Assembly: GCF_020966775.1 (NCBI RefSeq)
Contig: NZ_JAJKFV010000029.1
Location: forward strand, 1,997,372-2,061,371
Length of the DNA stretch: 64,000 bases
Reading direction: 5' to 3'
Source of the DNA: Rhodopirellula halodulae
GTDB taxonomy: Bacteria; Planctomycetota; Planctomycetia; Pirellulales; Pirellulaceae
Shown: piece by piece, positions 1-64,000 of the stretch
Position numbering within the stretch: position 1 is the first letter of the stretch
How the letters are laid out: each line of letters starts with the position of its first letter
Made by a program: the position numbers and the translations under genes
Notes under the pieces: model-generated
The model's input: the letters and a program-made list of their open reading frames with translations, nothing else
What the model was told of the DNA's origin: nothing
The model's database searches: none

Positions 1-632
1 CCCAGCGTTTCAGCGAAGTCATCGCGATGAGCGATCCGAGCTGGAACGTTGGATCCAAAAGCGAAGGCGGCTCCGCTGAATCGCCCGGTATTGATGAAGC
101 GGCAGGCGCCTCCGGCGATTCGCTGCCCGGGAGTGGAGAGGAGATTCTTCCGGATCAGATTTATTTGGGTGGGCCGGTCAATGGTCCGGTGATGGCGATC
201 CACAGCATCGCGGGCATCGGTGATCCCTGCGGTGCAGATCCTGGCGATGCGAACGAGAACGATCCAGCCGGAGCGAAGACTCAGTTGCACGACCATCCAG
301 CCGAACCTTGGGGATCGATGTCGATTCAGTGGGCCGACGTGCCGGCATGGGTGACGGCCGATGAAGATCACTTGAGACTATTGTCTCGCCGTGATGATGC
401 GAAGGTTCGTTACGTCGTTGGGTATTCCGGTTGGGGCCCGTCGCAACTCGAAGGCGAATTGGCCGACGGTGGATGGTTGGTCACACCGGCGGATGGCGAG
501 TCCATCTTCAGTCCGAGCGATCAGGTTTGGGAAAAGCTGGTTCATCGATGTGGACAAGAAATCCTGCAAGACCTCACTCCGGATGTGACCTTTCCGAGTG
601 AGCAACAAGGTTTTGATCCGGGTGTCAATTGA
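1..632 (+). CDS. AlgH/UPF0301 (DUF179) family protein, 5' end outside window
   Basis: The reading frame is open from the first bases of the window, so the start lies upstream and only the C-terminal part is present. The family core is visible as YLGGPVNGP, followed later by VGYSGWGPSQLEGEL, GGWLVTPAD and a final W-E-K-L helix, which matches the AlgH/YqgE order. The biochemical role of this family is unsettled; AlgH was named for an effect on alginate regulation in Pseudomonas. Two Ser/Gly/Asp/Glu-rich stretches, before YLGGP and between the AIHS and SIQW segments, are longer than in typical members. The stop is directly followed by the ATG of the phosphatase gene, so the two are probably co-transcribed. 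Family assignment is fairly sure; function is not. Confidence 0.8.
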   Translation, partial: QRFSEVIAMSDPSWNVGSKSEGGSAESPGIDEAAGASGDSLPGSGEEILPDQIYLGGPVNGPVMAIHSIAGIGDPCGADPGDANENDPAGAKTQLHDHPAEPWGSMSIQWADVPAWVTADEDHLRLLSRRDDAKVRYVVGYSGWGPSQLEGELADGGWLVTPADGESIFSPSDQVWEKLVHRCGQEILQDLTPDVTFPSEQQGFDPGVN

Positions 633-1352
633 ATGTCCCGGTATGTGATTGGTGACATCCACGGTTGTGCGAAAGCGCTGCGATCAATGATCGAAGTGCT
701 TTCGCCCACTCAGAATGATGAGCTGATTTTTCTCGGCGACTACATCGATCGAGGCCCCGATTCTCGCGACGTGGTCGATCAGTTAATCGAGCTTCAGTCG
801 AAATGCCAGGTCGTCGCTTTGCGCGGAAACCATGAATGGATGCTACAAAGTGTGGTGGCGCGGGGATTGGACGATGCAATGTGGCTCCGCAGTGGTGGCA
901 AGGCGACCATCACGAGCTACGGTGGTTCGATCCAAAAGATCCCTGGCGACCATCTCGAGTTCTTCGACGCATTGTTGCCACATCACCAAACGGAACGAGA
1001 AATCTTCGTCCATGCGATGTACAACCCCACATGCGAGGTGCATGAGCAGGACGACGAACTGACATATTGGGCCCACTTGCCAACGCAACTCCCCGCTCCA
1101 CACTGCACCGGTAGGCGAGTTTTCGTGGGGCACACGCCCCAGCCAAGCGGTGAGGTTCTACGGCACACCCATTTGGTTTGCATGGACACCTATTGCTTCG
1201 GTGGCGGTTATCTGTCGGCAATGGATTTGGAGATGGAAACGATCCTGCAGGTTGACCGACATGGCCACGTGAGACGCGTGCCGGTGGAACGGGTGATGAT
1301 GTTGCTGCGAGGTTGCGCGTCCTGGTTTCGCAAAGGCGAAGCGGACGGCTAA
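633..1352 (+). CDS. Metallophosphoesterase (PPP-family Ser/Thr phosphatase / Ap4A-hydrolase-like)
   Basis: This 239-aa protein carries the PPP metallophosphatase signature: GDIHG at residues 7-11, GDYIDRG at 35-41 and RGNHE at 64-68, with VHA and GHTP metal-ligand segments in the C-terminal half. Such proteins hydrolyse phosphoprotein or dinucleoside polyphosphate esters with a two-metal centre; small bacterial members of this size are often annotated as serine/threonine phosphatase or symmetrical Ap4A hydrolase and cannot be separated by sequence reading alone. No signal peptide is seen, so it is probably cytoplasmic. The ATG starts immediately after the stop codon of the AlgH-like gene, which implies translational coupling. 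Confidence 0.88.
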   Translation: MSRYVIGDIHGCAKALRSMIEVLSPTQNDELIFLGDYIDRGPDSRDVVDQLIELQSKCQVVALRGNHEWMLQSVVARGLDDAMWLRSGGKATITSYGGSIQKIPGDHLEFFDALLPHHQTEREIFVHAMYNPTCEVHEQDDELTYWAHLPTQLPAPHCTGRRVFVGHTPQPSGEVLRHTHLVCMDTYCFGGGYLSAMDLEMETILQVDRHGHVRRVPVERVMMLLRGCASWFRKGEADG

Positions 1353-1426
1353 TGCTGTTCTCTACGGGTGAATGATTCGTTCTGGCTTCCGCGTTCGCTT
1401 TGCCGGAAAGTGCGAATGACAACGGT

Positions 1427-1435
1427 TGCTATACT
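1427..1435 (+). promoter_or_regulatory. Possible extended -10 promoter upstream of nadE
   Basis: TG-C-TATACT forms an extended -10 element (TGn followed by a 5/6 match to TATAAT), about 135 bases before the proposed nadE start. No convincing -35 box lies at standard spacing. Planctomycete promoter consensus is poorly known, so this is a weak call. Confidence 0.3.
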
Positions 1436-1570
1436 GTTCCGGACAAATGCATTGGTCGTTGTGATGCCTATCCACCGGGCGTTTTGCGGTAGGTTTGGCG
1501 AAAATAGGTGCCTCGCGTGAGGCAGCATGCATTCGACTTGGAAACCTTCTGACTGCGAGACACCTTCGTT

Positions 1571-3661
1571 TTGACTTCCTCGGATCCCTCGACGTTCACG
1601 CGGCAGCGGAAAGATCACGGTTTCTATCGAATCTCGGTTGTCTCTCCGAAAGTGACCGTTGCCGACCCGCGCGCCAATGCGGAAGCCACGATCGCAAGCG
1701 TCCATGCAATCGCCCGCGAATCCAATTCGGACCTGATGGTATTTCCGGAGTTGGGTTTGTCTGCCTACACCTGCGGTGATCTTTTTGCGACGCAAACGCT
1801 TTTGCAGGCATCGCAGGACGCACTTCTGCATGTCGCGGAACAGACCCGAGATTATTCCGGGGTGTTGGTGGTGGGCTTGCCGTTTCGTGTCAACACCAGC
1901 GTGATGAACGTTGCGGCGGTGGTCTGCGGCGGACGCGTGCGGGGGTTGGTGCCAAAAACGTTTTTGCCGAACTACCGAGAGTTTTACGAGGCTCGCCATT
2001 TCAAAGCGGCTTCGCCAGCGGATCCAGTTGAGGTTCGTTTGGGGAATGATGACGTTCCGTTTGGGACGGATTTGATCTTTCGTCATGGCACTGCGAAGCT
2101 CGCCGTTGAGATCTGTGAGGACCTTTGGGTTCCCGTTCCGCCCAGTAGCCATTCCGCACTGGCCGGCGCCAACGTCATCGCAAACTTGTCCGCGAGCAAT
2201 GAACTGATTGGAAAGGCCCAGTGGCGTCGCGATTTGGTGGTCAGTCAATCTGGACGACTGTTGGCCGCGTATGCCTACGCTTCAGCGGGCGGCGGCGAAT
2301 CGACTAGTGATCTTGTTTTCGGCGGCCATTGTCTGATCGCGGAAAACGGTGCTTTGCTCGGAGAATCACGACGTATCGGTGACGGCGTTGCTGATTCATT
2401 GCCAATCGAAACGCAGTTGACTCGAGACGTTGACTTGCAGCGATTGGATCACGATCGACGCGTCACAGGATCGTTCGATGATTTCCAAGCGTCTCTGCCG
2501 CGAGACTACCGAACGATTGAGTTGGCCAATGTGGTGACGAAGGCGTCGACAGCCAACTCAGCCGGGCCCGAGAAGCGGAACCCACAGCAGAAGAGTGGCG
2601 TTGATGGTTTGCTCCGGTACGTGGACGCCCATCCGTTTGTGCCCAGCGAGACCTCCAAACGGGAAGAACGGTGCGCCGAAATTCTTGCGATCCAGACTGC
2701 CGGTTTGGTGAAGCGATTGCAGCAGTTGCCCGCTGACTTGCCTTTGTCAATTGGTGTGTCGGGTGGTTTGGACAGCACGTTGGCGTTGCTGGTCGCGGCG
2801 TCCGCAGTGGATCAAATGAAGCGTGACCGGCAGGTCATCGACGCGATCATCATGCCTGGGTTTGGAACCACGGCCCACACCAACGACAGTGCACTTCAGC
2901 TCGTTCGTGGTTTGGGTGTCTCGTACGAGAGCATCGACATTCGTCCGCTCGCGTTGCGTACGTTCTTGGACATCGGGCATTCGCCCCTCGGTTTACAAAT
3001 TGACAAGCAGACCGAGGTCGACGAGTTGCAAACTCGATTGCAAAAGGTCGCATCGGATGCAAAAGACCTCAAGTTCGAAAACGTCCAGGCTCGTTTGCGA
3101 ACGATGGTCTTGATGAGTCGAGGATTTGTGTTGGGCACGGGGGATCTGTCGGAGCAGGCTCTTGGATGGAGCACTTACAACGGTGACCACATGTCGATGT
3201 ACAACGTCAACACTTCCGTGCCAAAGACGCTCGTCCGCTATCTCGTTCAATACGCGGCGGATCACGCCTATCGCGATTCCTTGCACGAAACGCTGCACCG
3301 AATCGCCGACACGCCGATTTCACCGGAGTTGTTGCCACCGACGGAGGACGGCGAAATTCGCCAGAGCACGGAGGCCTCGATCGGTCCTTACGAACTGCAC
3401 GATTTCTTTCTCTATCATTTCGTTCGCGGCGGGTGTGGGCAGGCCAAGTTGTGTTTTTTGGCGAAGCAGGCCACGTTCCACTCGCCTCATTCAGATGACG
3501 TGATCGAGCAAACGGCCGAAACTTTCATTCGCCGATTCTTTCAAAATCAATTCAAACGCAATTGCGTGCCCGATGGACCGAAGGTTGGTTCGGTTAGTTT
3601 GTCGCCGCGAGGCGATTGGCGCATGCCGGCGGATGCGTCCAGTGCGGCTTTCCGAGACTGA
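1571..3661 (+). CDS. nadE: Glutamine-dependent NAD+ synthetase
   Basis: This 696-aa enzyme makes NAD+ from nicotinic acid adenine dinucleotide, ATP and glutamine. An N-terminal nitrilase-type glutaminase domain (about residues 18-290) has the Glu-Lys-Cys triad at E60, K129 and C182 (in EICEDLW). The C-terminal synthetase domain has the PP-loop SGGLDS near residue 397 and a later GTGDLSE motif. The two-domain length fits the glutamine-dependent class rather than the shorter ammonia-dependent one. The start is a TTG; no ATG in frame lies near the domain start and the nitrilase core begins within about 20 residues, so the TTG is plausible. It stands alone between the phosphatase and a rhodanese gene. 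Confidence 0.95.
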   Translation: MTSSDPSTFTRQRKDHGFYRISVVSPKVTVADPRANAEATIASVHAIARESNSDLMVFPELGLSAYTCGDLFATQTLLQASQDALLHVAEQTRDYSGVLVVGLPFRVNTSVMNVAAVVCGGRVRGLVPKTFLPNYREFYEARHFKAASPADPVEVRLGNDDVPFGTDLIFRHGTAKLAVEICEDLWVPVPPSSHSALAGANVIANLSASNELIGKAQWRRDLVVSQSGRLLAAYAYASAGGGESTSDLVFGGHCLIAENGALLGESRRIGDGVADSLPIETQLTRDVDLQRLDHDRRVTGSFDDFQASLPRDYRTIELANVVTKASTANSAGPEKRNPQQKSGVDGLLRYVDAHPFVPSETSKREERCAEILAIQTAGLVKRLQQLPADLPLSIGVSGGLDSTLALLVAASAVDQMKRDRQVIDAIIMPGFGTTAHTNDSALQLVRGLGVSYESIDIRPLALRTFLDIGHSPLGLQIDKQTEVDELQTRLQKVASDAKDLKFENVQARLRTMVLMSRGFVLGTGDLSEQALGWSTYNGDHMSMYNVNTSVPKTLVRYLVQYAADHAYRDSLHETLHRIADTPISPELLPPTEDGEIRQSTEASIGPYELHDFFLYHFVRGGCGQAKLCFLAKQATFHSPHSDDVIEQTAETFIRRFFQNQFKRNCVPDGPKVGSVSLSPRGDWRMPADASSAAFRD

Positions 3662-3730
3662 CGAAATCGTGCAGGATGGTACGGAGCTCTCCACGTTCCA
3701 CCCGCGACCCTATCTGAACCAAAGTGCAAT

Positions 3731-4075
3731 ATGACCAGCGACGCCGCCCTGCCCATCGAAATCACGGTCCAAGACCTCGAAGCCTTGCGCAGCCGAGATG
3801 CGTCGTTCGTCTTGTTGGATGTCCGGGAAACGGAAGAGTACCAGACAGCTCGCATCGAAGGATCAAAGTTGCTGCCGATGAGCGAGATTCAACAGCGTTT
3901 GCCTGAATTGGAAGAGCACCGCAACGACCACATCGTGGTGCAGTGTCATCACGGCGGTCGCAGCATGCAGGTGACTCAGTTCTTGCGTGCACAAGGTTTC
4001 GACAACGCTCAAAACCTAGCCGGCGGGATCGACCAATGGTCGGTGCAGATCGATCCGTCGGTACCGCGTTATTGA
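3731..4075 (+). CDS. Rhodanese-like domain protein
   Basis: A single rhodanese domain fills this 114-aa protein: LLDVRETEEY (CH2A-like) near residues 28-37, then the active-site loop CHHGGRS with the nucleophilic cysteine at C72, and a C-terminal NLAGGIDQW motif. Single-domain proteins of this type act as sulfurtransferases or sulfur carriers in the cytoplasm; the acceptor is unknown. There is no signal peptide. It begins 69 bases after nadE on the same strand and could be co-transcribed with it. The family is certain, the physiological substrate is not. Confidence 0.9.
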   Translation: MTSDAALPIEITVQDLEALRSRDASFVLLDVRETEEYQTARIEGSKLLPMSEIQQRLPELEEHRNDHIVVQCHHGGRSMQVTQFLRAQGFDNAQNLAGGIDQWSVQIDPSVPRY

Positions 4076-4264
4076 TTCGTGTTATTGATTGGTAGACGAG
4101 TTCGCTTAAAGGAGACTGCGAAGCTGCTCGTTAAGATGCGCGGTCTGGGTCGAGGTTGCTCGTTGAGGCGTCTTTACATGTCATTCGGATTGTCTTGGTC
4201 CTGACGATCCTGCCTCGTCGATAAGCGATGTCAGTCATCCAAACTTCGACGGAGCAGAAATCTG

Positions 4265-5341
4265 ATGTCGCGAAACCTCTCAAACGTATTTCCAGCGAAC
4301 CCTATGCTTGGCAGCGAACAAGCAATCTCGGGGGCGAGTTTCACAAGGCGAATCACAGCGGCGGCTTTGGTTGCCGTGTTGATGGTCGCCAGCAATGTCT
4401 CGAGCGTGCGGGCACAATCCTGTGGCTGTGGCGAACCAGCCTGTGGGTTGGAAGCAGCAACCTGCGGGTGTGAAACGGTTGGTGTGGAGGAACCGACTTG
4501 TGGGTTGGAGCCTGCATGCGGTTGCGAAGCACCATTGATGTTCCCATCGCTCCGAGCCCGTTTGGCTGGCTGCGGTTGTGAGGCGGAACCTGAGTGCGGA
4601 GCCGAGCCACTGTGCGGCGTCGAACCGTTTTTCGCGGCGGAACCCAGTTGCGGTTTGGACGGCAGTTGCGGCTGCGAGATTTCGACTGCGTCTGCATGTA
4701 ACAAGTGCGATTCAGGCGGTTTCTTGACTCGTCATCGAGTTCAAAAGTGCAATCCGATTTACCAAACGTTGGATCTGGCGGCCGGGGGCGTGGAAGGTGT
4801 TTTGAAAGCCGGTTCGTATCTGTTGTGCGGCACCCCACGTGAACGGGCTCGGCAACAAGCTTGCAAGACTGGATGCCAAACATGCAACCATTGCTCCGCG
4901 GCGGCGACACATGTGCATGCCGCCCATGGAAACCAACCAACGTTTGAGTCACCGGTGGTGGAGCAACACATGACACCGCATCCGATGACGCCAACGGTCC
5001 AGTCGATCCCAACGCCCGCTCCAAACGTGACGCCCTTGATGGATCCACCGCAGACCACCATTCATAAGACTTCGCCAGGGTTGCCTGTTGTGCCGACACC
5101 GGCACCCGCGACGGGAACTCGCGGCGGTTCATCCAACGGTCGTGCAGGTTCGCTGTTCGACGAAATGCGAAATCCGTTTGAGGATGATTCCGCGAGCCTT
5201 TCCAGTCGCCGTTCCAGCGTCCGTCAAACTTCGTTCGAAAATGGCGAGCTGCAACCTGTCCGACGGACACCAACGCCCGTTCGCCGGGCTGCGACCAAAC
5301 CCACCGAAGTCGACGATTATGCGGATTACTTCCGCCAATAG
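4265..5341 (+). CDS. Secreted cysteine-rich protein of unknown function
   Basis: I do not recognise a family. The 358-aa product has a basic N-terminus, a hydrophobic stretch near residues 32-48 and a likely signal-peptidase site after VRA. Right after it comes a dense Cys-Gly-Cys-Glu region (about residues 51-150) with repeated units such as CGCGEPACGLE, CGCE and EPTCGLEPACGCE. A second small Cys cluster, KTGCQTCNHC, follows near residue 205. The C-terminal 140 residues are Pro/Thr/Ser-rich and look disordered. An ATG with an upstream GGAG supports the start. The composition suggests a disulfide-bonded or metal-binding wall or envelope protein; Cys-rich proteins are known in planctomycete envelopes, but a link is inference. 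Confidence 0.75.
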   Translation: MSRNLSNVFPANPMLGSEQAISGASFTRRITAAALVAVLMVASNVSSVRAQSCGCGEPACGLEAATCGCETVGVEEPTCGLEPACGCEAPLMFPSLRARLAGCGCEAEPECGAEPLCGVEPFFAAEPSCGLDGSCGCEISTASACNKCDSGGFLTRHRVQKCNPIYQTLDLAAGGVEGVLKAGSYLLCGTPRERARQQACKTGCQTCNHCSAAATHVHAAHGNQPTFESPVVEQHMTPHPMTPTVQSIPTPAPNVTPLMDPPQTTIHKTSPGLPVVPTPAPATGTRGGSSNGRAGSLFDEMRNPFEDDSASLSSRRSSVRQTSFENGELQPVRRTPTPVRRAATKPTEVDDYADYFRQ

Positions 5342-5482
5342 GTTTGGATTTGGCTCGCGGAAAGGATGGCTGCCGTGAGCCGCATTGAAGATCGTTTACA
5401 ATGGCGATGGGCATTTTGCTCGTCGCCATTTTTCGTTGCGTGATCCGGCTGGACGTGTAGTTGACTTGAGAACGATGACGGC

Positions 5483-6640
5483 ATGGTTTGTGTGTTTGGT
5501 TCACTTGTGAGAATTGGTGAGCCCGGAAGTCAAGATTTGGAATTGTTCGTGGTTTGTCGTTCCGGAATTTCGATTGGCGTTGGTGTCCTGCTGGGATGCT
5601 GCGCCTTGGTTGGAAGCCACGCGTTCGCGGACGTGATCACATTCACTGACCGTGACCAAGATCCTTCTGTGGAACGCACCATCGACGCCGAAATTTTGGT
5701 GGAGGCCGCCGATGGTGGTGTGTTGGCGCGATGTGATGCGGGACGTCTGTGGACGATTCAGCCTGACCAAATTGTCAGCCGAGTCGAGCAGCCGGCCGGT
5801 CCGCCGATCGACCAAGACACCATGGCGCGTCGAATGTTGGAGGAATTGCCCTCCGGTTTTCAGGTATATCGCACCGCGAATTACCTGTTGCTGCATCAAG
5901 GGAACGAAGCGTACGCGCGAGATTGCGGCGTGTTGTTCGAGCAGCTTCATCGAGGCTTCTTCAGCTATTGGCGAAATCAGCAGGTTGAGCTGAATGAGCC
6001 TCGCTATCCGTTGGTCGCCATTGTGTTGGCCAACCACGACGAGTTTGTTCGTTACGCGAGCCAGGAAATTGGCGACACCGCGAAGAGCGTGATTGGTTAC
6101 TACCATTTAGAAAGCAACCGGATGATCACGTTTCGCGTTCCCAATATTGAACGCAACATTGCAACGATCATCCACGAGGCGACTCACCAGTTGGCCTACA
6201 ACTGTGGTTTGCAAACCCGATTCGCTGACAATCCGATGTGGGTGAGTGAAGGCTTGGCAATGTTTTTCGAATCACCCGACTTCAGCAACCCGCGGGGGTG
6301 GCGCGGCATTGGTCGAGTGAACGCGGTCAACCTGGGACGTTTCCGTCGCTATGTTCCTTCGCGTCCAGGAGACTCCCTCGCGACGCTGGTCTCTGACGAT
6401 TCGCGATTTCGCTCGGTCGCGACTGCGGAAAATGCCTACGGGGAGTCGTGGGCACTGACCTATTTTCTGCTGCGGACACAGCGGAAAGAATTCATCGCGT
6501 ATCTGCAGCAGCTCAGCGAATCTAAGCCGCTGTCCGAAAGCTCGCCTCGTGAACGAATTGAGATGTTCGAAGAAGCGATGGGGATGAGCTTGCAAGAATT
6601 GGATCGCAAGTTCATTGCCTACATGCGGCGAGTGCGTTGA
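5483..6640 (+). CDS. DUF1570-type secreted metallopeptidase-like protein
   Basis: The 385-aa protein has a hydrophobic N-terminal segment (about residues 29-48) ending in HAFAD, a plausible signal peptide. The centre holds HEATHQ, an HExxH zinc motif, followed some 30 residues later by WVSEGLAMFFE, which supplies the third ligand glutamate expected of a gluzincin/MA-type fold. This arrangement and the overall layout match planctomycete DUF1570 proteins. No activity has been shown for the family to my knowledge, so peptidase function is inferred from motifs. It converges on the DUF1559 gene with only 36 bases between the stops. Confidence 0.8.
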   Translation: MVCVFGSLVRIGEPGSQDLELFVVCRSGISIGVGVLLGCCALVGSHAFADVITFTDRDQDPSVERTIDAEILVEAADGGVLARCDAGRLWTIQPDQIVSRVEQPAGPPIDQDTMARRMLEELPSGFQVYRTANYLLLHQGNEAYARDCGVLFEQLHRGFFSYWRNQQVELNEPRYPLVAIVLANHDEFVRYASQEIGDTAKSVIGYYHLESNRMITFRVPNIERNIATIIHEATHQLAYNCGLQTRFADNPMWVSEGLAMFFESPDFSNPRGWRGIGRVNAVNLGRFRRYVPSRPGDSLATLVSDDSRFRSVATAENAYGESWALTYFLLRTQRKEFIAYLQQLSESKPLSESSPRERIEMFEEAMGMSLQELDRKFIAYMRRVR

Positions 6641-6676
6641 GTCCGGGGAATAGTTTTTCGCCCGATGACCGATTGC

Positions 6677-7945
6677 TTAAAACTCCCCGTTGATGATCTC
6701 GCCCGAGGCGCGTGTCCCCAGAGCACCCCATAGTCCGTAAGGGCTTTCCGACCCGGCGGGTGTGACGCTGTTGGTTTGTCCAGAAAGTGCTTTGCAATAG
6801 ACACAAGGAATTCGAGAATCTCCGGCTTCGATCGAGTCAGTAATGAACTTGACCGCTCCATCGGACATGACGACATGGACACCGCCCACGTGATAGCTGC
6901 TGGGCGGAGCAATACCGTAGGTGTCCGAATGTCCTACCAAGCACAGTTCAGAGTTCGGGCCCAGGATCGTATTGAATTGAGACTGCAGCGTGTGGAAGTC
7001 CGCCCATCGCAAACCGCGTTGTGAAATCGGAGCGTAAACGTTTGCCGCGTCGGTCCAATAGTTCGGACGTTCCGGATCGATGTAGCCGAGATCGAAGCAA
7101 CGTTTCGGGTTGTTGGCAATCTGAAAGAAGCCTCCCTTTGCATTGGTGAATCCAATCGTTCGGTTGTCACGGTCACCCAGCCCCGTCGCGATTTCGCCGA
7201 CCGCGATGGTGTTGCTCAATCCGTCGGTGAAGTCGCGGAACTTCATCGATTTGCGTGGAACAAATGCACCGCGAAGGCCACAACGGGCTCGTTGCGACGC
7301 GAGCGATTGGTTGTATTCCCAACGATTTGCAGAGGTGTTCCAGACGGTCACTCCGTGTTCGGCTTCGTAGAATCCGTCGCCCGTGCAAGCGGCGTAGTTG
7401 GTGCGACCAAGGCCGGGCAATCCGTAACCAGGATCGCTCGGACATCGGAACGTGGGGATCTCGGTCGCCCAGGCCGGGTAATCAATCGTCCACGGACGGG
7501 GACCAAATGCGGGCCAGATATCGCCGTCGTCTTCGATCAATGGATTGCTGATCATGGACCAGATTGATTGCTGCTCCACAAACGGAAGCAGGCCGACCAG
7601 GTAGGTCAGTTCCATCCGCGTGAAGCCGGTGCCATCGTTGGCGGAGGCACGTCCGGCGGTGTTGTCATTTTCGTCCGTCGGCCCGACACCATGAATCGGC
7701 AACTGGTTGAATGCGGAATGATAGTTGTGCAGCCCCAGGCCAATTTGCTTCATGTTGTTGCCGCAGCTCATGCGACGGGCGGCCTCGCGAGCTGCCTGCA
7801 CAGCGGGAAGTAGCAAGGCGATCAAAATGCCAATGATGGCGATTACTACCAACAACTCCACCAACGTGAAGCCGCGGAATTCCGAGTCGAGATATGGTGC
7901 TCGGCGAGCGTTCGATTTGAACGACAGGGTGGGGCTCAGCGGCAT
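6677..7945 (-). CDS. DUF1559 protein with type II/IV prepilin-like N-terminus
   Basis: A class III prepilin signal is clear: a short basic leader, then FRG/FTLVELLVVIAIIGILIALLLP, with cleavage expected after the glycine and the conserved Glu at +5. It is followed by the Ala/Arg-rich helix typical of the family (QAAREAARR). The rest is the DUF1559 (SBP_bac_10) domain, ending in the usual HVGGVHVVMSDGAVKFI box. The product is 422 aa. Planctomycetes encode dozens of such proteins; a pseudopilin-like surface or secretion role is assumed but not proven. It is transcribed alone. Confidence 0.92.
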   Translation of the reverse strand: MPLSPTLSFKSNARRAPYLDSEFRGFTLVELLVVIAIIGILIALLLPAVQAAREAARRMSCGNNMKQIGLGLHNYHSAFNQLPIHGVGPTDENDNTAGRASANDGTGFTRMELTYLVGLLPFVEQQSIWSMISNPLIEDDGDIWPAFGPRPWTIDYPAWATEIPTFRCPSDPGYGLPGLGRTNYAACTGDGFYEAEHGVTVWNTSANRWEYNQSLASQRARCGLRGAFVPRKSMKFRDFTDGLSNTIAVGEIATGLGDRDNRTIGFTNAKGGFFQIANNPKRCFDLGYIDPERPNYWTDAANVYAPISQRGLRWADFHTLQSQFNTILGPNSELCLVGHSDTYGIAPPSSYHVGGVHVVMSDGAVKFITDSIEAGDSRIPCVYCKALSGQTNSVTPAGSESPYGLWGALGTRASGEIINGEF

Positions 7946-8162
7946 GACATGTCCACGATTCGATGGAGTTGAATGTCAATGCATCCGTGCATGTCCGTTC
8001 AGGTTTTAGGGAGCTGACCCATGCTGAACAAGTAAAAAATTGCAGCCCGCATTTGGAACGATGTCACAGCGGCCTTCGATTTCGTGCGCACGACTAGATC
8101 TGGTGCCACAGAGGAGGAACAATGGAGCCAACGTTCACTTCCGCCACTTCTGAGATTTTGTC

Positions 8163-8558
8163 ATGCGTTTGTTCATTGGTTTAGGAATTTGTTGTTTGAT
8201 CGCTGCGGTGATGCAGTTATCCGCGACCGGGGCCGAGAAGGAGGCATCGAAAAAGGTGTTGCGTCACGTCGTCATGTTCGGCTTCAAAACCACCAGCTCG
8301 GACGAAGATGTCCAAACGGTGGTCGATGCATTTCGCAAACTGCCCAGCGAAATTCCAGAGATCGCTGATTTCGAATTTGGCACCAACAACTCACCTGAAG
8401 GCCTGAACGATGGTTTGACCCATTGCTTCCTCGTGTCGTTCGATAGCGAAGCGGATCGCGAAACTTACCTGCCGCATCCGGCCCACAAGGCGTTCGTGGA
8501 AGTTCTCAAGCCGCACCTCGAAAAAGTGGTGGTGATTGATTACTGGGCCGATAAGTAG
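8163..8558 (+). CDS. Exported Dabb (stress-responsive A/B barrel) domain protein
   Basis: This 131-aa protein has a signal peptide (hydrophobic residues 3-20) followed by a single Dabb domain: RHVVMFGFK near the start, the central FEFGTNNSPEGLNDG segment and the conserved HPAHKAF followed by a C-terminal VVIDYW strand. Dabb domains form dimeric ferredoxin-like barrels; no reaction can be assigned. Its gene is followed by a strong hairpin that would end transcription. Confidence 0.88.
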   Translation: MRLFIGLGICCLIAAVMQLSATGAEKEASKKVLRHVVMFGFKTTSSDEDVQTVVDAFRKLPSEIPEIADFEFGTNNSPEGLNDGLTHCFLVSFDSEADRETYLPHPAHKAFVEVLKPHLEKVVVIDYWADK

Positions 8559-8673
8559 TCGCGATGAGTCGTCCAATTGATGTCTGATTCGAACGGTTCG
8601 CCGGCTGCCGCCAGCCCATTTTGACGGCAGGCAGCCCGCCATCGCCCGCCGACGAGTCACCTCCGGAACTTGC

Positions 8674-8717
8674 AAAAAGCTCGGGATTTGCGGACTCAAA
8701 CCGCTCCCGAGCTTTTT
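8674..8717 (+). terminator. Strong (probably bidirectional) intrinsic terminator
   Basis: A perfect 13-bp stem (AAAAAGCTCGGGA at 8674-8686 with its complement at 8705-8717) ends in a T run on the plus strand and, by symmetry, also on the minus strand. It lies between the Dabb gene and the LysR gene, both on the plus strand. Confidence 0.85.
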
Positions 8718-8842
8718 CGTTGCGCGGGCGAAATTTGCAGCGGACACGCAACGCTTGACCAAATTTCGATCCCTGGCTATTCTCCCTCATCAGCCCGTCT
8801 GAAATTAGCGGGTTTCACCATAAGGAAAATTAATACAGCAGG

Positions 8843-9820
8843 TTGTCTTTGCAGTTCCGAACGCTCGAATTGTTTTGCCGTGTCGCCGATCAGCGCAGTT
8901 TTTCGAAGGCTGCCGCCGATAGTGGTTTGACACAAAGCGCGGTCAGTCAAGCCATCAGTGGGTTGGAAGAATCCATTGGTGCGAGCTTGATTGATCGTTC
9001 GAGTCGTCCATTGGGTTTGACGGAGGCCGGTGAGATTTATCTCTGCGGCGTTCGCGATGTCATTCGGCAGTACAAGGAACTGGAACAACGCGTGCGTTTC
9101 CGCGGGGAACGATTGACGGGCAGCGTCACCGTCGGTGCGATCTACTCGGTGGGTTTGAGCTACATGCCCGAGGCCACCAAAGTTTTCGAGACTCAGCATC
9201 CGGACGTGAAAGTTCGAACGGAGTTTGGTAGCAGTCAACGCGTCGTCCAAATGGTTCTCGATGGTGGCGTGGAATTCGGATTGGTGAGCTTTCCACGAAC
9301 CACCAAAACGCTCGGATGCATCCCATGGCAATCTGAGCCCATGCGATTGGTTTGTTCCGCCGATCACCCGTTGGCGAAACGCACGGAGGTTTCGGCTTCT
9401 GAGCTCAGCGGCATGGAGATGGTTGGGTTCGAACGCGGTTTGGTGTTGCGACAAGCGATCGACCAATGTTTGAAACGGGCCGGCATTTCGGTTGTCACAC
9501 AGATGGAATTTGACAACGCCGATTCGATGGTCCGTGCGATCCAAGCCAACCGTGGTTTGGGGATCGTTCCCGAAGCCGCCGTACGACGTGAAACGGCCAA
9601 TGGAACGATCCGCGTGGTCGCTTGCCCGGAAATCCAATTGGTTCGCCCTTTGGGCATTATCTTCCGACGCAGCAGCACGCTCAGTCGGGCCGCGATCGAA
9701 TTGGGATCGCTTCTCTTGGGACGGGAAATGGAGCCCGAGTTAAGAACCAAGTCCGAGGCCGCGAAAGCGGATCGAAAGAAAAATCAAAGTAAAGATCGGG
9801 CGGTCTCCGTCGTCGCGTGA
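8843..9820 (+). CDS. LysR-family transcriptional regulator
   Basis: The first 60 residues form the LysR winged helix (LELFCRVADQRSFSKAAADSGL followed by SQAISGLEESIG), and the remaining region is the periplasmic-binding-like effector domain, total 325 aa. The start is a TTG preceded by AAGGAAAA; the helix-turn-helix begins right at the N-terminus so no earlier start is needed. The Lys-rich C-terminal tail after residue 295 is probably disordered. It lies 68 bases upstream of gltB on the same strand, whereas the classical GltC regulator is divergent from gltAB; control of gltBD is therefore only a possibility. The ligand is unknown. Confidence 0.92.
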   Translation: MSLQFRTLELFCRVADQRSFSKAAADSGLTQSAVSQAISGLEESIGASLIDRSSRPLGLTEAGEIYLCGVRDVIRQYKELEQRVRFRGERLTGSVTVGAIYSVGLSYMPEATKVFETQHPDVKVRTEFGSSQRVVQMVLDGGVEFGLVSFPRTTKTLGCIPWQSEPMRLVCSADHPLAKRTEVSASELSGMEMVGFERGLVLRQAIDQCLKRAGISVVTQMEFDNADSMVRAIQANRGLGIVPEAAVRRETANGTIRVVACPEIQLVRPLGIIFRRSSTLSRAAIELGSLLLGREMEPELRTKSEAAKADRKKNQSKDRAVSVVA

Positions 9821-9888
9821 TTCGCAGCGACTGAAACATTCGCCATTTCAATAGTCCACACATCCCTCATCCCCAAGTTGTTTTTGAC

Positions 9889-12800
9889 ATGAACAAGCAA
9901 CCTTTGTTTCATCTGCCGCCGGCCCAAGGACTGTATGACCCTGAGCACGAAAAGGATGCGTGTGGCGTTGGATTTGTCGCTCATATTAAAGGTGCACCCA
10001 GCCATCAAATCGTGATCGATGCCGATACGATTTTGCAAAACATGGATCACCGCGGTGCGTGTGGTTGTGAACCCAACACCGGTGACGGTTCGGGCATCAT
10101 GTGCGGATTGCCCCACAAGTTTTTGGCCAAAGTTGCCAAAGCTGACTTGGGCGTTGAATTGCCCGAGCCTGGCAAGTTCGCCGCCGGTTTGATCTTCTTG
10201 CCAACGGACGATGCCGAACGTCAGATCTGCAAAGACTCCATCGCTCGGTTGATCGAAGAAACCGGTCAAAAGCTGATCGGTTGGCGTGACGTGCCGCAGG
10301 AAACCGACGCGGCCGACGTTGGTCCGACCGCTCGTCAAAGCGAACCTGTGATCGAGCAGTTGTTCGTCGGCGCAGCAGATGGTTTGAGCAACGAAGAATT
10401 TGAACGCCAGTTGTATTTGATCCGCAAGCAAGCCAGTCACGAGCTGCGCGGCGGAACGAAGATCCAGCAAGCGTTGATGTTCTACGTTTGCTCGCTGTCG
10501 ACCAAAGTCATCATCTACAAAGGGATGCTGACGCCGGCCCAGGTGATGCCGTATTTCCCCGATCTTCGCGACGAAGATTTTGAAACGCATTTGGCGATGG
10601 TGCACAGTCGTTTCTCGACGAACACGTTCCCTAGTTGGGACCGTGCACAGCCGCTTCGTTTCATGAGCCACAACGGTGAGATCAACACGCTGCGTGGAAA
10701 CCGCAACTGGATGCGTGCTCGAGAAGGCACCGCTGCCAGCGAAATCTACGGCGATGAGCTGAAGAAGTTGTTCCCCGTTATCGAGCCTCATTTGAGTGAC
10801 TCGGGAACCTTCGATAACGTGCTGGAATTTCTGTTGATGAACGGCCGGACGCTTCAGGAAGCCATCATGATGATGGTGCCGGAAGCTTGGCAGAAGCACG
10901 AAACCATGCCGGAAGAGAAACGTGCTTTCTATGAGTATTTCAGCTGCATGATGGAACCGTGGGACGGTCCCGCTTCGATCGCTTTCACCGACGGAAAGTA
11001 CATCGGTGCGACGTTGGACCGAAACGGTCTGCGTCCCAGCCGTTACTACATCACTCACGACGATCGCGTCATCATGGCCAGCGAAGTTGGCGTGTTGCCG
11101 GTCGACCCATCCATCGTGCGTGAAAAGGGACGCTTGCAACCTGGCAAGATGTTCTTGATCGACTTTGAAGCCGGCCGTTTAATTCCGGACGAAGAGCTCA
11201 AGAGCGAATTCGCTCGCAAGATGCCTTATGGAAAATGGTTGAAGCAACAACGCATTCGTCTGGCTGACTTGCATCCGGAAGCCGAAGGCCACGGGTTCGA
11301 TGGCGAAACCTTGCTGCCACGAATGCAAGCGTTCGGTTACACGGCCGAGACGATGAACTTCATGTTGCGTCCGTTGGTCGAGCAATTGCGTGACCCGGTC
11401 GGCTCGATGGGCAATGACTCCGCGCTCGCTTGTTTGTCCGACAAGCCGCGGATGATCTACGACTACTTTAAGCAACTGTTTGCTCAGGTGACCAACCCCG
11501 CGATCGACTCGATTCGCGAAGAAGTCATTATGTCGCTGGAGTGCTACATCGGTCCTGAGCAAAACTTGCTGTCGGCGACGCCGGAGCACTGCCACCGTTT
11601 GCTGGTGGATCACCCGATCTTGACCAATGAAGAGGTGGCCGCGCTGAAGCACATCGATCACGAACGTTGGCATAGCCGCGTGATTGATATCACGTTTGAT
11701 CGCAGTGAAGGAAAGGCCGGCTTGCAAAAGACGTTGGCTCGGATCTGCGAAGAAGCTGAAGCCGCTGTTGACGAAGGTTTGCAAATCATCGTCCTGAGCG
11801 ACCGCAACGTTGCCTACGACCGCGTGCCGATCAGCATGCTGTTGGCGACTGGGGCCGTGCACCACCACTTGGTCACCAAAGCCAAGCGGACTCGCGTGGG
11901 GATCGCTGTTGAAACCGGTGAAGCTCGCGAAGTGCACCATCACTGTTTGTTGATTGGTTACGGTGCGGACGCGATCAACCCTTACCTGGCGTTTGAGGCC
12001 TTGTGGCAAGCCCACCGCGATGGGTTGATGGACCCGACGTTGGACGACGACAAGATCGTTGCCGCTTATCGCAAGGGTGTCGCTAAGGGCATGCTGAAAG
12101 TCATGGCCAAGATGGGGATCAGCACGCTGCAAAGCTACAAGGGTGCACAGATCTTCGAGGCTTTGGGATTGAAAGACGAAGTCATCGACCGGTGCTTCGT
12201 TGGCACGGCGAGCCGCATTCAAGGCGTGACGTTTGACGTCATCGCGGAAGAAACCCTGCGTCGTCACAACCTCGGTTTCCCCGAAAAGGAATCCGACCGA
12301 CTGACGCAATTGCCCAACATGGGCGAGTTCCACTGGCGAGCCGAAGGCGAAAAACATGCTTGGAGCCCACAGGCAATCAGCACGCTGCAAATCGCTGCTC
12401 GGACCAACAACGAAGACGCGTACTGGAAGTTCTCGCACGAGATTAACGAGGACAACCGGACTCGTTGCACGCTGCGTGGTTTGCTGGACTTCAAGGAAGA
12501 CGTTGCCGGACCTGCGATTCCTCTGGATGAAGTGCAATCCGCCAAAGAAATTGTCAGCCGGTTCTGCACCGGAGCAATGAGTTTGGGCAGCATCAGTGCG
12601 GAGTCTCACGAGACGCTCGCCGTTGCAATGAACCGTCTGGGCGGCAAGAGCAACACCGGTGAAGGCGGCGAGGATCCCAAGCGATTCCAACCGCTTCCCA
12701 ACGGTGACTCGAAGCGTTCTGCGATCAAGCAAATCGCGTCCGGACGATTTGGTGTCACGATTGAATACCTCAGCAACGCCGACGAACTTCAGATCAAGGT

Positions 12801-14454
12801 TTCGCAAGGAGCCAAACCTGGAGAAGGCGGTGAGTTGCCCGGTAAGAAGGTCGACCGCTACATCGCAAGCATTCGCTACAGCACACCAGGTGTGGGCTTG
12901 ATCAGCCCGCCGCCTCACCACGACATTTATTCGATCGAGGATTTGGCTCAGCTGATCCACGATTTGAAGAACAGCAACCCATCGGCTCGTGTTAGCGTGA
13001 AGTTGGTCAGCGAAGTCGGTGTCGGGGTGATTGCATCGGGTGTGGCGAAAGCTCACGCCGATCACATTCTGATTTCCGGCGACACGGGTGGGACGGGAGC
13101 GTCTCCGCTGACCAGCATCAAACACGCTGGTTTGCCATGGGAATTGGGGATCGCTGAAACGCATCAGGTGTTGGTGCTCAACGACCTGCGTAGCCGCGTC
13201 GTGTTGCAAACCGACGGTGGTTTGAAGACCGGACGTGACGTGGTGATCGCCGCGTTGTTGGGAGCTGAGGAGTTCGGTTTCTCAACCGCTCCTTTGATCA
13301 CGCTGGGCTGCATCATGATGCGGAAGTGTCACTTGAACACTTGCCCCGTCGGAATCGCGACGCAGGATCCCGAGCTTCGCAAAAAGTTCGCCGGCAAGCC
13401 CGAACACGTTGTGAATTACCTGTTCATGGTGGCCGAAGAGGCTCGCCGCATCATGGCGCGTCTGGGCTTCCGCACGATCGACGAGATGGTCGGGCGAAGC
13501 GACGTCCTGCACACGGATGCTGCGATCAAGCATTGGAAGAGCGACGGGTTGGATTTGACATCGGTGTTGAAGCCTGCCGAACGTCCTCACGACAAGGTCG
13601 AGGTCATCTGCACACGCGGTCAGGACCACGGTTTGGAAAAGTCGTTGGACATGACCAAGCTGGTTTCGGAAGCGATGCCCGCGATCGAAAATGGCGAGTC
13701 CGTTCGCATTTCATCGCCGATCATCAACATCAACCGAACGGTTGGAACGATCTTGTCTCATGAGATCGCCAAGCGTCACGGTCAAGCCGGTTTGCCCGAC
13801 GACACCGTGCACATTGATCTGACAGGGTCCGCGGGACAAAGTCTCGGTGCGTTCCTAGCTCATGGTGTGACGATCGAGTTGGAAGGTGACGCCAACGACT
13901 ATGTTGGCAAAGGCTTGTCGGGCGGTCGCATCGTCGTTTATCCGCCTCGCGAAAGCACGTTTAAAGCGGCGAACGAAATCATCGTTGGCAACGTGTGCTT
14001 GTATGGTGCCACCGGCGGCGAAGCGTATTTCAGCGGTCGAGCTGCCGAGCGTTTCTGCGTTCGCAACTCGGGTGCACGTACCGTCGTTGAAGGTGTTGGC
14101 GACCACGGATGTGAATACATGACCGGTGGTCGTGTGGTTTGCCTCGGCGAAACCGGACGCAACTTCGCAGCCGGTATGTCGGGTGGGATCGCCTACATTT
14201 GGGATCGCAAAGGCGATTTCAACATCAACTGCAACTTGGCGACCGTGGAACTTGAGAAGATCGAGGACGCGGAAGAATTGGCGGAGGTCAAAGAAATGAT
14301 CCAACGTCATCACGAGTACACCAAGAGTGCTTTGGCGGCCGAAGCGTTGGCCGACTTTGACACATTCGTTTCTCAGTGCGTGAAGGTCATGCCGACCGAC
14401 TACAAACGCGTGTTGCAAGAAATGGCGGCGGAAAAGAAAGCCGTCAGCGTTTGA
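9889..14454 (+). CDS. gltB: Glutamate synthase (NADPH), large (alpha) subunit
   Basis: This 1521-aa subunit moves the amide nitrogen of glutamine onto 2-oxoglutarate. The N-terminal class II amidotransferase domain has its nucleophile at C25 in DACGVGF, which implies removal or processing of the first 24 residues. The central and FMN-binding synthase domains follow, with GGKSNTGEGGEDP and the GDTGGTGASP flavin-site motif. The 3Fe-4S cysteines are in CIMMRKCHLNTCPVGIA. A C-terminal GXGXG beta-helix domain (GLSGGRIVVYPP, YGATGGEAYF) completes the usual length. gltD follows after 144 bases and a terminator closes the pair. Confidence 0.98.
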   Translation: MNKQPLFHLPPAQGLYDPEHEKDACGVGFVAHIKGAPSHQIVIDADTILQNMDHRGACGCEPNTGDGSGIMCGLPHKFLAKVAKADLGVELPEPGKFAAGLIFLPTDDAERQICKDSIARLIEETGQKLIGWRDVPQETDAADVGPTARQSEPVIEQLFVGAADGLSNEEFERQLYLIRKQASHELRGGTKIQQALMFYVCSLSTKVIIYKGMLTPAQVMPYFPDLRDEDFETHLAMVHSRFSTNTFPSWDRAQPLRFMSHNGEINTLRGNRNWMRAREGTAASEIYGDELKKLFPVIEPHLSDSGTFDNVLEFLLMNGRTLQEAIMMMVPEAWQKHETMPEEKRAFYEYFSCMMEPWDGPASIAFTDGKYIGATLDRNGLRPSRYYITHDDRVIMASEVGVLPVDPSIVREKGRLQPGKMFLIDFEAGRLIPDEELKSEFARKMPYGKWLKQQRIRLADLHPEAEGHGFDGETLLPRMQAFGYTAETMNFMLRPLVEQLRDPVGSMGNDSALACLSDKPRMIYDYFKQLFAQVTNPAIDSIREEVIMSLECYIGPEQNLLSATPEHCHRLLVDHPILTNEEVAALKHIDHERWHSRVIDITFDRSEGKAGLQKTLARICEEAEAAVDEGLQIIVLSDRNVAYDRVPISMLLATGAVHHHLVTKAKRTRVGIAVETGEAREVHHHCLLIGYGADAINPYLAFEALWQAHRDGLMDPTLDDDKIVAAYRKGVAKGMLKVMAKMGISTLQSYKGAQIFEALGLKDEVIDRCFVGTASRIQGVTFDVIAEETLRRHNLGFPEKESDRLTQLPNMGEFHWRAEGEKHAWSPQAISTLQIAARTNNEDAYWKFSHEINEDNRTRCTLRGLLDFKEDVAGPAIPLDEVQSAKEIVSRFCTGAMSLGSISAESHETLAVAMNRLGGKSNTGEGGEDPKRFQPLPNGDSKRSAIKQIASGRFGVTIEYLSNADELQIKVSQGAKPGEGGELPGKKVDRYIASIRYSTPGVGLISPPPHHDIYSIEDLAQLIHDLKNSNPSARVSVKLVSEVGVGVIASGVAKAHADHILISGDTGGTGASPLTSIKHAGLPWELGIAETHQVLVLNDLRSRVVLQTDGGLKTGRDVVIAALLGAEEFGFSTAPLITLGCIMMRKCHLNTCPVGIATQDPELRKKFAGKPEHVVNYLFMVAEEARRIMARLGFRTIDEMVGRSDVLHTDAAIKHWKSDGLDLTSVLKPAERPHDKVEVICTRGQDHGLEKSLDMTKLVSEAMPAIENGESVRISSPIININRTVGTILSHEIAKRHGQAGLPDDTVHIDLTGSAGQSLGAFLAHGVTIELEGDANDYVGKGLSGGRIVVYPPRESTFKAANEIIVGNVCLYGATGGEAYFSGRAAERFCVRNSGARTVVEGVGDHGCEYMTGGRVVCLGETGRNFAAGMSGGIAYIWDRKGDFNINCNLATVELEKIEDAEELAEVKEMIQRHHEYTKSALAAEALADFDTFVSQCVKVMPTDYKRVLQEMAAEKKAVSV

Positions 14455-14501
14455 GCTGAGTCATGAGATTCGCCGTTTCAGGCGGATAACGGCAAGCGAA
14501 G

Positions 14502-14525
14502 CGGCGAGGAGTGATTTCCTCGCCG
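14502..14525 (+). promoter_or_regulatory. Hairpin in the gltB-gltD intergenic region
   Basis: A perfect 9-bp stem (CGGCGAGGA / TCCTCGCCG, loop GTGATT) sits between gltB and gltD and has no T run, so it is not a standard terminator. A smaller CGCC/GGCG stem lies just upstream at 14471-14484. It may stabilise the gltB mRNA end or tune gltB:gltD ratios; this is inference. Confidence 0.5.
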
Positions 14526-14598
14526 TCATTGGCTGGCGAACCTCGTTCGCCGACCAACACCACACCGAACATCTCCCCAATTCAATAAGGACCATCCC

Positions 14599-16101
14599 AT
14601 GGGCAAGCCCACTGGATTCAAAGAATTCGATCGCGAAAAAGTTGCTTGGCGACTGCCGGTTATTCGTATCAACGACTATGACGAGATTTATACCGAGCCC
14701 AAGACGGAGCACTTGCAGCGACAAGGTGCTCGTTGCATGGATTGTGGCGTTCCCTTCTGTCAATCGGCGACCGGGTGTCCCATCGACAACCTGATCCCCG
14801 AGTGGAATGACTTGGTCTACAACAACCGCTGGAAAGAAGCCATCGAGCGGTTGCACAAGACCAACAACTTCCCCGAGTTCACCGGTCGCGTGTGTCCCGC
14901 GCCGTGTGAAGGCTCGTGCGTGTTGGGAATCACCAACCCGCCCGTGACGATCAAAAATATCGAGAACGCAATTGTCGATCGTGCTTGGGAAGAAGGTTGG
15001 ATCACCGCCGAGCCGCCTCAACAACGCACCGGCAAAAAGGTTGCTATTGTCGGTAGCGGACCTGCAGGGCTGACCGCAGCGGACCAATTGAACAAGGCGG
15101 GGCATTTGGTCACCGTGTACGAGCGAGCCGATCGAATCGGCGGTCTGCTTCAATACGGCATTCCGAACATGAAATTGTCGAAGAAGGCTGTCCAACGTCG
15201 AATCGACAAGATGACTGAAGAAGGCGTGACGTTCAAAACCGGCGTGAACGTCGGCAAAGACATCTCGCCAAAGGACCTGCAAGAACAGTATGACGCGGTG
15301 TTGTTGGCATGCGGTGCGACCAAACCTCGCGATTTGCCAATCCCAGGCCGCGAGGCCAAAGGCGTTCACTTCGCGATGGACTTCTTGACCACCAATACCC
15401 AGCAACGCGTGCACGGCGACAGCCTCGGTAGCGACTTCATCAGTGCCGAAGGCAAAGATGTGATTGTCATCGGCGGTGGAGATACCGGAACGGACTGCAT
15501 CGGCACGAGCCTTCGTCACGGATGCCGAAGCATGGTCAACTTCGAGTTGTTGCCCAAGCCACCGGCTGAACGAGCCGACGACAACCCTTGGCCAGAATGG
15601 CCTCGCATCTTCCGTGTCGACTATGGACACGAAGAAGCCGAAGCCAAATACGGCAAAGACCCTCGCGAATATCAGATCCTCAGCAAAGAGTTCCTGAAGG
15701 ACGACGAGGGCAAGCTTTCCGGCATCAAAACAGTCCAAGTCGAATGGACCAAGAACGATGAAGGCGGATGGCAAATGGCCGAAGTCGAGGGCAGCGAGAA
15801 AGTTTGGCCGGCTCAATTGATCCTTTTGGCCATGGGTTTCCTGGGGCCAGAGCAAACCATCGCGGAAGCGATTGAGTTAGAAACCGACGCTCGCAGTAAT
15901 TTCCAAGCAGAGCATGGCAAGTACGCGACGAACGTCGACGGAGTCTTCGCCGCAGGTGACTGCCGTCGCGGACAAAGTTTGGTCGTTTGGGCGATCAACG
16001 AAGGTCGTGGCGCGGCTCGTGCGATCGACATCTTCTTGGAAGGTTCCAGCAACCTCCCCGCGCCGGGCCAAACCATGGGCACCGCCATGGCGGCTGTTTG
16101 A
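14599..16101 (+). CDS. gltD: Glutamate synthase, small (beta) subunit
   Basis: The 500-aa partner of GltB oxidises NAD(P)H and passes electrons to the large subunit. The N-terminal region has the [4Fe-4S] cysteine clusters ([10 protein letters not shown] and CPAPCEGSC). An FAD Rossmann motif [13 protein letters not shown] follows near residue 152, and a NADPH-binding motif GGGDTGTDC near residue 292. The C-terminal segment [16 protein letters not shown] is the conserved flavin-site end. Length and order match the family. An ATG preceded by AAGGA (AATAAGGACC) gives a good start. Confidence 0.97.
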
Positions 16102-16141
16102 AGTTGAAATTTCGGTGTTCTGCCGAGTGGTGAACAAAGCG

Positions 16142-16177
16142 ATGCGGTTGGCTGTTTCAGTCAATCGCATTTTTTTT
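16142..16177 (+). terminator. Intrinsic terminator after gltBD
   Basis: A 13-bp stem (16142-16154 with 16158-16170, two G-U pairs, loop TTT) is followed by an uninterrupted run of eight T ending at 16177. This is a textbook Rho-independent terminator 40 bases after the gltD stop. Confidence 0.9.
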
Positions 16178-16291
16178 GCGCAAGCGAGGAATCGCTCGTC
16201 GACTCGGGGGCTCAATCTCTTCGCTAGACTATGGCGTGGTCGGACGCAGCGGATGCGTCTTCAATTGCTGCTAAGAAGAGAATGACGAGTG

Positions 16292-17818
16292 ATGAGGCAA
16301 GTTTGGACAACCGTCGGTTTGCTGGGGTTGGTGCTTTGGATGTCAGAGACGACCCAGGCCCAGCGACATCCATCATTGGACCCGCAGTCGCCTCGCTGGT
16401 CGCCGTTGGTGGAGGTGATCGCGAAGGTGGAGCCCGCGGTCGTGGGGCTGTTTCTTCGAGATGAATTCACCGGCGGGTTCCAAACCGGAAGCGGAACGAT
16501 CATCCATCCAGCGGGATATGTTCTGACCAACGACCACGTGCTTTCCAAAGACGAAGGCTATGCCGTGCTCGGTAAGAAAGCCACTCGCTTTGAAGTCGTG
16601 GGCCGAATGCCGGAGAAAGACATCGCCATCGTGCGGTTGCTGCATGTGAAAGGGCGATTGCCGACTGTCCCGCTCGGTCAAAGCAACGACGTCCATAACG
16701 GGGAGGCCGTTGTTGTCGCCGGTAATCCTGGTGGCCGTGGCATGACCATCACCTCGGGGATCATCAGTTCCAAAAAGACTTATTTGGACATGCCCAATGC
16801 GTTGATCGGTACTCAGTACAACTTGGAAGCTCGCGATGACTTCATTCGCTTTGATGCCGCCAGCAATCGTGGCAACTCAGGCGGACCATTGGTCAACATG
16901 GAAGGCAAGATCATCGGGATCGTTTCGCGAGTCAATCCAGAGGAACAAAACGCCAGTTTCGCGATTCCGATTGACCGAGTCCGCCGTTTGTTTCGAAGGG
17001 TTGTGGAGCCGGAACTTCGGCACAATCAGTGGGTGGGGGCGAAGCTCAATCCGCTTGCGGACGTCGCGCTTGTCAGCACGGTGGAACGGGACTCACCGGC
17101 GGAACGAGCGGGGCTGCAACCTGGTGACACCATCGCGTCCGTCAATGGATTGCCGGTCAATCACGCCGCGGATTGGTCGCTCGCTTTGGATCATGCGTTT
17201 CGCGAATCAGAGTCGTTGGAGGTGGTCGCCATCCGACGCGGAGCATCTTTGCCGCTCGCCATCGCGACAGAATCCGTTCGTCCGATGAAAGCGGTGCAAT
17301 CGGATGAGATTGTGGAGGGCATTGCGTTTCGGCTTTACCATGGTGAGTTCAAAAAACTGCCGTCGTTTGAAACGATGGAAGTAGCTCGTTCCGGCGAAGT
17401 GGCAACTTTGAATCTTCGCGAGATCCAGGCCGACCGAGAGGATGATTTTGCGTTGGTCCTTGATGCATTCATCCAAGTTCCGGAAGACGGTTTGTATCGG
17501 TTTCAGATCACCTCGGACGATGGCAGCCGGGTCTTCCTTCACGACAATTTGTTTCTGGATCACGATGGCAACCATCCGCCGATGACCGTCAGCCGGTTGC
17601 TGAGAGCGGAAGCGGGATTGCATCCTATCCGAATCGAGTATTTCGAAGGTGGCGGCCATCAGGCACTCACGGCCAAGTTGATTCCAATTGCCGAAACAAG
17701 CGGTGATACAGAATCCGATGAAGGCGAGCCGGAGTCAGCGAGCGGGGCGGAAGAGCTAGATGAGCTTGAAGCGGAGTCTGACGGGTTGAAATGGTTTCGC
17801 AGCAAGAATGCGACGTGA
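16292..17818 (+). CDS. Secreted HtrA/DegP-like serine protease with PDZ and PA14 domains
   Basis: A signal peptide (residues 1-23, cleavage near TQA) leads into a trypsin-like domain with the complete triad: H82 in TNDHVL, D110 in KDIAIV and S196 in GNSGGPL. A single PDZ domain follows (about residues 235-320, with SPAERAGLQPGDTI). Instead of a second PDZ, the C-terminal part (about 350-475) looks like a PA14 domain, with ITSDDGSRVFLHD and HPIRIEYFEGGG motifs, and then a Glu-rich tail. PA14 domains usually bind carbohydrate. A GTG one codon earlier is possible, but the ATG is preferred. It acts outside the cytoplasm, probably in envelope protein quality control or at a glycan surface; the latter is inference. 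Confidence 0.92.
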   Translation: MRQVWTTVGLLGLVLWMSETTQAQRHPSLDPQSPRWSPLVEVIAKVEPAVVGLFLRDEFTGGFQTGSGTIIHPAGYVLTNDHVLSKDEGYAVLGKKATRFEVVGRMPEKDIAIVRLLHVKGRLPTVPLGQSNDVHNGEAVVVAGNPGGRGMTITSGIISSKKTYLDMPNALIGTQYNLEARDDFIRFDAASNRGNSGGPLVNMEGKIIGIVSRVNPEEQNASFAIPIDRVRRLFRRVVEPELRHNQWVGAKLNPLADVALVSTVERDSPAERAGLQPGDTIASVNGLPVNHAADWSLALDHAFRESESLEVVAIRRGASLPLAIATESVRPMKAVQSDEIVEGIAFRLYHGEFKKLPSFETMEVARSGEVATLNLREIQADREDDFALVLDAFIQVPEDGLYRFQITSDDGSRVFLHDNLFLDHDGNHPPMTVSRLLRAEAGLHPIRIEYFEGGGHQALTAKLIPIAETSGDTESDEGEPESASGAEELDELEAESDGLKWFRSKNAT

Positions 17819-17994
17819 ATCGCTTCCGCCTCGAGGGAGCGACAACGATGCGAACGTCTGGATGTTCGTTCCGATGGATTTGCTTGCCCCAAGGTACGCT
17901 TGACCGACTAAAATCCCTGGCGAATCACTCCGTCGGCAGCACCTGTTCTTGCGCCGTTTCGGGCTCCCACCTCCTTTCCCTCCAGAAGTGTTTT

Positions 17995-18690
17995 ATGAAA
18001 AAGTTGTTGTACGCGTTAGCCTTTTTGTCCGCAGCCAATTTCGGTCCCGTCGTTTCAGAGGCTCCCGCGGAGGATGCGGCAAAGTCAGAATGGATCACTT
18101 TGTTTGACGGCAGCAATCTCGACGCATGGCGAGAATACAACCGAGAATCGGTGACCACCGGTTGGAAGGTCGAAGGCGACGTGCTGACCTGCATTTCTCG
18201 CAAGGATCAGGGCGAGAAAGCTCGTGGTGAAAACATCATCACTAAAGAGAAGTTCGACGCGTTTGAACTCGAGCTGGATTTCAAGGTCACGCCCGCGGCC
18301 AACAGTGGCGTCATGTTTCACGTTTTGGAAACGAAGAAGCCGCCTTACTACACCGGTCCTGAGATCCAGATCCAAGACCACAAAGGCGGCCACGATCCGC
18401 AGAAATGTGGATGGTTGTATCAGCTGTATCCATCGGAGACGGATTCGACCAAGCCCGCTGGCGAATGGAACCATCTGCGTTTGATGGTCACGCCCGACAA
18501 ATGCCAGATTGAAGTCAACGGCGTCTTGTACAGCGAGTTCGTCAAAGGCAGCGATGACTGGAACGAACGCGTTGCGAAGTCCAAATTCGGCAAGTGGGAA
18601 GGATTCGGCGAAGCCACCAATGGCCACATTTGCCTGCAAGATCACAACGACGAGGTGTCTTACCGAGACATCAAGATCCGTCGTCTTTGA
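17995..18690 (+). CDS. Secreted DUF1080 (3-keto-disaccharide hydrolase-type) domain protein
   Basis: The ATG at 17995 gives a clean signal peptide (MKKLLYALAFL, Ala-rich to residue 24). The remaining 200 residues are one DUF1080 domain with the opening WITLFDGSNLDAW, the GENIITKEKFDAFELELDFKV core, NSGVMFHV and PEIQIQDH, and the terminal KIRRL. The domain has a concanavalin-like fold and some members hydrolyse 3-keto-glucosides; the substrate here is unknown. The frame is open for another 200 bases upstream, but that part shows no protein-like features. A paralogue is present at 38.4-39.8 kb. Confidence 0.92.
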   Translation: MKKLLYALAFLSAANFGPVVSEAPAEDAAKSEWITLFDGSNLDAWREYNRESVTTGWKVEGDVLTCISRKDQGEKARGENIITKEKFDAFELELDFKVTPAANSGVMFHVLETKKPPYYTGPEIQIQDHKGGHDPQKCGWLYQLYPSETDSTKPAGEWNHLRLMVTPDKCQIEVNGVLYSEFVKGSDDWNERVAKSKFGKWEGFGEATNGHICLQDHNDEVSYRDIKIRRL

Positions 18691-19021
18691 ATGGGATCAT
18701 TGATCCGCCGACTGTGAAACGGTTGGCGTGAAACATGGTGGAGGAAAGGGAAGGGCCATGGTGAAGCCCTCCCTGCCTCACCATGGCCCTATCATTGCTG
18801 GAACGATGGCACCGATCGTTCCACCCTCCCAATCCATGGTACAAGGAGTATCGGACGGTACCGGTCAGATGCTCCAACCGTTTTGGGCTGGTGAAACGGA
18901 TTTTCTGAAACAAAGAATCCGAAAGCTGTCGTCGGACGCGAAAATGCGGTCAAGTTGTGTGAGGATCCAATGAAGGATGACTCGCTTGGCCGCGAACAAT
19001 CGCCCCGTTTTTGCGGAACGA
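18691..19021. other. 331-bp non-coding gap between convergent genes
   Basis: No credible gene is seen between the DUF1080 gene and fliG, which face each other. The only structure is the pair of inverted repeats at 18752-18822. The remaining 200 bases show nothing I can name. Confidence 0.6.
18752..18822. repeat. Two adjacent inverted repeats (hairpins)
   Basis: The first is a perfect 13-bp inverted repeat, AGGGCCATGGTGA at 18752-18764 and its complement at 18778-18790, loop of 13 bases. The second is GGAACGAT at 18800-18807 with ATCGTTCC at 18815-18822. Neither has a T run. The CCATGGT core recurs at 18833-18839. They lie between convergent genes, so factor-independent or mRNA-stabilising 3' ends are possible, as is a REP-like dispersed element. 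Confidence 0.65.
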
Positions 19022-20029
19022 CTAGGTGACGTACTCTTCTTCCGCTTCGCCGGATGGCCGCGAAATTTCGCCCGTGTCTTCGAGATGGCGGACAATGTCC
19101 ACGATCTTTTGCTGAACACCCTCGACTTCGCTGATTCGCACGCTGCCGAGGTATCCCATTTCTTCTTGCAGGTTTTCCGCGGCGCGAGAACTCATGTTTC
19201 GCAGCACTTTCTGCTGCAATGCCTCGCTGGCGCCTTTGAGCGCCATCGCCCACTGAGAAGTCTCCACGTTTTTCAGCAAAGCCTGGATATCGCGGTCGCC
19301 CAGTTTCGAAATGTCTTCGAAAACGAACATCAGGCGGCGAATGTCCTCGGAGAGCTCCGGATCTTCGCGACCCAGTGATTCCATGATCGTGCGTTCGATG
19401 GCACGTTCGACCACGTTGAGGATCTCGGCCACGCTTTCCACGCCGCCGGCGTTGCTGTGTTGCTGGTTGACCATGTTGCTGAGCCGTAGCTCCAACCCGC
19501 GTTCGAGTTCTGCCACCGCAGTGGGACTGGTGCGGCCAATGGAGGCGATGCGTCGAATCACTTCGAGTTGTTTGCCGCTCTCCAGGCCAGCCAAAACCTC
19601 GGCTGCGTAGGACGAGGGGACGTGCGACAGGAGCAGAGCGATGGTTTGCGGGTGTTCGTCACCAATGAATTGCAGCAGTGTCTGTGTGTCGACTTTCTTG
19701 ACGAAGCCAAACGGCATGGCTTCGATGGTTTGCTGCAAATTGCCGATTAACTCAGTCGCGTCGCGGCCCAGGGCCTCCTTGATCAGCTCCTTGGCCCGCT
19801 CCAAACCACCGGGACTGGCGTAGATCGAGCTGGCTTTGCTGGTGAGGAACTCAGCAATGACGACTTCTTGTTCATCGCCACCGACCGAGTCGATTTGAGC
19901 GATTTTGATACTGATGGTTTCGATCAGCCTTGGTGGCAATTGACCAAGAACCTTGGCAGCTACTTTCGTGGGAAGACTCATCAGCAAAATCGCTGCCTTG
20001 GTCAGTCCTCGATCGTCTGGCATGTTCAT
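19022..20029 (-). CDS. fliG: Flagellar motor switch protein FliG
   Basis: FliG forms part of the C-ring and contacts the MotA stator to generate torque. The product (335 aa from the chosen ATG) shows the N-terminal GLTKAAILLMSLPTKVAAKVL, the middle domain with HPQTIALLLSHVP (EHPQ motif) and the C-terminal domain with FVFEDISKLGDRDIQALL, the charged torque helix region. Length is typical. A TTG 33 bases upstream is the alternative start; the ATG at 20029 places the conserved domain about 8 residues in. No other flagellar gene is nearby. Confidence 0.95.
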   Translation of the reverse strand: MNMPDDRGLTKAAILLMSLPTKVAAKVLGQLPPRLIETISIKIAQIDSVGGDEQEVVIAEFLTSKASSIYASPGGLERAKELIKEALGRDATELIGNLQQTIEAMPFGFVKKVDTQTLLQFIGDEHPQTIALLLSHVPSSYAAEVLAGLESGKQLEVIRRIASIGRTSPTAVAELERGLELRLSNMVNQQHSNAGGVESVAEILNVVERAIERTIMESLGREDPELSEDIRRLMFVFEDISKLGDRDIQALLKNVETSQWAMALKGASEALQQKVLRNMSSRAAENLQEEMGYLGSVRISEVEGVQQKIVDIVRHLEDTGEISRPSGEAEEEYVT

Positions 20030-20321
20030 GGTGGATGAATGGTTCAATTCGGATATCACCAACTACGCAGGACGCAACCAGCAGCGAACAAACGGTGGCA
20101 GAACACGGCCACCCAATACAAAAGACTCCAGCGAGGTTTCTAGGTCGTGGGATTGGCGGACGAAGAAGCCGAGCAGTGGCGGAGACTCTTCGTTCATCAT
20201 CGGCAAATGGATCCATCGGCTCGATCAGGCAATCGAATGTGACGATTGCAACGACGAATCACCACGCAAGATCGTCAGAACCCGCAACGTCCAATGCGAT
20301 CCATCACGATCGAACTCACTG

Positions 20322-21989
20322 TCAGTCCGAGTTGCCGTCGGGACGTCTTCCAAGGAACCGCAACGCCACCCAAAGAAGGAACCCGGCAGCAAACAGGCTG
20401 ACCCAGGGCGAGATGCCCCATGATGCCGGCAGTGTCCCAAACACAATGCAGGCAATCCCAACAATCATCGCGTAGGGCATTTGCGTCCGAACATGCAGCA
20501 CGTGATCACAGCCGCACGCACGGCTGGACAGCACGGTGGTGTCCGAAAGCGGAGAGCAGTGGTCGCCGAAGATCGCACCCGCCAAAACACTACTGAAAGT
20601 CGCCAGACAAATCGGTGATGTCGCCAACGACTGGGCATTGTTGACGTGAAGCGATTCCAGCCCGATCGCCGGAATGATCCCCGCCGCGATGGAGTCGGCT
20701 GACAGTGAGGCCAATGTGGCCGAGGGAGCTTGTTGAAGCTTGATCGAGAGAGCCACCGCGATCGGCGTCAGGATCGCCATGGTGCCCCAACTGGTCCCCG
20801 TCGCAAAAGCGATGAATGCTGCCAGAAGGAAAACGCTGGTGGGCAACAGTTCGATCGGCAGACCATCGTTCAGAACAGAAGCCAGGTAACCTCCCGTGTT
20901 GAGTTGATCCGAACCCGTCAGAGACGAGAGTCCCCAGGCCAGCCACAGCACGGCCATCGCCGGCATCATTTGCCACATGCCCTTGGCGGATCCCATCACC
21001 ACCAATTCCCAAGAAACTCCACTGAGCAAGACAGCTAAAACACCCGCAACGAAGAGACCCGCGGCACCACCGGCAACCAATGCCAAGTACGAATTGCCTG
21101 AACCGACGATGTCGCCAATCAGTTGTCCAAACGACATGTCGGGATCGATCGTTTGCGGGGTGCCCGTCCAAACCAGGACTCCAAGAATCGCTGCCAGACA
21201 AACCAGTACTGGAACCACGGCGGCGAAGGTATCGGACCAGCGTCCAGTGGAAAGGTCGAGGCTGTGTTTCTTGGTGGACTTCAACGCCGCATGTTCTTCG
21301 TTCCACATGGGACCGAAGTCCCGGCCGGAGGTCGCCACCAGAAACACGAACCATAGAGCGAGCAACGGGTAGAACCGATACGGCAGGCTCTGCAGAAACA
21401 CCGAAAACGTTTGGGACGAGGCGTCCAGACCTGCATCAGCAAGTCCCTGTTGCAGATAGCTCAGTTCCGTTGCGACCCAAGTGCTGACCAGGGTGAGCCC
21501 CGCGACAGGAGCCGCCGTGGAATCGACCAAGTACGCAAGCTTTGCACGCGAAATACCATAGCGGTCCGCTGTGGTTCGCATGGTGCCGCCCACCAACAAG
21601 GTATTCGCGTAGTCGTCGAAGAAAATCAGCAATCCTGTGAAGCCGATCAGCGTTTGCCCACCGATGCGGCTGGCCACTCTTCGTGTCCAACCGGAGATCA
21701 TGCGTGCCATGCTTCCCGCGGATTCCAACACGCCCACCATGGCACCCAGAAGCATCGTGAACGCCAGCACATGCAGGTGATCCCAGTCGCGAACGGATTG
21801 ATCGATTGTTTGATAGGCTCCGGTGAGTGTTCCAAGCAAAACATCGGACACACCGTCCGCATTCCGATTGGCCAACAAGGCGGTGCCAACAACGATCCCC
21901 AGCAACAGTGGAATCAACACGCGTCGCGTCGCCAGAGCCAAGATGATCGCGACGGCGGGAGGCAAAATGGATTCGATGCCGTCGGACAT
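20322..21989 (-). CDS. NhaC-type Na+/H+ antiporter family membrane protein
   Basis: A 555-aa polytopic protein with around 11-13 hydrophobic segments. Family marks include FFDDYANTLLVGGTMR, the STAAPVAGLTLVSTWVATEL box and the highly conserved FGDHCSPLSDTTVLSS near the C-terminus. These fit the NhaC/Na_H_antiporter Pfam group of inner-membrane transporters that exchange Na+ (or amino acids or malate) for H+. The exact substrate is not readable from sequence. A marine, sodium-rich habitat would suit the Na+ role. The neighbouring 807-aa gene is 39 bases upstream in the same direction, so the two may share a transcript. Confidence 0.9.
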   Translation of the reverse strand: MSDGIESILPPAVAIILALATRRVLIPLLLGIVVGTALLANRNADGVSDVLLGTLTGAYQTIDQSVRDWDHLHVLAFTMLLGAMVGVLESAGSMARMISGWTRRVASRIGGQTLIGFTGLLIFFDDYANTLLVGGTMRTTADRYGISRAKLAYLVDSTAAPVAGLTLVSTWVATELSYLQQGLADAGLDASSQTFSVFLQSLPYRFYPLLALWFVFLVATSGRDFGPMWNEEHAALKSTKKHSLDLSTGRWSDTFAAVVPVLVCLAAILGVLVWTGTPQTIDPDMSFGQLIGDIVGSGNSYLALVAGGAAGLFVAGVLAVLLSGVSWELVVMGSAKGMWQMMPAMAVLWLAWGLSSLTGSDQLNTGGYLASVLNDGLPIELLPTSVFLLAAFIAFATGTSWGTMAILTPIAVALSIKLQQAPSATLASLSADSIAAGIIPAIGLESLHVNNAQSLATSPICLATFSSVLAGAIFGDHCSPLSDTTVLSSRACGCDHVLHVRTQMPYAMIVGIACIVFGTLPASWGISPWVSLFAAGFLLWVALRFLGRRPDGNSD

Positions 21990-22028
21990 GTTCTTCTTCG
22001 TCTTTCGTCGTCGATGCGGTCGTCTTGG

Positions 22029-24452
22029 CTATCGCAATCGCGACAATCTCAGCGGTGCCGACAGGCTTTGCGTCGCCTCGGCTTCGGCGAGGTCCAGTTG
22101 CATGTACTGTGGAAGCAGGTCCAAAATTGCTTTGCGTTCAGCGGCGAAATCTTCTACACCACGCAGTAATTCAAATGCGTGCAGTCGGATCGCCGCCGCG
22201 TCGCGACCGTTGTAGCGAGGGGCAATTTTGGACCAGCGGATACCAAGCTCGCCTCGATCGCGGGTGGGCTGGTCACGCTCCGCACCGACGTCGTCACGCC
22301 ACTGCATCTCCGCTCGAGCGAGTGATGCCAAACGGGAATCCGAAGCTTCGCACATCAGCGGCAGTCCCTCTTCCCAACGGCGAAGTTGCAAACAAAGCGT
22401 GCGACCGTAGACACCTGCGGACGCCGCGGATTGTTTCATTCGTTGCAGTTCGTCTTCGTCCGGCAAGGTTTTGATCGAAGAGAGCAGGTCCTCCAACTCC
22501 GTTTGTGAAGCTTCGTCCGTGGTGAACGGGGACAGTTTCTCTGCCAACAACCCCAGTGTGGAACACCATTGGTTTCGATTGTCGAGAATCAACTCGTCGA
22601 GCAACTCATTGGCTCGCATCAACAAGTGGTTGAGGTTCTCGGAGGAAGAAACGGTTGCCCGGCAATCGCTCCAGCTTTCGACCATCTTACGGAGCGTTGG
22701 GTCCGACCAAGCGGGGGACTCAGTCGATGTTGACGCAGATTCGTTCGACGGCGGATTGCCGATGGCGACAGCGGTTTGATCCGCGAGTGATTCGGCTCTC
22801 GCATGAATCTGGTCCAGCGGTTCCGTCAACCAACTTGCACGCAGACACAGGTTCATCGCCGCCAAGTGCTCGAGCGAACCGGGGCCCGCCAATTCCGAGA
22901 TCAATTCCCACTGATCGATTAAACCCTCGGATTCGCCGCGTTGGAAACGGCGAGTGACTCGATCGGTTTCGTTCCAAAGTTGTTGCGTGGCTTCTTCGAT
23001 CTCGACGATGGTGAATGGTTTTTTGCCAATCGCAGGAGCGGGATTTTGAGGAGGACTGTCAACGGAGTCGTTTGCGTTCGCGGATGAGACCGGCATTGTC
23101 TCGGCGAGTTTGTCTTCGACGTCTTCTGCAGCGTTGTCGTCAGCAGCGTTTTCGACCATTTCCACGACGGCGGGGCCGGCTACCTCAGGAGGTGACATGT
23201 CGGTGTCGGGCTCGACCAAATCGGCGTTCAATTCACGCGAATTTGGCTGCATTGCATGAGCCTCATCCAACGTGTTTTCCATTGGGTTCAAATCGGGCTG
23301 GCTGATGTCACTTTGCGCTGCATTGGAAGCATCGTCAGTCAAGTTTTCCAAAGCGAGTTGGTCGACCGGCGGCGATAGAGAAACCGGAGGCTCATCACTC
23401 GCTTCGGTTGGGCTGGCTTTCGACGAACTCGACGTTTCGATGCCGCTGGGTGTTTTGAGCTCGACTGCGTCTCCCGTTGGCGGCTTCGTAGGAACGTTTG
23501 GCTCTTGTTCTTGGCTCGCCTCTTCTGCGGTCGCCACTGGTGGTGCGGCCTGACGACCGCCCAACCAATAGGCAAGGTAAAAGGTGGCCGCCAAACAGAG
23601 AACCGAAAGACCGATGAGCGTTCGAACCTCCATCATCCATCGGCGGACTCGGCCGCGGTTCAATCGCATCTCTTCCAGGACCAGCTCGTTCTCGTTGCGT
23701 GGAGGAAGGTCCTCCATCAACGAACGTTCATGAGCCGGTTGGATCCAGTTGGTGTCTGTCTTGTCGGAAGGCGGCGGAGCGACACTCGCGTCGACGGCCG
23801 CATCGACCAAACGCTCGACCGATTTGGCTTGGTCGGATTTGGTGTTGCTGTCGTCCGGAGCGGTTGGCGGCGGCCCTGGCACCAATTCGTTGTTAGGTTT
23901 GCTGCGGCTCGTTTGGGTTGAGGGCGTCGCCGCGAACTCCGTCAATTGAGAGAACTCGGTGTGGGCGACAAACTCCAGTTCGAACGGCAGGATGCGTCCC
24001 AGTTGAACCTGTTGATGTCGGTCGATGCGGTAACGCGGATCCATCACGCGGTAGGCCGACGTGATGACTCTCGCCAAGTGGCATTCGTTGACCGTCGATG
24101 GTTTGCTGACTTGAACGGACGCCAAGGCCCCCGCACTGCGTTTGGTCGCGTTGCGGATGATATGCAATCGGCTCTCGAAGGTTCGCAAACCCAGCATCGC
24201 GAATTGCAGTTCATCCAACAGGTCGTTGGCGAGTTGCGGATTGGGATGGCACTGGATGATCTGATCGAAGATCGATTCGCCACCGCTGTCTTCGCCCTCC
24301 AATCCGTCGGACTCCGCCGTTGGCAATCCCGGCCGAGTCAACGCATCGCCAGCAGCCGGTTCGCGATCCGACGGCGGGACCGATTCATCCGGCGTGGCGT
24401 CGCCCACCGGAAAATCGATCGGTTGTTCGCTAGGAGGATTGGAATCGGACAT
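22029..24452 (-). CDS. Large single-pass membrane protein of unknown function
   Basis: No family recognised. The 807-aa protein has an acidic Pro/Ser-rich start, a compact predicted helical domain (about residues 60-165, IFDQIIQCHPNPQLANDLLDEL onward), a low-complexity linker, one transmembrane segment near residues 278-298 (IGLSVLCLAATFYLAYWLGG), a second long acidic Ser/Pro/Asp/Glu linker to about residue 480 and a helical Leu-rich C-terminal domain of about 330 residues. Topology is probably cytoplasmic N-terminus and periplasmic C-terminus. It lies 39 bases upstream of the antiporter gene. No enzymatic motif is visible. Confidence 0.75.
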   Translation of the reverse strand: MSDSNPPSEQPIDFPVGDATPDESVPPSDREPAAGDALTRPGLPTAESDGLEGEDSGGESIFDQIIQCHPNPQLANDLLDELQFAMLGLRTFESRLHIIRNATKRSAGALASVQVSKPSTVNECHLARVITSAYRVMDPRYRIDRHQQVQLGRILPFELEFVAHTEFSQLTEFAATPSTQTSRSKPNNELVPGPPPTAPDDSNTKSDQAKSVERLVDAAVDASVAPPPSDKTDTNWIQPAHERSLMEDLPPRNENELVLEEMRLNRGRVRRWMMEVRTLIGLSVLCLAATFYLAYWLGGRQAAPPVATAEEASQEQEPNVPTKPPTGDAVELKTPSGIETSSSSKASPTEASDEPPVSLSPPVDQLALENLTDDASNAAQSDISQPDLNPMENTLDEAHAMQPNSRELNADLVEPDTDMSPPEVAGPAVVEMVENAADDNAAEDVEDKLAETMPVSSANANDSVDSPPQNPAPAIGKKPFTIVEIEEATQQLWNETDRVTRRFQRGESEGLIDQWELISELAGPGSLEHLAAMNLCLRASWLTEPLDQIHARAESLADQTAVAIGNPPSNESASTSTESPAWSDPTLRKMVESWSDCRATVSSSENLNHLLMRANELLDELILDNRNQWCSTLGLLAEKLSPFTTDEASQTELEDLLSSIKTLPDEDELQRMKQSAASAGVYGRTLCLQLRRWEEGLPLMCEASDSRLASLARAEMQWRDDVGAERDQPTRDRGELGIRWSKIAPRYNGRDAAAIRLHAFELLRGVEDFAAERKAILDLLPQYMQLDLAEAEATQSLSAPLRLSRLR

Positions 24453-24579
24453 AAAGCAGACGCTGCACCGAGGACGGAAGCCAACGAATCAACAAACCTG
24501 ACACCGCGGCGTCGCTTTGGGATCGGTGAAATGACCGAGCCGTTCAGTTCATCGAAAATCGAAGGTGGGAATCCAAGGT

Positions 24580-25422
24580 TCAAACGTCACAAAGCGTGAA
24601 GGCCTGACGTAGGGAGTCAATTGGATCAGGGCGGGTGGGGATAAATTCCTGAGCAACGTAGCCAGTATAACCGGTCTCTCGGATCGCTCGGATGATAGGT
24701 GGATAGTTGATTTCTTGGTTAAAATCCAGCTCTCCGCGCCCTGGATTCCCCGCGGTGTGATAATGCCCCACAGTCTCGTGATAACGGCGTAGATGCCGGA
24801 TGACGTCTCCGTGCATAATTTGCACGTGGTAAACATCAAAAAGCAGTTTCATGGAGGGCGAATCCACCGCACGAATCAAATCCACGCATCGATGGATGTC
24901 GTCGCCCCAGTATCCGGGGTGTCCCTTCATTGGGTGTGAATCATCCACGCTGTTGAGATGTTCCAGGACCAACTGGATACCGTATTGCTCTGCATACGGC
25001 ATCACTCGTTTCCAGCAGGCCACGCAGTTCGCAAAGGCGGCTTGATCTGAGATCCCGGGTGTGTGCATTCCGGTGAATGTGATGACCGAAGGCGAGCCGA
25101 CTTTCACCGCCAAGTCGATTCCGTCACGCAGAGACTTCTCCACCGCGTCGTGGTTGGCGGGGTCGACCGGGCCCTTTTGAAATCCATGGCTGCCGACCAA
25201 GGAAATTTCCAGACCCATTTTCTGGATCATTGGGTAGTGCTCTGCACCGATGCCCTCGAGCGCGACGTAGCCAATCTGTTTGGCTTCTTTGGCGAGCGTT
25301 TCAACCGGCATCGGTTTGAAGCACCATCCCATGATGGATTGCTTTAGCTTCGAATCTGAGTTCTTCGTTTGCGTTTCGTTGGCATTCAGACTGGCAGCGT
25401 CTTGGGGCGAGATAAGCGGCAT
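24580..25422 (-). CDS. TIM-barrel sugar isomerase, hydroxypyruvate isomerase-like
   Basis: The protein belongs to the xylose-isomerase-like TIM-barrel (AP_endonuc_2) superfamily. Metal-ligand motifs are present in order: VLEHLNS, FDVYHVQIMHGD, HYHTAGNPGRGELD and a final YVAQEFIP. The FDVYHVQ and AGNPGRGE pair is the hallmark of hydroxypyruvate isomerases (Hyi/OtnI group), which interconvert hydroxypyruvate and tartronate semialdehyde. The ATG at 25422 gives 280 aa; an upstream TTG or similar start would add an unconvincing 20-residue leader. No signal peptide. It is monocistronic. Other sugar isomerase or epimerase activity cannot be excluded. Confidence 0.85.
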   Translation of the reverse strand: MPLISPQDAASLNANETQTKNSDSKLKQSIMGWCFKPMPVETLAKEAKQIGYVALEGIGAEHYPMIQKMGLEISLVGSHGFQKGPVDPANHDAVEKSLRDGIDLAVKVGSPSVITFTGMHTPGISDQAAFANCVACWKRVMPYAEQYGIQLVLEHLNSVDDSHPMKGHPGYWGDDIHRCVDLIRAVDSPSMKLLFDVYHVQIMHGDVIRHLRRYHETVGHYHTAGNPGRGELDFNQEINYPPIIRAIRETGYTGYVAQEFIPTRPDPIDSLRQAFTLCDV

Positions 25423-25726
25423 GGGACTTGTCCGGCGATGGGGATGGATCGGATTCGTTGATTGCCCGGCGAGAAAGAGCAAATCGACCTTTCCGCCGCG
25501 AAGGTTCTCAGCTTATCCCAGAGCGGCGGAAGGCGGAGATCGCCCGAGAAACTTTTGCCCGCAAATTCTTCTCAAGTTGCCTAGTCCGCACAGTCGATAA
25601 ATCTTTCACGCGACGCCCTGGCGTTGGACCCATCCAGCTTGTTACATCCGAATTGTGACATCCTGCCTCGGGTTGCCCATTTTCGCGGCCATGACAACCG
25701 AACTCTCGTCAACGGAATGATTCTCA
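25423..25726. other. 304-bp intergenic region between divergent genes
   Basis: This gap separates the divergently transcribed isomerase and the small gene before parA, so promoters for both should lie here. I see no ORF, convincing hairpin or clear -35/-10 pair. Confidence 0.5.
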
Positions 25727-26002
25727 GTGACATCCCTCACCGCCCGTCATGAATCGAAAGCGGATTCCACCGACCTGAAGCAAGCACGCCGCGAAATGGA
25801 ATTGGACCGCATGTCAGGATTGGCTTCGCCAAAAACCGTTGCGTTGCCGTTGGCACAGGTCGCTCGATTGTTGATTGACGCCGCGTCGTGCAATCGAACT
25901 TGGTTGATGGATTTCGCAGATGATGTGGTGCGGATCGACTCAGATTTGTATGAAGTCCTTCTGGCGTACCAAGAACTACGCAACGATCTTCGGACTGCTT
26001 GA
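25727..26002 (+). CDS. Small protein of unknown function upstream of parA
   Basis: A 91-aa acidic-basic protein with no signal peptide or membrane segment; no family recognised. The C-terminal half is strongly helical (LAQVARLLIDAASCNRTWL and DLYEVLLAYQELRNDL). The start is a GTG; an in-frame ATG at residue 24 would leave only the helical part. It ends 63 bases before parA on the same strand, which suggests a two-gene operon and possibly a partner role in place of a ParB. Confidence 0.65.
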   Translation: MTSLTARHESKADSTDLKQARREMELDRMSGLASPKTVALPLAQVARLLIDAASCNRTWLMDFADDVVRIDSDLYEVLLAYQELRNDLRTA

Positions 26003-26065
26003 ACTGGACCGCGTCCAGCCACACGCACGACACTCAAACATTCGAAACTCAGGAGCATTGCTATC

Positions 26066-26911
26066 ATGCGTTCGATCGCCGTAATCAACCAAAAAGGTGG
26101 CGTGGGCAAAACGACCAGCAGTGTCAACTTGGCCGCCGCACTCGCACGGTCCGGAAAACGCGTCTGTGTGATGGACTTGGATCCTCAAGCTCACGCATCG
26201 CTGCACTTAGGCGTCACCGCAATCGACGGTAGCGTTCCATCGATGTACGAAGTGCTCTGCAGCGACACGACGCTGGCGGAAGCACGTCAGCAAGTCTCTG
26301 AGAACCTCTTCGTGGTTCCGTCCAATTTGGACTTGGCCGCTGCTGAAATGGAATTGGCCGGTGAAGTTGGCCGAGAAATGATCCTCAGCGATAAGTTGGC
26401 TGACGACGAAGAAGCGTTTGACTACTTGGTTTTGGATTGTCCGCCAAGTTTGGGCGTGCTGACGCTGAACGCATTGGTCGCCGTTGAAGAAGTGTTCCTG
26501 CCGTTGCAGCCTCACTTCCTCGCACTACACGGTTTGTCAAAGCTGTTGCGGACCATCGAAGTCGTCTCGCGCCGGATGAATAACAAACTGCGATTGAGTG
26601 GTGTGGTGCTTTGCATGTACGACGCCAACACGCGTCTGGCGGCGGAAGTCAGCACCGATATCGACGAGTTCTTTGCCGCCTCGAAGGACGGTCGCGAATT
26701 TTTCGCGGGAGCCAAGTTCTTTGACACGCGAATCCGCCGCAACATTCGTTTGGCAGAAGCACCCAGTTTTGGCCAGTCAATTTTTGACTACTCCGGCGAT
26801 AGCAACGGAGCCGTTGACTATCAATCGCTCGCGGAAGAAGTCTTGGCCCAAGAAGAAGCCAGCGTTGGACAGCCGATGGAAGTCAGCAGCAACGCTCGGA
26901 TGGCGGCTTGA
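26066..26911 (+). CDS. ParA/Soj-family ATPase (orphan)
   Basis: The deviant Walker A motif KGGVGKTT is at residues 10-17, followed by [11 protein letters not shown] (A' box) and [12 protein letters not shown] (Walker B). The 281-aa length and the end ADYxSLAEEVL-like segment fit chromosomal ParA/Soj or ParA-like positioning ATPases, which bind DNA non-specifically as ATP dimers and position chromosomes or protein clusters. No parB, parS-like repeat or replication gene is visible, so it may position another cargo. The gene converges on the DUF6702-like gene with a single base between the two stop codons. Confidence 0.93.
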
Positions 26912-26912
26912 T

Positions 26913-27527
26913 TCACTCAGGCCACTGAAGTTTTGCGACTGGTTCGCGCGGTGTGATCACCGCGGAAACCGGTACGGGGTGTCCAAGCACAATGAACGTG
27001 TTCTGAAACGCGTCGTGTGGCGGATGGCCGTTGGGATGCGGTGTTGTTCGAGCCGCTTCTGCAAATAGATCGCAGCGAACATAGGTTGGCGGTTTGCTCG
27101 TGACGGGTTTGCTTGTCGCCCCATCGCCGTTTGTCTTGTCCGTTTTGGCGGACGAGTATTCTAAGAACCACCAAACGTGAATGCCCTCTTCCTGTCTTCC
27201 GATCCAGCGGAATTGAGCGGCATTGGAACGCGTCTCGGCGGGTGGACAACTCTCGTCGTTGCTGAAAGTCATGTGACGGCCGAAAGCAACTTGCTGCGGC
27301 TTGAGTTTGACGTTGGTGTCGAGGCCTTCCGTTGGTTCGGATTCCCACCTTTGAAGACGGGTCTTGGCTTCTTTCAACAGACGTTCCTCGTCGCCGAGCG
27401 AGAGACGAAACGCAATCTCGATGGACTGCGATTCGTCGTTCCACTGAAGTTCACAAAGCGTTTCCCGCGTGGGATGCATCAACACCCCACTGAGCAAAAT
27501 GCCGCAGGCACAAAGGGCGGAGATCAT
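26913..27527 (-). CDS. DUF6702-like secreted protein
   Basis: This 204-aa protein has a short hydrophobic leader (ISALCACGILLSGVLMHPTRETL). The HPTRETLCELQWNDESQSIEIAFRLSLGDEE opening resembles DUF6702 proteins, which begin with an HPxHxSxxEIxxN-type motif after a signal peptide. The remainder is beta-rich and includes WWFLEYSS near residue 120. The start codon overlaps the stop of the M1 peptidase gene by ATGA, so they are translated together. Function is unknown; a role in the same extracytoplasmic peptidase process is inferred. Confidence 0.6.
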   Translation of the reverse strand: MISALCACGILLSGVLMHPTRETLCELQWNDESQSIEIAFRLSLGDEERLLKEAKTRLQRWESEPTEGLDTNVKLKPQQVAFGRHMTFSNDESCPPAETRSNAAQFRWIGRQEEGIHVWWFLEYSSAKTDKTNGDGATSKPVTSKPPTYVRCDLFAEAARTTPHPNGHPPHDAFQNTFIVLGHPVPVSAVITPREPVAKLQWPE

Positions 27528-30250
27528 TCGGATGCGGGCTCCTTATCCTCAGCAGCCGCTTTCTTTTTCGCGTCCGCCTTGGCTTTCTTCTTGTTCGCCT
27601 TGGTGTCCTTCGGTTCGTCCGATTCTTCTGCGTTTGACTCGGCCGATTCCTTTTCGATCTCTTTGTCGGCTTTCTTCAGTGGATCGTCCGACGCTGGCTC
27701 CTTGTCTTCCGCAGCCGCGTCCTCTGAAGCCTTTTCGCCCTCTTTCTTGGCGGCTTCCTCTTCCTTCTTTTTCTTTTCTTCTTTTCGCTTTTTAGCTTCT
27801 TCTGCCTTCCTCATGGGGTTACTCGATTTGCCCTTCTGATAAAGCTTGAAGCGACTGGGCTGCAACTTGGGCGGCCAGTGATTGTTGCCACCATCGGTGT
27901 CCGCGATTTCTCGTTTGGGATCGAGTTCCAATCGAACGATTTCTTTCTCGGACAAGAAGAGCCTTTTGACTTCTTTGCCGTTGAAACGCCAAATCTCGAC
28001 TGGAATTTGGACGTCTTCCGATGTGTTGTCGGCGTAGTGAATACGAAGCGGGATGGGCATCACCAAGCCACCGCGATTCGAGAATTTGACGACGTAGAAG
28101 CGCGTGGTGCGGCGAAGCAGCGATCGTTGTTCGTCCGAAAGTTTGTCCAAGAACTGTTGGTAGTTCTTGCGGTCTTGTTCTTCGACTTTTTCTTCGTCGT
28201 AGTCGGGCGAATTGTAGAAGTCTTTCAGACCGGGGCGCCAATCGATGCGGCGGCGAAGTGGCAAGGCTCGATTGCGTTCGTCCGTGATGTTGTCGTCACG
28301 AGCGTCTTTCTCTTTTCGTTTTCGCTCGGCAGCCTCATCGGGATCACCACTGTCAATCAGATAGAGTTCGACCCCATCGATGGCGATGTCGACATGGTCG
28401 GTGCTGTAGAACCAACCACGCCAAAACCAATCCAGGTCCGTTCCCGAGGCGTCTTCCATCGTTCGGAAGAAGTCGCTGGGTGTTGGACGTTTGAACTTCC
28501 ATCGTTTGGCGTACTGCGAGAATGCGTAGTCAAACCGTTCGCGTCCCAGCACGGTCTCGCGAAGAATGTTCAATGCGGTGGCCGGTTTTCCATAGGCATT
28601 GGATCCGAATTGAAGGATTTCGTCGCTGCTGGTCATGATTGGACGTTGGTTGTTGCCTCGCATGTACGGGACAATTTTTTCCGGCGGTCCGCGTCGTGAA
28701 GGGTAATCGTCTTCCCATTCTTGTTCCGTCAGGTATTGCAGGAACGTGTTGAGGCCCTCGTCCATCCATGTCCACTGACGTTCGTCACTATTGACGATCA
28801 TTGGAAAGAAGTTGTGGCCAACTTCGTGGATGATCACGCTGATCAAACCGTATTTGGTGGCTTTGCTGTACGTGCCATCGTCTTCCGGACGAGGCCCGTT
28901 GAAGCAAATCATGGGGTACTCCATCCCGTACACCGGTCCGTTGACGCTGATCGCGACTTCGTAGGGGTATTCAAAGGAATAGCGACCGTAGACGTCCAAC
29001 GTGTGAGCGATGGACTCCGTGCTGTACTGGCTCCACAACGGCTCGGCTTCGTTTGGGTAGTACGACATCGCCAACACCGTTTGGTCATCAACCGTGACCG
29101 GCATCGCATCCCAAATGAATTTGCGGCTGGCTGCGAAAGCAAAATCGCGAACGTTTTTGGCCGTGAAATTCCAAACCGCACGATCTTCAGTACGTGATTT
29201 CTCGTTCGCCTTTGCTTCTTCCGGGGTGACGATGAATTGAAGGTCGTCGCCCTTTTTCATCTCGGCGAGTCGTTCTTTCCATTCTGGTTTCAACACATCG
29301 TTTGGGTTCGCCAAGGTTCCCGTCGAAGCGACCACCATGTCGGCCGGAACATCGATGCGGACGTCATAGTCGCCCAACTCAAGTGTGAATTCGCCACTGC
29401 CCAAAAATTGATGGTGCTGCCATCCGGTGTAGTCCGTGTAGGCGGCCATTCGCGGGAACCATTGGGCAATCTCGTAAATGTAGTTCTCGTCGTCTTCGAA
29501 GTACTCGTATCCGCCTCGCGCACGGATCATCGTCGCGTCGACAATGTTGTAGCTGTATTCCAGTTTCAGTTGCGTGGATTGACCGGGGGCGAGTGGCTTG
29601 GGCAAGTCGACTCGCATCATGGTGTCGACGATCAGATGATCGATCTCGTCGCCTTTGGGATCGGTCACCGACTGAATTTTGTAGCCGCCATCGAAGGCTT
29701 CTTGCGCCAACATGGATTCGACGAAGGAGAACGACGCACTGCTTCCAATTCCAGGTGCAGATTTACTGGTGATGGCCGCGGAATCGTTCTTGAAGCGGTT
29801 TTGATCCAATTGCACCCACAGATAATCCAGCGTGTCTGGCGATTGATTGTGGTAGGTGATTTGGCAAGTGCCTCGTAGTGATTGGTTCTCGTCGTTCAGT
29901 GCGATGTCAATCTTGTAGTCCGCACGTTGCTGCCAATACTGAGGTCCCGGTGCACCGGATGCCGTTCGATAGACGTTGGGGGTTGGCAACCACGGTTCCA
30001 AAGGATGGAAACGATCGGTGGCATCACTGTGTTTTGGGTTGGGAAGCGGCTGAGCATCCACCTGTCTCGCAAGTGTGAAGCTGAATCCCAATGCCAGCAA
30101 CAACAACGCAACGTGATGACCCACCCGAAATCCGAATTGCGAACCAATCAATCGGTTGCAGGTCTTCTTGATAGGAATTGAGTTGGCAGAAATGGTGTTG
30201 GCACGTTGGGAGGTTGCAGAGCGAGAAACTTCAGACGATCGAAATCGCAT
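27524..30250 (-). CDS. Secreted M1-family (gluzincin) aminopeptidase-like protein
   Basis: From the ATG at 30250 the product is 908 aa. A signal peptide-like hydrophobic segment ends near VDAQ at about residue 67. The catalytic zinc site is complete: H475-E-V-G-H479 and E498 in WMDEGLN, the HExxH-x18-E pattern of M1 enzymes. The N-terminal beta-domain typical of M1 precedes it. The last 85 residues are an almost pure Lys/Glu/Ala/Asp low-complexity tail with a duplicated AAEDKEPAS unit, not part of the family fold. Substrate unknown. The downstream DUF6702-like gene overlaps by four bases. Confidence 0.9.
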   Translation of the reverse strand: MRFRSSEVSRSATSQRANTISANSIPIKKTCNRLIGSQFGFRVGHHVALLLLALGFSFTLARQVDAQPLPNPKHSDATDRFHPLEPWLPTPNVYRTASGAPGPQYWQQRADYKIDIALNDENQSLRGTCQITYHNQSPDTLDYLWVQLDQNRFKNDSAAITSKSAPGIGSSASFSFVESMLAQEAFDGGYKIQSVTDPKGDEIDHLIVDTMMRVDLPKPLAPGQSTQLKLEYSYNIVDATMIRARGGYEYFEDDENYIYEIAQWFPRMAAYTDYTGWQHHQFLGSGEFTLELGDYDVRIDVPADMVVASTGTLANPNDVLKPEWKERLAEMKKGDDLQFIVTPEEAKANEKSRTEDRAVWNFTAKNVRDFAFAASRKFIWDAMPVTVDDQTVLAMSYYPNEAEPLWSQYSTESIAHTLDVYGRYSFEYPYEVAISVNGPVYGMEYPMICFNGPRPEDDGTYSKATKYGLISVIIHEVGHNFFPMIVNSDERQWTWMDEGLNTFLQYLTEQEWEDDYPSRRGPPEKIVPYMRGNNQRPIMTSSDEILQFGSNAYGKPATALNILRETVLGRERFDYAFSQYAKRWKFKRPTPSDFFRTMEDASGTDLDWFWRGWFYSTDHVDIAIDGVELYLIDSGDPDEAAERKRKEKDARDDNITDERNRALPLRRRIDWRPGLKDFYNSPDYDEEKVEEQDRKNYQQFLDKLSDEQRSLLRRTTRFYVVKFSNRGGLVMPIPLRIHYADNTSEDVQIPVEIWRFNGKEVKRLFLSEKEIVRLELDPKREIADTDGGNNHWPPKLQPSRFKLYQKGKSSNPMRKAEEAKKRKEEKKKKEEEAAKKEGEKASEDAAAEDKEPASDDPLKKADKEIEKESAESNAEESDEPKDTKANKKKAKADAKKKAAAEDKEPASE

Positions 30251-30649
30251 TACAAGAACTACCTGGTCTCGGAGTAATCGGGGCGTCGGGCAAGGGCCGA
30301 ACCGCCTTCGAATCGCATGGTGAACGGCGTGGGTTTTCCAGGATACTTCGTTTTGAAGCCCCAAATGGCCGTCGGGGCCACATAATTCGGTAACGGCGGG
30401 AATCCGGCAGCAAGTCCGATTTGCTGGTCCCTCAGAATCGATTTATGCCTCGGTTGAGGGGAGCAAACTGCGCCCATCACTCTAGACAAACTTGCGCAGT
30501 CGTCAGAAACGGAACGATCGGAATCGAAATCCACTTCGCCATCTTTCCCGATTGATAAGCTCCGCCCGCCAAACAAAGCCGGGCTAAGTTTTCGACAGAG
30601 CGGGATTGTGATCTCGCCCCAACGAATCGTTATCAACTGAAGCTCTTCC
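30251..30649. other. 399-bp intergenic region between divergent genes
   Basis: It separates the M1 peptidase and the Flp pilin gene and must hold promoters for both. A minus-strand frame through it reads protein-like for about 50 codons but lacks a supportable start and end. Only short stems such as GCCCG/CGGGC near 30565-30590 are seen. Confidence 0.5.
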
Positions 30650-30832
30650 ATGTCCCGATCCAACGTTTGGCGATCGATTCGGCATTTCATGCTCGAAGAA
30701 GATGGCCCCACCGCTGTCGAATACGCTGTCATGTTGGCCATGATCATCGTCGTGGCCTCGGTGGGAATCAACATTTTGGTGACGGAGACGAGCAATAGTC
30801 TGAACCATTCCTCCGATGCCATTGCTAACTGA
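30650..30832 (+). CDS. Flp-type (type IVb) pilin
   Basis: A 60-aa protein with the Flp signature EEDGPTAVEYAVMLAMIIVVASVGI: cleavage by a TadV/CpaA-type prepilin peptidase is expected after the Gly, with the Glu-Tyr pair diagnostic of type IVb pilins. The short C-terminus is polar. Flp pilins build Tad pili used in surface attachment. No tad/cpa assembly genes are in the window. The next gene starts 15 bases later and is probably co-transcribed. Confidence 0.92.
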   Translation: MSRSNVWRSIRHFMLEEDGPTAVEYAVMLAMIIVVASVGINILVTETSNSLNHSSDAIAN

Positions 30833-30847
30833 ACTGGATTTGCCCCG

Positions 30848-31378
30848 ATGAAAGCTCAGCAATCCAAACGGCCATTGCGACAACAATTGTTGATCGACCG
30901 CGACGTGCAAGTTGCATTGATCATGCGCGCAGTTCTGTACGGGACGGCATGTGTGACTTACTTCGTCGTGATTCAGTTCTTCACGCAATCGATGATTCAC
31001 CCAGGTGTGGCCACCAGCGACCTATTCTTGTCGTTGACCGACGAAGCGATCTATTGGGTGCCTGGATTGCTAGTCCTTGGCCCGTTGATGATCTACGACG
31101 TGCTGCGAGTCAGCAACCGATTCGCGGGACCCATCTTCAGCATGCGACGCGAAATGCAGAATTTGATCGATGGCAAGGAAGGCCGAAACATCAAATTTCG
31201 CAACGACGACCATTGGTCTTCGTTGGCGATGCAGTTCAATGTCATTCGAGAAGAATTGCTCGAACTTCGCGCCAAGCAAGCTGCTTCGGGTGAGGCTTCC
31301 GAGGAACAGGAAGACGAACACGATGACAGCTGGATGGAAGCGGTGCCGGACGAAGCGGAACCCGTCGCCGCCAGCTGA
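30848..31378 (+). CDS. Two-TM membrane protein with HAMP-like segment
   Basis: This 176-aa protein has two hydrophobic segments (about residues 23-47 and 66-86) and then a region resembling a HAMP linker: RVSNRFAGPIFSMRREMQNLIDGKEGRNIKFR followed by a helical DDHWSSLAMQFNVIREELLEL. The tail is acidic. The layout is that of the membrane and HAMP part of a receptor without an output domain. It lies 15 bases downstream of the Flp pilin gene. I infer a signalling or pilus-linked membrane role; no exact family is recognised. Confidence 0.75.
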   Translation: MKAQQSKRPLRQQLLIDRDVQVALIMRAVLYGTACVTYFVVIQFFTQSMIHPGVATSDLFLSLTDEAIYWVPGLLVLGPLMIYDVLRVSNRFAGPIFSMRREMQNLIDGKEGRNIKFRNDDHWSSLAMQFNVIREELLELRAKQAASGEASEEQEDEHDDSWMEAVPDEAEPVAAS

Positions 31379-31416
31379 GCGACTCAGAGCAAGAGCTTCG
31401 AGATAGCGTCGGCCCC

Positions 31417-31438
31417 GTCGCGTTGAACACAACGTGAC
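31417..31438. terminator. Hairpin between converging genes
   Basis: GTCGCGTTG / CAACGTGAC form a 9-bp stem with one G-U pair and a 4-base loop, just after two convergent stop codons. There is no T run, so termination strength is uncertain. Confidence 0.4.
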
Positions 31439-31439
31439 C

Positions 31440-32339
31440 TCAAGTCACCAAGCCGGCGTCTCGCATCAACATTTGCAGATCGGCCCAAGCCGCTTTTTTC
31501 GCGTCTGGGTTCCGCAGCAGGTACGCCGGGTGATAGATCACCAGCACCTTGCTCTCGTGGTATTGGTGAAACCGTTGCCGCAAGCGTCCAATTGATAATT
31601 TCGAACTCAGCAGCGTGTGTGCACTGACGGCACCGAGACATACGATGTATTCGGGACGCAGAATCTGAAGTTGCTGCTCCCAATATTCGCGGCAATTGCT
31701 CAGTTCATTCGGTTCCGGGTTTCGATTTCCTGGCGGTCGACATTTGACCGTGTTCAGCAGGTAAATGTCTTCCCGCTGCAACTTGCAGGCTTGGATCATT
31801 TTGTCCAGCAATTGGCCCGCACGCCCAACAAATGGTCGGCCTGTCCGGTCCTCGTCCGCACCGGGGCCTTCCCCGAAAAACGCGAATCGTGTCCCAGGAT
31901 TTCCTTCACCAAAGACTGTTTGGGTTCGGCATTTTGCCAGTTGGCTGCACTTCGTGCACCCGGAAACGGTTGTCGCCAACTGTTCCAATTGTTGTTGCCG
32001 ATCAGCGATTGGCAGGCTGACACCGGGGTACGGATCGTCGTTCACCGAGAATGACTCAACGGGTTGCAAGCGGCTCGTTGGTGCCCGCGGTGGCGTTTTG
32101 ACTTCGTCGCCAATTTCAGCGGCGGTGGGAGCCGGCTTCGTTGCGGGCGATGGTGATGCAGCGGTCAAGGCTGCTTCGGCCGGTGGAGACACTGCAAAAC
32201 GCGATTCCCACTCCGCCACCCGTTCCGCATTGGGTTGTGGGATGAACGGCACCCCGACGCGATGCAGGTGAGCCAGCAATTCCTCGGCGGCTTCACGTGT
32301 TTGGGCGGGATCCAGTGGGTTGTGCGTGTCGTTCGACAT
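31440..32339 (-). CDS. Family 4 uracil-DNA glycosylase
   Basis: The enzyme removes uracil from DNA and starts base excision repair. Family 4 marks are GEGPGADEDRTGRPFVG (motif A, about residue 154 onward) and HPAYLLRNP (motif B) near the C-terminus. The iron-sulfur cysteines are visible as CTKC, then VKC and NCREYW with the expected spacing of about 16. The N-terminal 110 residues are Ala/Pro/Ser-rich and extra relative to the core of about 190 residues, as in many planctomycete and other bacterial homologues. It is monocistronic and faces the pilin operon. Confidence 0.93.
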   Translation of the reverse strand: MSNDTHNPLDPAQTREAAEELLAHLHRVGVPFIPQPNAERVAEWESRFAVSPPAEAALTAASPSPATKPAPTAAEIGDEVKTPPRAPTSRLQPVESFSVNDDPYPGVSLPIADRQQQLEQLATTVSGCTKCSQLAKCRTQTVFGEGNPGTRFAFFGEGPGADEDRTGRPFVGRAGQLLDKMIQACKLQREDIYLLNTVKCRPPGNRNPEPNELSNCREYWEQQLQILRPEYIVCLGAVSAHTLLSSKLSIGRLRQRFHQYHESKVLVIYHPAYLLRNPDAKKAAWADLQMLMRDAGLVT

Positions 32340-32547
32340 GGAAGTCAGGAGCGAGGACGGAGCGTTTTCACGTCAAAAAGCGGTGTCGGCAGTTCGGTTC
32401 TGACCAAGGGTCGGATTCGACGAAGAACGACGAGTTTCGACCAAGGTAGGGATTCTGAAAATGCCCTCCGCAGCTTAACATTGGCAGGTTACCACTGATT
32501 GGTCGATCCATTCACCCGTCCGCCTTTTTCTTCCTCCGATTTTTGTC

Positions 32548-33912
32548 ATGCCAGTTCCACAAGTCGCGATCGTCGGTCGTCCCAACGTCGGCAAGAGCAG
32601 TCTGTTCAATTGGCTCGCACGCCGCCGTCTCGCCATCGTGGATAACTTCGAAGGCGTGACTCGGGACCGGATGACAACCCTGATCGAAGCCGACGACCGC
32701 TTTTTTGAGTTGGTCGACACCGGGGGGATGGGTGTCGAAGACCCCGACGATTTGACCTCTGACGTTCGGCACCAGATCGATCTGGCGATCAACTCCGCGG
32801 ATGTGATTTTGTTGGTGGTCGATGTCCAAACGGGATTGATGCCATTGGATGAGGAAGTCGTCGAACGGTTGCGAGGTTTGGAACGCCCCGTGATCTTGGT
32901 CGCTAACAAAGCCGACCAGCAACATCAGGATGTTCACGCCAACGAATTTCAAAAGCTCGGTCGCGGCCGATTGGTCACTGTCAGCACCCTGCAGAACCGC
33001 AATCGAGACGAATTGATTCAAACGATCGTCGACCGGTTGCCGGATTCAGAAGACGATTTGGTGGCACCCGATGCGGGGATGAAAGTTGCCATCGTCGGAC
33101 GTCGCAACGTTGGCAAGAGCACGTTCGTCAACACGCTGGCGGAATCCGACCGGATGATTGTCAGCGAAGTCGCAGGAACCACTCGTGATAGCGTCGATGT
33201 CCGATTTGAAATTGACGGTCAAACGTTTATGGCCATCGACACGCCTGGTTTGCGGAAACGCAAGTCCATTCGCACGGATCTTGACTACTACGGTTCGCAC
33301 CGCGCCCAACGCAGCATCCGTCGCGCGGATGTGGTGTTGATGTTCTTTGATGCACTGGAAAAAACCAGTCGTGTCGATAAGCAGTTGGTGGGCTACATCA
33401 TGGAGCACCACAAACCGGTGATCTTCGTGGTCAACAAATGGGACAAAGTCGACAAAGAGGTTCCTACCGAACGTTGGGTGAAGTATTTGCGACACCAATT
33501 CACGACATTGTCGTATGCACCCATCGCGTTCATCACCGGCCAAACCGGGCGCAATGTGAAAGCGTTGCTGAACCACGCCGCGATGCTCTACAAGCAATCA
33601 CAATCACGCGTGTCGACCGGCGAGTTGAACCGAATCATCCGAGCGGCGATGGACCAGCATCCACCCGCGATGTACCAAGGTCGCCGGCCGAAAATTTACT
33701 ACGCCACGCAAGTTTCGACAGAACCGCCAACCGTGGTGGTCATGTGCAGCGACCCCAAAGCGATCACCAAAGACTATCAACGTTACCTGGTGGGCTGGAT
33801 GCGGGACCACCTGCCGTTTGGTGAAGTGCCTATCAAAATGTACATGCAGCAACGAAGTCGCGCGGAAGCGAAAGCCGAACGATCCGGGCAAGGTCGTCCG
33901 TACGATCAGTAG
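32548..33912 (+). CDS. der: Ribosome biogenesis GTPase Der (EngA)
   Basis: Two consecutive GTPase domains identify Der: G1 motifs GRPNVGKSS at residues 10-18 and GRRNVGKST near 184-192, DTGG and DTPG G3 motifs, NKAD and NKWD G4 motifs. A C-terminal KH-like domain (KIYYATQVSTEPPTVVVMCSDP) follows. Der acts in 50S subunit assembly. Length (454 aa) is normal. Unlinked to other ribosome genes here. Confidence 0.97.
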   Translation: MPVPQVAIVGRPNVGKSSLFNWLARRRLAIVDNFEGVTRDRMTTLIEADDRFFELVDTGGMGVEDPDDLTSDVRHQIDLAINSADVILLVVDVQTGLMPLDEEVVERLRGLERPVILVANKADQQHQDVHANEFQKLGRGRLVTVSTLQNRNRDELIQTIVDRLPDSEDDLVAPDAGMKVAIVGRRNVGKSTFVNTLAESDRMIVSEVAGTTRDSVDVRFEIDGQTFMAIDTPGLRKRKSIRTDLDYYGSHRAQRSIRRADVVLMFFDALEKTSRVDKQLVGYIMEHHKPVIFVVNKWDKVDKEVPTERWVKYLRHQFTTLSYAPIAFITGQTGRNVKALLNHAAMLYKQSQSRVSTGELNRIIRAAMDQHPPAMYQGRRPKIYYATQVSTEPPTVVVMCSDPKAITKDYQRYLVGWMRDHLPFGEVPIKMYMQQRSRAEAKAERSGQGRPYDQ

Positions 33913-34044
33913 GGAATTGGGACGCAGAGACGTTCCGCTGCGAAAAGGCGCGCCACGTGCAGTCGAAAAAGGTGCCTTTATTTTGGCCGCCGTCTGTGAG
34001 GTTGTCTTCGGCGGTTGATTGAAACAAGAAAAAGGGATCGCAGC

Positions 34045-34497
34045 ATGTCGACATCGCATTCGCCCGTCACGCCAGCACCTGCACACGGAAGTTTCCCAGC
34101 ACCGGAGACGCATTCCGTTGTGGTTGGCTACATCACTTGGTTGTTTGGCTTTTTCGGAGCCCATCGCTTTTACTACGGAAAGCAGATCAGCGGAACGCTT
34201 TATTTCTTCACGTTAGGCTTGGCTGGAATCGGTTGGATTGTCGATCTCTTCTTGATCCCCAGCATGGATCGGCGGGCACAGATGCGGTTTGCAACCGGGC
34301 CGCTGGACTACACGATCGCGTGGATTTTGTTGACGTTCTTAGGTCTGTTCGGCATCCACCGGTTCTATCTCGGCAAATGGGTGACCGGGGTGATCTATCT
34401 GCTCACGGGCGGGTTGTTCGGTGTTGGATGGCTCTACGATTTGTGGACGTTGAACGAGCAAGTTGATTTGGAAAATCGACGACTCAACCGCGGGTGA
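34045..34497 (+). CDS. Tandem TM2-domain membrane protein
   Basis: Two TM2 domains lie in a row in 150 aa. Each has the turn-linked pair of helices with the motif G(A/I)HRFYxGK: FGAHRFYYGK near residue 40 and FGIHRFYLGK near residue 110, each followed by Gly-rich second helices and a WxxDLxx end. The ATG at 34045 follows AAAAAGGGA, a good ribosome site. TM2 proteins have no assigned biochemical activity; most have one TM2 domain. Confidence 0.9.
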   Translation: MSTSHSPVTPAPAHGSFPAPETHSVVVGYITWLFGFFGAHRFYYGKQISGTLYFFTLGLAGIGWIVDLFLIPSMDRRAQMRFATGPLDYTIAWILLTFLGLFGIHRFYLGKWVTGVIYLLTGGLFGVGWLYDLWTLNEQVDLENRRLNRG

Positions 34498-34616
34498 TGA
34501 GGCATCGCACGTTCCGAGCGTGAGAGGCTTAGAATGGTAGCGGCCGTGACCGAGTTTGAGATTCGGTTGCCGCTCCCGCCGACCATCCTGCCCACTCCTC
34601 TCTGCGGATCTCCACC

Positions 34617-36677
34617 ATGCGATGTTTTCGCTTTCTATGCGCGTTGTTGCTTCTCCCAACTTTAGTCGGTGCAGCCACGGCTACCGCAGCAGACTCTGCT
34701 CCAGCCGATCCAGCACCTGGTGACCAAGTCATCGCGGAATACTTTCGTCAGCAGACCAACCAACTGAGCGAAGACTGTTTTTCCAACATTCAAACGTTGG
34801 AAGATTGGACCGAAAATCGTGAGCAATATCGTCGCCAATTGCTGAGCATGTTGGGGCTGGATCCGATGCCCGCTCGGACCGAACTTCAGGCAGCGATCAC
34901 GGGAGTCGTGCGACGAGAGGAAGCCGGTTTCCTTGTTGAGAAGGTTCATTTCCAGTCGTCGCCCGGACTGTACGTGACCGGCAATTTGTATCGCCCGATC
35001 GATGTGTCTGAGCCGCTTCCCGCGGTTCTGTACGTTTGCGGCCACGGACGCGTGGTGAAAGACGGCGTCAGCTACGGCAACAAGGTTCACTATCAACACC
35101 ACGGAGCCTGGTTCGCTCGAAACGGTTATGTGTGTTTGGTCATCGACACCATCCAGTTGGGCGAGATCGAGGGCATTCACCACGGCACGTACCGAGAGAA
35201 AATGTGGTGGTGGAACAATCGCGGATACACGCCGGCCGGGGTGGAAGCTTGGAATTGCATTCGAGCACTGGATTGGTTGCAGTCCCGCGACGATGTCGAT
35301 CCAGAGCGATTGGGTGTGACCGGTCGAAGTGGCGGCGGAGCGTATTCTTGGTGGTTAGCGGCGATTGATGAACGCGTTCGGGTGGCCGTGCCCGTGGCTG
35401 GAATCACCAATTTGCATGACCATGTCGTGAATGGGTGCGTCAGCGGTCATTGCGATTGCATGTACATGGTCAATTCACAACGTTGGGACTTTCCAATGGT
35501 CGCCGCGTTGGTGGCTCCTCGTCCGTTGCTGATCTCCAATACCGATCGTGATCCCATTTTTCCCTTGGAAGGCGTAGTGGATGTGCACGCCAAGGTTCGG
35601 CGCATTTACGATTTGTATGATGCCTCGGAAAAGCTTGGATTGCAGATCACCTCCGGGCCTCATCAAGACACCCAAGAACTGCGCGTGCATGCATTTCGTT
35701 GGTTCAATCGACATCTTCGCGGTGACGACAACTTGGTTGAATCCGTCGCGATCAAGTATTTCGAACCCGAAGAACTGAAAGTCTTCGAGTCCCTGCCAAA
35801 AGACGAACGGGTGACTTCGATTCACGAGTTCTTCGTCCCAAAGGTGTCTCCGCAGGACCTGCCGGCGTCCCTGAAAGAATTAGCGTCTGTCACGCCCGAG
35901 TGGAAACGTCAACTGAAGGAGCATACGTTTGCGGGATGGCCGACAACTACAGACGATGCCAATCTCGAAGTCAAGAAAACGATCGAGCTGGCTGATGCGA
36001 ATGTGACCTTCGCCGAATTCACCAGCCAAGATCCCTTCCGGCTCCCATTGATCATCCTGCGGCCAAAAGGATCGGAAGATGGAGCCGCACCTCTTCGCGA
36101 AGGCGTTGATCTTCGTGTCTTGGATCAGAGCGGTTGGGAAGAGATTGTGGGAACACCAGAAACGAATCTGGATGAATGGTCGAAGCGGTTGCCCAACGAT
36201 CGCGTTCAGGTTTTGTTTGCACCGCGAGGTGTCGGCCCGACACGCTGGTCCCAGGACGAGCGAGACCAGACGCATATCAGGCGTCGATTCATGTTGCTGG
36301 GGCAAACGCTCGCTGGAATGCAAATTTATGATTTGATGCGAGCCATCCAAACGTTGACCAAGTCTGAGAACATGATGTTGATGAGGACTTCGGGGCCACT
36401 GCATGTTCACGGTGAGGGCGAAGCAGCGGTTTGGGCCTTGCACTCCGCGGTTTGGACCGAGGGCATCGATCGCTTGACGTTGACCGACCTACCGACGACC
36501 AATCGCCAAGGACCCGATCTGTTGAATGTCAGCCGCGTCGCCGAGATGCCAATGTTGGTGGGGCTCGCGATGACCAACGTGGATGAGCTTCGGGTGGAGG
36601 GTGAATACAAGAAGGCGTGGGCAGACATCGCCAAGAGCCAAACGGTGCTTCAGCCGATCATTCGGAGCGAGCCATGA
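34617..36677 (+). CDS. Secreted alpha/beta-hydrolase (acetylxylan-esterase-like)
   Basis: The 686-aa product has a signal peptide (residues 1-25, ATATAAD). The first 400 residues are an alpha/beta-hydrolase of the acetylxylan esterase/dienelactone-like group: CGHGRV oxyanion region, GVTGRSGGGAYSW with nucleophile S238, and DRDPIFPLEG plus GPHQDTQE supplying probable Asp and His. The last 250 residues resemble a second hydrolase-like fold but without a GxSxG motif. Planctomycetes use many such enzymes on acetylated or sulfated polysaccharides; substrate is unknown. The stop overlaps the next start by ATGA. Confidence 0.8.
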   Translation: MRCFRFLCALLLLPTLVGAATATAADSAPADPAPGDQVIAEYFRQQTNQLSEDCFSNIQTLEDWTENREQYRRQLLSMLGLDPMPARTELQAAITGVVRREEAGFLVEKVHFQSSPGLYVTGNLYRPIDVSEPLPAVLYVCGHGRVVKDGVSYGNKVHYQHHGAWFARNGYVCLVIDTIQLGEIEGIHHGTYREKMWWWNNRGYTPAGVEAWNCIRALDWLQSRDDVDPERLGVTGRSGGGAYSWWLAAIDERVRVAVPVAGITNLHDHVVNGCVSGHCDCMYMVNSQRWDFPMVAALVAPRPLLISNTDRDPIFPLEGVVDVHAKVRRIYDLYDASEKLGLQITSGPHQDTQELRVHAFRWFNRHLRGDDNLVESVAIKYFEPEELKVFESLPKDERVTSIHEFFVPKVSPQDLPASLKELASVTPEWKRQLKEHTFAGWPTTTDDANLEVKKTIELADANVTFAEFTSQDPFRLPLIILRPKGSEDGAAPLREGVDLRVLDQSGWEEIVGTPETNLDEWSKRLPNDRVQVLFAPRGVGPTRWSQDERDQTHIRRRFMLLGQTLAGMQIYDLMRAIQTLTKSENMMLMRTSGPLHVHGEGEAAVWALHSAVWTEGIDRLTLTDLPTTNRQGPDLLNVSRVAEMPMLVGLAMTNVDELRVEGEYKKAWADIAKSQTVLQPIIRSEP

Positions 36678-37096
36678 ACGATAAGGCCTCCGACCAAGGT
36701 AATTCCAGTCGGCCGCCAGAGAATGCCAGCACTGAGACGAACGTTCGATCGTCGATGATTCGAATGTATGTCTTGATAGCGGCGTGGCTGCCCTTTGGGT
36801 GGTTGTTGTCTTTTTGGATTCCGTCCCAATCCGATTCCATTCGAGAATTAAGACGCAGTGGCGAGCTGCCAGTGATTGCTGAATGGATCGTTCGGTTGAC
36901 CCCAACGTCGTCTTACTGGGCGGCTGTGCTGATGCTTGGATTTTCCGCGAGTTTGTTCGCGATGGGTTGGCATTTGCGTGTTTCGGTTTCCGATGCGGGC
37001 ATCGCTCGGTATCGAAAGTGGACGACTTGGGGCACCGCTCTTGGGGTGATCGCGGCGGCAACGGTCTACGCGGTGATGTCTCGTGTGCTCTCGTGA
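36674..37096 (+). CDS. Small membrane protein of unknown function
   Basis: This 140-aa protein starts at the ATG inside the ATGA overlap with the esterase gene. A polar Ser/Asn-rich N-terminus leads to three hydrophobic segments (about residues 33-51, 79-100 and 115-135). No family is recognised. Translational coupling implies a link with the esterase. Confidence 0.7.
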   Translation: MNDKASDQGNSSRPPENASTETNVRSSMIRMYVLIAAWLPFGWLLSFWIPSQSDSIRELRRSGELPVIAEWIVRLTPTSSYWAAVLMLGFSASLFAMGWHLRVSVSDAGIARYRKWTTWGTALGVIAAATVYAVMSRVLS

Positions 37097-37193
37097 AGCG
37101 ATCTTTCGTGTTTCGATCCTGAATCGAGTAGATTGAATCGCACCGATCTACGTTTGATCGTTGAAGGTACCGACACTCAGGGGGAGAAACCGC

Positions 37194-38351
37194 ATGCGAC
37201 CGCGGCTTAAGTTCATCACGATCGGATTGACTTTGTTCATGACCGTCGTGTCGGCGATTTTGCCGACGTCCGTGTGGGCTTGCTTGTGGGACCGTGACAC
37301 GTTGGCGATGGAACGTCGTTTCTATCCGCACGCGCACGAGATGATTGCGGGGTTCTTTCCCAAACACTCCGACGCGTATTACGAATGGCGAATCGACGAT
37401 CGGTTGGCTGTTCCGGAAGAGTCGCGTTCACCAAGCGACTACGACGATTTGGCGGTCGCCTATGACAAGCTTGGGCAACATGACGAAGCCGTCGCTGTCA
37501 TGGAAAAGAAGCTAGAGCGTTTCCCAAAAGAAGGTCGCTATCAATCGGAAGCCAACCTGGGAACGTTTCTGATTCACGCGGGACGATATGCAGAAGGGCT
37601 TGTACATATCCAGCGAGCCATCGAGATCAATCCCGAAGCTCACTTTGGACGAGAGATCTACCAGCAATTGTTGGTCGAGTACCTGATCCAGCAAGAGTAC
37701 GAGCCAGAAGACTTGCCCATCGCAGCGTTGGATGCGAGACCGACCGGGTTCGCGAGTTTTATCATGCAACAGCGATCGCTTTCGGGCGACGAAGCCGAGG
37801 AAGAGTTGCATCGAGCGGCGGTTGGTGTGATGGGAATGATGCGATTCGGGCATCACGATTCGCCGGTTTTGCTGGAAGCCTTGGGTGATCTATTGGCAGG
37901 TGGTGACCCCGATGGCATGCATGATTCCAAAATGCTTTCGGCGAGAGCTTACCTGCAGGCCGCGTCGCGGGTGCAAGACGAGACCATCGCCTCGAAATAC
38001 CGAGAGAAGGCGGAGGCGACGCTGTTTGGTCAAATGAGTGTGGAGTTGCCAAACATTGAAGAAAGCTTGCGAGCAGAAACACGGTTGGCCAGTGATCTGC
38101 ATCAGCAGGTTGCGATGGACGAGGAGCGTTGGATCCGAGCGAACATTGACGTCGACGAGCAGTTCGCTCGCAAGTACCTCGAGGGACGGACTTATCAGTT
38201 GCCAATTGACGAACCGGTCGTCATTCGATCAGTGACGCGAATCGGTGTGAGTCGGATTTTGGTACTTGGGGTGATCGGTTTGGCTGTTGTGGGATTGGTT
38301 GGGTTTGTGTGGCGTCGCATTCGACGAGGTAACCGAATCGCCGCACATTGA
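37194..38351 (+). CDS. TPR-repeat protein with N-terminal signal and C-terminal TM
   Basis: A 385-aa protein. The chosen ATG follows AGGGGGAGAAA, an excellent ribosome site; the frame is open 11 codons earlier but without support. A signal-like segment (residues 6-32) is followed by TPR-type helices, clearest at YDDLAVAYDKLGQHDEAVAVMEK and LGTFLIHAGRYAEGLVHIQRAIEINPE (about 80-160). A C-terminal transmembrane helix (about 350-372, LVLGVIGLAVVGLVGFVW) and basic tail end it, so the TPR part probably faces the periplasm. The role is unknown, presumably protein-protein binding. Confidence 0.8.
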   Translation: MRPRLKFITIGLTLFMTVVSAILPTSVWACLWDRDTLAMERRFYPHAHEMIAGFFPKHSDAYYEWRIDDRLAVPEESRSPSDYDDLAVAYDKLGQHDEAVAVMEKKLERFPKEGRYQSEANLGTFLIHAGRYAEGLVHIQRAIEINPEAHFGREIYQQLLVEYLIQQEYEPEDLPIAALDARPTGFASFIMQQRSLSGDEAEEELHRAAVGVMGMMRFGHHDSPVLLEALGDLLAGGDPDGMHDSKMLSARAYLQAASRVQDETIASKYREKAEATLFGQMSVELPNIEESLRAETRLASDLHQQVAMDEERWIRANIDVDEQFARKYLEGRTYQLPIDEPVVIRSVTRIGVSRILVLGVIGLAVVGLVGFVWRRIRRGNRIAAH

Positions 38352-38375
38352 TGTTCATGTTTGCATCGGCGCATG

Positions 38376-38413
38376 AAAAACCCTCTTCCAACCGGGACGC
38401 GATTGAAAGAGGG
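38376..38413 (-). terminator. Intrinsic terminator for the minus-strand DUF1080 gene
   Basis: On the minus strand, CCCTCTT ... AAGAGGG (38407-38413 with 38381-38387) is followed by TTTTT at 38380-38376. It lies 25 bases after the stop of the minus-strand gene and also just after the convergent TPR gene. Confidence 0.75.
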
Positions 38414-38437
38414 CTGAGTCGTTCATCGGGTTGAAGA

Positions 38438-39802
38438 TTACTCTTCCGATTTCACCGGGAAGGAATCGCTCGCCACCAAGCCACGGTCGACAACCCAAAC
38501 GTTGCGGAAGCGAACGGGATCGGTGTGATTCTGCAAGAAGGTTTGAAGCGGCAAAGCTTCCTCGTCTTTACCTGCACCCGTGGGGCCTGGCAGGGCGACG
38601 TTGTCTTGAACCTTGACTCCGTTGACCCACGAGGTCACGTGAGCGGGGCGAAGTTTCTTACCGTTGGCACCGAATCGGGCCGCCGTGAATTGCACGTCGT
38701 AAGTTTGCCAAACCAAAGGTGGGAACGCCATGTTCAGACGCGGCGGCTTGAATCGGTAAAGAGCACCCAACCCGTTGAACACTCGCTCGGTGCCGAACGA
38801 ATCAAGGATTTGACATTCGTAGCGGCTTTGCAGATAGATGCCGCTGTTGCCTCGTTTTTGTCCTTGCATTCCCGGCATGTGTGGGATGCGATATTCCAGG
38901 TGCAGATCAAAGTCGGTCAGCAACCAATTGATGTTGGCACCTTGCTTCAGCAGTTTTTGGTCGTCCATGTTGGCTTGGGTGAATTCGTCCGTGTTGGTGC
39001 CATCGAACAACACCAACGCGTTTTCGGGTGCCTTCGCTCCCATCGTGGGACTGGTGCGGTTTACCCGAGGCAGATCGCCCAAGGAGGCACCTTCCATGTT
39101 GATCAGCCGGCACTGTTCGGGGCCCGCGAACAACGCCCACGGTCCACCCGAGAGCACCAGCGTGTCACCGTTGCGACGACCGATCAATCGAAGCTGAGTT
39201 GACTCGTCAAACTCTTTGTCACCGGGCAAGCCGCCTTCGTAGGCGAGTGCTTCGAATTGCCCCGAACCCAGGGTTCGAATTTGAACGCCAAAGCGACGCT
39301 TGCCGGTTGAGTCAGAACTGTCCGCCTCGTCATCGTTCTTGCTGGCGGTGGGCATCGTGATGTCGCCGACGTATTCCCCGACCAGACTGAAATCGGTCGC
39401 GGCGGGGCCGTCGGTCGGTGGCAAGGTCCAAACACCTTTTTCGAGCCACACTGGGTCAGGTTGCGGCTTCGCGGGTGCGGCTTCCTTCTCAGATGCGTCT
39501 TTCTCGGGAGCATCCTTCTCCGGGGCATCTTGTTTCGGCTCGTCTTTTGCTTTCTCCTTCGCGTCGCCTTCTGATTTTGCGGGTTGTTCCGGCTTCTTTT
39601 CAGCCGGTTTCGACTCGGTTTTGCCTTGGTCGTCAGCCGGTTTCGTTTCGGCCGCTTTGTCGGCGGCTGGTTGGTCCTTTTCCTGAGCGGAAATGGAGGC
39701 GAAATTGGCGGTCGTCAGAAACAGTGCTACCAAGCCCAAAATGACGTGATTTGCACGCAAGATGGAGCGTTCTGGGGTCGCGTGAAAGGGTCGGAATGAC
39801 AT
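38438..39802 (-). CDS. Secreted DUF1080 protein with long Lys/Glu/Ala/Pro linker
   Basis: The 454-aa product has a signal peptide (hydrophobic residues 20-39, SAQ end) and then a low-complexity linker of about 80 residues rich in Lys, Glu, Ala, Asp and Pro, with short repeats of the type DAPEK. A mid region (about 125-240) is a beta-rich domain, and the C-terminal 210 residues are a DUF1080 domain (ALVLFDGTNTDEF, DFDLHLEYRIP, NSGIYLQSRYECQILDSF, VWVVDRGL). The family includes 3-keto-disaccharide hydrolases. It is a likely paralogue of the protein at 17995-18690 but with added domains. Confidence 0.88.
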   Translation of the reverse strand: MSFRPFHATPERSILRANHVILGLVALFLTTANFASISAQEKDQPAADKAAETKPADDQGKTESKPAEKKPEQPAKSEGDAKEKAKDEPKQDAPEKDAPEKDASEKEAAPAKPQPDPVWLEKGVWTLPPTDGPAATDFSLVGEYVGDITMPTASKNDDEADSSDSTGKRRFGVQIRTLGSGQFEALAYEGGLPGDKEFDESTQLRLIGRRNGDTLVLSGGPWALFAGPEQCRLINMEGASLGDLPRVNRTSPTMGAKAPENALVLFDGTNTDEFTQANMDDQKLLKQGANINWLLTDFDLHLEYRIPHMPGMQGQKRGNSGIYLQSRYECQILDSFGTERVFNGLGALYRFKPPRLNMAFPPLVWQTYDVQFTAARFGANGKKLRPAHVTSWVNGVKVQDNVALPGPTGAGKDEEALPLQTFLQNHTDPVRFRNVWVVDRGLVASDSFPVKSEE

Positions 39803-39884
39803 ACTCGAGCAGGTCTCGTGCTTTCAGGGAGGTGGGCTGTCTGGGGGGAAGAGACATTCTAGTTCAATTGCGGATAGATGCAGC

Positions 39885-42800
39885 ATGGGACCGAAGCAAA
39901 GTTTGGCGGCGGAGCCGTCAGTGACTCGACAACCGATCTCCGTTCGTGGGTGTCGTGTGCACAATCTGCAGGACGTGGATGTCGACATTCCTCGGGGGAA
40001 GCTGGTCGTCATCTGTGGGTTGTCGGGCAGCGGAAAAACGTCGCTGGCATTGGACACGTTGTATGCCGAGGGGCAACGCAGCTACATCGAGAGCTTCTCG
40101 GCCTACACGCGGCAGTATCTCAACCAACTAGACAAACCGGACTGCGATCGTATTTCGGGAATTCCGCCGGCGATCGCGGTGACGCGAGCTTCTGCGGTCA
40201 AGACGAACCGAAGCACGGTGGCCACGTCCACGGAAATCGCAGAACACCTGCGACTGCTCTTTGCCCGAGCCTCCGAATTGATTTGTCACCAATGCGGTCA
40301 GCCCGTTGTGATCGACAGCCCCCAAAGTGTTGCGGCGGCCATGAGTGACCCCGCCGCAGGAATCCAACGAGCCATCGTTGGTTTCGAAATTTGGTTGCCC
40401 AATCGCAAAGCCGCCTCGGAAATTCTGCTGGGATTGCAACAGGAAGGTTTCGTCCGCTTGGTTCTCAAAGGAGAAACCTTTCAGTTGTCGGACGACGACC
40501 GGTCGAAAATGGCCAAACGGATCGGCACCAAAGGAGCCACTGCATTGGTCGTCGTGGACCGTTTGTCCGCCAGTTCAGAAATTTCGCGTTGGACTGAGTC
40601 CTTGGAAACGTCCATGACCGAAGGCAACGGTCGCGCGGTGGTGCTGTTCCAAGCGGAAGATGACGGTCCACATTCGTCGCTGTCAACGCAAACAGTGGAT
40701 GGCCGCGAAATGCGGCAACGCGTTGCCAGTGATCGGCATCGTTGTGATCGGTGCGACATTGATTACCCCGATCCGGTTCCGCGAGCGTTCAATTTCAATC
40801 ATCCGATGGGCGCTTGTCCCGAGTGTGAAGGGTTTGGGGATGTGATCGGTGTGGACATGGATCGAGTGGTTCCAGACAAGTCCAAAACGCTTCGTGAAGG
40901 AGCCATCGCACCATGGAACGCACCGTCCTATCAGCATGAATTGCATGAACTACTTGCGCTGGCGGATGATTACGATTTACCGGTCGATGTGCCGTTTTCA
41001 AAACTAAAAAAGAAACACCTCAAACTGATTCACCACGGCGTGCCTGAACGCAAGTTTGGCGGACTGGACGGCTTCTTCGCTTGGTTGGATCGCAAGAAGT
41101 ACAAGATGCACATTCGCGTCTTTGCCTCGCGATATCGCAGCTATCGGACTTGCCCGGCTTGTGAAGGAGCGAGACTGAAACCCGAGTCGCTGGCGTACAA
41201 AATCGGTGGGAAAAGCATCTCTGAATTGTTGGCGATGCGATGCGACGAGCTGGACGGGTTCTTGGCCCACTGGTTCCCGAGCGATGTTTCGTCCAATTCG
41301 GAGGAAGCATTTGCGGACGAAGACAATACGGTGGACGAAGCCCAGGCGGTGGGGGAAGCCCTGATCGGCTACCAAACGCGAGCGGAACTCGCCGCAGCGG
41401 ACCAACAACGTCGCAGCACCATCGCACATGAACCCGTTCGTCAAATTCGCGATCGATTGCGTTACCTCGATCAAGTCGGGCTGGGCTATCTGCAACTCAG
41501 TCGGACGCTTCGTACATTGTCGGGAGGCGAAACACAACGCATCGCGTTGACGTTGGCTCTGGGCAGCACATTGGTTGGCATGTTGTATGTGTTGGACGAA
41601 CCCACCGCGGGACTTCACCCGGCTGATGTGGAGCAATTGGTGCGGGCAATCGCCGAGCTTCGTGATCGCGGCAACACGGTGGTCGTGGTCGAGCACAACG
41701 ATGCGTTGATCCAAATGGCGGACCGGGTGGTGGAGGTTGGCCCGGGCGCCGGTGTGGGCGGTGGTCATATCACGTTTGAGGGAACGCCCAAGCAATTGAT
41801 CGCCAATCGGAACAGCTTGACGGGGCGATACCTCGGCAAGAATCGAAAGAAGACTCTCGCATTTGACCTGGAAGACGGACGTGCTCCGTCGGGCGAGATT
41901 GCGTTGCACGGTGCCAGTGGACACAACCTGCAAGACATCGATGTTGCGTTTCCACTGGGGTGCTTGACCGTGGTCACCGGTCGATCCGGCAGTGGCAAGA
42001 GTTCGCTGATTCACGACACCTTGTTCGGTGCCGTTTCGATTCGATTGGCCGAACGTCGTGGGGAAGTCCCCTCGGCCGACGTCGTCGCGGGGACGCTGCC
42101 GTTTCGATCTTTGAAAGGCGAGCACGCGGTGGATGACTGCTTGCTGGTGGATCAATCACCCATCAGTCGCAGTCCACGAAGTTGCCCCGTCACCTTCGCC
42201 AAGGCGTTTGATCCGATTCGACAAGCCTTCGCGGCAACGGTGGACGCGAAGATAAGGAATTTCAAACCGGGGCATTTCAGTTTCAATTCCTCCGCCGGCC
42301 AGTGTTCCACATGTGAGGGCGCGGGAGTTCAGACGATCGACATGCAGTTCATGGCCGATGTCTCCATGCGATGTGGCGAGTGTCGCGGCAAACGATATCG
42401 CGAAGAGGTGCTGCAGGTGCGTTATCGCGATCGAACGATTGCGGACGTCTTGGAGATGACCGTTCGCGAAGCCAGCGACTTTTTTCGTGAAATGCCGAAG
42501 GTTCAGAACAAGCTGCAGCGTTTGATCGACGTCGGGCTGGACTATGTGGCTTTGGGCCAACCGGCGACGACTTTGTCCAGCGGCGAGGCACAGCGGCTGA
42601 AGTTGGCGGCATTCTTAGCGGGATCGAGCAAAAAGCGAACGCTGTTTCTGATGGACGAACCCACGACCGGATTGCACTTCGACGATATTCAACGCTTGCT
42701 GAAATGCTTTGATGCGTTGATCAGCGAGGGACATTCGCTGATCGTGATTGAGCATCATCCGATGTTGATGGCAGCCGCCGACCAAATCATCGAAATTGGG

Positions 42801-42911
42801 CCCGGTGCGGCCGAGGACGGCGGACGCATCGTCGCCGCTGGAACCCGCGACGAAGTTGCCTCGGTCAACGATAGCCTGACCGGTGAAATTCTTCGCGGGA
42901 TGTTGAGCTAG
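39885..42911 (+). CDS. uvrA: UvrA-family ABC ATPase (excinuclease subunit A or paralogue)
   Basis: A 1008-aa protein with two ABC modules, the layout of UvrA, which scans DNA for damage with UvrB. The first Walker A is GLSGSGKT at residues 45-52 and the first ABC signature is [11 protein letters not shown]; the second set is GRSGSGKS and [11 protein letters not shown]. Zinc-ligand pairs appear as CHQC, CDRC/CPEC, CPAC and CSTC/CGEC. The segment after the first Walker A reads [19 protein letters not shown] where typical UvrA has a QK...NPRSTVGT motif, so this may be a diverged paralogue rather than the main repair protein. The length is slightly above the usual 940 residues. Confidence 0.87.
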
Positions 42912-42990
42912 AGGATTCGTCCGTTGCAACCAAAACGGCAACGGCAAACCTTGGCATGGTGGTTCCAGACGATGGACGCTGAGTTTCCGA

Positions 42991-43881
42991 CTAGAGACGG
43001 CAATTGTTCAGCGTCATCTCAAAGATGCCCGATGCACCGATGTCTTTGAGCTTTTCCATCACTTCCACGACTTCTTTGCGACGGACCATGACTTGGACCG
43101 CACACCACTGTTGGTCTTCCAAAGAGTTGATCGTTGGTGAGTTGTAACCGGGCGTGATCTTTTCCGCTTCGCTCAGCTTCGCACGCGGCACGTTGTACTC
43201 GACCAACGAGTAATCGCGGGCGAGCACGACACCCTCCAAGCGAGACACCAAACGATCCGCGACGTCTTGGCAACGATGGGAATCGTTCTGCACCAAAACT
43301 GTTTCGTAATGACCGATCTCTTCCAAAATGCGGAGTCGATTGGCGGCGAGCGTGCTGCCGGTTTCCACCAAGTCAACGATGGCGTCGGCGACGCCCAGAC
43401 GGATCATTGCCTCGACGCTGCCGGACAACGAAACCAGATGTGCTTTGGCATTTTTCTTCGCCAGGTATTGCTCGGTGACATGCGGGAAGCTGGTCGCGAT
43501 CCGTTTGCCATCGAGCTGCGAAGCATCCGTGATGTCGGCGTCGTCGGGAACGCAAAACGCCAACCGGCAACGTCCCACCCCAAACGCCATTCGTTGCTCG
43601 ACGTCCGCGCCGGCTTCCTCGACCAAGTCGCTGCCGGTGATCCCCATGTCGATCGCCCCTTCGGCACACAGCGTCGGGATGTCGTCCGTACGCAGGAAGA
43701 TCAGGTCGATCGGCAGACCGCTGACGCGTGCGAACAAGCCGCGGTTTTGGCGGCGAAAGCTCAAGCCCGCTTGGTTCAGCAGTCCGGTGGCCAGTTCACT
43801 CAGCCGTCCTTTGCTGGGGACACCCAAACGCAGGAAACTGTTCGAGTCCGTTTGATTGCCGGGGGGGGCCAAGGTCGTCAT
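42991..43881 (-). CDS. hisG: ATP phosphoribosyltransferase
   Basis: HisG starts histidine synthesis by joining ATP and PRPP. The 296-aa length corresponds to the long form with a C-terminal regulatory ACT-like domain (about residues 215-296, VMVRRKEVVEVMEKLKDIGASGIFEM). The N-terminal part shows LGVPSKGRL, EGAIDMGITGSDLV and DLVETGSTLAANRL, the PRPP-binding loop. Histidine feedback is expected through the C-terminal domain. hisE lies 103 bases upstream in the same direction. Confidence 0.96.
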   Translation of the reverse strand: MTTLAPPGNQTDSNSFLRLGVPSKGRLSELATGLLNQAGLSFRRQNRGLFARVSGLPIDLIFLRTDDIPTLCAEGAIDMGITGSDLVEEAGADVEQRMAFGVGRCRLAFCVPDDADITDASQLDGKRIATSFPHVTEQYLAKKNAKAHLVSLSGSVEAMIRLGVADAIVDLVETGSTLAANRLRILEEIGHYETVLVQNDSHRCQDVADRLVSRLEGVVLARDYSLVEYNVPRAKLSEAEKITPGYNSPTINSLEDQQWCAVQVMVRRKEVVEVMEKLKDIGASGIFEMTLNNCRL

Positions 43882-43984
43882 GGAATGTCAGGAAGATCGA
43901 GATCCGAAGCGGGGAGAGGCGAAAATCGTAATCGCTCGTCCTGATTTTTGGCAGGTCCCTGCCGCAATCCCCGCGAGATCTGGT

Positions 43985-44347
43985 CTAAGAATCGGTGGAG
44001 TCAGAATCCTTTTTCGCGGGTCGCGAAGCTTTTTCGACCAATCCAGACGTGCCCTCACGGCGGGCGAGTTCCGCGGCGACTTCGTCCAGCTCGATGCCTC
44101 GCCACGCCATCAAGACCATCGCGTGGTAGATCAAGTCGCCGGCTTCGTAGATCGCGTGTTGACGGCCGGCTTCATCGGGTTCGTCCGCCGCTTCGATCAG
44201 TTCCTCGGCTTCTTCGCGAATCTTCTTGCCAATCGCTTCGGCACCGCCATTCATCAGCTTGGTGGTGTAGGAGCCTTCCGGTCGCTCGGCCGCTCGCGTT
44301 CGCAGGGTGGACATCAGGCGATCCAGTGGCAGCAACGAGTCAGGCAT
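43985..44347 (-). CDS. hisE: Phosphoribosyl-ATP pyrophosphatase
   Basis: The product (120 aa from the chosen ATG) hydrolyses PR-ATP to PR-AMP, the second step of histidine synthesis. HisE motifs are GSYTTKLMNGGAEAIGKKIREEAEELI and YEAGDLIYHAMVLM, which form the all-alpha NTP-pyrophosphatase metal site. No HisI domain is fused. The frame continues upstream for another ATG at 44389, but that leader is Thr/Pro-rich and not family-like. Followed by hisG. Confidence 0.93.
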   Translation of the reverse strand: MPDSLLPLDRLMSTLRTRAAERPEGSYTTKLMNGGAEAIGKKIREEAEELIEAADEPDEAGRQHAIYEAGDLIYHAMVLMAWRGIELDEVAAELARREGTSGLVEKASRPAKKDSDSTDS

Positions 44348-44552
44348 GGGGTTCCCAGAGGTCGGCGTGGGGCGAGTGAACGTCGACAACCTTACTCAGG
44401 CAAACGAAGAATCGGAACCCACCGGTCGTGACGACCCGAGGATTCCGATGGTTGAGATGCGAGGTGAGTCGCAGGCGGTTAGCGGAGACTTACGCAAAAG
44501 CTGAGCTCGCCAACCCGTTCGCTTTCGGATGATTGGATCACCAAAGCCTGTC

Positions 44553-45071
44553 TCACCAAGGAACGATGGGGTTCTGCGTTGGTGGGCAGTACGGTTGCGG
44601 CTGAGGCACCCAGCGGCGATCGACGGCCTTCGCGTGACTATGGCTCGACTGGCCGAACCACGAATTCGCGGTCGAGTCCGATCGGGCGTTGGCCCAGTTG
44701 CCAAGTGCCTTGGCCGTGCTGCTGCTGTTGGAGTAGCCACCGAAGGTTCGAGCGGTGGAATTGGCGTGCGATCGAGCACCATAGCCGTTGGCGATCGAAC
44801 GCCCGTTGCTGATCGCAACGCCGCCGTTTGCGAAGGCGGAACTGTTTCCGCTGGCGAAGCCGCCGTTGCGACCGCTACCTCGCATGTCGGCTCGGGCGAA
44901 GCCGCCGTTGGTGGCGTAGGATCGGGCGTTCAGTCGCGTGTTGCCGCGGCCGCTGGCGGTTGAAATCGCCGTGCCTCCGTTGGAATAGCTGCTGGCGGTG
45001 ACCTGGGCGTTGGCTTCGGCGGTGAACAAGCAGATGGCTGCTACTGCGACGGCGATGAGACGAGCGGACAT
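44553..45071 (-). CDS. Secreted Asn/Gly/Ser/Ala-rich repetitive protein
   Basis: No family recognised. The 172-aa product has a clean signal peptide (MSARLIAVAVAAICLFTAEANAQ) and then a low-complexity body made of Asn-Gly-Gly and Ala/Ser/Thr units (SNGGTAIS, TNGGFARA, RNGGFASG, ANGGVAIS). Spacing is irregular but about 10-15 residues. The end is Pro-rich (PQPQPYCPP). A protein of similar style lies at 49333-49836. Such repeats suggest a surface or matrix protein; this is inference. Confidence 0.7.
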   Translation of the reverse strand: MSARLIAVAVAAICLFTAEANAQVTASSYSNGGTAISTASGRGNTRLNARSYATNGGFARADMRGSGRNGGFASGNSSAFANGGVAISNGRSIANGYGARSHANSTARTFGGYSNSSSTAKALGNWANARSDSTANSWFGQSSHSHAKAVDRRWVPQPQPYCPPTQNPIVPW

Positions 45072-45329
45072 GGTTGGGTTCCTCAGTCAGAGAGTTTCAA
45101 AGAATTTTCAAGACGTTGTTGTCTTCACCGGACCCTTGCGAGAAACCCGCGGATTGCCCCTCACTCAATCAAAATGTTTTTCCACTTTTTTCCTGACGAG
45201 ATCTTCTGGGGCCGCGATGGACGACGCGAAAAGTTGGGTTTCGGGTAAGCTTCCTTCAAGCCAGAAACGACGGTTTCCGCCCATCTGCGAAGGTGCGGCC
45301 AGTTGCCACCGAACGAATGAGGACCCGTT

Positions 45330-48300
45330 TTGTCGAATGAGAAGCAAGCGATCGCGGAGGACATTTTCTTCGACGCCATCGAATTGCCCTCCGAGAAACG
45401 CGAGGCTTTCTTGCAGGAACGATGCGGCGACGATGCGACGCTCCTGGCAATCGTTCGCGATTTGATCGCGGCGGACGAGGCCGCCCAAGGAGATCCGTTT
45501 TTGCAGTCTCGGTTCATGCCGGCGTCGCCATTGATGCAGATGCGGGGCGAGGAGTTCGGGGATACGAGCGATGGCGTTCCAACGGAGTACGAGGCCGTTC
45601 GTGAGACCGCTCGTTTCGAGATTCTCTCTCGCCACGAAGAAGGCGGCTTGGGTGAAGTTTTGGTGGCACACGATCGACAACTCGATCGGGAAGTGGCGAT
45701 CAAGCAGATACGACCTCAATGGAATGGCCACGAAGAAGCCAACGCTCGGTTTCTTCGCGAAGCCGAATTGACTGGAAGGTTGGAGCATCCCGGCATCGTC
45801 CCCGTCTACGCGATGGGAACATGGAAGGACGGACGGCCGTTCTACGCGATGCGTTTCATCGAGGGAAAAACGCTCCGCGAAGTGATTCACGAACATCGTG
45901 AAAAGTTGACTGCTTTGTCACCGTCAGATGTTTCATCGGTGAACGAACCGACTCGTGCGTTGCGAGATTTGCTGAATCGCTTTGTCGACGTTTGCAACAC
46001 GATCGAGTACGCCCACAGTCGCCGGATCATTCACCGCGACATCAAACCGGCCAACATCATGATCGGGCCGTATGGCGAGACGCTGGTGGTGGATTGGGGG
46101 TTGGCCAAGCAATTGGATGTACCGGAAGTTGATGGTCAAACCGGGGTGACGGATCAGAGCATCGCAACCGACAGTTCCACCGGTAGCGGTTCGCGAAACG
46201 GGTCCAATCACACGCGTGTCGGCGGCACAGTGGGGACGCCTCAATACATGAGCCCTGAACAGGCTCAAGGAAGAACGGACGAAGTCGGTATCGCGACCGA
46301 CGTGTATCTGCTGGGGGCAACGCTCTATCAAATTTTGACAGGCTCGCCGCCTCATCAAGATGATTCCGTCAGCCAGATTTTGCATCGGATTGAACAAGAC
46401 CAAATTGTTCCGCCGCGTCAGATCGATTCGAATGTGCCGGAGCCTTTGCAGGCGATCTGTCTGCACGCGATGGCGACTCGGCCGGCCGATCGGTACTCAA
46501 AGGCATCTGAATTGGCCGCGGATGTGGAACGATGGCTCGCTGATGAACCCGTGTCGGTTTTTCATGATCCGCTTCCAGTGCGGATGGGGCGTTGGGGGCG
46601 AAAGCATCGAACAATCGTGACCAGTGGGGCGGTTGCCGCCTTGTTATTGATGATCGGTTCCGTGGTCGGTGCGGGTATCTGGAGCTACGAAAGTTCTCGC
46701 AGAATCGCGGTCGAACGCGAACGGAACTTGAAGGAATTGGAGCTGCGAATCGCACGATCCAATCGGCTCAATGAAATTCGCAACGCCGTGGATTCGGCGT
46801 GGCAGGTCGCGACGCGAGAGATCGAGGTGAACCGATTTGAATCCGCGTTGGGTGTTTTGCAGCGGGCCCTGGTGACGCTGGAGGACCAAAGCGAAATGGA
46901 GTCGGCACGCGAACGCATCGCCGCGAAGGCTTCGCGATTGCAGCAACTGGTGACGTTCTATGACCAAGCGGAAAAGTCCGAGCAATTCGGCATCATGAGC
47001 CGCGATACTCAGGGCATCATGGCCGCCTCGGCGGCACTCAAGTCGTTGAATATTTGGCATCAGCGAGATTGGTGGAATCATTTGCCCGATGAAGACTTGT
47101 CACCACTGCAGCAGGAACAATTGCGATGGGACGCTTACCAACAATGGATCGTCTTGAATGGTTTGTTGGTGAAAACCATTGGCACGCGATTGTTTGGCGT
47201 GATGCAGGCATCGGAATCGAACTCCGAGTCCAACGATCGGTTGTGGAAAGCGGTGTTGGCGATGCAGACCAAAGCCGGAATCGCGGAAGCGGAAGCTTCC
47301 AAAGTCGTGAGTCAACGAATTGATTTGTTCCGGCAGGCCGAAGCGGTTCGCTGGTATCGTGGGATCGCGAATTTTCGTTTGGGCGAAGGCAAGTGGGTCA
47401 AGGCGGAGGAACTCAATACCGCTCGCAATGCGGCTGACGCGCAGAAGATCGGCATGATGTGTTTGTTGTCGGCGATGGACCCGTCCTTTCGAGTTGTCTT
47501 TCAAGACTACAAACACCGTGACGCGGTGACGGCGGGGTTGGAGCTTTTCGAGCGTTCCGCTTCGCTGCGCCCCAATCACTATTGGACGCAATTGACGCTC
47601 GCGCATATGCAGTACTTTTCGGCGATCCAACAACCGAAACTCGATTGGACGAGTTACTCGTTGGCCATTCAAACGTTTGGGCGATGCATCGCCATCAATC
47701 CGGAAAACTGCTTTGGCTACGCGGACCGCGCGGCGTTGTACCGCATGCAAACGGATTTGCTGCGAGACGACGAGACATTGGACGAATCAACCCGCGACGA
47801 ACGGGTGGAAGACCTGTTGCTATGGAGCATGCAGGACGCGGAGAAGGCTTACCGATTGGCCGATGAACAGCCTTGGGTCGGTTGGGTGTATGGAATGACG
47901 CTAGCGGCGATCGATCAAAACGAACGTGCGATCGATGTGTTTTTGGAAACGTGTCGGCAGTCGTTGTCGTTGGTTCCTGTGATGGATTCATCGCTCGTTG
48001 CGGCGGAAGATTTGCGTGGACGATCGGACGCGGTTCGATACGCCGAGCGGATGGTTGAGCTGCATCCGAACGAACCGATTTATCGAACGTTGTTAGCATC
48101 CATTCATTTGACTCGTCAGCAAAACGAGTTGGCGGAGGAAGTCCTTCAAACACTGTTCGACAGCCAATCAATTCAACAACTCACACCGCGTTTGATGGCA
48201 CACACCTACGCGGTCCGAGGAATGATTGAACTTTCCCGAGAGGCGATCGGAAACGCGGCGGACGATTTCGAAAAGGCGATCATGTTGGATGCGCACCATT

Positions 48301-49190
48301 TGTGGGCGGTTTATGGATCAGCCGTTTGTCATGATCGGTTGAGGCAACAACAAAACGCTTTGCAACTGTATCAACGAGCGTCCAAGCTGGCGACGATCAG
48401 CGAACACCAGGCGGCATGTTGGTTGGGAATCGGTCGGTCACAGGCGTTCTTGAAGCAATACGACGAAGCCGCCGAATCCATTCGCAAGGCAGTCGAGTTG
48501 CAACCAGGTTGCGAAGTGGTTGCTGCGATTCGTCCGCTTTACGAGCAACTAAAGCAATGGTCCAAGGCGTCTCATTCAAAGGATGAAATGAGACAGCTTG
48601 CCAATTGGATCAAGGAGATCAACGAGTTGCCCCGAGCGACTCGGGTGTTGATCGCGAACCAACAAATGGATGAGCCCTACCACGCGGCTTTGCTCAACGG
48701 TGGATTCGAACAGGGCGGATGGAATCATTGGGCCAACGATCGTGGCATCGCTTGGATCAATTCGCCTGGTTACCAGGGCCTCGCCAGCATCACGTCCTCT
48801 CTGTCGCACGGTGGCGATCACTCGCTGCGGATCGTTGGCGATCGGTTGCCAGATGAAGCGAAGGCAACAACCGATGCCACGATTGGTGGACGCACGCGGC
48901 AGATTTTTCCCATCCCAGAAAATTCACGATGCGTGGTTTCCTTGTGGGCCAAGGCGGATGGGTTGGCGGAGGATGCTTTGACCGTGGTGGTGGGCGGCTC
49001 GGAAGTGCCTGTTTCGTTGACGCTTGATGCGGGGACCTATGACTGGAAGCAATTCTCAACGGAAATTTACTTTGATCGGTCCCCCGATCCGACCCTGACC
49101 AGTTTCGCGATGGAGATTCAAATTCGGTCTCAGGGCGAAGGTGAAATCTGGTTGGATGATTTTGATGTGATGGTTTTCGATGTCGATTGA
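45330..49190 (+). CDS. Ser/Thr protein kinase with TM, TPR repeats and C-terminal ligand-binding-like domain
   Basis: This 1286-aa protein begins at a TTG; the start is supported by the usual planctomycete kinase leader (about 60 residues with FFDAIELPSEKREAFL). The kinase domain (about 95-395) has EEGGLGEV glycine loop, the ATP lysine K125, HRDIKPAN with catalytic D237, DWG in place of DFG, and GTPQYMSPEQAQG. A transmembrane helix lies near residues 430-452 (GAVAALLLMIGSVVGAGIW). The long outer part contains TPR-like helices (for example RLMAHTYAVRGMIEL, LWAVYGSAVCHDRL). The last 170 residues (NGGFEQGGWNHWAND onward) look like a carbohydrate-binding beta-sandwich. It probably senses an envelope signal and phosphorylates cytoplasmic targets. 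Confidence 0.92.
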   Translation: MSNEKQAIAEDIFFDAIELPSEKREAFLQERCGDDATLLAIVRDLIAADEAAQGDPFLQSRFMPASPLMQMRGEEFGDTSDGVPTEYEAVRETARFEILSRHEEGGLGEVLVAHDRQLDREVAIKQIRPQWNGHEEANARFLREAELTGRLEHPGIVPVYAMGTWKDGRPFYAMRFIEGKTLREVIHEHREKLTALSPSDVSSVNEPTRALRDLLNRFVDVCNTIEYAHSRRIIHRDIKPANIMIGPYGETLVVDWGLAKQLDVPEVDGQTGVTDQSIATDSSTGSGSRNGSNHTRVGGTVGTPQYMSPEQAQGRTDEVGIATDVYLLGATLYQILTGSPPHQDDSVSQILHRIEQDQIVPPRQIDSNVPEPLQAICLHAMATRPADRYSKASELAADVERWLADEPVSVFHDPLPVRMGRWGRKHRTIVTSGAVAALLLMIGSVVGAGIWSYESSRRIAVERERNLKELELRIARSNRLNEIRNAVDSAWQVATREIEVNRFESALGVLQRALVTLEDQSEMESARERIAAKASRLQQLVTFYDQAEKSEQFGIMSRDTQGIMAASAALKSLNIWHQRDWWNHLPDEDLSPLQQEQLRWDAYQQWIVLNGLLVKTIGTRLFGVMQASESNSESNDRLWKAVLAMQTKAGIAEAEASKVVSQRIDLFRQAEAVRWYRGIANFRLGEGKWVKAEELNTARNAADAQKIGMMCLLSAMDPSFRVVFQDYKHRDAVTAGLELFERSASLRPNHYWTQLTLAHMQYFSAIQQPKLDWTSYSLAIQTFGRCIAINPENCFGYADRAALYRMQTDLLRDDETLDESTRDERVEDLLLWSMQDAEKAYRLADEQPWVGWVYGMTLAAIDQNERAIDVFLETCRQSLSLVPVMDSSLVAAEDLRGRSDAVRYAERMVELHPNEPIYRTLLASIHLTRQQNELAEEVLQTLFDSQSIQQLTPRLMAHTYAVRGMIELSREAIGNAADDFEKAIMLDAHHLWAVYGSAVCHDRLRQQQNALQLYQRASKLATISEHQAACWLGIGRSQAFLKQYDEAAESIRKAVELQPGCEVVAAIRPLYEQLKQWSKASHSKDEMRQLANWIKEINELPRATRVLIANQQMDEPYHAALLNGGFEQGGWNHWANDRGIAWINSPGYQGLASITSSLSHGGDHSLRIVGDRLPDEAKATTDATIGGRTRQIFPIPENSRCVVSLWAKADGLAEDALTVVVGGSEVPVSLTLDAGTYDWKQFSTEIYFDRSPDPTLTSFAMEIQIRSQGEGEIWLDDFDVMVFDVD

Positions 49191-49332
49191 GCGAGAGAAA
49201 CACGGGGTTTTTGCGTTTTCTGAAATTTTCACTTTCCGTGAGGGGATGGATGACGGGATCTCGCATGGGTTGGTGAGGCGGCAAGAGTCAGCCGCACAAA
49301 TCACCTCTTAATCTTTTCAAGCGAGAAAACCC

Positions 49333-49836
49333 ATGTCCAACGTCATCTCTTTCAAAGTTCTCTCCGGTGTCGCCGCTTTGCTTTTCGTGGTCGCCACCAG
49401 TCAGTCCGCCTCCGCACAGCGAGCCGGTTCATTCGTCGATTTTCTGGGCGGCGGAGCGGGAGCTGGAGCGTCGGCATCCGGACAGTGGAAATTCGCGAAA
49501 TCGAAGGCGAGTTCCAAGAACGGCATGAACTTCGGTCATGGTTTCGCGGTGGGGGCGGGGCCGAACGGCATCGCTTTGTCCAATTCAATCGGTGCGGGCG
49601 GTGCACCCGGTGGCGTTGGCCATAACCTGAATCTGACCATCGGCCGCAACGGCACGCATGTCAGCCACGGCGGAGTGGTCTCGCAGGGGAACGGACGAAT
49701 CTACACCGGAGGTCAAACTGGAATTCGCAATGGAGGACCGCAGAATGGCCAGATCTACGGCGGAAGTACGTCCACCGGATTTGGTAGTCGAACACGAGCG
49801 TGGTCAAACAGCCGCACACGCTATTGGAATCGCTGA
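49333..49836 (+). CDS. Secreted Gly/Ser/Asn-rich protein of unknown function
   Basis: A signal peptide (MSNVISFKVLSGVAALLFVVATSQSASAQ) precedes a 138-residue Gly-rich body. Features include GGGAGAGASASG, SNGxGx and repeated H-G-G or N-G-G pairs (SHGGVVSQGNGRIYTGG, RNGGPQNGQIYGG). The C-terminus is Arg/Ser-rich. No cysteine, no catalytic motif. It resembles the 44553-45071 protein in composition but not in clear alignment. It follows the kinase gene by 142 bases. Confidence 0.7.
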   Translation: MSNVISFKVLSGVAALLFVVATSQSASAQRAGSFVDFLGGGAGAGASASGQWKFAKSKASSKNGMNFGHGFAVGAGPNGIALSNSIGAGGAPGGVGHNLNLTIGRNGTHVSHGGVVSQGNGRIYTGGQTGIRNGGPQNGQIYGGSTSTGFGSRTRAWSNSRTRYWNR

Positions 49837-49979
49837 TCGCGTTCTACCTTCCGCCGGCTGAATGCTGGTGGTCATATCGACGGACGAAGTCACTCGTCTG
49901 TTTTAATTGCGATCGCCGGAGGATCCAGCGATCGTTTTCGACGCAATCAACCACTCAATAATTTCGAATAGGTCTCGCC

Positions 49980-50666
49980 ATGTTCATCTCAGTCAAAAGC
50001 ATCACCGTTGCCGGCTTAATCGCTCTCGGAGTCTCTATCGGGCGAGCCGACGAACCCAGATCCGAGAGCCAAGCAGCGACGGCAGATCCCACGGTTCAGT
50101 CAGAAGCCCCTTCTCACTCACAATGGAAAGTTCAGTTCACTCGTGTGCCTCCGTTGCTGGCGATGCACCTACCGATGCTGGCTGGCGACCGCGGTTTGGT
50201 CGTGAAGGAAGCGGCAGACGAAAATGCCGACAACAGCCTGTTGCAGGAGGGAGACGTGTTGTTGGCGGTGGACGGTCGACCCGTCGTCGCTGGGCAAGGT
50301 GTTCCGCCCATGGCCCAAGCGAACATCGTAGTGCTACGTCGTGGTCAAACGGTCACGTTGCCTGTTCATTCCTTGGATAGGCAGATGCGTCAAAGTCACG
50401 GCCCGCAACCCGGCTTCGCTCCGTATCCATGGTTGCAGCCTCGTTTCGCGGCTCCGAGTGTCACCGCGTCTGCCTATGCGGGTGGCAACGAGAGTGTTTC
50501 GGTCAGTCAGAACGGTGATCAGATTCTGATTGAGATGGATCTGCCACAACTGCACAACGGACCACTTCGCTACCGAGGAACACGCGAGCAAATTGAAGAG
50601 GAGGTTCGCAACAGCAACCTTGCTCCCGCGGTCCGACGCCGTGTGATGGAAGCGATCGGTCAGTGA
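49980..50666 (+). CDS. Secreted PDZ-like domain protein
   Basis: The 228-aa product has a signal peptide (to about residue 23, GRADEP). A PDZ-like domain spans about residues 60-130, with LVVKEAADENADNSLLQEGDVLLAVDGRPV and PVHSLDRQ strands. A Pro/Gly-rich linker follows, then a beta-rich and helical tail with EQIEEEVRNS. Its stop overlaps a possible GTG start of the sigma gene (GTGA), so coupling is possible. The partner peptide is unknown. Confidence 0.72.
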   Translation: MFISVKSITVAGLIALGVSIGRADEPRSESQAATADPTVQSEAPSHSQWKVQFTRVPPLLAMHLPMLAGDRGLVVKEAADENADNSLLQEGDVLLAVDGRPVVAGQGVPPMAQANIVVLRRGQTVTLPVHSLDRQMRQSHGPQPGFAPYPWLQPRFAAPSVTASAYAGGNESVSVSQNGDQILIEMDLPQLHNGPLRYRGTREQIEEEVRNSNLAPAVRRRVMEAIGQ

Positions 50667-50713
50667 GCTTATGCGAGTTTCGAACGGCCAGCCAAATTGA
50701 GTCACCAAGCGTT

Positions 50714-51394
50714 ATGCTAGGGCAGCCTGCCAAGAAGCCTTGGCGAGTTCAAACTGTTGTCCCGACTGATTTGATGCAGTCATCTACACCAACTTTCATC
50801 GAGATCAATTGCGTGAACCAGCCTGAAACCGAAGTCTCGATGTTGTTGCAGCAGGTCAAAGGCGGTGACGAGGCGGCCCGTGAAAAATTGTTTGTGACGT
50901 TGCAGTCGGAACTGCGTGACATGGCGGGGGCCTTGATGCGAGGCGAACGTCCCGATCACACGCTGCAGGCGACCGCACTGGTCAATGAAGCTTGTATTCG
51001 ATTGCTGGACACGGAAGCACTGAAGAATGTTTCTGACCGGCGATACATGTTCGGCATGGCCAATCGGGCCATGCGACAGATCTTGATCGATCACGCTCGT
51101 CGCCGTCGAACCAACAAACGCGGTGGCGAATATCAGCGAGCATCCTTGGATGTCGTGCTGGACAACTTCGAGGCCAGCAATCGTTGTCAATACGAGGATC
51201 TCGAGTCGGCGTTGGATGCTTTGGAACAGGACTCACCACGCCAACGCGAAGTGGTCGAACTGCGTTTCTTTTCTGGGCTGACCAACGAAGAAGTCGCGAA
51301 GGTGTTGGAGATCAGCGTCGCAACCGTCGAACGTGATTGGCGAATGGCTCGGGCGAAGCTCTTCAATCAGCTTCGAGGCGAGTCTAACGATTGA
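50714..51394 (+). CDS. ECF-type RNA polymerase sigma factor (planctomycete TIGR02999-like)
   Basis: Region 2 is seen in LVNEACIRLLD and MANRAMRQILIDHARRRRTNKRGG, and region 4 in LDALEQDSPRQREVVELRFFSGLTNEEVAKVLEISVATVERDW, with the recognition helix near its end. The DHARRRRTNKRGG stretch is the mark of the ECF_sub/TIGR02999 class, which is abundant in planctomycetes. The start is uncertain: GTG at 50663, ATG at 50714 or ATG at 50774; the domain begins after the last of these. No classical anti-sigma gene is adjacent; the PDZ protein is the upstream neighbour. The end overlaps the convergent gene by 11 bases. Confidence 0.87.
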   Translation: MLGQPAKKPWRVQTVVPTDLMQSSTPTFIEINCVNQPETEVSMLLQQVKGGDEAAREKLFVTLQSELRDMAGALMRGERPDHTLQATALVNEACIRLLDTEALKNVSDRRYMFGMANRAMRQILIDHARRRRTNKRGGEYQRASLDVVLDNFEASNRCQYEDLESALDALEQDSPRQREVVELRFFSGLTNEEVAKVLEISVATVERDWRMARAKLFNQLRGESND

Positions 51395-51887
51395 AAAGGT
51401 CTTGGGGCGATGCGAGCGCTTGCTCCGCGTCCGGCGTGATGCGTGGAAGTTCGTCGTCGTGGGTTTGTTCACGTGGTGGTTGCCCATAACGTCGACGCAA
51501 TTCGATCTGTTTGGAACGAGCTTCCTCCAAGTTGTGGCTCATCTCCGAGGTGCTTTGACGCGCGTTGGCGAGCAGTTTCGAGACAGATCCCAATCGAGGG
51601 TCAGCACGATTCGGCGAGACGGTGGCGATGGATTCGAGTTGCGATTGAGCCAAGGCCAATTGCTGCTCCAGCTCATTGACGCGAGCTTCTGCGTTCTCGA
51701 CCTCTGCCAACGTCGTTTCATCAAATTCGACGCCCGCGAAAGAACGAATCCCCGCGTCCTGCAGCACTTCGCGAACGGTGCTGGGCGTGAGGAACAACGC
51801 CAACATCGCCAAGACCAAGATCAATTCACGAATGGCGGCGAAGCCGTCTCGGACGGACGCGAAAGACGAAGTTTGCGGTTCTTCCAT
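51384..51887 (-). CDS. Single-pass membrane protein with coiled coil
   Basis: No family recognised. The 167-aa protein (ATG at 51887; earlier in-frame starts exist but their leader is not protein-like) has a transmembrane segment near residues 21-38 (ELILVLAMLALFLTPS), followed by a long coiled coil (about 60-150; ENAEARVNELEQQLALAQSQLESI and QSTSEMSHNLEEARSKQIELRRRYG). The C-terminus is acidic. Its gene ends 11 bases inside the sigma gene on the opposite strand. Confidence 0.72.
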   Translation of the reverse strand: MEEPQTSSFASVRDGFAAIRELILVLAMLALFLTPSTVREVLQDAGIRSFAGVEFDETTLAEVENAEARVNELEQQLALAQSQLESIATVSPNRADPRLGSVSKLLANARQSTSEMSHNLEEARSKQIELRRRYGQPPREQTHDDELPRITPDAEQALASPQDLFNR

Positions 51888-52109
51888 GGAAGATTTCTCG
51901 ATGAGACATGCACTGGAACACATTCTTTCTTTCGCGATTTTTGCGCGATTGCGTCTAGACCGAATTCGCACTTTCCAAGGTTGCCACGGACGCGGATGTC
52001 TCGCCGACGAGTAGTTGCGGTGAAGTTCCAGTGAAGCTTTGAAGGTTCAAACGCAAAAAACTTTACGGTGTGATCAGCACCTCCTACCGTGGGGGTGACG
52101 GAGAGTGTC

Positions 52110-52928
52110 ATGAACCAGCGATCCAATCCACCGGCCCACGAGTCGACTCGCACACAGGCGACGTCCATACAGTCGACTCCCACACTACCAACTTCCACAC
52201 AGGCGAACAGCCAGCCTCGGCAAACACCCATGATCGTTCTGAAATGGGACGAACAGATCAATGGTCAGTTGCCCAGGGGCAGTTTGGAGCAATTAAAAGA
52301 ACGCTTGCGGCGAGGGATCGATCACGCCGAGGGAAAAGTCATCCTGGATCTACGTTCAGTCAGTGGGGTGCCATCCAAGCTGCTGTTATTCCTGGATCAT
52401 GTGGTTGCCTACGCAAAAGGGCGGCGTGTCGACATTGCCTTTCGTGCGACCGATCCCGATATGCGGCGAATGCTGCGACGGTGGAGCGGGCCCAGTGCGA
52501 TTCAAGAACCCGCGGAAGTGCTTTCGATCTATGACCTGCACTCGTCGACAATCGACGCAGCAACCAACGTCATCCGCAGTTCGCTAGAAAAGCGTTCCGA
52601 AACGAAGGTGGCGGATCCTCGACCGAAAACCGCCGCTTCGGTTTCCAATCCTGATCCTGCTAAGAAACGTCGCCGACGAACTCGGAAAGACTATGCCGTT
52701 TTCGCCGGAGTGATTTTGGCGGGAACCACTGTGGTCGCGACGGTGGAATACTGGATCATCTTCCACGATTCAGCACCCACCCTGGCGTCTCCCATCAAGT
52801 CGTTTGAAGGAGACAAGAATGAGATGCTGAAAGAAAGGGACAACAAGATTCGGCAACTCGAACGCGCGTTGGCCAAGGCTCAGCGCGAGCGAGACGATTG
52901 GAAGAAAGCGGCGAATGAATCTCGGTGA
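52110..52928 (+). CDS. STAS-like domain protein with TM and coiled-coil tail
   Basis: The ATG at 52110 follows GGAGA; a GTG 21 bases upstream is the alternative. The first 40 residues are Thr/Ser/Gln-rich. Residues about 40-145 look like a STAS fold: MIVLKWDEQINGQL, then VILDLRSVSGVPSKLLLFLDHVVAYAKGRRVDIAFRATDPDMRRML. The usual DSSG phosphorylation site is replaced by GVPSK, so phosphorylation like SpoIIAA is unlikely unless the serine shifts. A basic linker, a TM segment (about 198-220) and a coiled coil (KERDNKIRQLERALAKAQRERD) finish the 272-aa protein. It is divergent from the coiled-coil membrane protein. Confidence 0.7.
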   Translation: MNQRSNPPAHESTRTQATSIQSTPTLPTSTQANSQPRQTPMIVLKWDEQINGQLPRGSLEQLKERLRRGIDHAEGKVILDLRSVSGVPSKLLLFLDHVVAYAKGRRVDIAFRATDPDMRRMLRRWSGPSAIQEPAEVLSIYDLHSSTIDAATNVIRSSLEKRSETKVADPRPKTAASVSNPDPAKKRRRRTRKDYAVFAGVILAGTTVVATVEYWIIFHDSAPTLASPIKSFEGDKNEMLKERDNKIRQLERALAKAQRERDDWKKAANESR

Positions 52929-52933
52929 AACGT

Positions 52934-52951
52934 GCTGACAATCGTGTCAGC
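52934..52951. terminator. Hairpin between converging genes
   Basis: GCTGACA / TGTCAGC with an ATCG loop, flanked by AAC/GTT that can extend the stem. It overlaps the stop of the minus-strand hydrolase and follows the STAS-like gene. No clear T run. Confidence 0.45.
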
Positions 52952-53882
52952 GTTCGATCCATTCGTTTTCGCTTTCACTGACCGGCACGTTGTCCTTGAT
53001 GAACTTGGCGATGTCCGACGTGACGGAGGGGACTTCGTAAATCAATGCCGGGCCGCTGAGGCTGGTGTTGGCCATCTTCAATTCGGGGCCATCCACGCGT
53101 GCTCGTTTGCGCAGCGCCGAGAGGCGACCCTCGAGACGTCTCGCCTCGTCGCTTTCGGGGCTCTCGCTGCCCGCGACGATCATCGTCGGCAACATGCCAA
53201 CGTTGCGATCACGCATGGTTGAATCGATGGTCAAACCGTGAAAGTTTTTTAGCGGCGAGATATACACCAACGCTTTGACGTCTTGCCCTTGCTTCATTCG
53301 GCCAACGCTCGGGAATCCCCAATCGCGAACGGCCCAGTGGGAAGCCATGATGGCACCTTGCTGAATGCCGACGACGGTGAGCGCGTTCAGATTTAGGCGA
53401 CCTTCATTGTTCTCTTGTTTCAGAAACTGTTTGGCTTCTTCCATGTCGTACTGAATGATCGACTGGATGTCTCGTTTGCCCATGCGGCTGACATTGAAGT
53501 CTTCTTTTTCGCCGGACGGCGTTGTGTATTGCTTGCTGTTGCCGTGGCCGCGGTACTCCAGGAACAAAACTGCGAAGCCGGCACCATTCAGCGAAACGCA
53601 GAATTTCTTGTAAGGAGATGCTTGCCCTTTCCACTCGTGAACGACCAAGACAGGAATCGCGTTCTTGCCTTCCTTGGATGGAAAGTAAAACGCATTCAGC
53701 TCCACGTTGTCCTTGCTCTTTAGCTTCACAGGACGCGGTTTCAATGCCGGATCGTCTTTCCTTTTGTCACGTTGCGCGAAAGCGTTTGGGGCGAGGAATG
53801 CCAGCGAGAAGAATGCTGCGCATCCGATCAAAGTCCAGCGTTGAATGGACGAGCGTTGAGAGTGCATTGCGTGAGTGTTCAT
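52947..53882 (-). CDS. Secreted alpha/beta-hydrolase-fold protein lacking the serine nucleophile motif
   Basis: The 311-aa product (ATG at 53882) has a signal peptide ending near NAFAQ. It shows the alpha/beta-hydrolase order: VLVVHEW, FLEYRGHGNS, then the nucleophile elbow position reads VVGIQQGA, without the serine of GxSxG, and later MIVAGSESPES. The protein is therefore either a non-catalytic member or uses another mechanism. Planctomycetes have several related proteins of this type, and I believe the missing serine is common there, but this needs checking. It is alone on its transcript. Confidence 0.78.
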   Translation of the reverse strand: MNTHAMHSQRSSIQRWTLIGCAAFFSLAFLAPNAFAQRDKRKDDPALKPRPVKLKSKDNVELNAFYFPSKEGKNAIPVLVVHEWKGQASPYKKFCVSLNGAGFAVLFLEYRGHGNSKQYTTPSGEKEDFNVSRMGKRDIQSIIQYDMEEAKQFLKQENNEGRLNLNALTVVGIQQGAIMASHWAVRDWGFPSVGRMKQGQDVKALVYISPLKNFHGLTIDSTMRDRNVGMLPTMIVAGSESPESDEARRLEGRLSALRKRARVDGPELKMANTSLSGPALIYEVPSVTSDIAKFIKDNVPVSESENEWIER

Positions 53883-54084
53883 GGAATGCGGGGCTTGGGT
53901 GGGATGAGAAGAGGAGCCAATGATTTTGATTGACCAACGGCTCCATTTCATTTTAACCCAAGCGATCTGTCGATGCACTCATTCCGAGAACCGGTCCGCG
54001 TCTGACGAAGGATTGGTTCGGTTTACGCGGCATGTAACCACTGCAACAAGGCGTTCGGGCAAGTGCGAAAACGCATCGCCGAGG

Positions 54085-56250
54085 TCAAAGCAGATTCAGA
54101 ATGTCGTTGGTGAACACGAAGATCATCAACGCCAAAAGTGCGAGCACGCCGACGAAGGTCAAACGCATTTCCATCGCTTCGTCGACCCGTTTGCCGCGAA
54201 TGAGTTCGGCGGTCAAGAAGACCATGTGGCCGCCATCGAGTGCTGGAATGGGCAAAAAGTTTAGGATCGCGAGGTTCATGCTCAACATGGTCAAGAACAT
54301 CAGTTGAGCCGACAGACCTTTTTCAGCTTGGTGGCTGGCCATTTGTGCGATGCGGATCGGCCCGCCAACAAACTTGGCTTTGACTTTCCCGCGAACCAAC
54401 ATGCCGAGAAAGCGTCCCACGTCAGCCATGCGACGTTTGCCTTCGCGAACACCAAGCGACAACGCCATCGCCAACGAGTCCGCCTTTTGAATGGACTCGA
54501 CGGGGGCAAAGTTCAGGCCGCGGTCATACCAGTAACGATCCGATTCACGGACGGTCAGCGTTTGTTCCACCACGGTTCCGTTGGGCGGCCGGACGGCGGT
54601 GACCATGATCTCGGTACCCACCGGCAGCAGTTGAACCGTGTCGACGAGGTTGCTGAGCGGTTTGTTGGGGCCAATGTCCCAGCCGGTGGTCAAAGCTTCC
54701 ATGGCGACATCGGACAGTTCGTTCTCGATGGCTTCGCGGTCTTTGGAGCTTTTGAACTTCACGCGAATTTCGCGGATCTCGTCACCGGCGAAAAGTTGCT
54801 TGGTGTTCTTGTTTGGTTGCTCGGTTTCTTCGCCATCGGTCGATTGCCCGACCACTTCGGCGATTTTGACGGAGGGTGCGTAGGCGAAACCCAACGAGTC
54901 GACGGCCATCATCTCGCCAAAGGCGGACACGGGTGTGACGGTCTGTTGAACCTGCTGTGGTTGGATCGACAGCTCGACTTCCTCCGCCGAATCGCCTTCG
55001 CCGCGGGAGACGGTGATTTTGACAGGCTCGTCGTATTGGACGTCTGAGAGAACCAATTGGTAAGCGTCCAAATCGCGATTGTCATTGATCGCAACGATTT
55101 GATCGCCGACTTTCATTCCTGCCTTTTCCGCAGGACCGTCGCTAATTAAGGCTTGGATTGGACCGACGCCGAATTGCAGTCCGAAGTCCTTTTCTTTCTG
55201 CGGTGGGACCGAAAGTGACGCGGTGCTTCCGTCGTTTCGTTTGAGCTTTAGGTCCAGTGGCTTTGATGGTGAGGTGTGAATGAAGGTGAGCAATGGAGTG
55301 ATCGGCATGATCGAATCCGAGTCCAATGACTGACCGTTGAATCCGATGACTTGGGCACCAGCGTCCGCATCCGTCACCACATCCGCCGCAACGCTGTTGG
55401 GCATCGCCGGCAATTCTTTGAGCAACGTATCACCGGTGGCGCTTTGGATGCCGATCATCTTGCGATCGGGTTCGATGGGGCTGGCGGCCGGTACGAGGTC
55501 GTAGTTGCGCGTGTCATCAGCGTATTGAAGACGCACGGGGACCGCGGTTTCCGATGACTCCAACCCGGCTTCCATGATTTTCATCTGCATTTCGCTGAAG
55601 TGCAGTTGATTGTCATCCTCGAGCGAGCTGACCGACACGACGCGACCGCCGGGCTGGATGCCGGCCTGCCATGCTGGACCGCCGGGCGTTACTCCGCCAA
55701 CGATCGCGGGTGTGTAGCCGACTCCGTTGAAGAACGCGAAGGCGGCAAAGAGGACTCCGGTGATGACGTTCATCACGACACCGGCGCTGATGATGATCAT
55801 TCGCTGCCAAACCGGTTTGGCAGGGTAGCTTCGTGGATCGAGTTTTTCTGCTTCGTCGGCCGCGCCACCGGATTGGCGGATGCGTTTGGCTTCTTCTTCC
55901 GCTTTTCGCGGATCGTCGTCTTGGCCCAGCATCTTCACATAGCCACCAAGAGGCAAAATGCCGATGCCGTATTCGGTTTCGCCGTAGGTGAACTTGCCCA
56001 GCGTGCGAGGGAATTTGATCGGGCCAATGCTGATCGGCACGTCGAAGCCCACATAAAACTTCTCGCACTTCACGCCAAAGGTCTTCGCCGCCAGAAAGTG
56101 CCCGAGTTCGTGGACAAAAATCACCAAGCCGATGCCCAGGGCCACTTGGATCCAGACCCAGGTCGATTGCAGGAAAGACATGATGCCGCCAGCGTCTTCG
56201 GTGGCCGCCAAAAGGGATGGCAGAAGGAACCAATCAACAGGCAACGACAT
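54085..56250 (-). CDS. rseP: Site-2 metalloprotease RseP, extended form
   Basis: An intramembrane zinc protease that usually cleaves anti-sigma factors. Zinc motif HELGH is at H47-H51 in the first TM region, and the conserved NFLPIPALDGGH (third ligand Asp) is near the C-terminus, followed by the last TM. At 721 aa it is about 270 residues longer than E. coli RseP. The extra part is between the TM halves and contains at least two clear PDZ-like units (VTPGGPAWQAGIQPGGRV and SDGPAEKAGMKVGDQI) and more repeats of the same kind. It follows dxr on the same strand, a widely conserved neighbourhood. Confidence 0.93.
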   Translation of the reverse strand: MSLPVDWFLLPSLLAATEDAGGIMSFLQSTWVWIQVALGIGLVIFVHELGHFLAAKTFGVKCEKFYVGFDVPISIGPIKFPRTLGKFTYGETEYGIGILPLGGYVKMLGQDDDPRKAEEEAKRIRQSGGAADEAEKLDPRSYPAKPVWQRMIIISAGVVMNVITGVLFAAFAFFNGVGYTPAIVGGVTPGGPAWQAGIQPGGRVVSVSSLEDDNQLHFSEMQMKIMEAGLESSETAVPVRLQYADDTRNYDLVPAASPIEPDRKMIGIQSATGDTLLKELPAMPNSVAADVVTDADAGAQVIGFNGQSLDSDSIMPITPLLTFIHTSPSKPLDLKLKRNDGSTASLSVPPQKEKDFGLQFGVGPIQALISDGPAEKAGMKVGDQIVAINDNRDLDAYQLVLSDVQYDEPVKITVSRGEGDSAEEVELSIQPQQVQQTVTPVSAFGEMMAVDSLGFAYAPSVKIAEVVGQSTDGEETEQPNKNTKQLFAGDEIREIRVKFKSSKDREAIENELSDVAMEALTTGWDIGPNKPLSNLVDTVQLLPVGTEIMVTAVRPPNGTVVEQTLTVRESDRYWYDRGLNFAPVESIQKADSLAMALSLGVREGKRRMADVGRFLGMLVRGKVKAKFVGGPIRIAQMASHQAEKGLSAQLMFLTMLSMNLAILNFLPIPALDGGHMVFLTAELIRGKRVDEAMEMRLTFVGVLALLALMIFVFTNDILNLL

Positions 56251-56455
56251 TTCAGTGATGGGGGTATCGGGGAGACGGGCGACGCGGACTGCGGTGTGAT
56301 GAAAAAGTGATTTCCGCAGGGGGACCTAACGCGGCCACGTTGAATGTATGGGAGTTTGATGTTGGAAGTTCATTGGAGATCCGGTGTTGTGGCACGCACG
56401 CCCGTGATGAGGCGATGAATTGACCAACCGGATTTCGCGTTCCCGAACGGGGAGC

Positions 56456-57886
56456 CTATTTGGACCCAGCCAGCTTTTCAGCGTGCGATCGAGCCCAAAC
56501 ATCCAATTTTAGCAGTTGATCTAGCGTTGGTGAGGATTCGTGATGATGGTCCTGCAACGTCCTGCGGCACAGTTCGGGGATGTCAGTAAAGCGAATTTGA
56601 CGCTGTAGGAACAGATCGACTGCGGTCTCGTTGGCGGCATTGACCACCGCACCGGCGGTTCCGCCGACGCGAGCCACTTCGAAACCGAGGGCCAACGCGG
56701 GAAAACGTTCGGGATCGGCGGGGCAAAGCGTCATGTCCCACGGCGAAGTGCGGTCCAAGGACGGCGACGGGCACGGCAAACGACGCGGGTAGGTCAACGC
56801 GTACTGAATGGGCATTCGCATGTCAGGCGGGCTGATTTGGGCGATCAGACTGCCGTCTTCAAATTCAACAAACGAGTGAATCAGGGATTGAGGGTGCACG
56901 ACGACCTCGATTTTGTCGGCCGGCACGTCGAACAACCATTTCGCCTCGATGACTTCCAATGCCTTGTTCATCATGGAGGCCGAATCAATCGTGATCTTGG
57001 CCCCCATTTTCCATGTCGGGTGGGCGAGGGCTTGTTCGACCGTGGCGTCACGCATTTGTGCCGTGGTCCAGTCGCGAAAAGGGCCACCGCTGGCCGTCAG
57101 GATCAACCGACGAACGCCGGGCCAATTGGTTGTCGGGGCTGGCTTTGCGGCGAGATCCGTTGGGGCGTCGGAGCCGGCGGGCGTTTGCGATTTGCGGGCG
57201 CGGGATTCGGCCAAACATTGAAAAATGGCGGAGTGTTCGCTGTCGACCGGAAGCAACTCCGCTCCGTTGTTCTGGACCGCTTGCGTGACGACCGGTCCGG
57301 CCACCACCAATGTTTCTTTGTTGGCCAAGGCGACTCGTTTGCCCGCATGGACGGCGGCCAAAGTGGATTCCAGTCCGGCTCGGCCGACGATGGCGGCAAC
57401 CACCACATCGACGTCTTTTTCCGTGGCGGCTCGAACCAACGCCTCGGAGCCCACGTCCAACCCGCAGTCGAGACCGGATCGGTTCGGTGAGTCTTCGCTG
57501 TTGGTTCTGATTTTGGCGGAATTCAGTGCCCTGGCGGCCTCCGCCTGTTTTTCAGGATCGGAAACGACAATCCGTTCCGGTGCGACGTGACAATCCGCTG
57601 CCAAACTGACCAAGGAATCGATTTGCGAGTGACCCGACAGGCTGGCGACTTGCCAATCGTGGACCGGGTCACACCGATGCAGATTTTGGATGACGTCCAA
57701 CGTCGCCACGCCGATGCTGCCCGTCGCTCCCAAAACCGCGACGCGTTGGACAGGCCGAGGACTGGAGATGCCGGAGGAAGAGCTGTTCGCTTGGACGCTG
57801 GATTTCCGTGAATCGTCTTTGCGGGGATCGCGAACCTCGCCGGGCTTTTCGGCTGGAGACGTTTCGCCAGTCGAATTCGAATCCAT
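56456..57886 (-). CDS. dxr: 1-deoxy-D-xylulose 5-phosphate reductoisomerase
   Basis: Dxr makes 2-C-methyl-D-erythritol 4-phosphate in the non-mevalonate isoprenoid pathway. NADPH motif GATGSIGVATLDVI lies near residue 50; LANKETLVVAGPVV and the metal/substrate segments PVDSEHSAIFQCL and LTASGGPFRDW follow; the end contains NAANETAVDLFL. The ATG at 57886 gives 476 aa; the first 45 residues are Ser/Glu-rich and not conserved, and about 30 extra residues (Ala/Pro-rich) interrupt the region between SAIFQ and LTASGGPF. rseP lies 205 bases downstream. Confidence 0.95.
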   Translation of the reverse strand: MDSNSTGETSPAEKPGEVRDPRKDDSRKSSVQANSSSSGISSPRPVQRVAVLGATGSIGVATLDVIQNLHRCDPVHDWQVASLSGHSQIDSLVSLAADCHVAPERIVVSDPEKQAEAARALNSAKIRTNSEDSPNRSGLDCGLDVGSEALVRAATEKDVDVVVAAIVGRAGLESTLAAVHAGKRVALANKETLVVAGPVVTQAVQNNGAELLPVDSEHSAIFQCLAESRARKSQTPAGSDAPTDLAAKPAPTTNWPGVRRLILTASGGPFRDWTTAQMRDATVEQALAHPTWKMGAKITIDSASMMNKALEVIEAKWLFDVPADKIEVVVHPQSLIHSFVEFEDGSLIAQISPPDMRMPIQYALTYPRRLPCPSPSLDRTSPWDMTLCPADPERFPALALGFEVARVGGTAGAVVNAANETAVDLFLQRQIRFTDIPELCRRTLQDHHHESSPTLDQLLKLDVWARSHAEKLAGSK

Positions 57887-58141
57887 GGGGCGAGCGGTGG
57901 GGTGCGGGGATGTCACGAGAATGATTGTCCAGGGTGTCAGGGGCCGTATCATGGGGGAACGGACCTGCCAGAACAATCCGAATAAGCCACCCAGACGTGT
58001 TGCATCGCGAGATTTTCACGGGCGTGAAAGTGGGGTGGTCTGGGATCTGCCGGGGCAGAATCGATAGTGGAACCTCTGTCTCGATCGTGAATCCTCGGTC
58101 CAGCAGCCAAATCTTCTTCAAACGGAAACCATTGGGACGCA

Positions 58142-60334
58142 ATGAGCAACGAACCAAAGTCGAAACGCGGGGGATCTTCCGAGAATCGCAGCGGAGGCAA
58201 TGTCTGGCTGGTTTTGTTGGCCGTGACCGCCGCCGTGGTCCTGAGCGCGTTTTTGTTCAGCGACAATCGTCGGCGTTTGGCCTACCCCCATTTGAAGGAA
58301 CTGCTGGCGAAAGAAGCCGAATTCCGCACCGACAGCAACGTAACCGATGCCGATGCGTCTGGTGAAACCAACGTCTCCGACGAAACCATTGTCTCCCGTG
58401 AAACATCAGACGCCATCGAAACGAGTTCGGATGAGTCCGCCAACTCGACTGAAGACGACGCCACGATTCCCGCTGTCGTGGTTGAAAGCAGCACAAAAGA
58501 GAACGTGTTCCACGAATTCAGTCGTTTGAGCAACGTGTTGGTGGCCGATGACCGGATCACCGGGAAGGTCTTTTTCCGTGCGTTCACCCCGAACCATCCA
58601 AGCGAAAACGCCGCGGCAGAAGAAGTCAATTTCGTCACCATTCGTGGCTATCCCAATGACGTGATTGCGGCCGAGCTGCAGGGACTGCTGGAAGCTTCCG
58701 GGGTCGATTGGGACAATGACCGGCCGAGCCGCTTTCTGGAAAATCATTGGCCCGAGCTGTTGATGATCGGTGTGCTGGTCGCACTGGGGATCGTGATGTT
58801 GAAACGCATGGGCGGTGTTGGATCGCCGATGTCTTTCTCGCGAAGCCGTGGCAAGCTGTACAGCGAAGATGATCTGCCCACCACGTTTGAGGACGTGGCC
58901 GGGATTGAAGAAGCGGTCGATGAAGTCCGTGAAGTGGTCGATTTCCTGAAGAACAGCGACAAGTATCACAATCTGGGCGGACGCATTCCCAAAGGTGTCC
59001 TGCTCGTTGGCCCTCCGGGAACGGGAAAGACATTGTTGGCCAAAGCCATTGCGGGCGAAGCCGGGGTGCCGTTCTTCAGCCTGTCCGGCAGTGACTTCGT
59101 CGAGATGTTCGTCGGTGTCGGAGCGGCTCGCGTGCGAGACATGTTCCAACAAGCCGTCAATCGAGCTCCCTGCATCATCTTTATCGACGAGTTGGACGCT
59201 CTCGGGAAAAGCCGCAGCGGCAGTGTTGTCGGGGGTCACGATGAACGCGAACAAACCTTGAACGCGTTGTTGGTGGAGATGGATGGATTTGATTCCAACT
59301 CTGGCGTGATTGTGGTGGCGGCGACCAACCGGCCGGAAACGCTGGACCCCGCCTTGCTGCGACCTGGGCGTTTTGATCGACATGTCTTGGTCGACCGACC
59401 CGACGTCGCGGGACGCGAAGAGATTCTCGGTGTGCACGTCAAAAACGTGAAGCTCGATGAGTCAGTGGAACTCAAAGGCATCGCGTCGATCACCAGCGGA
59501 TTTGTCGGTGCGGATCTGGCGAATCTCGTCAACGAAGCGGCCTTGCTGGCGGCTCGGAATGGCAAACCGGCCGTGGCCATGGAAGAATTCAACGAAGCCG
59601 TTGAACGCGTCACGGCTGGGTTGGAAAAGAAGAAACGCGTGATGAACGAAGACGAAAAGATTCGTGTCGCCTACCACGAGTCAGGGCATGCCTTGGTGGC
59701 CGCCGCGTTGCCTAACACGGATCCGGTTCACAAAGTCAGCATCATTCCGCGAGGATTGGCTGCCTTGGGCTACATGATGCAGCGTCCCGAAACCGAACGC
59801 TTTTTGATGACGAAGAGCGAGCTGGAAAGCCAAATGAAAGTCATGTTGGCTGGGACGTTGGCGGAAGAGATGATTTTTCAAGACATCAGCACCGGAGCCC
59901 AGAACGACCTGGAACGTTGCACCGAAACCGCTCGCAGCATGGTCATGGATTATGGCATGAGTCGTCTGGGACGAATCAATCTGCGTCGCAACACGCGTAG
60001 CCCGTTCTTGGCAGGTTCCGGCGGTGGCGAATATCAGGTCATGCACAGCGACGAAATGGCCAAGATGATCGACAAAGAAGTCTCGCGAATTGTCGACGAC
60101 ATGCTGGCTCAAACACGCGAAATTTTGGAGCAGCGGCGGGATGTGCTGGAAGCCGTGACGCAGCGATTGTTGGAGGTTGAAGCGATCGACAGCGACGAAC
60201 TGTTGCGGTTGATTGAAGAGCACAGTCGAGGTCCATGGCTCGTTCCTGGCACGGTCACCGAGAAGCCCAAAGCGAAGATCGTTCACCGCGAAGAAGCTCC
60301 CCTTTCGGATCGCGGCTCCGCCAACCGAAGCTGA
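58142..60334 (+). CDS. ftsH: ATP-dependent zinc metalloprotease FtsH
   Basis: A membrane-anchored AAA+ protease of 730 aa. An N-terminal TM (about residues 20-39), a large external region and a second TM (about 200-217) precede the AAA domain with Walker A GPPGTGKT at 290-297, Walker B FIDELDAL and the SRH ([18 protein letters not shown]). The zinc site is H512-E-S-G-H516, with the third ligand in the later D-L-E-R region. The external domain has an Asp/Ser/Thr/Glu-rich insert of about 50 residues not seen in E. coli FtsH. Divergent from dxr. Confidence 0.96.
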
Positions 60335-60408
60335 GCAACCAAGGCTGGATTCATCGAGGATCCAAGTTGGTTGGGAACGACTCGATTTTTGAGTGGTCCA
60401 GTGTCCGA

Positions 60409-60435
60409 GCAGGTGTTTCCATCTGAAACGCCTGC
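60409..60435 (+). terminator. Hairpin downstream of ftsH
   Basis: GCAGGTGTTTC / GAAACGCCTGC form an 11-bp stem with one G-U pair and a CATCT loop, 75 bases after the ftsH stop. No T run follows, so termination is only probable. Confidence 0.5.
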
Positions 60436-60601
60436 CTTGCGGCATTTGCTTTGAGCGGGAGCTTTGAATGAACGACTGGGAATGTGGATTCCGGTCTTTC
60501 GAGAAACTTCGCAGTTTTGTTAAAGCCCGAGGAGGTAGCGGACGAGATACGCTCGTTTTGCTAATTCTCTGCATCAGATCTCACGCAATCGGGCGTTCCC
60601 A

Positions 60602-61474
60602 ATGCGATTCAATTGGACAGCAAGACTCACCCTCGGGCGAACGTGTGTCGGTCTTTCCGCGTTAGCGACGCTCGGCCTGTTGGCGGGATGCCAGCAAACC
60701 AGCGGGACGACGGCTGCACCAATCAGCATGCTGCAACCTGGGCAAACGCCAGTGCAAAATCCGACCTTGCCCACGCTCGGGCCGTTCGGTGCTTCGGCGC
60801 GAGTCCCACCGCCGGCCACGGGATCCTACGGCAGTGTGACCGGTGCGACGTCCGCATCCACCTACGCACCGACCATGCCATACAACTCTTCCGCCAGCGG
60901 CATCGTTCCGATGAGTCACACGGCGGACAGTGCAGTGGGTTCCGGCGTCATGCAAGCCGGTGGCACCTTTGACAGTTCTTCGTCGGCGAGTCCTACGCCC
61001 CAGTGGGTGGAAACGAACTCGGTCCAACCGACTTCGGCTGTATCGGCTCCATCAACGGGGCCTCGCAGCGGTGGCATGCCAGTGATCGACTTGACCACAG
61101 CGCCTCCTCCTCCAGGATACGTTCCTTCGGGAACAATGCCCTCGGGTGCGATGAACTACGGCAATTCCACCGCCATGAACATGGCCGCTGGCTATCCGGC
61201 AAACACGCAGATCAACGCGGGGAGCACGGTTCAACCCGGTCAATTGCCGGTCAGTCAACTGGTGCCGATGCAGCCAACCCAATCGGCGTCCGAAAGTGCC
61301 CAGTGGAACACAGCGTCGGCGCCGGTTGCCGGGGCGTCGGATTCGTTCCAAGCTAATACGCCCGTTGCTGCGACCACAATGCAAAACAATTCGGTCGGCT
61401 CACAACCTGCCGCGAATCAGCCAAGCTTCTCGACGGCTGATCGTCCGGTTCAGTGGCGAGCACCGAATCGCTGA
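60602..61474 (+). CDS. Putative lipoprotein, Ser/Thr/Pro/Gln-rich
   Basis: The N-terminus ends in a lipobox LLAGC with the acylated cysteine at C30, so export and lipid anchoring are likely. The other 260 residues are low complexity (Ser, Thr, Ala, Pro, Gln, Gly, Asn) with no recognised domain. It seems unstructured and is probably an envelope spacer or adhesin-like protein. Standing alone between ftsH and trpA. Confidence 0.72.
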   Translation: MRFNWTARLTLGRTCVGLSALATLGLLAGCQQTSGTTAAPISMLQPGQTPVQNPTLPTLGPFGASARVPPPATGSYGSVTGATSASTYAPTMPYNSSASGIVPMSHTADSAVGSGVMQAGGTFDSSSSASPTPQWVETNSVQPTSAVSAPSTGPRSGGMPVIDLTTAPPPPGYVPSGTMPSGAMNYGNSTAMNMAAGYPANTQINAGSTVQPGQLPVSQLVPMQPTQSASESAQWNTASAPVAGASDSFQANTPVAATTMQNNSVGSQPAANQPSFSTADRPVQWRAPNR

Positions 61475-61521
61475 TCTGACCAGCGTCTGAGACTTCGCGG
61501 CTTCGAAAGCGGAGCCGACGA

Positions 61522-62358
61522 TCAGGCTGCGTCGATCGCTTCCCGGAGCGTCTGGCAGAATGTTCCGGCTTCATCAGCGGCGGCTTGGACGGGATCTTTT
61601 CCATCCGCTTCAGCCTGTTGCACCGCGGAGGCAACTCGACGAACGATGGCGGATCCGACGATCAAACCATCGGACACGGGAGCTAGCTTGGCAGCCGTTT
61701 CGGGACCGCTGATTCCAAAGCCGATGCAGATCGGCAAATCCGTTTGCTCTCGCAACCAACCGACATTGTCGACCAAGTTCGTGGGCAGCGTTGTTCGCTC
61801 GCCAGTGATTCCCGTGACAGAAACGTAGTACAAGAAACCACTGGAAAGCTCAGCGATTCGACATTGGCGATCTCGCGTGGTGGTTGGGGTTACGAGCTGG
61901 ATTAGGTCGAATCCGGCTTTCTGACAATGGCCGCTGAGCTCGTCGGCTTCTTCGACCAACAGGTCGGGAACAATGGCACCGCAGTATCCGGCTTGCATCG
62001 CTTTTTCGATGTAGTTTTGCATCCCAATGCGATAGATGATCGAGTAGCTGACCATCGTGACACGAGGCATGGGTTGCGTGTCGGAATTCTTGCTCAGCCG
62101 GCCGCCCAAGTTCCACAGGTCTTGCAGTTTGAAACCAGCGTCCAACGCCCGTTGGTAGGAAGCTTGGATGACCGGACCGTCCGCGATTGGATCGCTGTAG
62201 GGCACACCGACTTCGCACAGATCCGCTCCGTTTCGTCGAGCCGCCGCGATGACCGCTTCCGTCGTTTCGACGTTCGGATCACCCGTGGTCAAAAACGGCA
62301 TCAGAGCTTTGCGATTTTGGCCACGCAGAGAATCAAACAGGTTTTTCAGCGGCGTCAT
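61522..62358 (-). CDS. trpA: Tryptophan synthase alpha chain
   Basis: The alpha subunit cleaves indole-3-glycerol phosphate to indole. The ATG at 62358 gives 278 aa starting with MTPLKNLFDSLRGQ; the catalytic glutamate is in LCEVGVPYSDP (with the PIADGPVIQAS signature) and the phosphate-binding part is in IGFGISGPETAA and IVGSAIV. No trpB is adjacent, which is unlike the usual trpBA pair. The in-frame extension upstream has no family similarity. Confidence 0.96.
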   Translation of the reverse strand: MTPLKNLFDSLRGQNRKALMPFLTTGDPNVETTEAVIAAARRNGADLCEVGVPYSDPIADGPVIQASYQRALDAGFKLQDLWNLGGRLSKNSDTQPMPRVTMVSYSIIYRIGMQNYIEKAMQAGYCGAIVPDLLVEEADELSGHCQKAGFDLIQLVTPTTTRDRQCRIAELSSGFLYYVSVTGITGERTTLPTNLVDNVGWLREQTDLPICIGFGISGPETAAKLAPVSDGLIVGSAIVRRVASAVQQAEADGKDPVQAAADEAGTFCQTLREAIDAA

Positions 62359-62538
62359 GGATGGAGGATCGGCTTCAAATTGGATGGGAGGGCAGAATTG
62401 CTGGAATGCTTGTCGAATCGCTTTGCTAGCGTTGTTACGAATTACGCTTCGCGTCGAGAACGTGACGTCCGCGATCGGTGCATTGCTAGGCAAAGAGCGA
62501 TTGCAATTCGAGCAACACGCGGTGGACAGCCGCCAAGC

Positions 62539-63012
62539 CTAAATCCCAGGCTGCGGATCGGCAACCAAGCCGGTTCCAAACACGGGACGTGTCGGAACGG
62601 GATGAAAACGGGGCCACGGCACTTCGGGTGGCTTTTCCTGCTCGACGAACCGCTCCCCGGTTATTGGGTCCAGGTCCATCGGCGAAACGCCGTCGAGGAC
62701 ACCCGAGCCGGCGACAAAAGATTGAGAGGATTCACATCCGCCCGATTCGCAAAGCACTCCGTGGCCGTCGGTGGGCACAATGACCGCTCCGTCTTCGATC
62801 AGATTTTGGGTGTGCTGGGCGTTGCTGTGCGGGCGACCTCGCCGCCAATCGCCGAAGAAACCACCGTGATCGTCGGGATCATGCAAACGCTCGCTCGGGA
62901 CCCCCAATGCCACGCAGCCGCCGAAGCAACTGACACATGCCAGCACCATCAGCATTCGCACGGCTGCGGCGACGATGTTGGCGGTTCGGAAATGGGAATG
63001 GATCGATCGCAT
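62539..63012 (-). CDS. Small putative lipoprotein of unknown function
   Basis: From the ATG at 63012 the product is 157 aa. A hydrophobic leader (about residues 12-30, NIVAAAVRMLMVLACVS) ends in CFGGC, a weak lipobox with C33. The body is Gly/Asp/His-rich and includes SGGCESS and PEVPWPRFHPVPTRP. No family is recognised. The upstream gene on the same strand is the PQQ-type protein, 95 bases away, so co-transcription is possible. Confidence 0.6.
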   Translation of the reverse strand: MRSIHSHFRTANIVAAAVRMLMVLACVSCFGGCVALGVPSERLHDPDDHGGFFGDWRRGRPHSNAQHTQNLIEDGAVIVPTDGHGVLCESGGCESSQSFVAGSGVLDGVSPMDLDPITGERFVEQEKPPEVPWPRFHPVPTRPVFGTGLVADPQPGI

Positions 63013-63106
63013 GAAAGCATAATCGACCGTTACCGGTTGTCTCTTTAGAGAAAATTGCCCAACCGTCAAAGTCGCCGCAGTGTTTGAGTGCAGCTTCGTT
63101 TGAGTC

Positions 63107-64000
63107 TCATCGAGTTCCAACCGCGATCAGGTACTCCTGGCGATTCCCGCCCGTTCCGACCGCCGTTCGCAGTAACAGACGATCATCAATGGGAACTGGC
63201 GTGGCAAAGAAGGAATTGCCGGTTTGGTTGGTCGCCAACAGATCGAAACGGTCGGGGCTGGCTTTGAAGACAAAGATCTCTCCATCCTCCGATCCAACAT
63301 AAACCCGTCCATTGACCAACGTCGGCGATGAGCTGATGCCTCCGCCGAACAGCCTGGATTGCCACATGCGTTTCCCATCCATGGTCCGCCAGCAATACGC
63401 GACACCCGAGTCTGCGACTCCGAAAACATAGTTTGGAATCGTGAGAAGTGATTGCTCGTAGCACTTGACGTTGTTTTCCCATTGAACGTCGTTTGCGCTG
63501 CCGTCGCCGAGCACGCACCAAGTTCCGGATCCAGGATTGCCGCCACTGGTGATCACGCGACGATCGTCCCAGACGACAGTCCCGCAAATCGCCGCGGTGG
63601 CGGTGTCGACACGCCAAAGCTCTCGTCCAGTTTGTGGATCGTAGGCGTTGATCATGTCCGCACCGGAAATCAGCACCATCGGTTGGCCGCCGATCGTCGT
63701 GGCGATGGGCGTCGCGAAGTTCAAATTGGATGGCCGGTCGACGCGCCACCGTGTCTTTCCGGTGCGCGTATCCAACGCCGCCAAACAGCTTTCCGATCCA
63801 TCATATTCTGCGGCGACGATCAGCAGGTCATCCACCAGGATCGGGCTGGCGCCATATCCGAATTGGAACCGTGAGGGACGATACGCCGAAACACGTTGTT
63901 GCCAATTCTGTTGTCCGTCGGTTGTCACAGACGTCACGACGATTGCATCGTCCGTGTGGAAGGAAACGTAAACGTTCTGACCGTCCGAGGCAGGGCTGGG
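63107..64000 (-). CDS. PQQ-like beta-propeller repeat protein, 5' end outside window
   Basis: The reading frame is open to the end of the window; the start lies beyond it. Repeats of the beta-propeller type are clear: ALDTRTGKTRWRVD, AYDPQTGRELWRVDT, MDGKRMWQS and RVYVGSEDGEIFVFKASPD, each ending with a W docking motif. Such WD-like/PQQ repeats occur in outer membrane assembly factors (BamB) and in many exported planctomycete proteins. At least four blades are present; a signal peptide, if any, is off the window. Confidence 0.88.
   Translation of the reverse strand, partial: PSPASDGQNVYVSFHTDDAIVVTSVTTDGQQNWQQRVSAYRPSRFQFGYGASPILVDDLLIVAAEYDGSESCLAALDTRTGKTRWRVDRPSNLNFATPIATTIGGQPMVLISGADMINAYDPQTGRELWRVDTATAAICGTVVWDDRRVITSGGNPGSGTWCVLGDGSANDVQWENNVKCYEQSLLTIPNYVFGVADSGVAYCWRTMDGKRMWQSRLFGGGISSSPTLVNGRVYVGSEDGEIFVFKASPDRFDLLATNQTGNSFFATPVPIDDRLLLRTAVGTGGNRQEYLIAVGTR

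Follow-up and report, generated by a model that had tools for sequence, protein, structure and literature searches.

A conserved kinase, ECF sigma factor and secreted-protein gene module in Rhodopirellula halodulae and some other planctomycetes

Introduction

Do the genes around a very large membrane kinase in Rhodopirellula halodulae form one envelope-signaling system, and if so, which of them belong to it? The cluster occupies positions 44553 to 52928 of the window, the 64,000-nucleotide stretch of contig NZ_JAJKFV010000029.1 analyzed here. An initial annotation had proposed that all of its genes cooperate in responding to envelope or glycan signals, and the open reading frames that it named are present where it placed them. 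We compared the locus across the genus (13 genomes: the window's own and 12 congeners) and across the family (149 genomes).

Results and Discussion

A conserved module of five genes

The cluster comprises the following genes:

44553..45071, minus strand: GN1, secreted Gly/Asn/Ser/Ala-rich protein, 172 aa (open reading frame, homologues and alignment)
45330..49190, plus strand: transmembrane Ser/Thr kinase, 1286 aa, TTG start (PF00069, E = 2.1e-30; orthologues in 5/12 congeners)
49333..49836, plus strand: GN2, secreted Gly-rich protein, 167 aa (homologues; predicted meander of about ten β-strands)
49980..50666, plus strand: PDZ-like secreted protein, 228 aa (weak PDZ match; conserved in module-bearing congeners)
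~50813..51394, plus strand: ECF43-like sigma factor, 193 aa, inferred GTG start (PF07638, TIGR02999, QATA motif)
51384..51971, minus strand: coiled-coil membrane protein, a genus-level neighbor of doubtful membership
52089..52928, plus strand: STAS-like membrane protein, judged outside the module (missing from module-bearing congeners)

GN1, the kinase, GN2, the PDZ-like protein and the ECF sigma factor are a conserved gene module in some planctomycetes. They were found as a set in 5 of the 12 congeners; full-length kinase orthologues and ECF orthologues occur in the identical five genomes, and GN1, GN2 and the PDZ-like gene are there as well. Across the family, GN1 homologues are present in 20/149 genomes, GN2 homologues in 19/149 (one of them weak) and both in 18/149, a co-occurrence with a Fisher P value of ~5e-20 that ignores shared ancestry. 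Near-full-length matches to the kinase ectodomain were limited to nine of the 149 genomes, all nine of which carry GN1 and GN2. The module forms a single collinear block in four Stieleria-type genomes, and across genera the set is kept together while gene order and strand vary. The kinase gene lies near the ECF gene in congeners and named relatives but is not adjacent to it everywhere, and in genome G010 the kinase half and the ECF half are on separate contigs. Ectodomain matches in G120, G159 and G144 share just 28 to 29% identity and are distant from GN1 and GN2, and G178 holds a second ectodomain copy of similar kind (31% identity); given these identities and, for three of the genomes, the distance, such copies may be paralogues.

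The module could be part of a larger system that also includes the coiled-coil and STAS-like proteins, such as a STAS-type partner switch. Both genes adjoin the module in the window's genome, and the coiled-coil gene is retained in 5/5 module-bearing congeners. However, the STAS-like protein (PF01740, E = 0.0032, under the Pfam cut-off) occurs in 2 of the 13 genomes of the genus (that of the window and a non-carrier) and was rejected as a member because 0/5 module-bearing congeners carry it, while the coiled-coil query found no match at the examined loci outside the genus. We therefore regard a larger system of this kind as very improbable. The neighborhood described in the initial annotation thus recurs for five of its genes, the coiled-coil gene following within the genus only and the STAS-like gene dropping out.

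A membrane kinase near an ECF43-like sigma factor

Within the kinase and sigma factor genes, the following parts were distinguished:

45639..46499, plus strand: kinase domain, residues 104-390 (PF00069; EVAIKQI at 121, HRDIKPAN at 235, VVDWG at 253)
46611..46682, plus strand: hydrophobic (transmembrane) helix, residues 428-451, one strong hydrophobic helix
46692..48659, plus strand: helical TPR ectodomain, residues ~455-1110 (TPR matches; AlphaFold model)
48669..49187, plus strand: C-terminal CBM_4_9-like β-domain, residues 1114-1286 (PF02018 family matches; strands in the model)
50972-50974, plus strand: Thr54 of QATA, a candidate phospho-site (sequence motif)

The description of the protein as a kinase with a transmembrane helix and a TPR ectodomain was borne out by these matches. 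The AlphaFold model of the whole 827-residue ectodomain had a mean pLDDT of 73.0, and its structural match lists were dominated by TPR proteins. For the C terminus, which had been called sugar-binding-like, the picture is mixed: 8/8 aligned members match PF02018 (CBM_4_9) at E ≤ 1 (best, 9.1e-5), but the window copy alone falls under the cut-off (E = 0.21), and a PDB sequence search with this domain at E ≤ 1 returned no CBM except one chitin-binding-domain chain (E = 0.6). This weak CBM_4_9-like match is the sole basis for reading the signal as a glycan.

The sigma factor has a σ2 plus σ4 architecture (PF07638, E = 5e-72; TIGR02999, E = 1.6e-66), confirming the annotated ECF identity, with the start coordinate amended: translation probably begins at GTG 50813 rather than at 50663, in agreement with the MN.P N termini of ECF orthologues. 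Acidic σ2.2 residues of other sigma factors bind the RNA polymerase core. The σ2.2 motif of the window factor and of 14/14 close orthologues is the uncharged QATA. According to the available portions of PMC13147305 and PMC8999054, an uncharged σ2.2 of the QTTA, QATE or STTA type, with a phospho-threonine replacing DAED, characterizes kinase-activated ECF43 factors, and linked kinases phosphorylate this threonine in the studied members. The window factor appears ECF43-like, an assignment made by architecture, motif and kinase neighbor.

The secreted proteins

The predicted structure of GN2 had a mean pLDDT of 88.7; compared with known folds, its best Foldseek match had an E value of 0.11 and its best VIA-align match a Z score of 6.9, to part of FhaC. 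The PDZ-like gene is present in 5/5 module-bearing congeners and at 9/16 named GN2 loci. Its product matches PF00595 at E = 0.013 (16.3 bits, cut-off 23.2), and since this score is under the Pfam cut-off, "PDZ-like" is used as a label only.

A shared element upstream of GN1 and GN2

Two copies of a promoter-like element face the genes of the secreted Gly-rich proteins:

45137..45163, minus strand: promoter-like element TGAGGGG-N13-TCTCGCA, 92 bp upstream of the GN1 ATG (shared element)
49239..49265, plus strand: promoter-like element TGAGGGG-N13-TCTCGCA, 94 bp upstream of the GN2 ATG (shared element)

GN1 and GN2 are preceded by this common element in 6/6 carriers, with conserved blocks, variable spacers and a block spacing of 15 to 16 bases that is compatible with a -35/-10 pair. 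The element also lies upstream of GN genes in seven other genomes, including other genera, and at six further named loci the two best element matches are those before the GN genes. In the window block it is absent upstream of the kinase, PDZ and ECF genes, so no direct autoregulation is seen. Where the ECF gene neighboring the kinase differs, the same genes are preceded by another shared element, whose first block (TCCCCTT) almost equals the reverse complement of the corresponding block (AAGGGG) in the first element.

Exact pattern matches in the window's genome are the two module sites only, with two more at one mismatch, and a large regulon in this genome was rejected on these counts with the pattern used. 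Seven module genomes together held 16 exact matches. Half of them (8) are at GN1 or GN2; the other 8, outside the module, are no excess over the 10 given by a reversed control. In the same genomes, a longer pattern with ≤2 mismatches had 17 matches, including 9 at GN genes (control, 12). Downstream genes seem unrelated for four of the eight extra exact matches. Three extra matches lie in G169: one upstream of the gene for a PDZ-looking secreted protein, the others upstream of genes for two secreted Gly/Pro-rich proteins that are nearly identical. Another, in G178, lies upstream of a GN1-like open reading frame. Non-carrier congeners G006 and G011 have one exact match apiece, and G007 has a third match. 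A genus-only score gave p of 0.096 or worse in 6/14 test regions.

We propose, with a probability of roughly 0.65, that the module is a one-kinase, one-sigma envelope switch driving secreted β-sheet proteins. The TPR and CBM_4_9-like ectodomain would let the membrane kinase sense conditions in the envelope or outside the cell, and the kinase, as in the studied ECF43 members, would phosphorylate Thr54 of the sigma factor. The activated factor would then recognize the paired elements before GN1 and GN2. Gene order and strand suggest that transcription from the GN2 element may extend through the PDZ and sigma factor genes, which would provide feedback. The secreted β-sheet proteins and their PDZ-like partner would most likely build or condition a surface matrix. 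The idea of one signaling system thus gains from the ECF43-type σ2.2 motif and the shared elements, in a version narrowed by the STAS-like gene lying outside it and the coiled-coil gene being confined to the genus.

An alternative hypothesis is that GN1 and GN2 are co-regulated by another regulator binding the element, and that the ECF factor and kinase are linked neighbors with other targets. The near reverse complementarity of the two first blocks resembles a regulator site, the element is missing before the kinase, PDZ and ECF genes, and the ECF gene was not seen in the stretches examined around the GN genes of G089, G144 and G169. Yet the block spacing suits a -35/-10 pair, the element switches where the kinase-linked ECF factor switches, and we saw no other regulator gene conserved in the module block; we judge this alternative unlikely, although it is the one to be taken most seriously. 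Less probable still is that these are co-inherited surface genes uncoupled from the kinase and ECF factor, their upstream likeness stemming from a duplicated ancestral region. The nearly equal distances from element to start and the kinship of the carriers would fit such a history, but the element blocks are retained while the spacers diverge, the set stays intact though order and strand differ between genera, and a second lineage has its own matched element pair.

A graspetide-type pair in related loci

The locus is extended in Rubripirellula, Stieleria, Roseiconus and K23_9 by genes for a graspetide-type precursor and, adjoining it, an ATP-grasp enzyme, a pair that is absent from the window's genome. 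All precursors (9/9) contain T[ST]xxxx[ED]E motifs, 6 to 10 per protein; the lengths of five sequences are 218 to 274 aa, with a Tat-type signal. Plesiocin cores are TTxxxxEE. The best PDB match of the ATP-grasp enzyme was 7drm (E = 9.2e-17), which we take to be PsnB, and 9/9 enzymes match TIGR04187, TIGR04185 and TIGR04184 at E ≤ 1e-3, far under the curated cut-offs. Judging from these sequences, the exported repeat protein of the related loci is probably cross-linked.

We speculate, more tentatively than for the switch itself, that the whole is a surface-matrix system under kinase-sigma control, with secreted β-meander proteins and PDZ-like partners. In Stieleria and allies, it would add a protein that acquires ester cross-links at 6 to 10 repeats in the cytoplasm and is exported folded via Tat, and sigma factor and promoter element would be swapped jointly between lineages. 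If true, a graspetide would serve as a structural or surface protein instead of a small inhibitor; an active pair would bring a larger protein, one with a Tat-type signal for export, into the graspetide class. Nothing joining graspetides and Planctomycetes was found in the open-licence PMC literature, which is not proof of novelty; PMC12078418 makes no mention of RiPP, graspetide, microviridin, lanthipeptide or sigma factor.

Comparison with known systems

For planctomycete kinase-controlled ECF factors, no target genes or promoters were found in the accessible portions of the open-licence PMC literature. For one of them, we can now name a candidate phospho-site together with a candidate promoter and a few candidate target genes, and because these parts also occur in relatives in culture, among them Rubripirellula obstinata and Stieleria sedimenti, the pathway is directly testable. 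The module also gives a first handle on two secreted β-sheet families without an assigned role.

ECF59, ECF61, ECF62 and ECF217 are planctomycete groups predicted to be kinase controlled (PMC8999054, available portions). Like the window factor they are kinase linked, but they are said to retain an acidic σ2.2, which the window factor lacks. The CA13-type ECF factor (TEDVFQNA) may belong to the planctomycete kinase-linked groups. Like plesiocin-type graspetides, the related loci, unlike the window, have tandem TTxxxxEE-type cores beside an ATP-grasp enzyme; their precursors differ from the plesiocin type in length (218 to 274 aa), number of cores (6 to 10), Tat-type signal and linkage to a kinase and ECF factor.

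As far as the sources available to us describe them, EcfP/PknT of Vibrio parahaemolyticus and EcfK/PknS of Xanthomonas citri resemble the window in having a Ser/Thr kinase gene near the ECF gene and an uncharged σ2.2 with a phospho-acceptor threonine, which in the window is the candidate Thr54. In contrast to those pairs, the window ectodomain has TPRs and a CBM_4_9-like end, several genes separate its kinase from the ECF factor, and the linked genes encode secreted sheet proteins, whereas the described pairs control polymyxin resistance and a type VI system (PMC8999054, available portions). The kinase and sigma factor module is a variant of the ECF43/kinase pair theme.

Organization of the module

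All open reading frames named in the initial annotation are present in the window sequence, from a 6.6-Mb genome of the Pirellulaceae type, and the module adjoins hisE/hisG:

44553-45071, - strand: GN1, secreted Gly-rich protein, divergent from the kinase
45330-49190, + strand: kinase
49333-49836, + strand: GN2, secreted Gly-rich protein, first of three genes downstream of the kinase
49980-50666, + strand: PDZ-like protein, second
50813-51394, + strand: ECF sigma factor, third
51384-51971, - strand: coiled-coil gene, convergent with the ECF gene
52089-52928, + strand: STAS-like gene, after the coiled-coil gene

Domain searches gave strong support for the kinase, TPRs, and ECF; the PDZ, STAS, and CBM_4_9 matches were all below curated cutoffs. 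The C-terminal end of the STAS-like protein looks like a coiled coil, and the protein also has a transmembrane segment.

Conservation within and beyond the genus

The initial annotation had proposed that all of these genes belong to one signaling system. Conservation of the neighbors together was borne out in congeners (12 other genomes of the genus) for the kinase, GN1, GN2, PDZ-like, ECF, and coiled-coil genes, but not for the STAS-like gene, whose product, among 13 genus genomes, occurs only in the window's and in the noncarrier G011 (34% identity); in two congeners with listed open reading frames, another gene, lactonase-like by eye, occupies its position. Full-length kinase orthologues (70 to 71% identity) were found in 5 of the 12 congeners, and the same five have close ECF orthologues (87 to 92%), the next ECF match in the genus being 47%. 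In three of them (G002, G004, and G005) GN1, GN2, PDZ, ECF, and the coiled-coil gene all accompany the kinase, while G007 and G010 have the kinase half and the ECF half on separate contigs. Both G007 pieces stop at the contig break. The G010 PDZ/ECF half is internal to a 294-kb contig, which makes a genuine rearrangement possible there. The block is broken at the GN2-PDZ gap in G010 (loci L074 and L075; contigs C51 and C38) and, at the contig break, in G007. This gap holds extra sequence in congeners (L070, 11365 to 12232), as if a dispersed repeat lay there. Around hisE/hisG in seven noncarrier congeners (20 kb each, except two stretches of 13.9 and 16.6 kb), GN1, GN2, PDZ, ECF, coiled-coil, and STAS had no match; one stretch had a weak kinase-domain match.

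Among 149 family genomes, GN2 was found in 19 (one weak, G033), GN1 in 20, and both in 18 (Fisher P of ~5e-20, not corrected for ancestry). The Rubripirellula kinase ectodomain matched 67 of these genomes, near full length in only nine (G000, G004, G172, G089, G169, G178, G120, G159, and G144; at least 222 bits, the next genome scoring 67.7 bits) and briefly in the others; all nine carry GN1 and GN2. Because the matches in G120, G159, and G144 have only 28 to 29% identity and lie away from GN1/GN2, and because G178 has a similar low-identity copy in addition to its orthologue, these three may be paralogues. A pattern-based GN2 profile scan of one genome per species (84,980 species), which members may escape, returned 16 loci, every one in planctomycete records. 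The closest module relative among named records is Rhodopirellula europaea 6C. Four Stieleria-type records (TBK1r, SM50, S. sedimenti, and JC639) share the one-strand order VWA protein, c9, kinase, GN2, PDZ, GN1, graspetide-type precursor, ATP-grasp, ECF. The VWA-domain membrane protein and secreted c9 directly 5' of the kinase (L195, 3887 to 5892; L196, 3714 to 5617; L199, 3511 to 5498) are both missing at the window locus.

Promoter-like elements

Alignment of the intergenic regions from the six carriers (the window and five congeners) revealed TGAGGGG-N13-TCTCGCA before both GN genes, at 92 bp from the GN1 ATG and 94 bp from the GN2 ATG; the blocks are conserved and the spacers vary. In G010, the final base of the first block is changed in both copies. 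The only two exact matches in the window genome are these sites, with two more at one mismatch; elsewhere in the genus, one exact match occurs in each of the noncarriers G006 and G011, and G007 has a third. The genus-only score of 14 GN upstream regions in seven other genomes was compared with 5,520 windows drawn from the same loci (including the test regions; gene starts are approximate), giving P values of ≤0.0014 in four, 0.013 in four, 0.096 in five, and 0.40 in one; 18 GN regions in nine genomes without the ectodomain gave 0.013 in one, 0.096 in one, and ≥0.39 in 16. With a matrix built on 16 sites (T-N-AGGGG, spacer of 15 to 16, CGCAGGT), the top two matches in five of six named loci outside the training set fell before GN2 and GN1; in the sixth, from Roseiconus, they fell before GN2 and the graspetide-type precursor. 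The six do not count as independent tests, being related both to one another and to the training genomes (the JC639 GN2 site is identical to the one in G178). Genome-wide, eight exact pattern matches outside the module were no excess over a reversed control (10). Pattern matches precede a secreted PDZ-looking protein and two secreted Gly/Pro-rich proteins in G169 (L211, L217, and L220) and a GN1-like open reading frame in G178 (L219), possibly additional targets in Stieleria-like genomes. By eye, both GN leaders in the window have a short inverted repeat 3' of the element (45110 to 45125, AAGAC/GTCTT; 49278 to 49295, GCGGC/GCCGC), perhaps forming mRNA hairpins.

In G023, G109, CA13, and G145, the kinase lies beside an ECF only 25 to 27% identical to the window's, and GN1 and GN2 there share a second element, TGTCCCCT-N15-CGC. 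It was first spotted in CA13 and G023 via shared gapped words, with no correction for the number of words tried, and was then located ahead of both GN genes in G109 (near-identical to G023), G145, G157, G099, and G141; the pairing of element and ECF described here covers G023, G109, CA13, and G145. Beyond G023, G109, and CA13, no other site in the stretch outscored the GN site in six of eight cases (exceptions, GN1 of G157 and of G099). Sites include the following:

L160: 8925 and 10427
L154: 11192 (-) and 9674 (-)
L164: 6409

The second element was not seen at the GN genes of G107 and G154, and it scored ≤11 in five control stretches bearing the first element, one hit (G178b, 10) lying ~220 bp before GN1. 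In G145, CA13, G023, and G109, a close variant also lies before the gene of a secreted PDZ-looking protein, which is divergent from that of the ECF. The first block of the second element, TCCCCTT, is close to a reverse-complemented form of the AAGGGG block in the window-type element. The same secreted genes are therefore preceded by a matched two-block element in each lineage, and genomes with different kinase-linked ECFs have different elements.

Predicted structures and linked graspetide-type genes

The predicted GN2 fold (17 sequences; mean pLDDT of 88.7) has a signal helix followed by ten beta strands in order, with weak, partial PDB matches only, mainly to outer-membrane barrels. The kinase ectodomain (eight sequences; mean pLDDT of 73.0) is predicted to consist of a helical array and, C-terminal to it, a beta domain; its best matches are TPR proteins. 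It is less conserved than the kinase domain (49% versus 67% identity, window versus Rubripirellula), as would be expected of a sensor.

A graspetide-type pair (precursor and ATP-grasp enzyme) lies 5' of the ECF gene in Rubripirellula, Stieleria, Roseiconus, and others, and was not found in the window's genome; K23_9 has the pair with no ECF within the stretch. Of 149 family genomes, seven have strong ATP-grasp matches, and each of the seven also carries GN1 and GN2; the matches in three others are weak. The pair is located as follows:

L191: 11446-13394
L195: 12517-14158
L198: 12265-13995
L192-L194, L196, L197, L199: equivalents

All nine precursors examined have 6 to 10 TTxxxxEE-type motifs, and eight have an RR.FLR-type signal (RRGLLR in the ninth, Roseiconus). 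The Rubripirellula pair had no Pfam match. Against PDB, the ATP-grasp profile matched 7drm, PsnB of plesiocin, at 9.2e-17, and microviridin-type enzymes more weakly. We infer that the precursor would be cross-linked and exported by Tat.

Proposed mechanism and comparison with ECF43/kinase pairs

The sigma2.2 motif QATALVNE is present in 14 of 14 close ECF orthologues, and its threonine is Thr54 of the window ECF, counted from an inferred GTG start; the CA13 kinase, in contrast, neighbors an ECF with an acidic sigma2.2, TEDVFQNA. For EcfP and EcfK (ECF43), the uncharged motif is reported to contain a threonine phosphorylated by the linked kinase (PMC8999054, PMC13147305), and the T51A form of EcfK is reported to be still functional in vivo, with linker residues mattering (PMC13147305). 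The window module probably works in like manner to these pairs. The co-occurrence and order of the genes, the sigma2.2 motif, and the pairing of the elements are observed; beyond these, we propose that the sigma factor would be phosphorylated, that it would recognize the promoter-like elements, that transcription could read through from GN2 to ECF, and that the products would have a role in a surface matrix. Compared with ECF43/kinase pairs, what is new here is the putative secreted output, the candidate promoters, which differ when the sigma factor does, and, in relatives, the linked graspetide-type genes.
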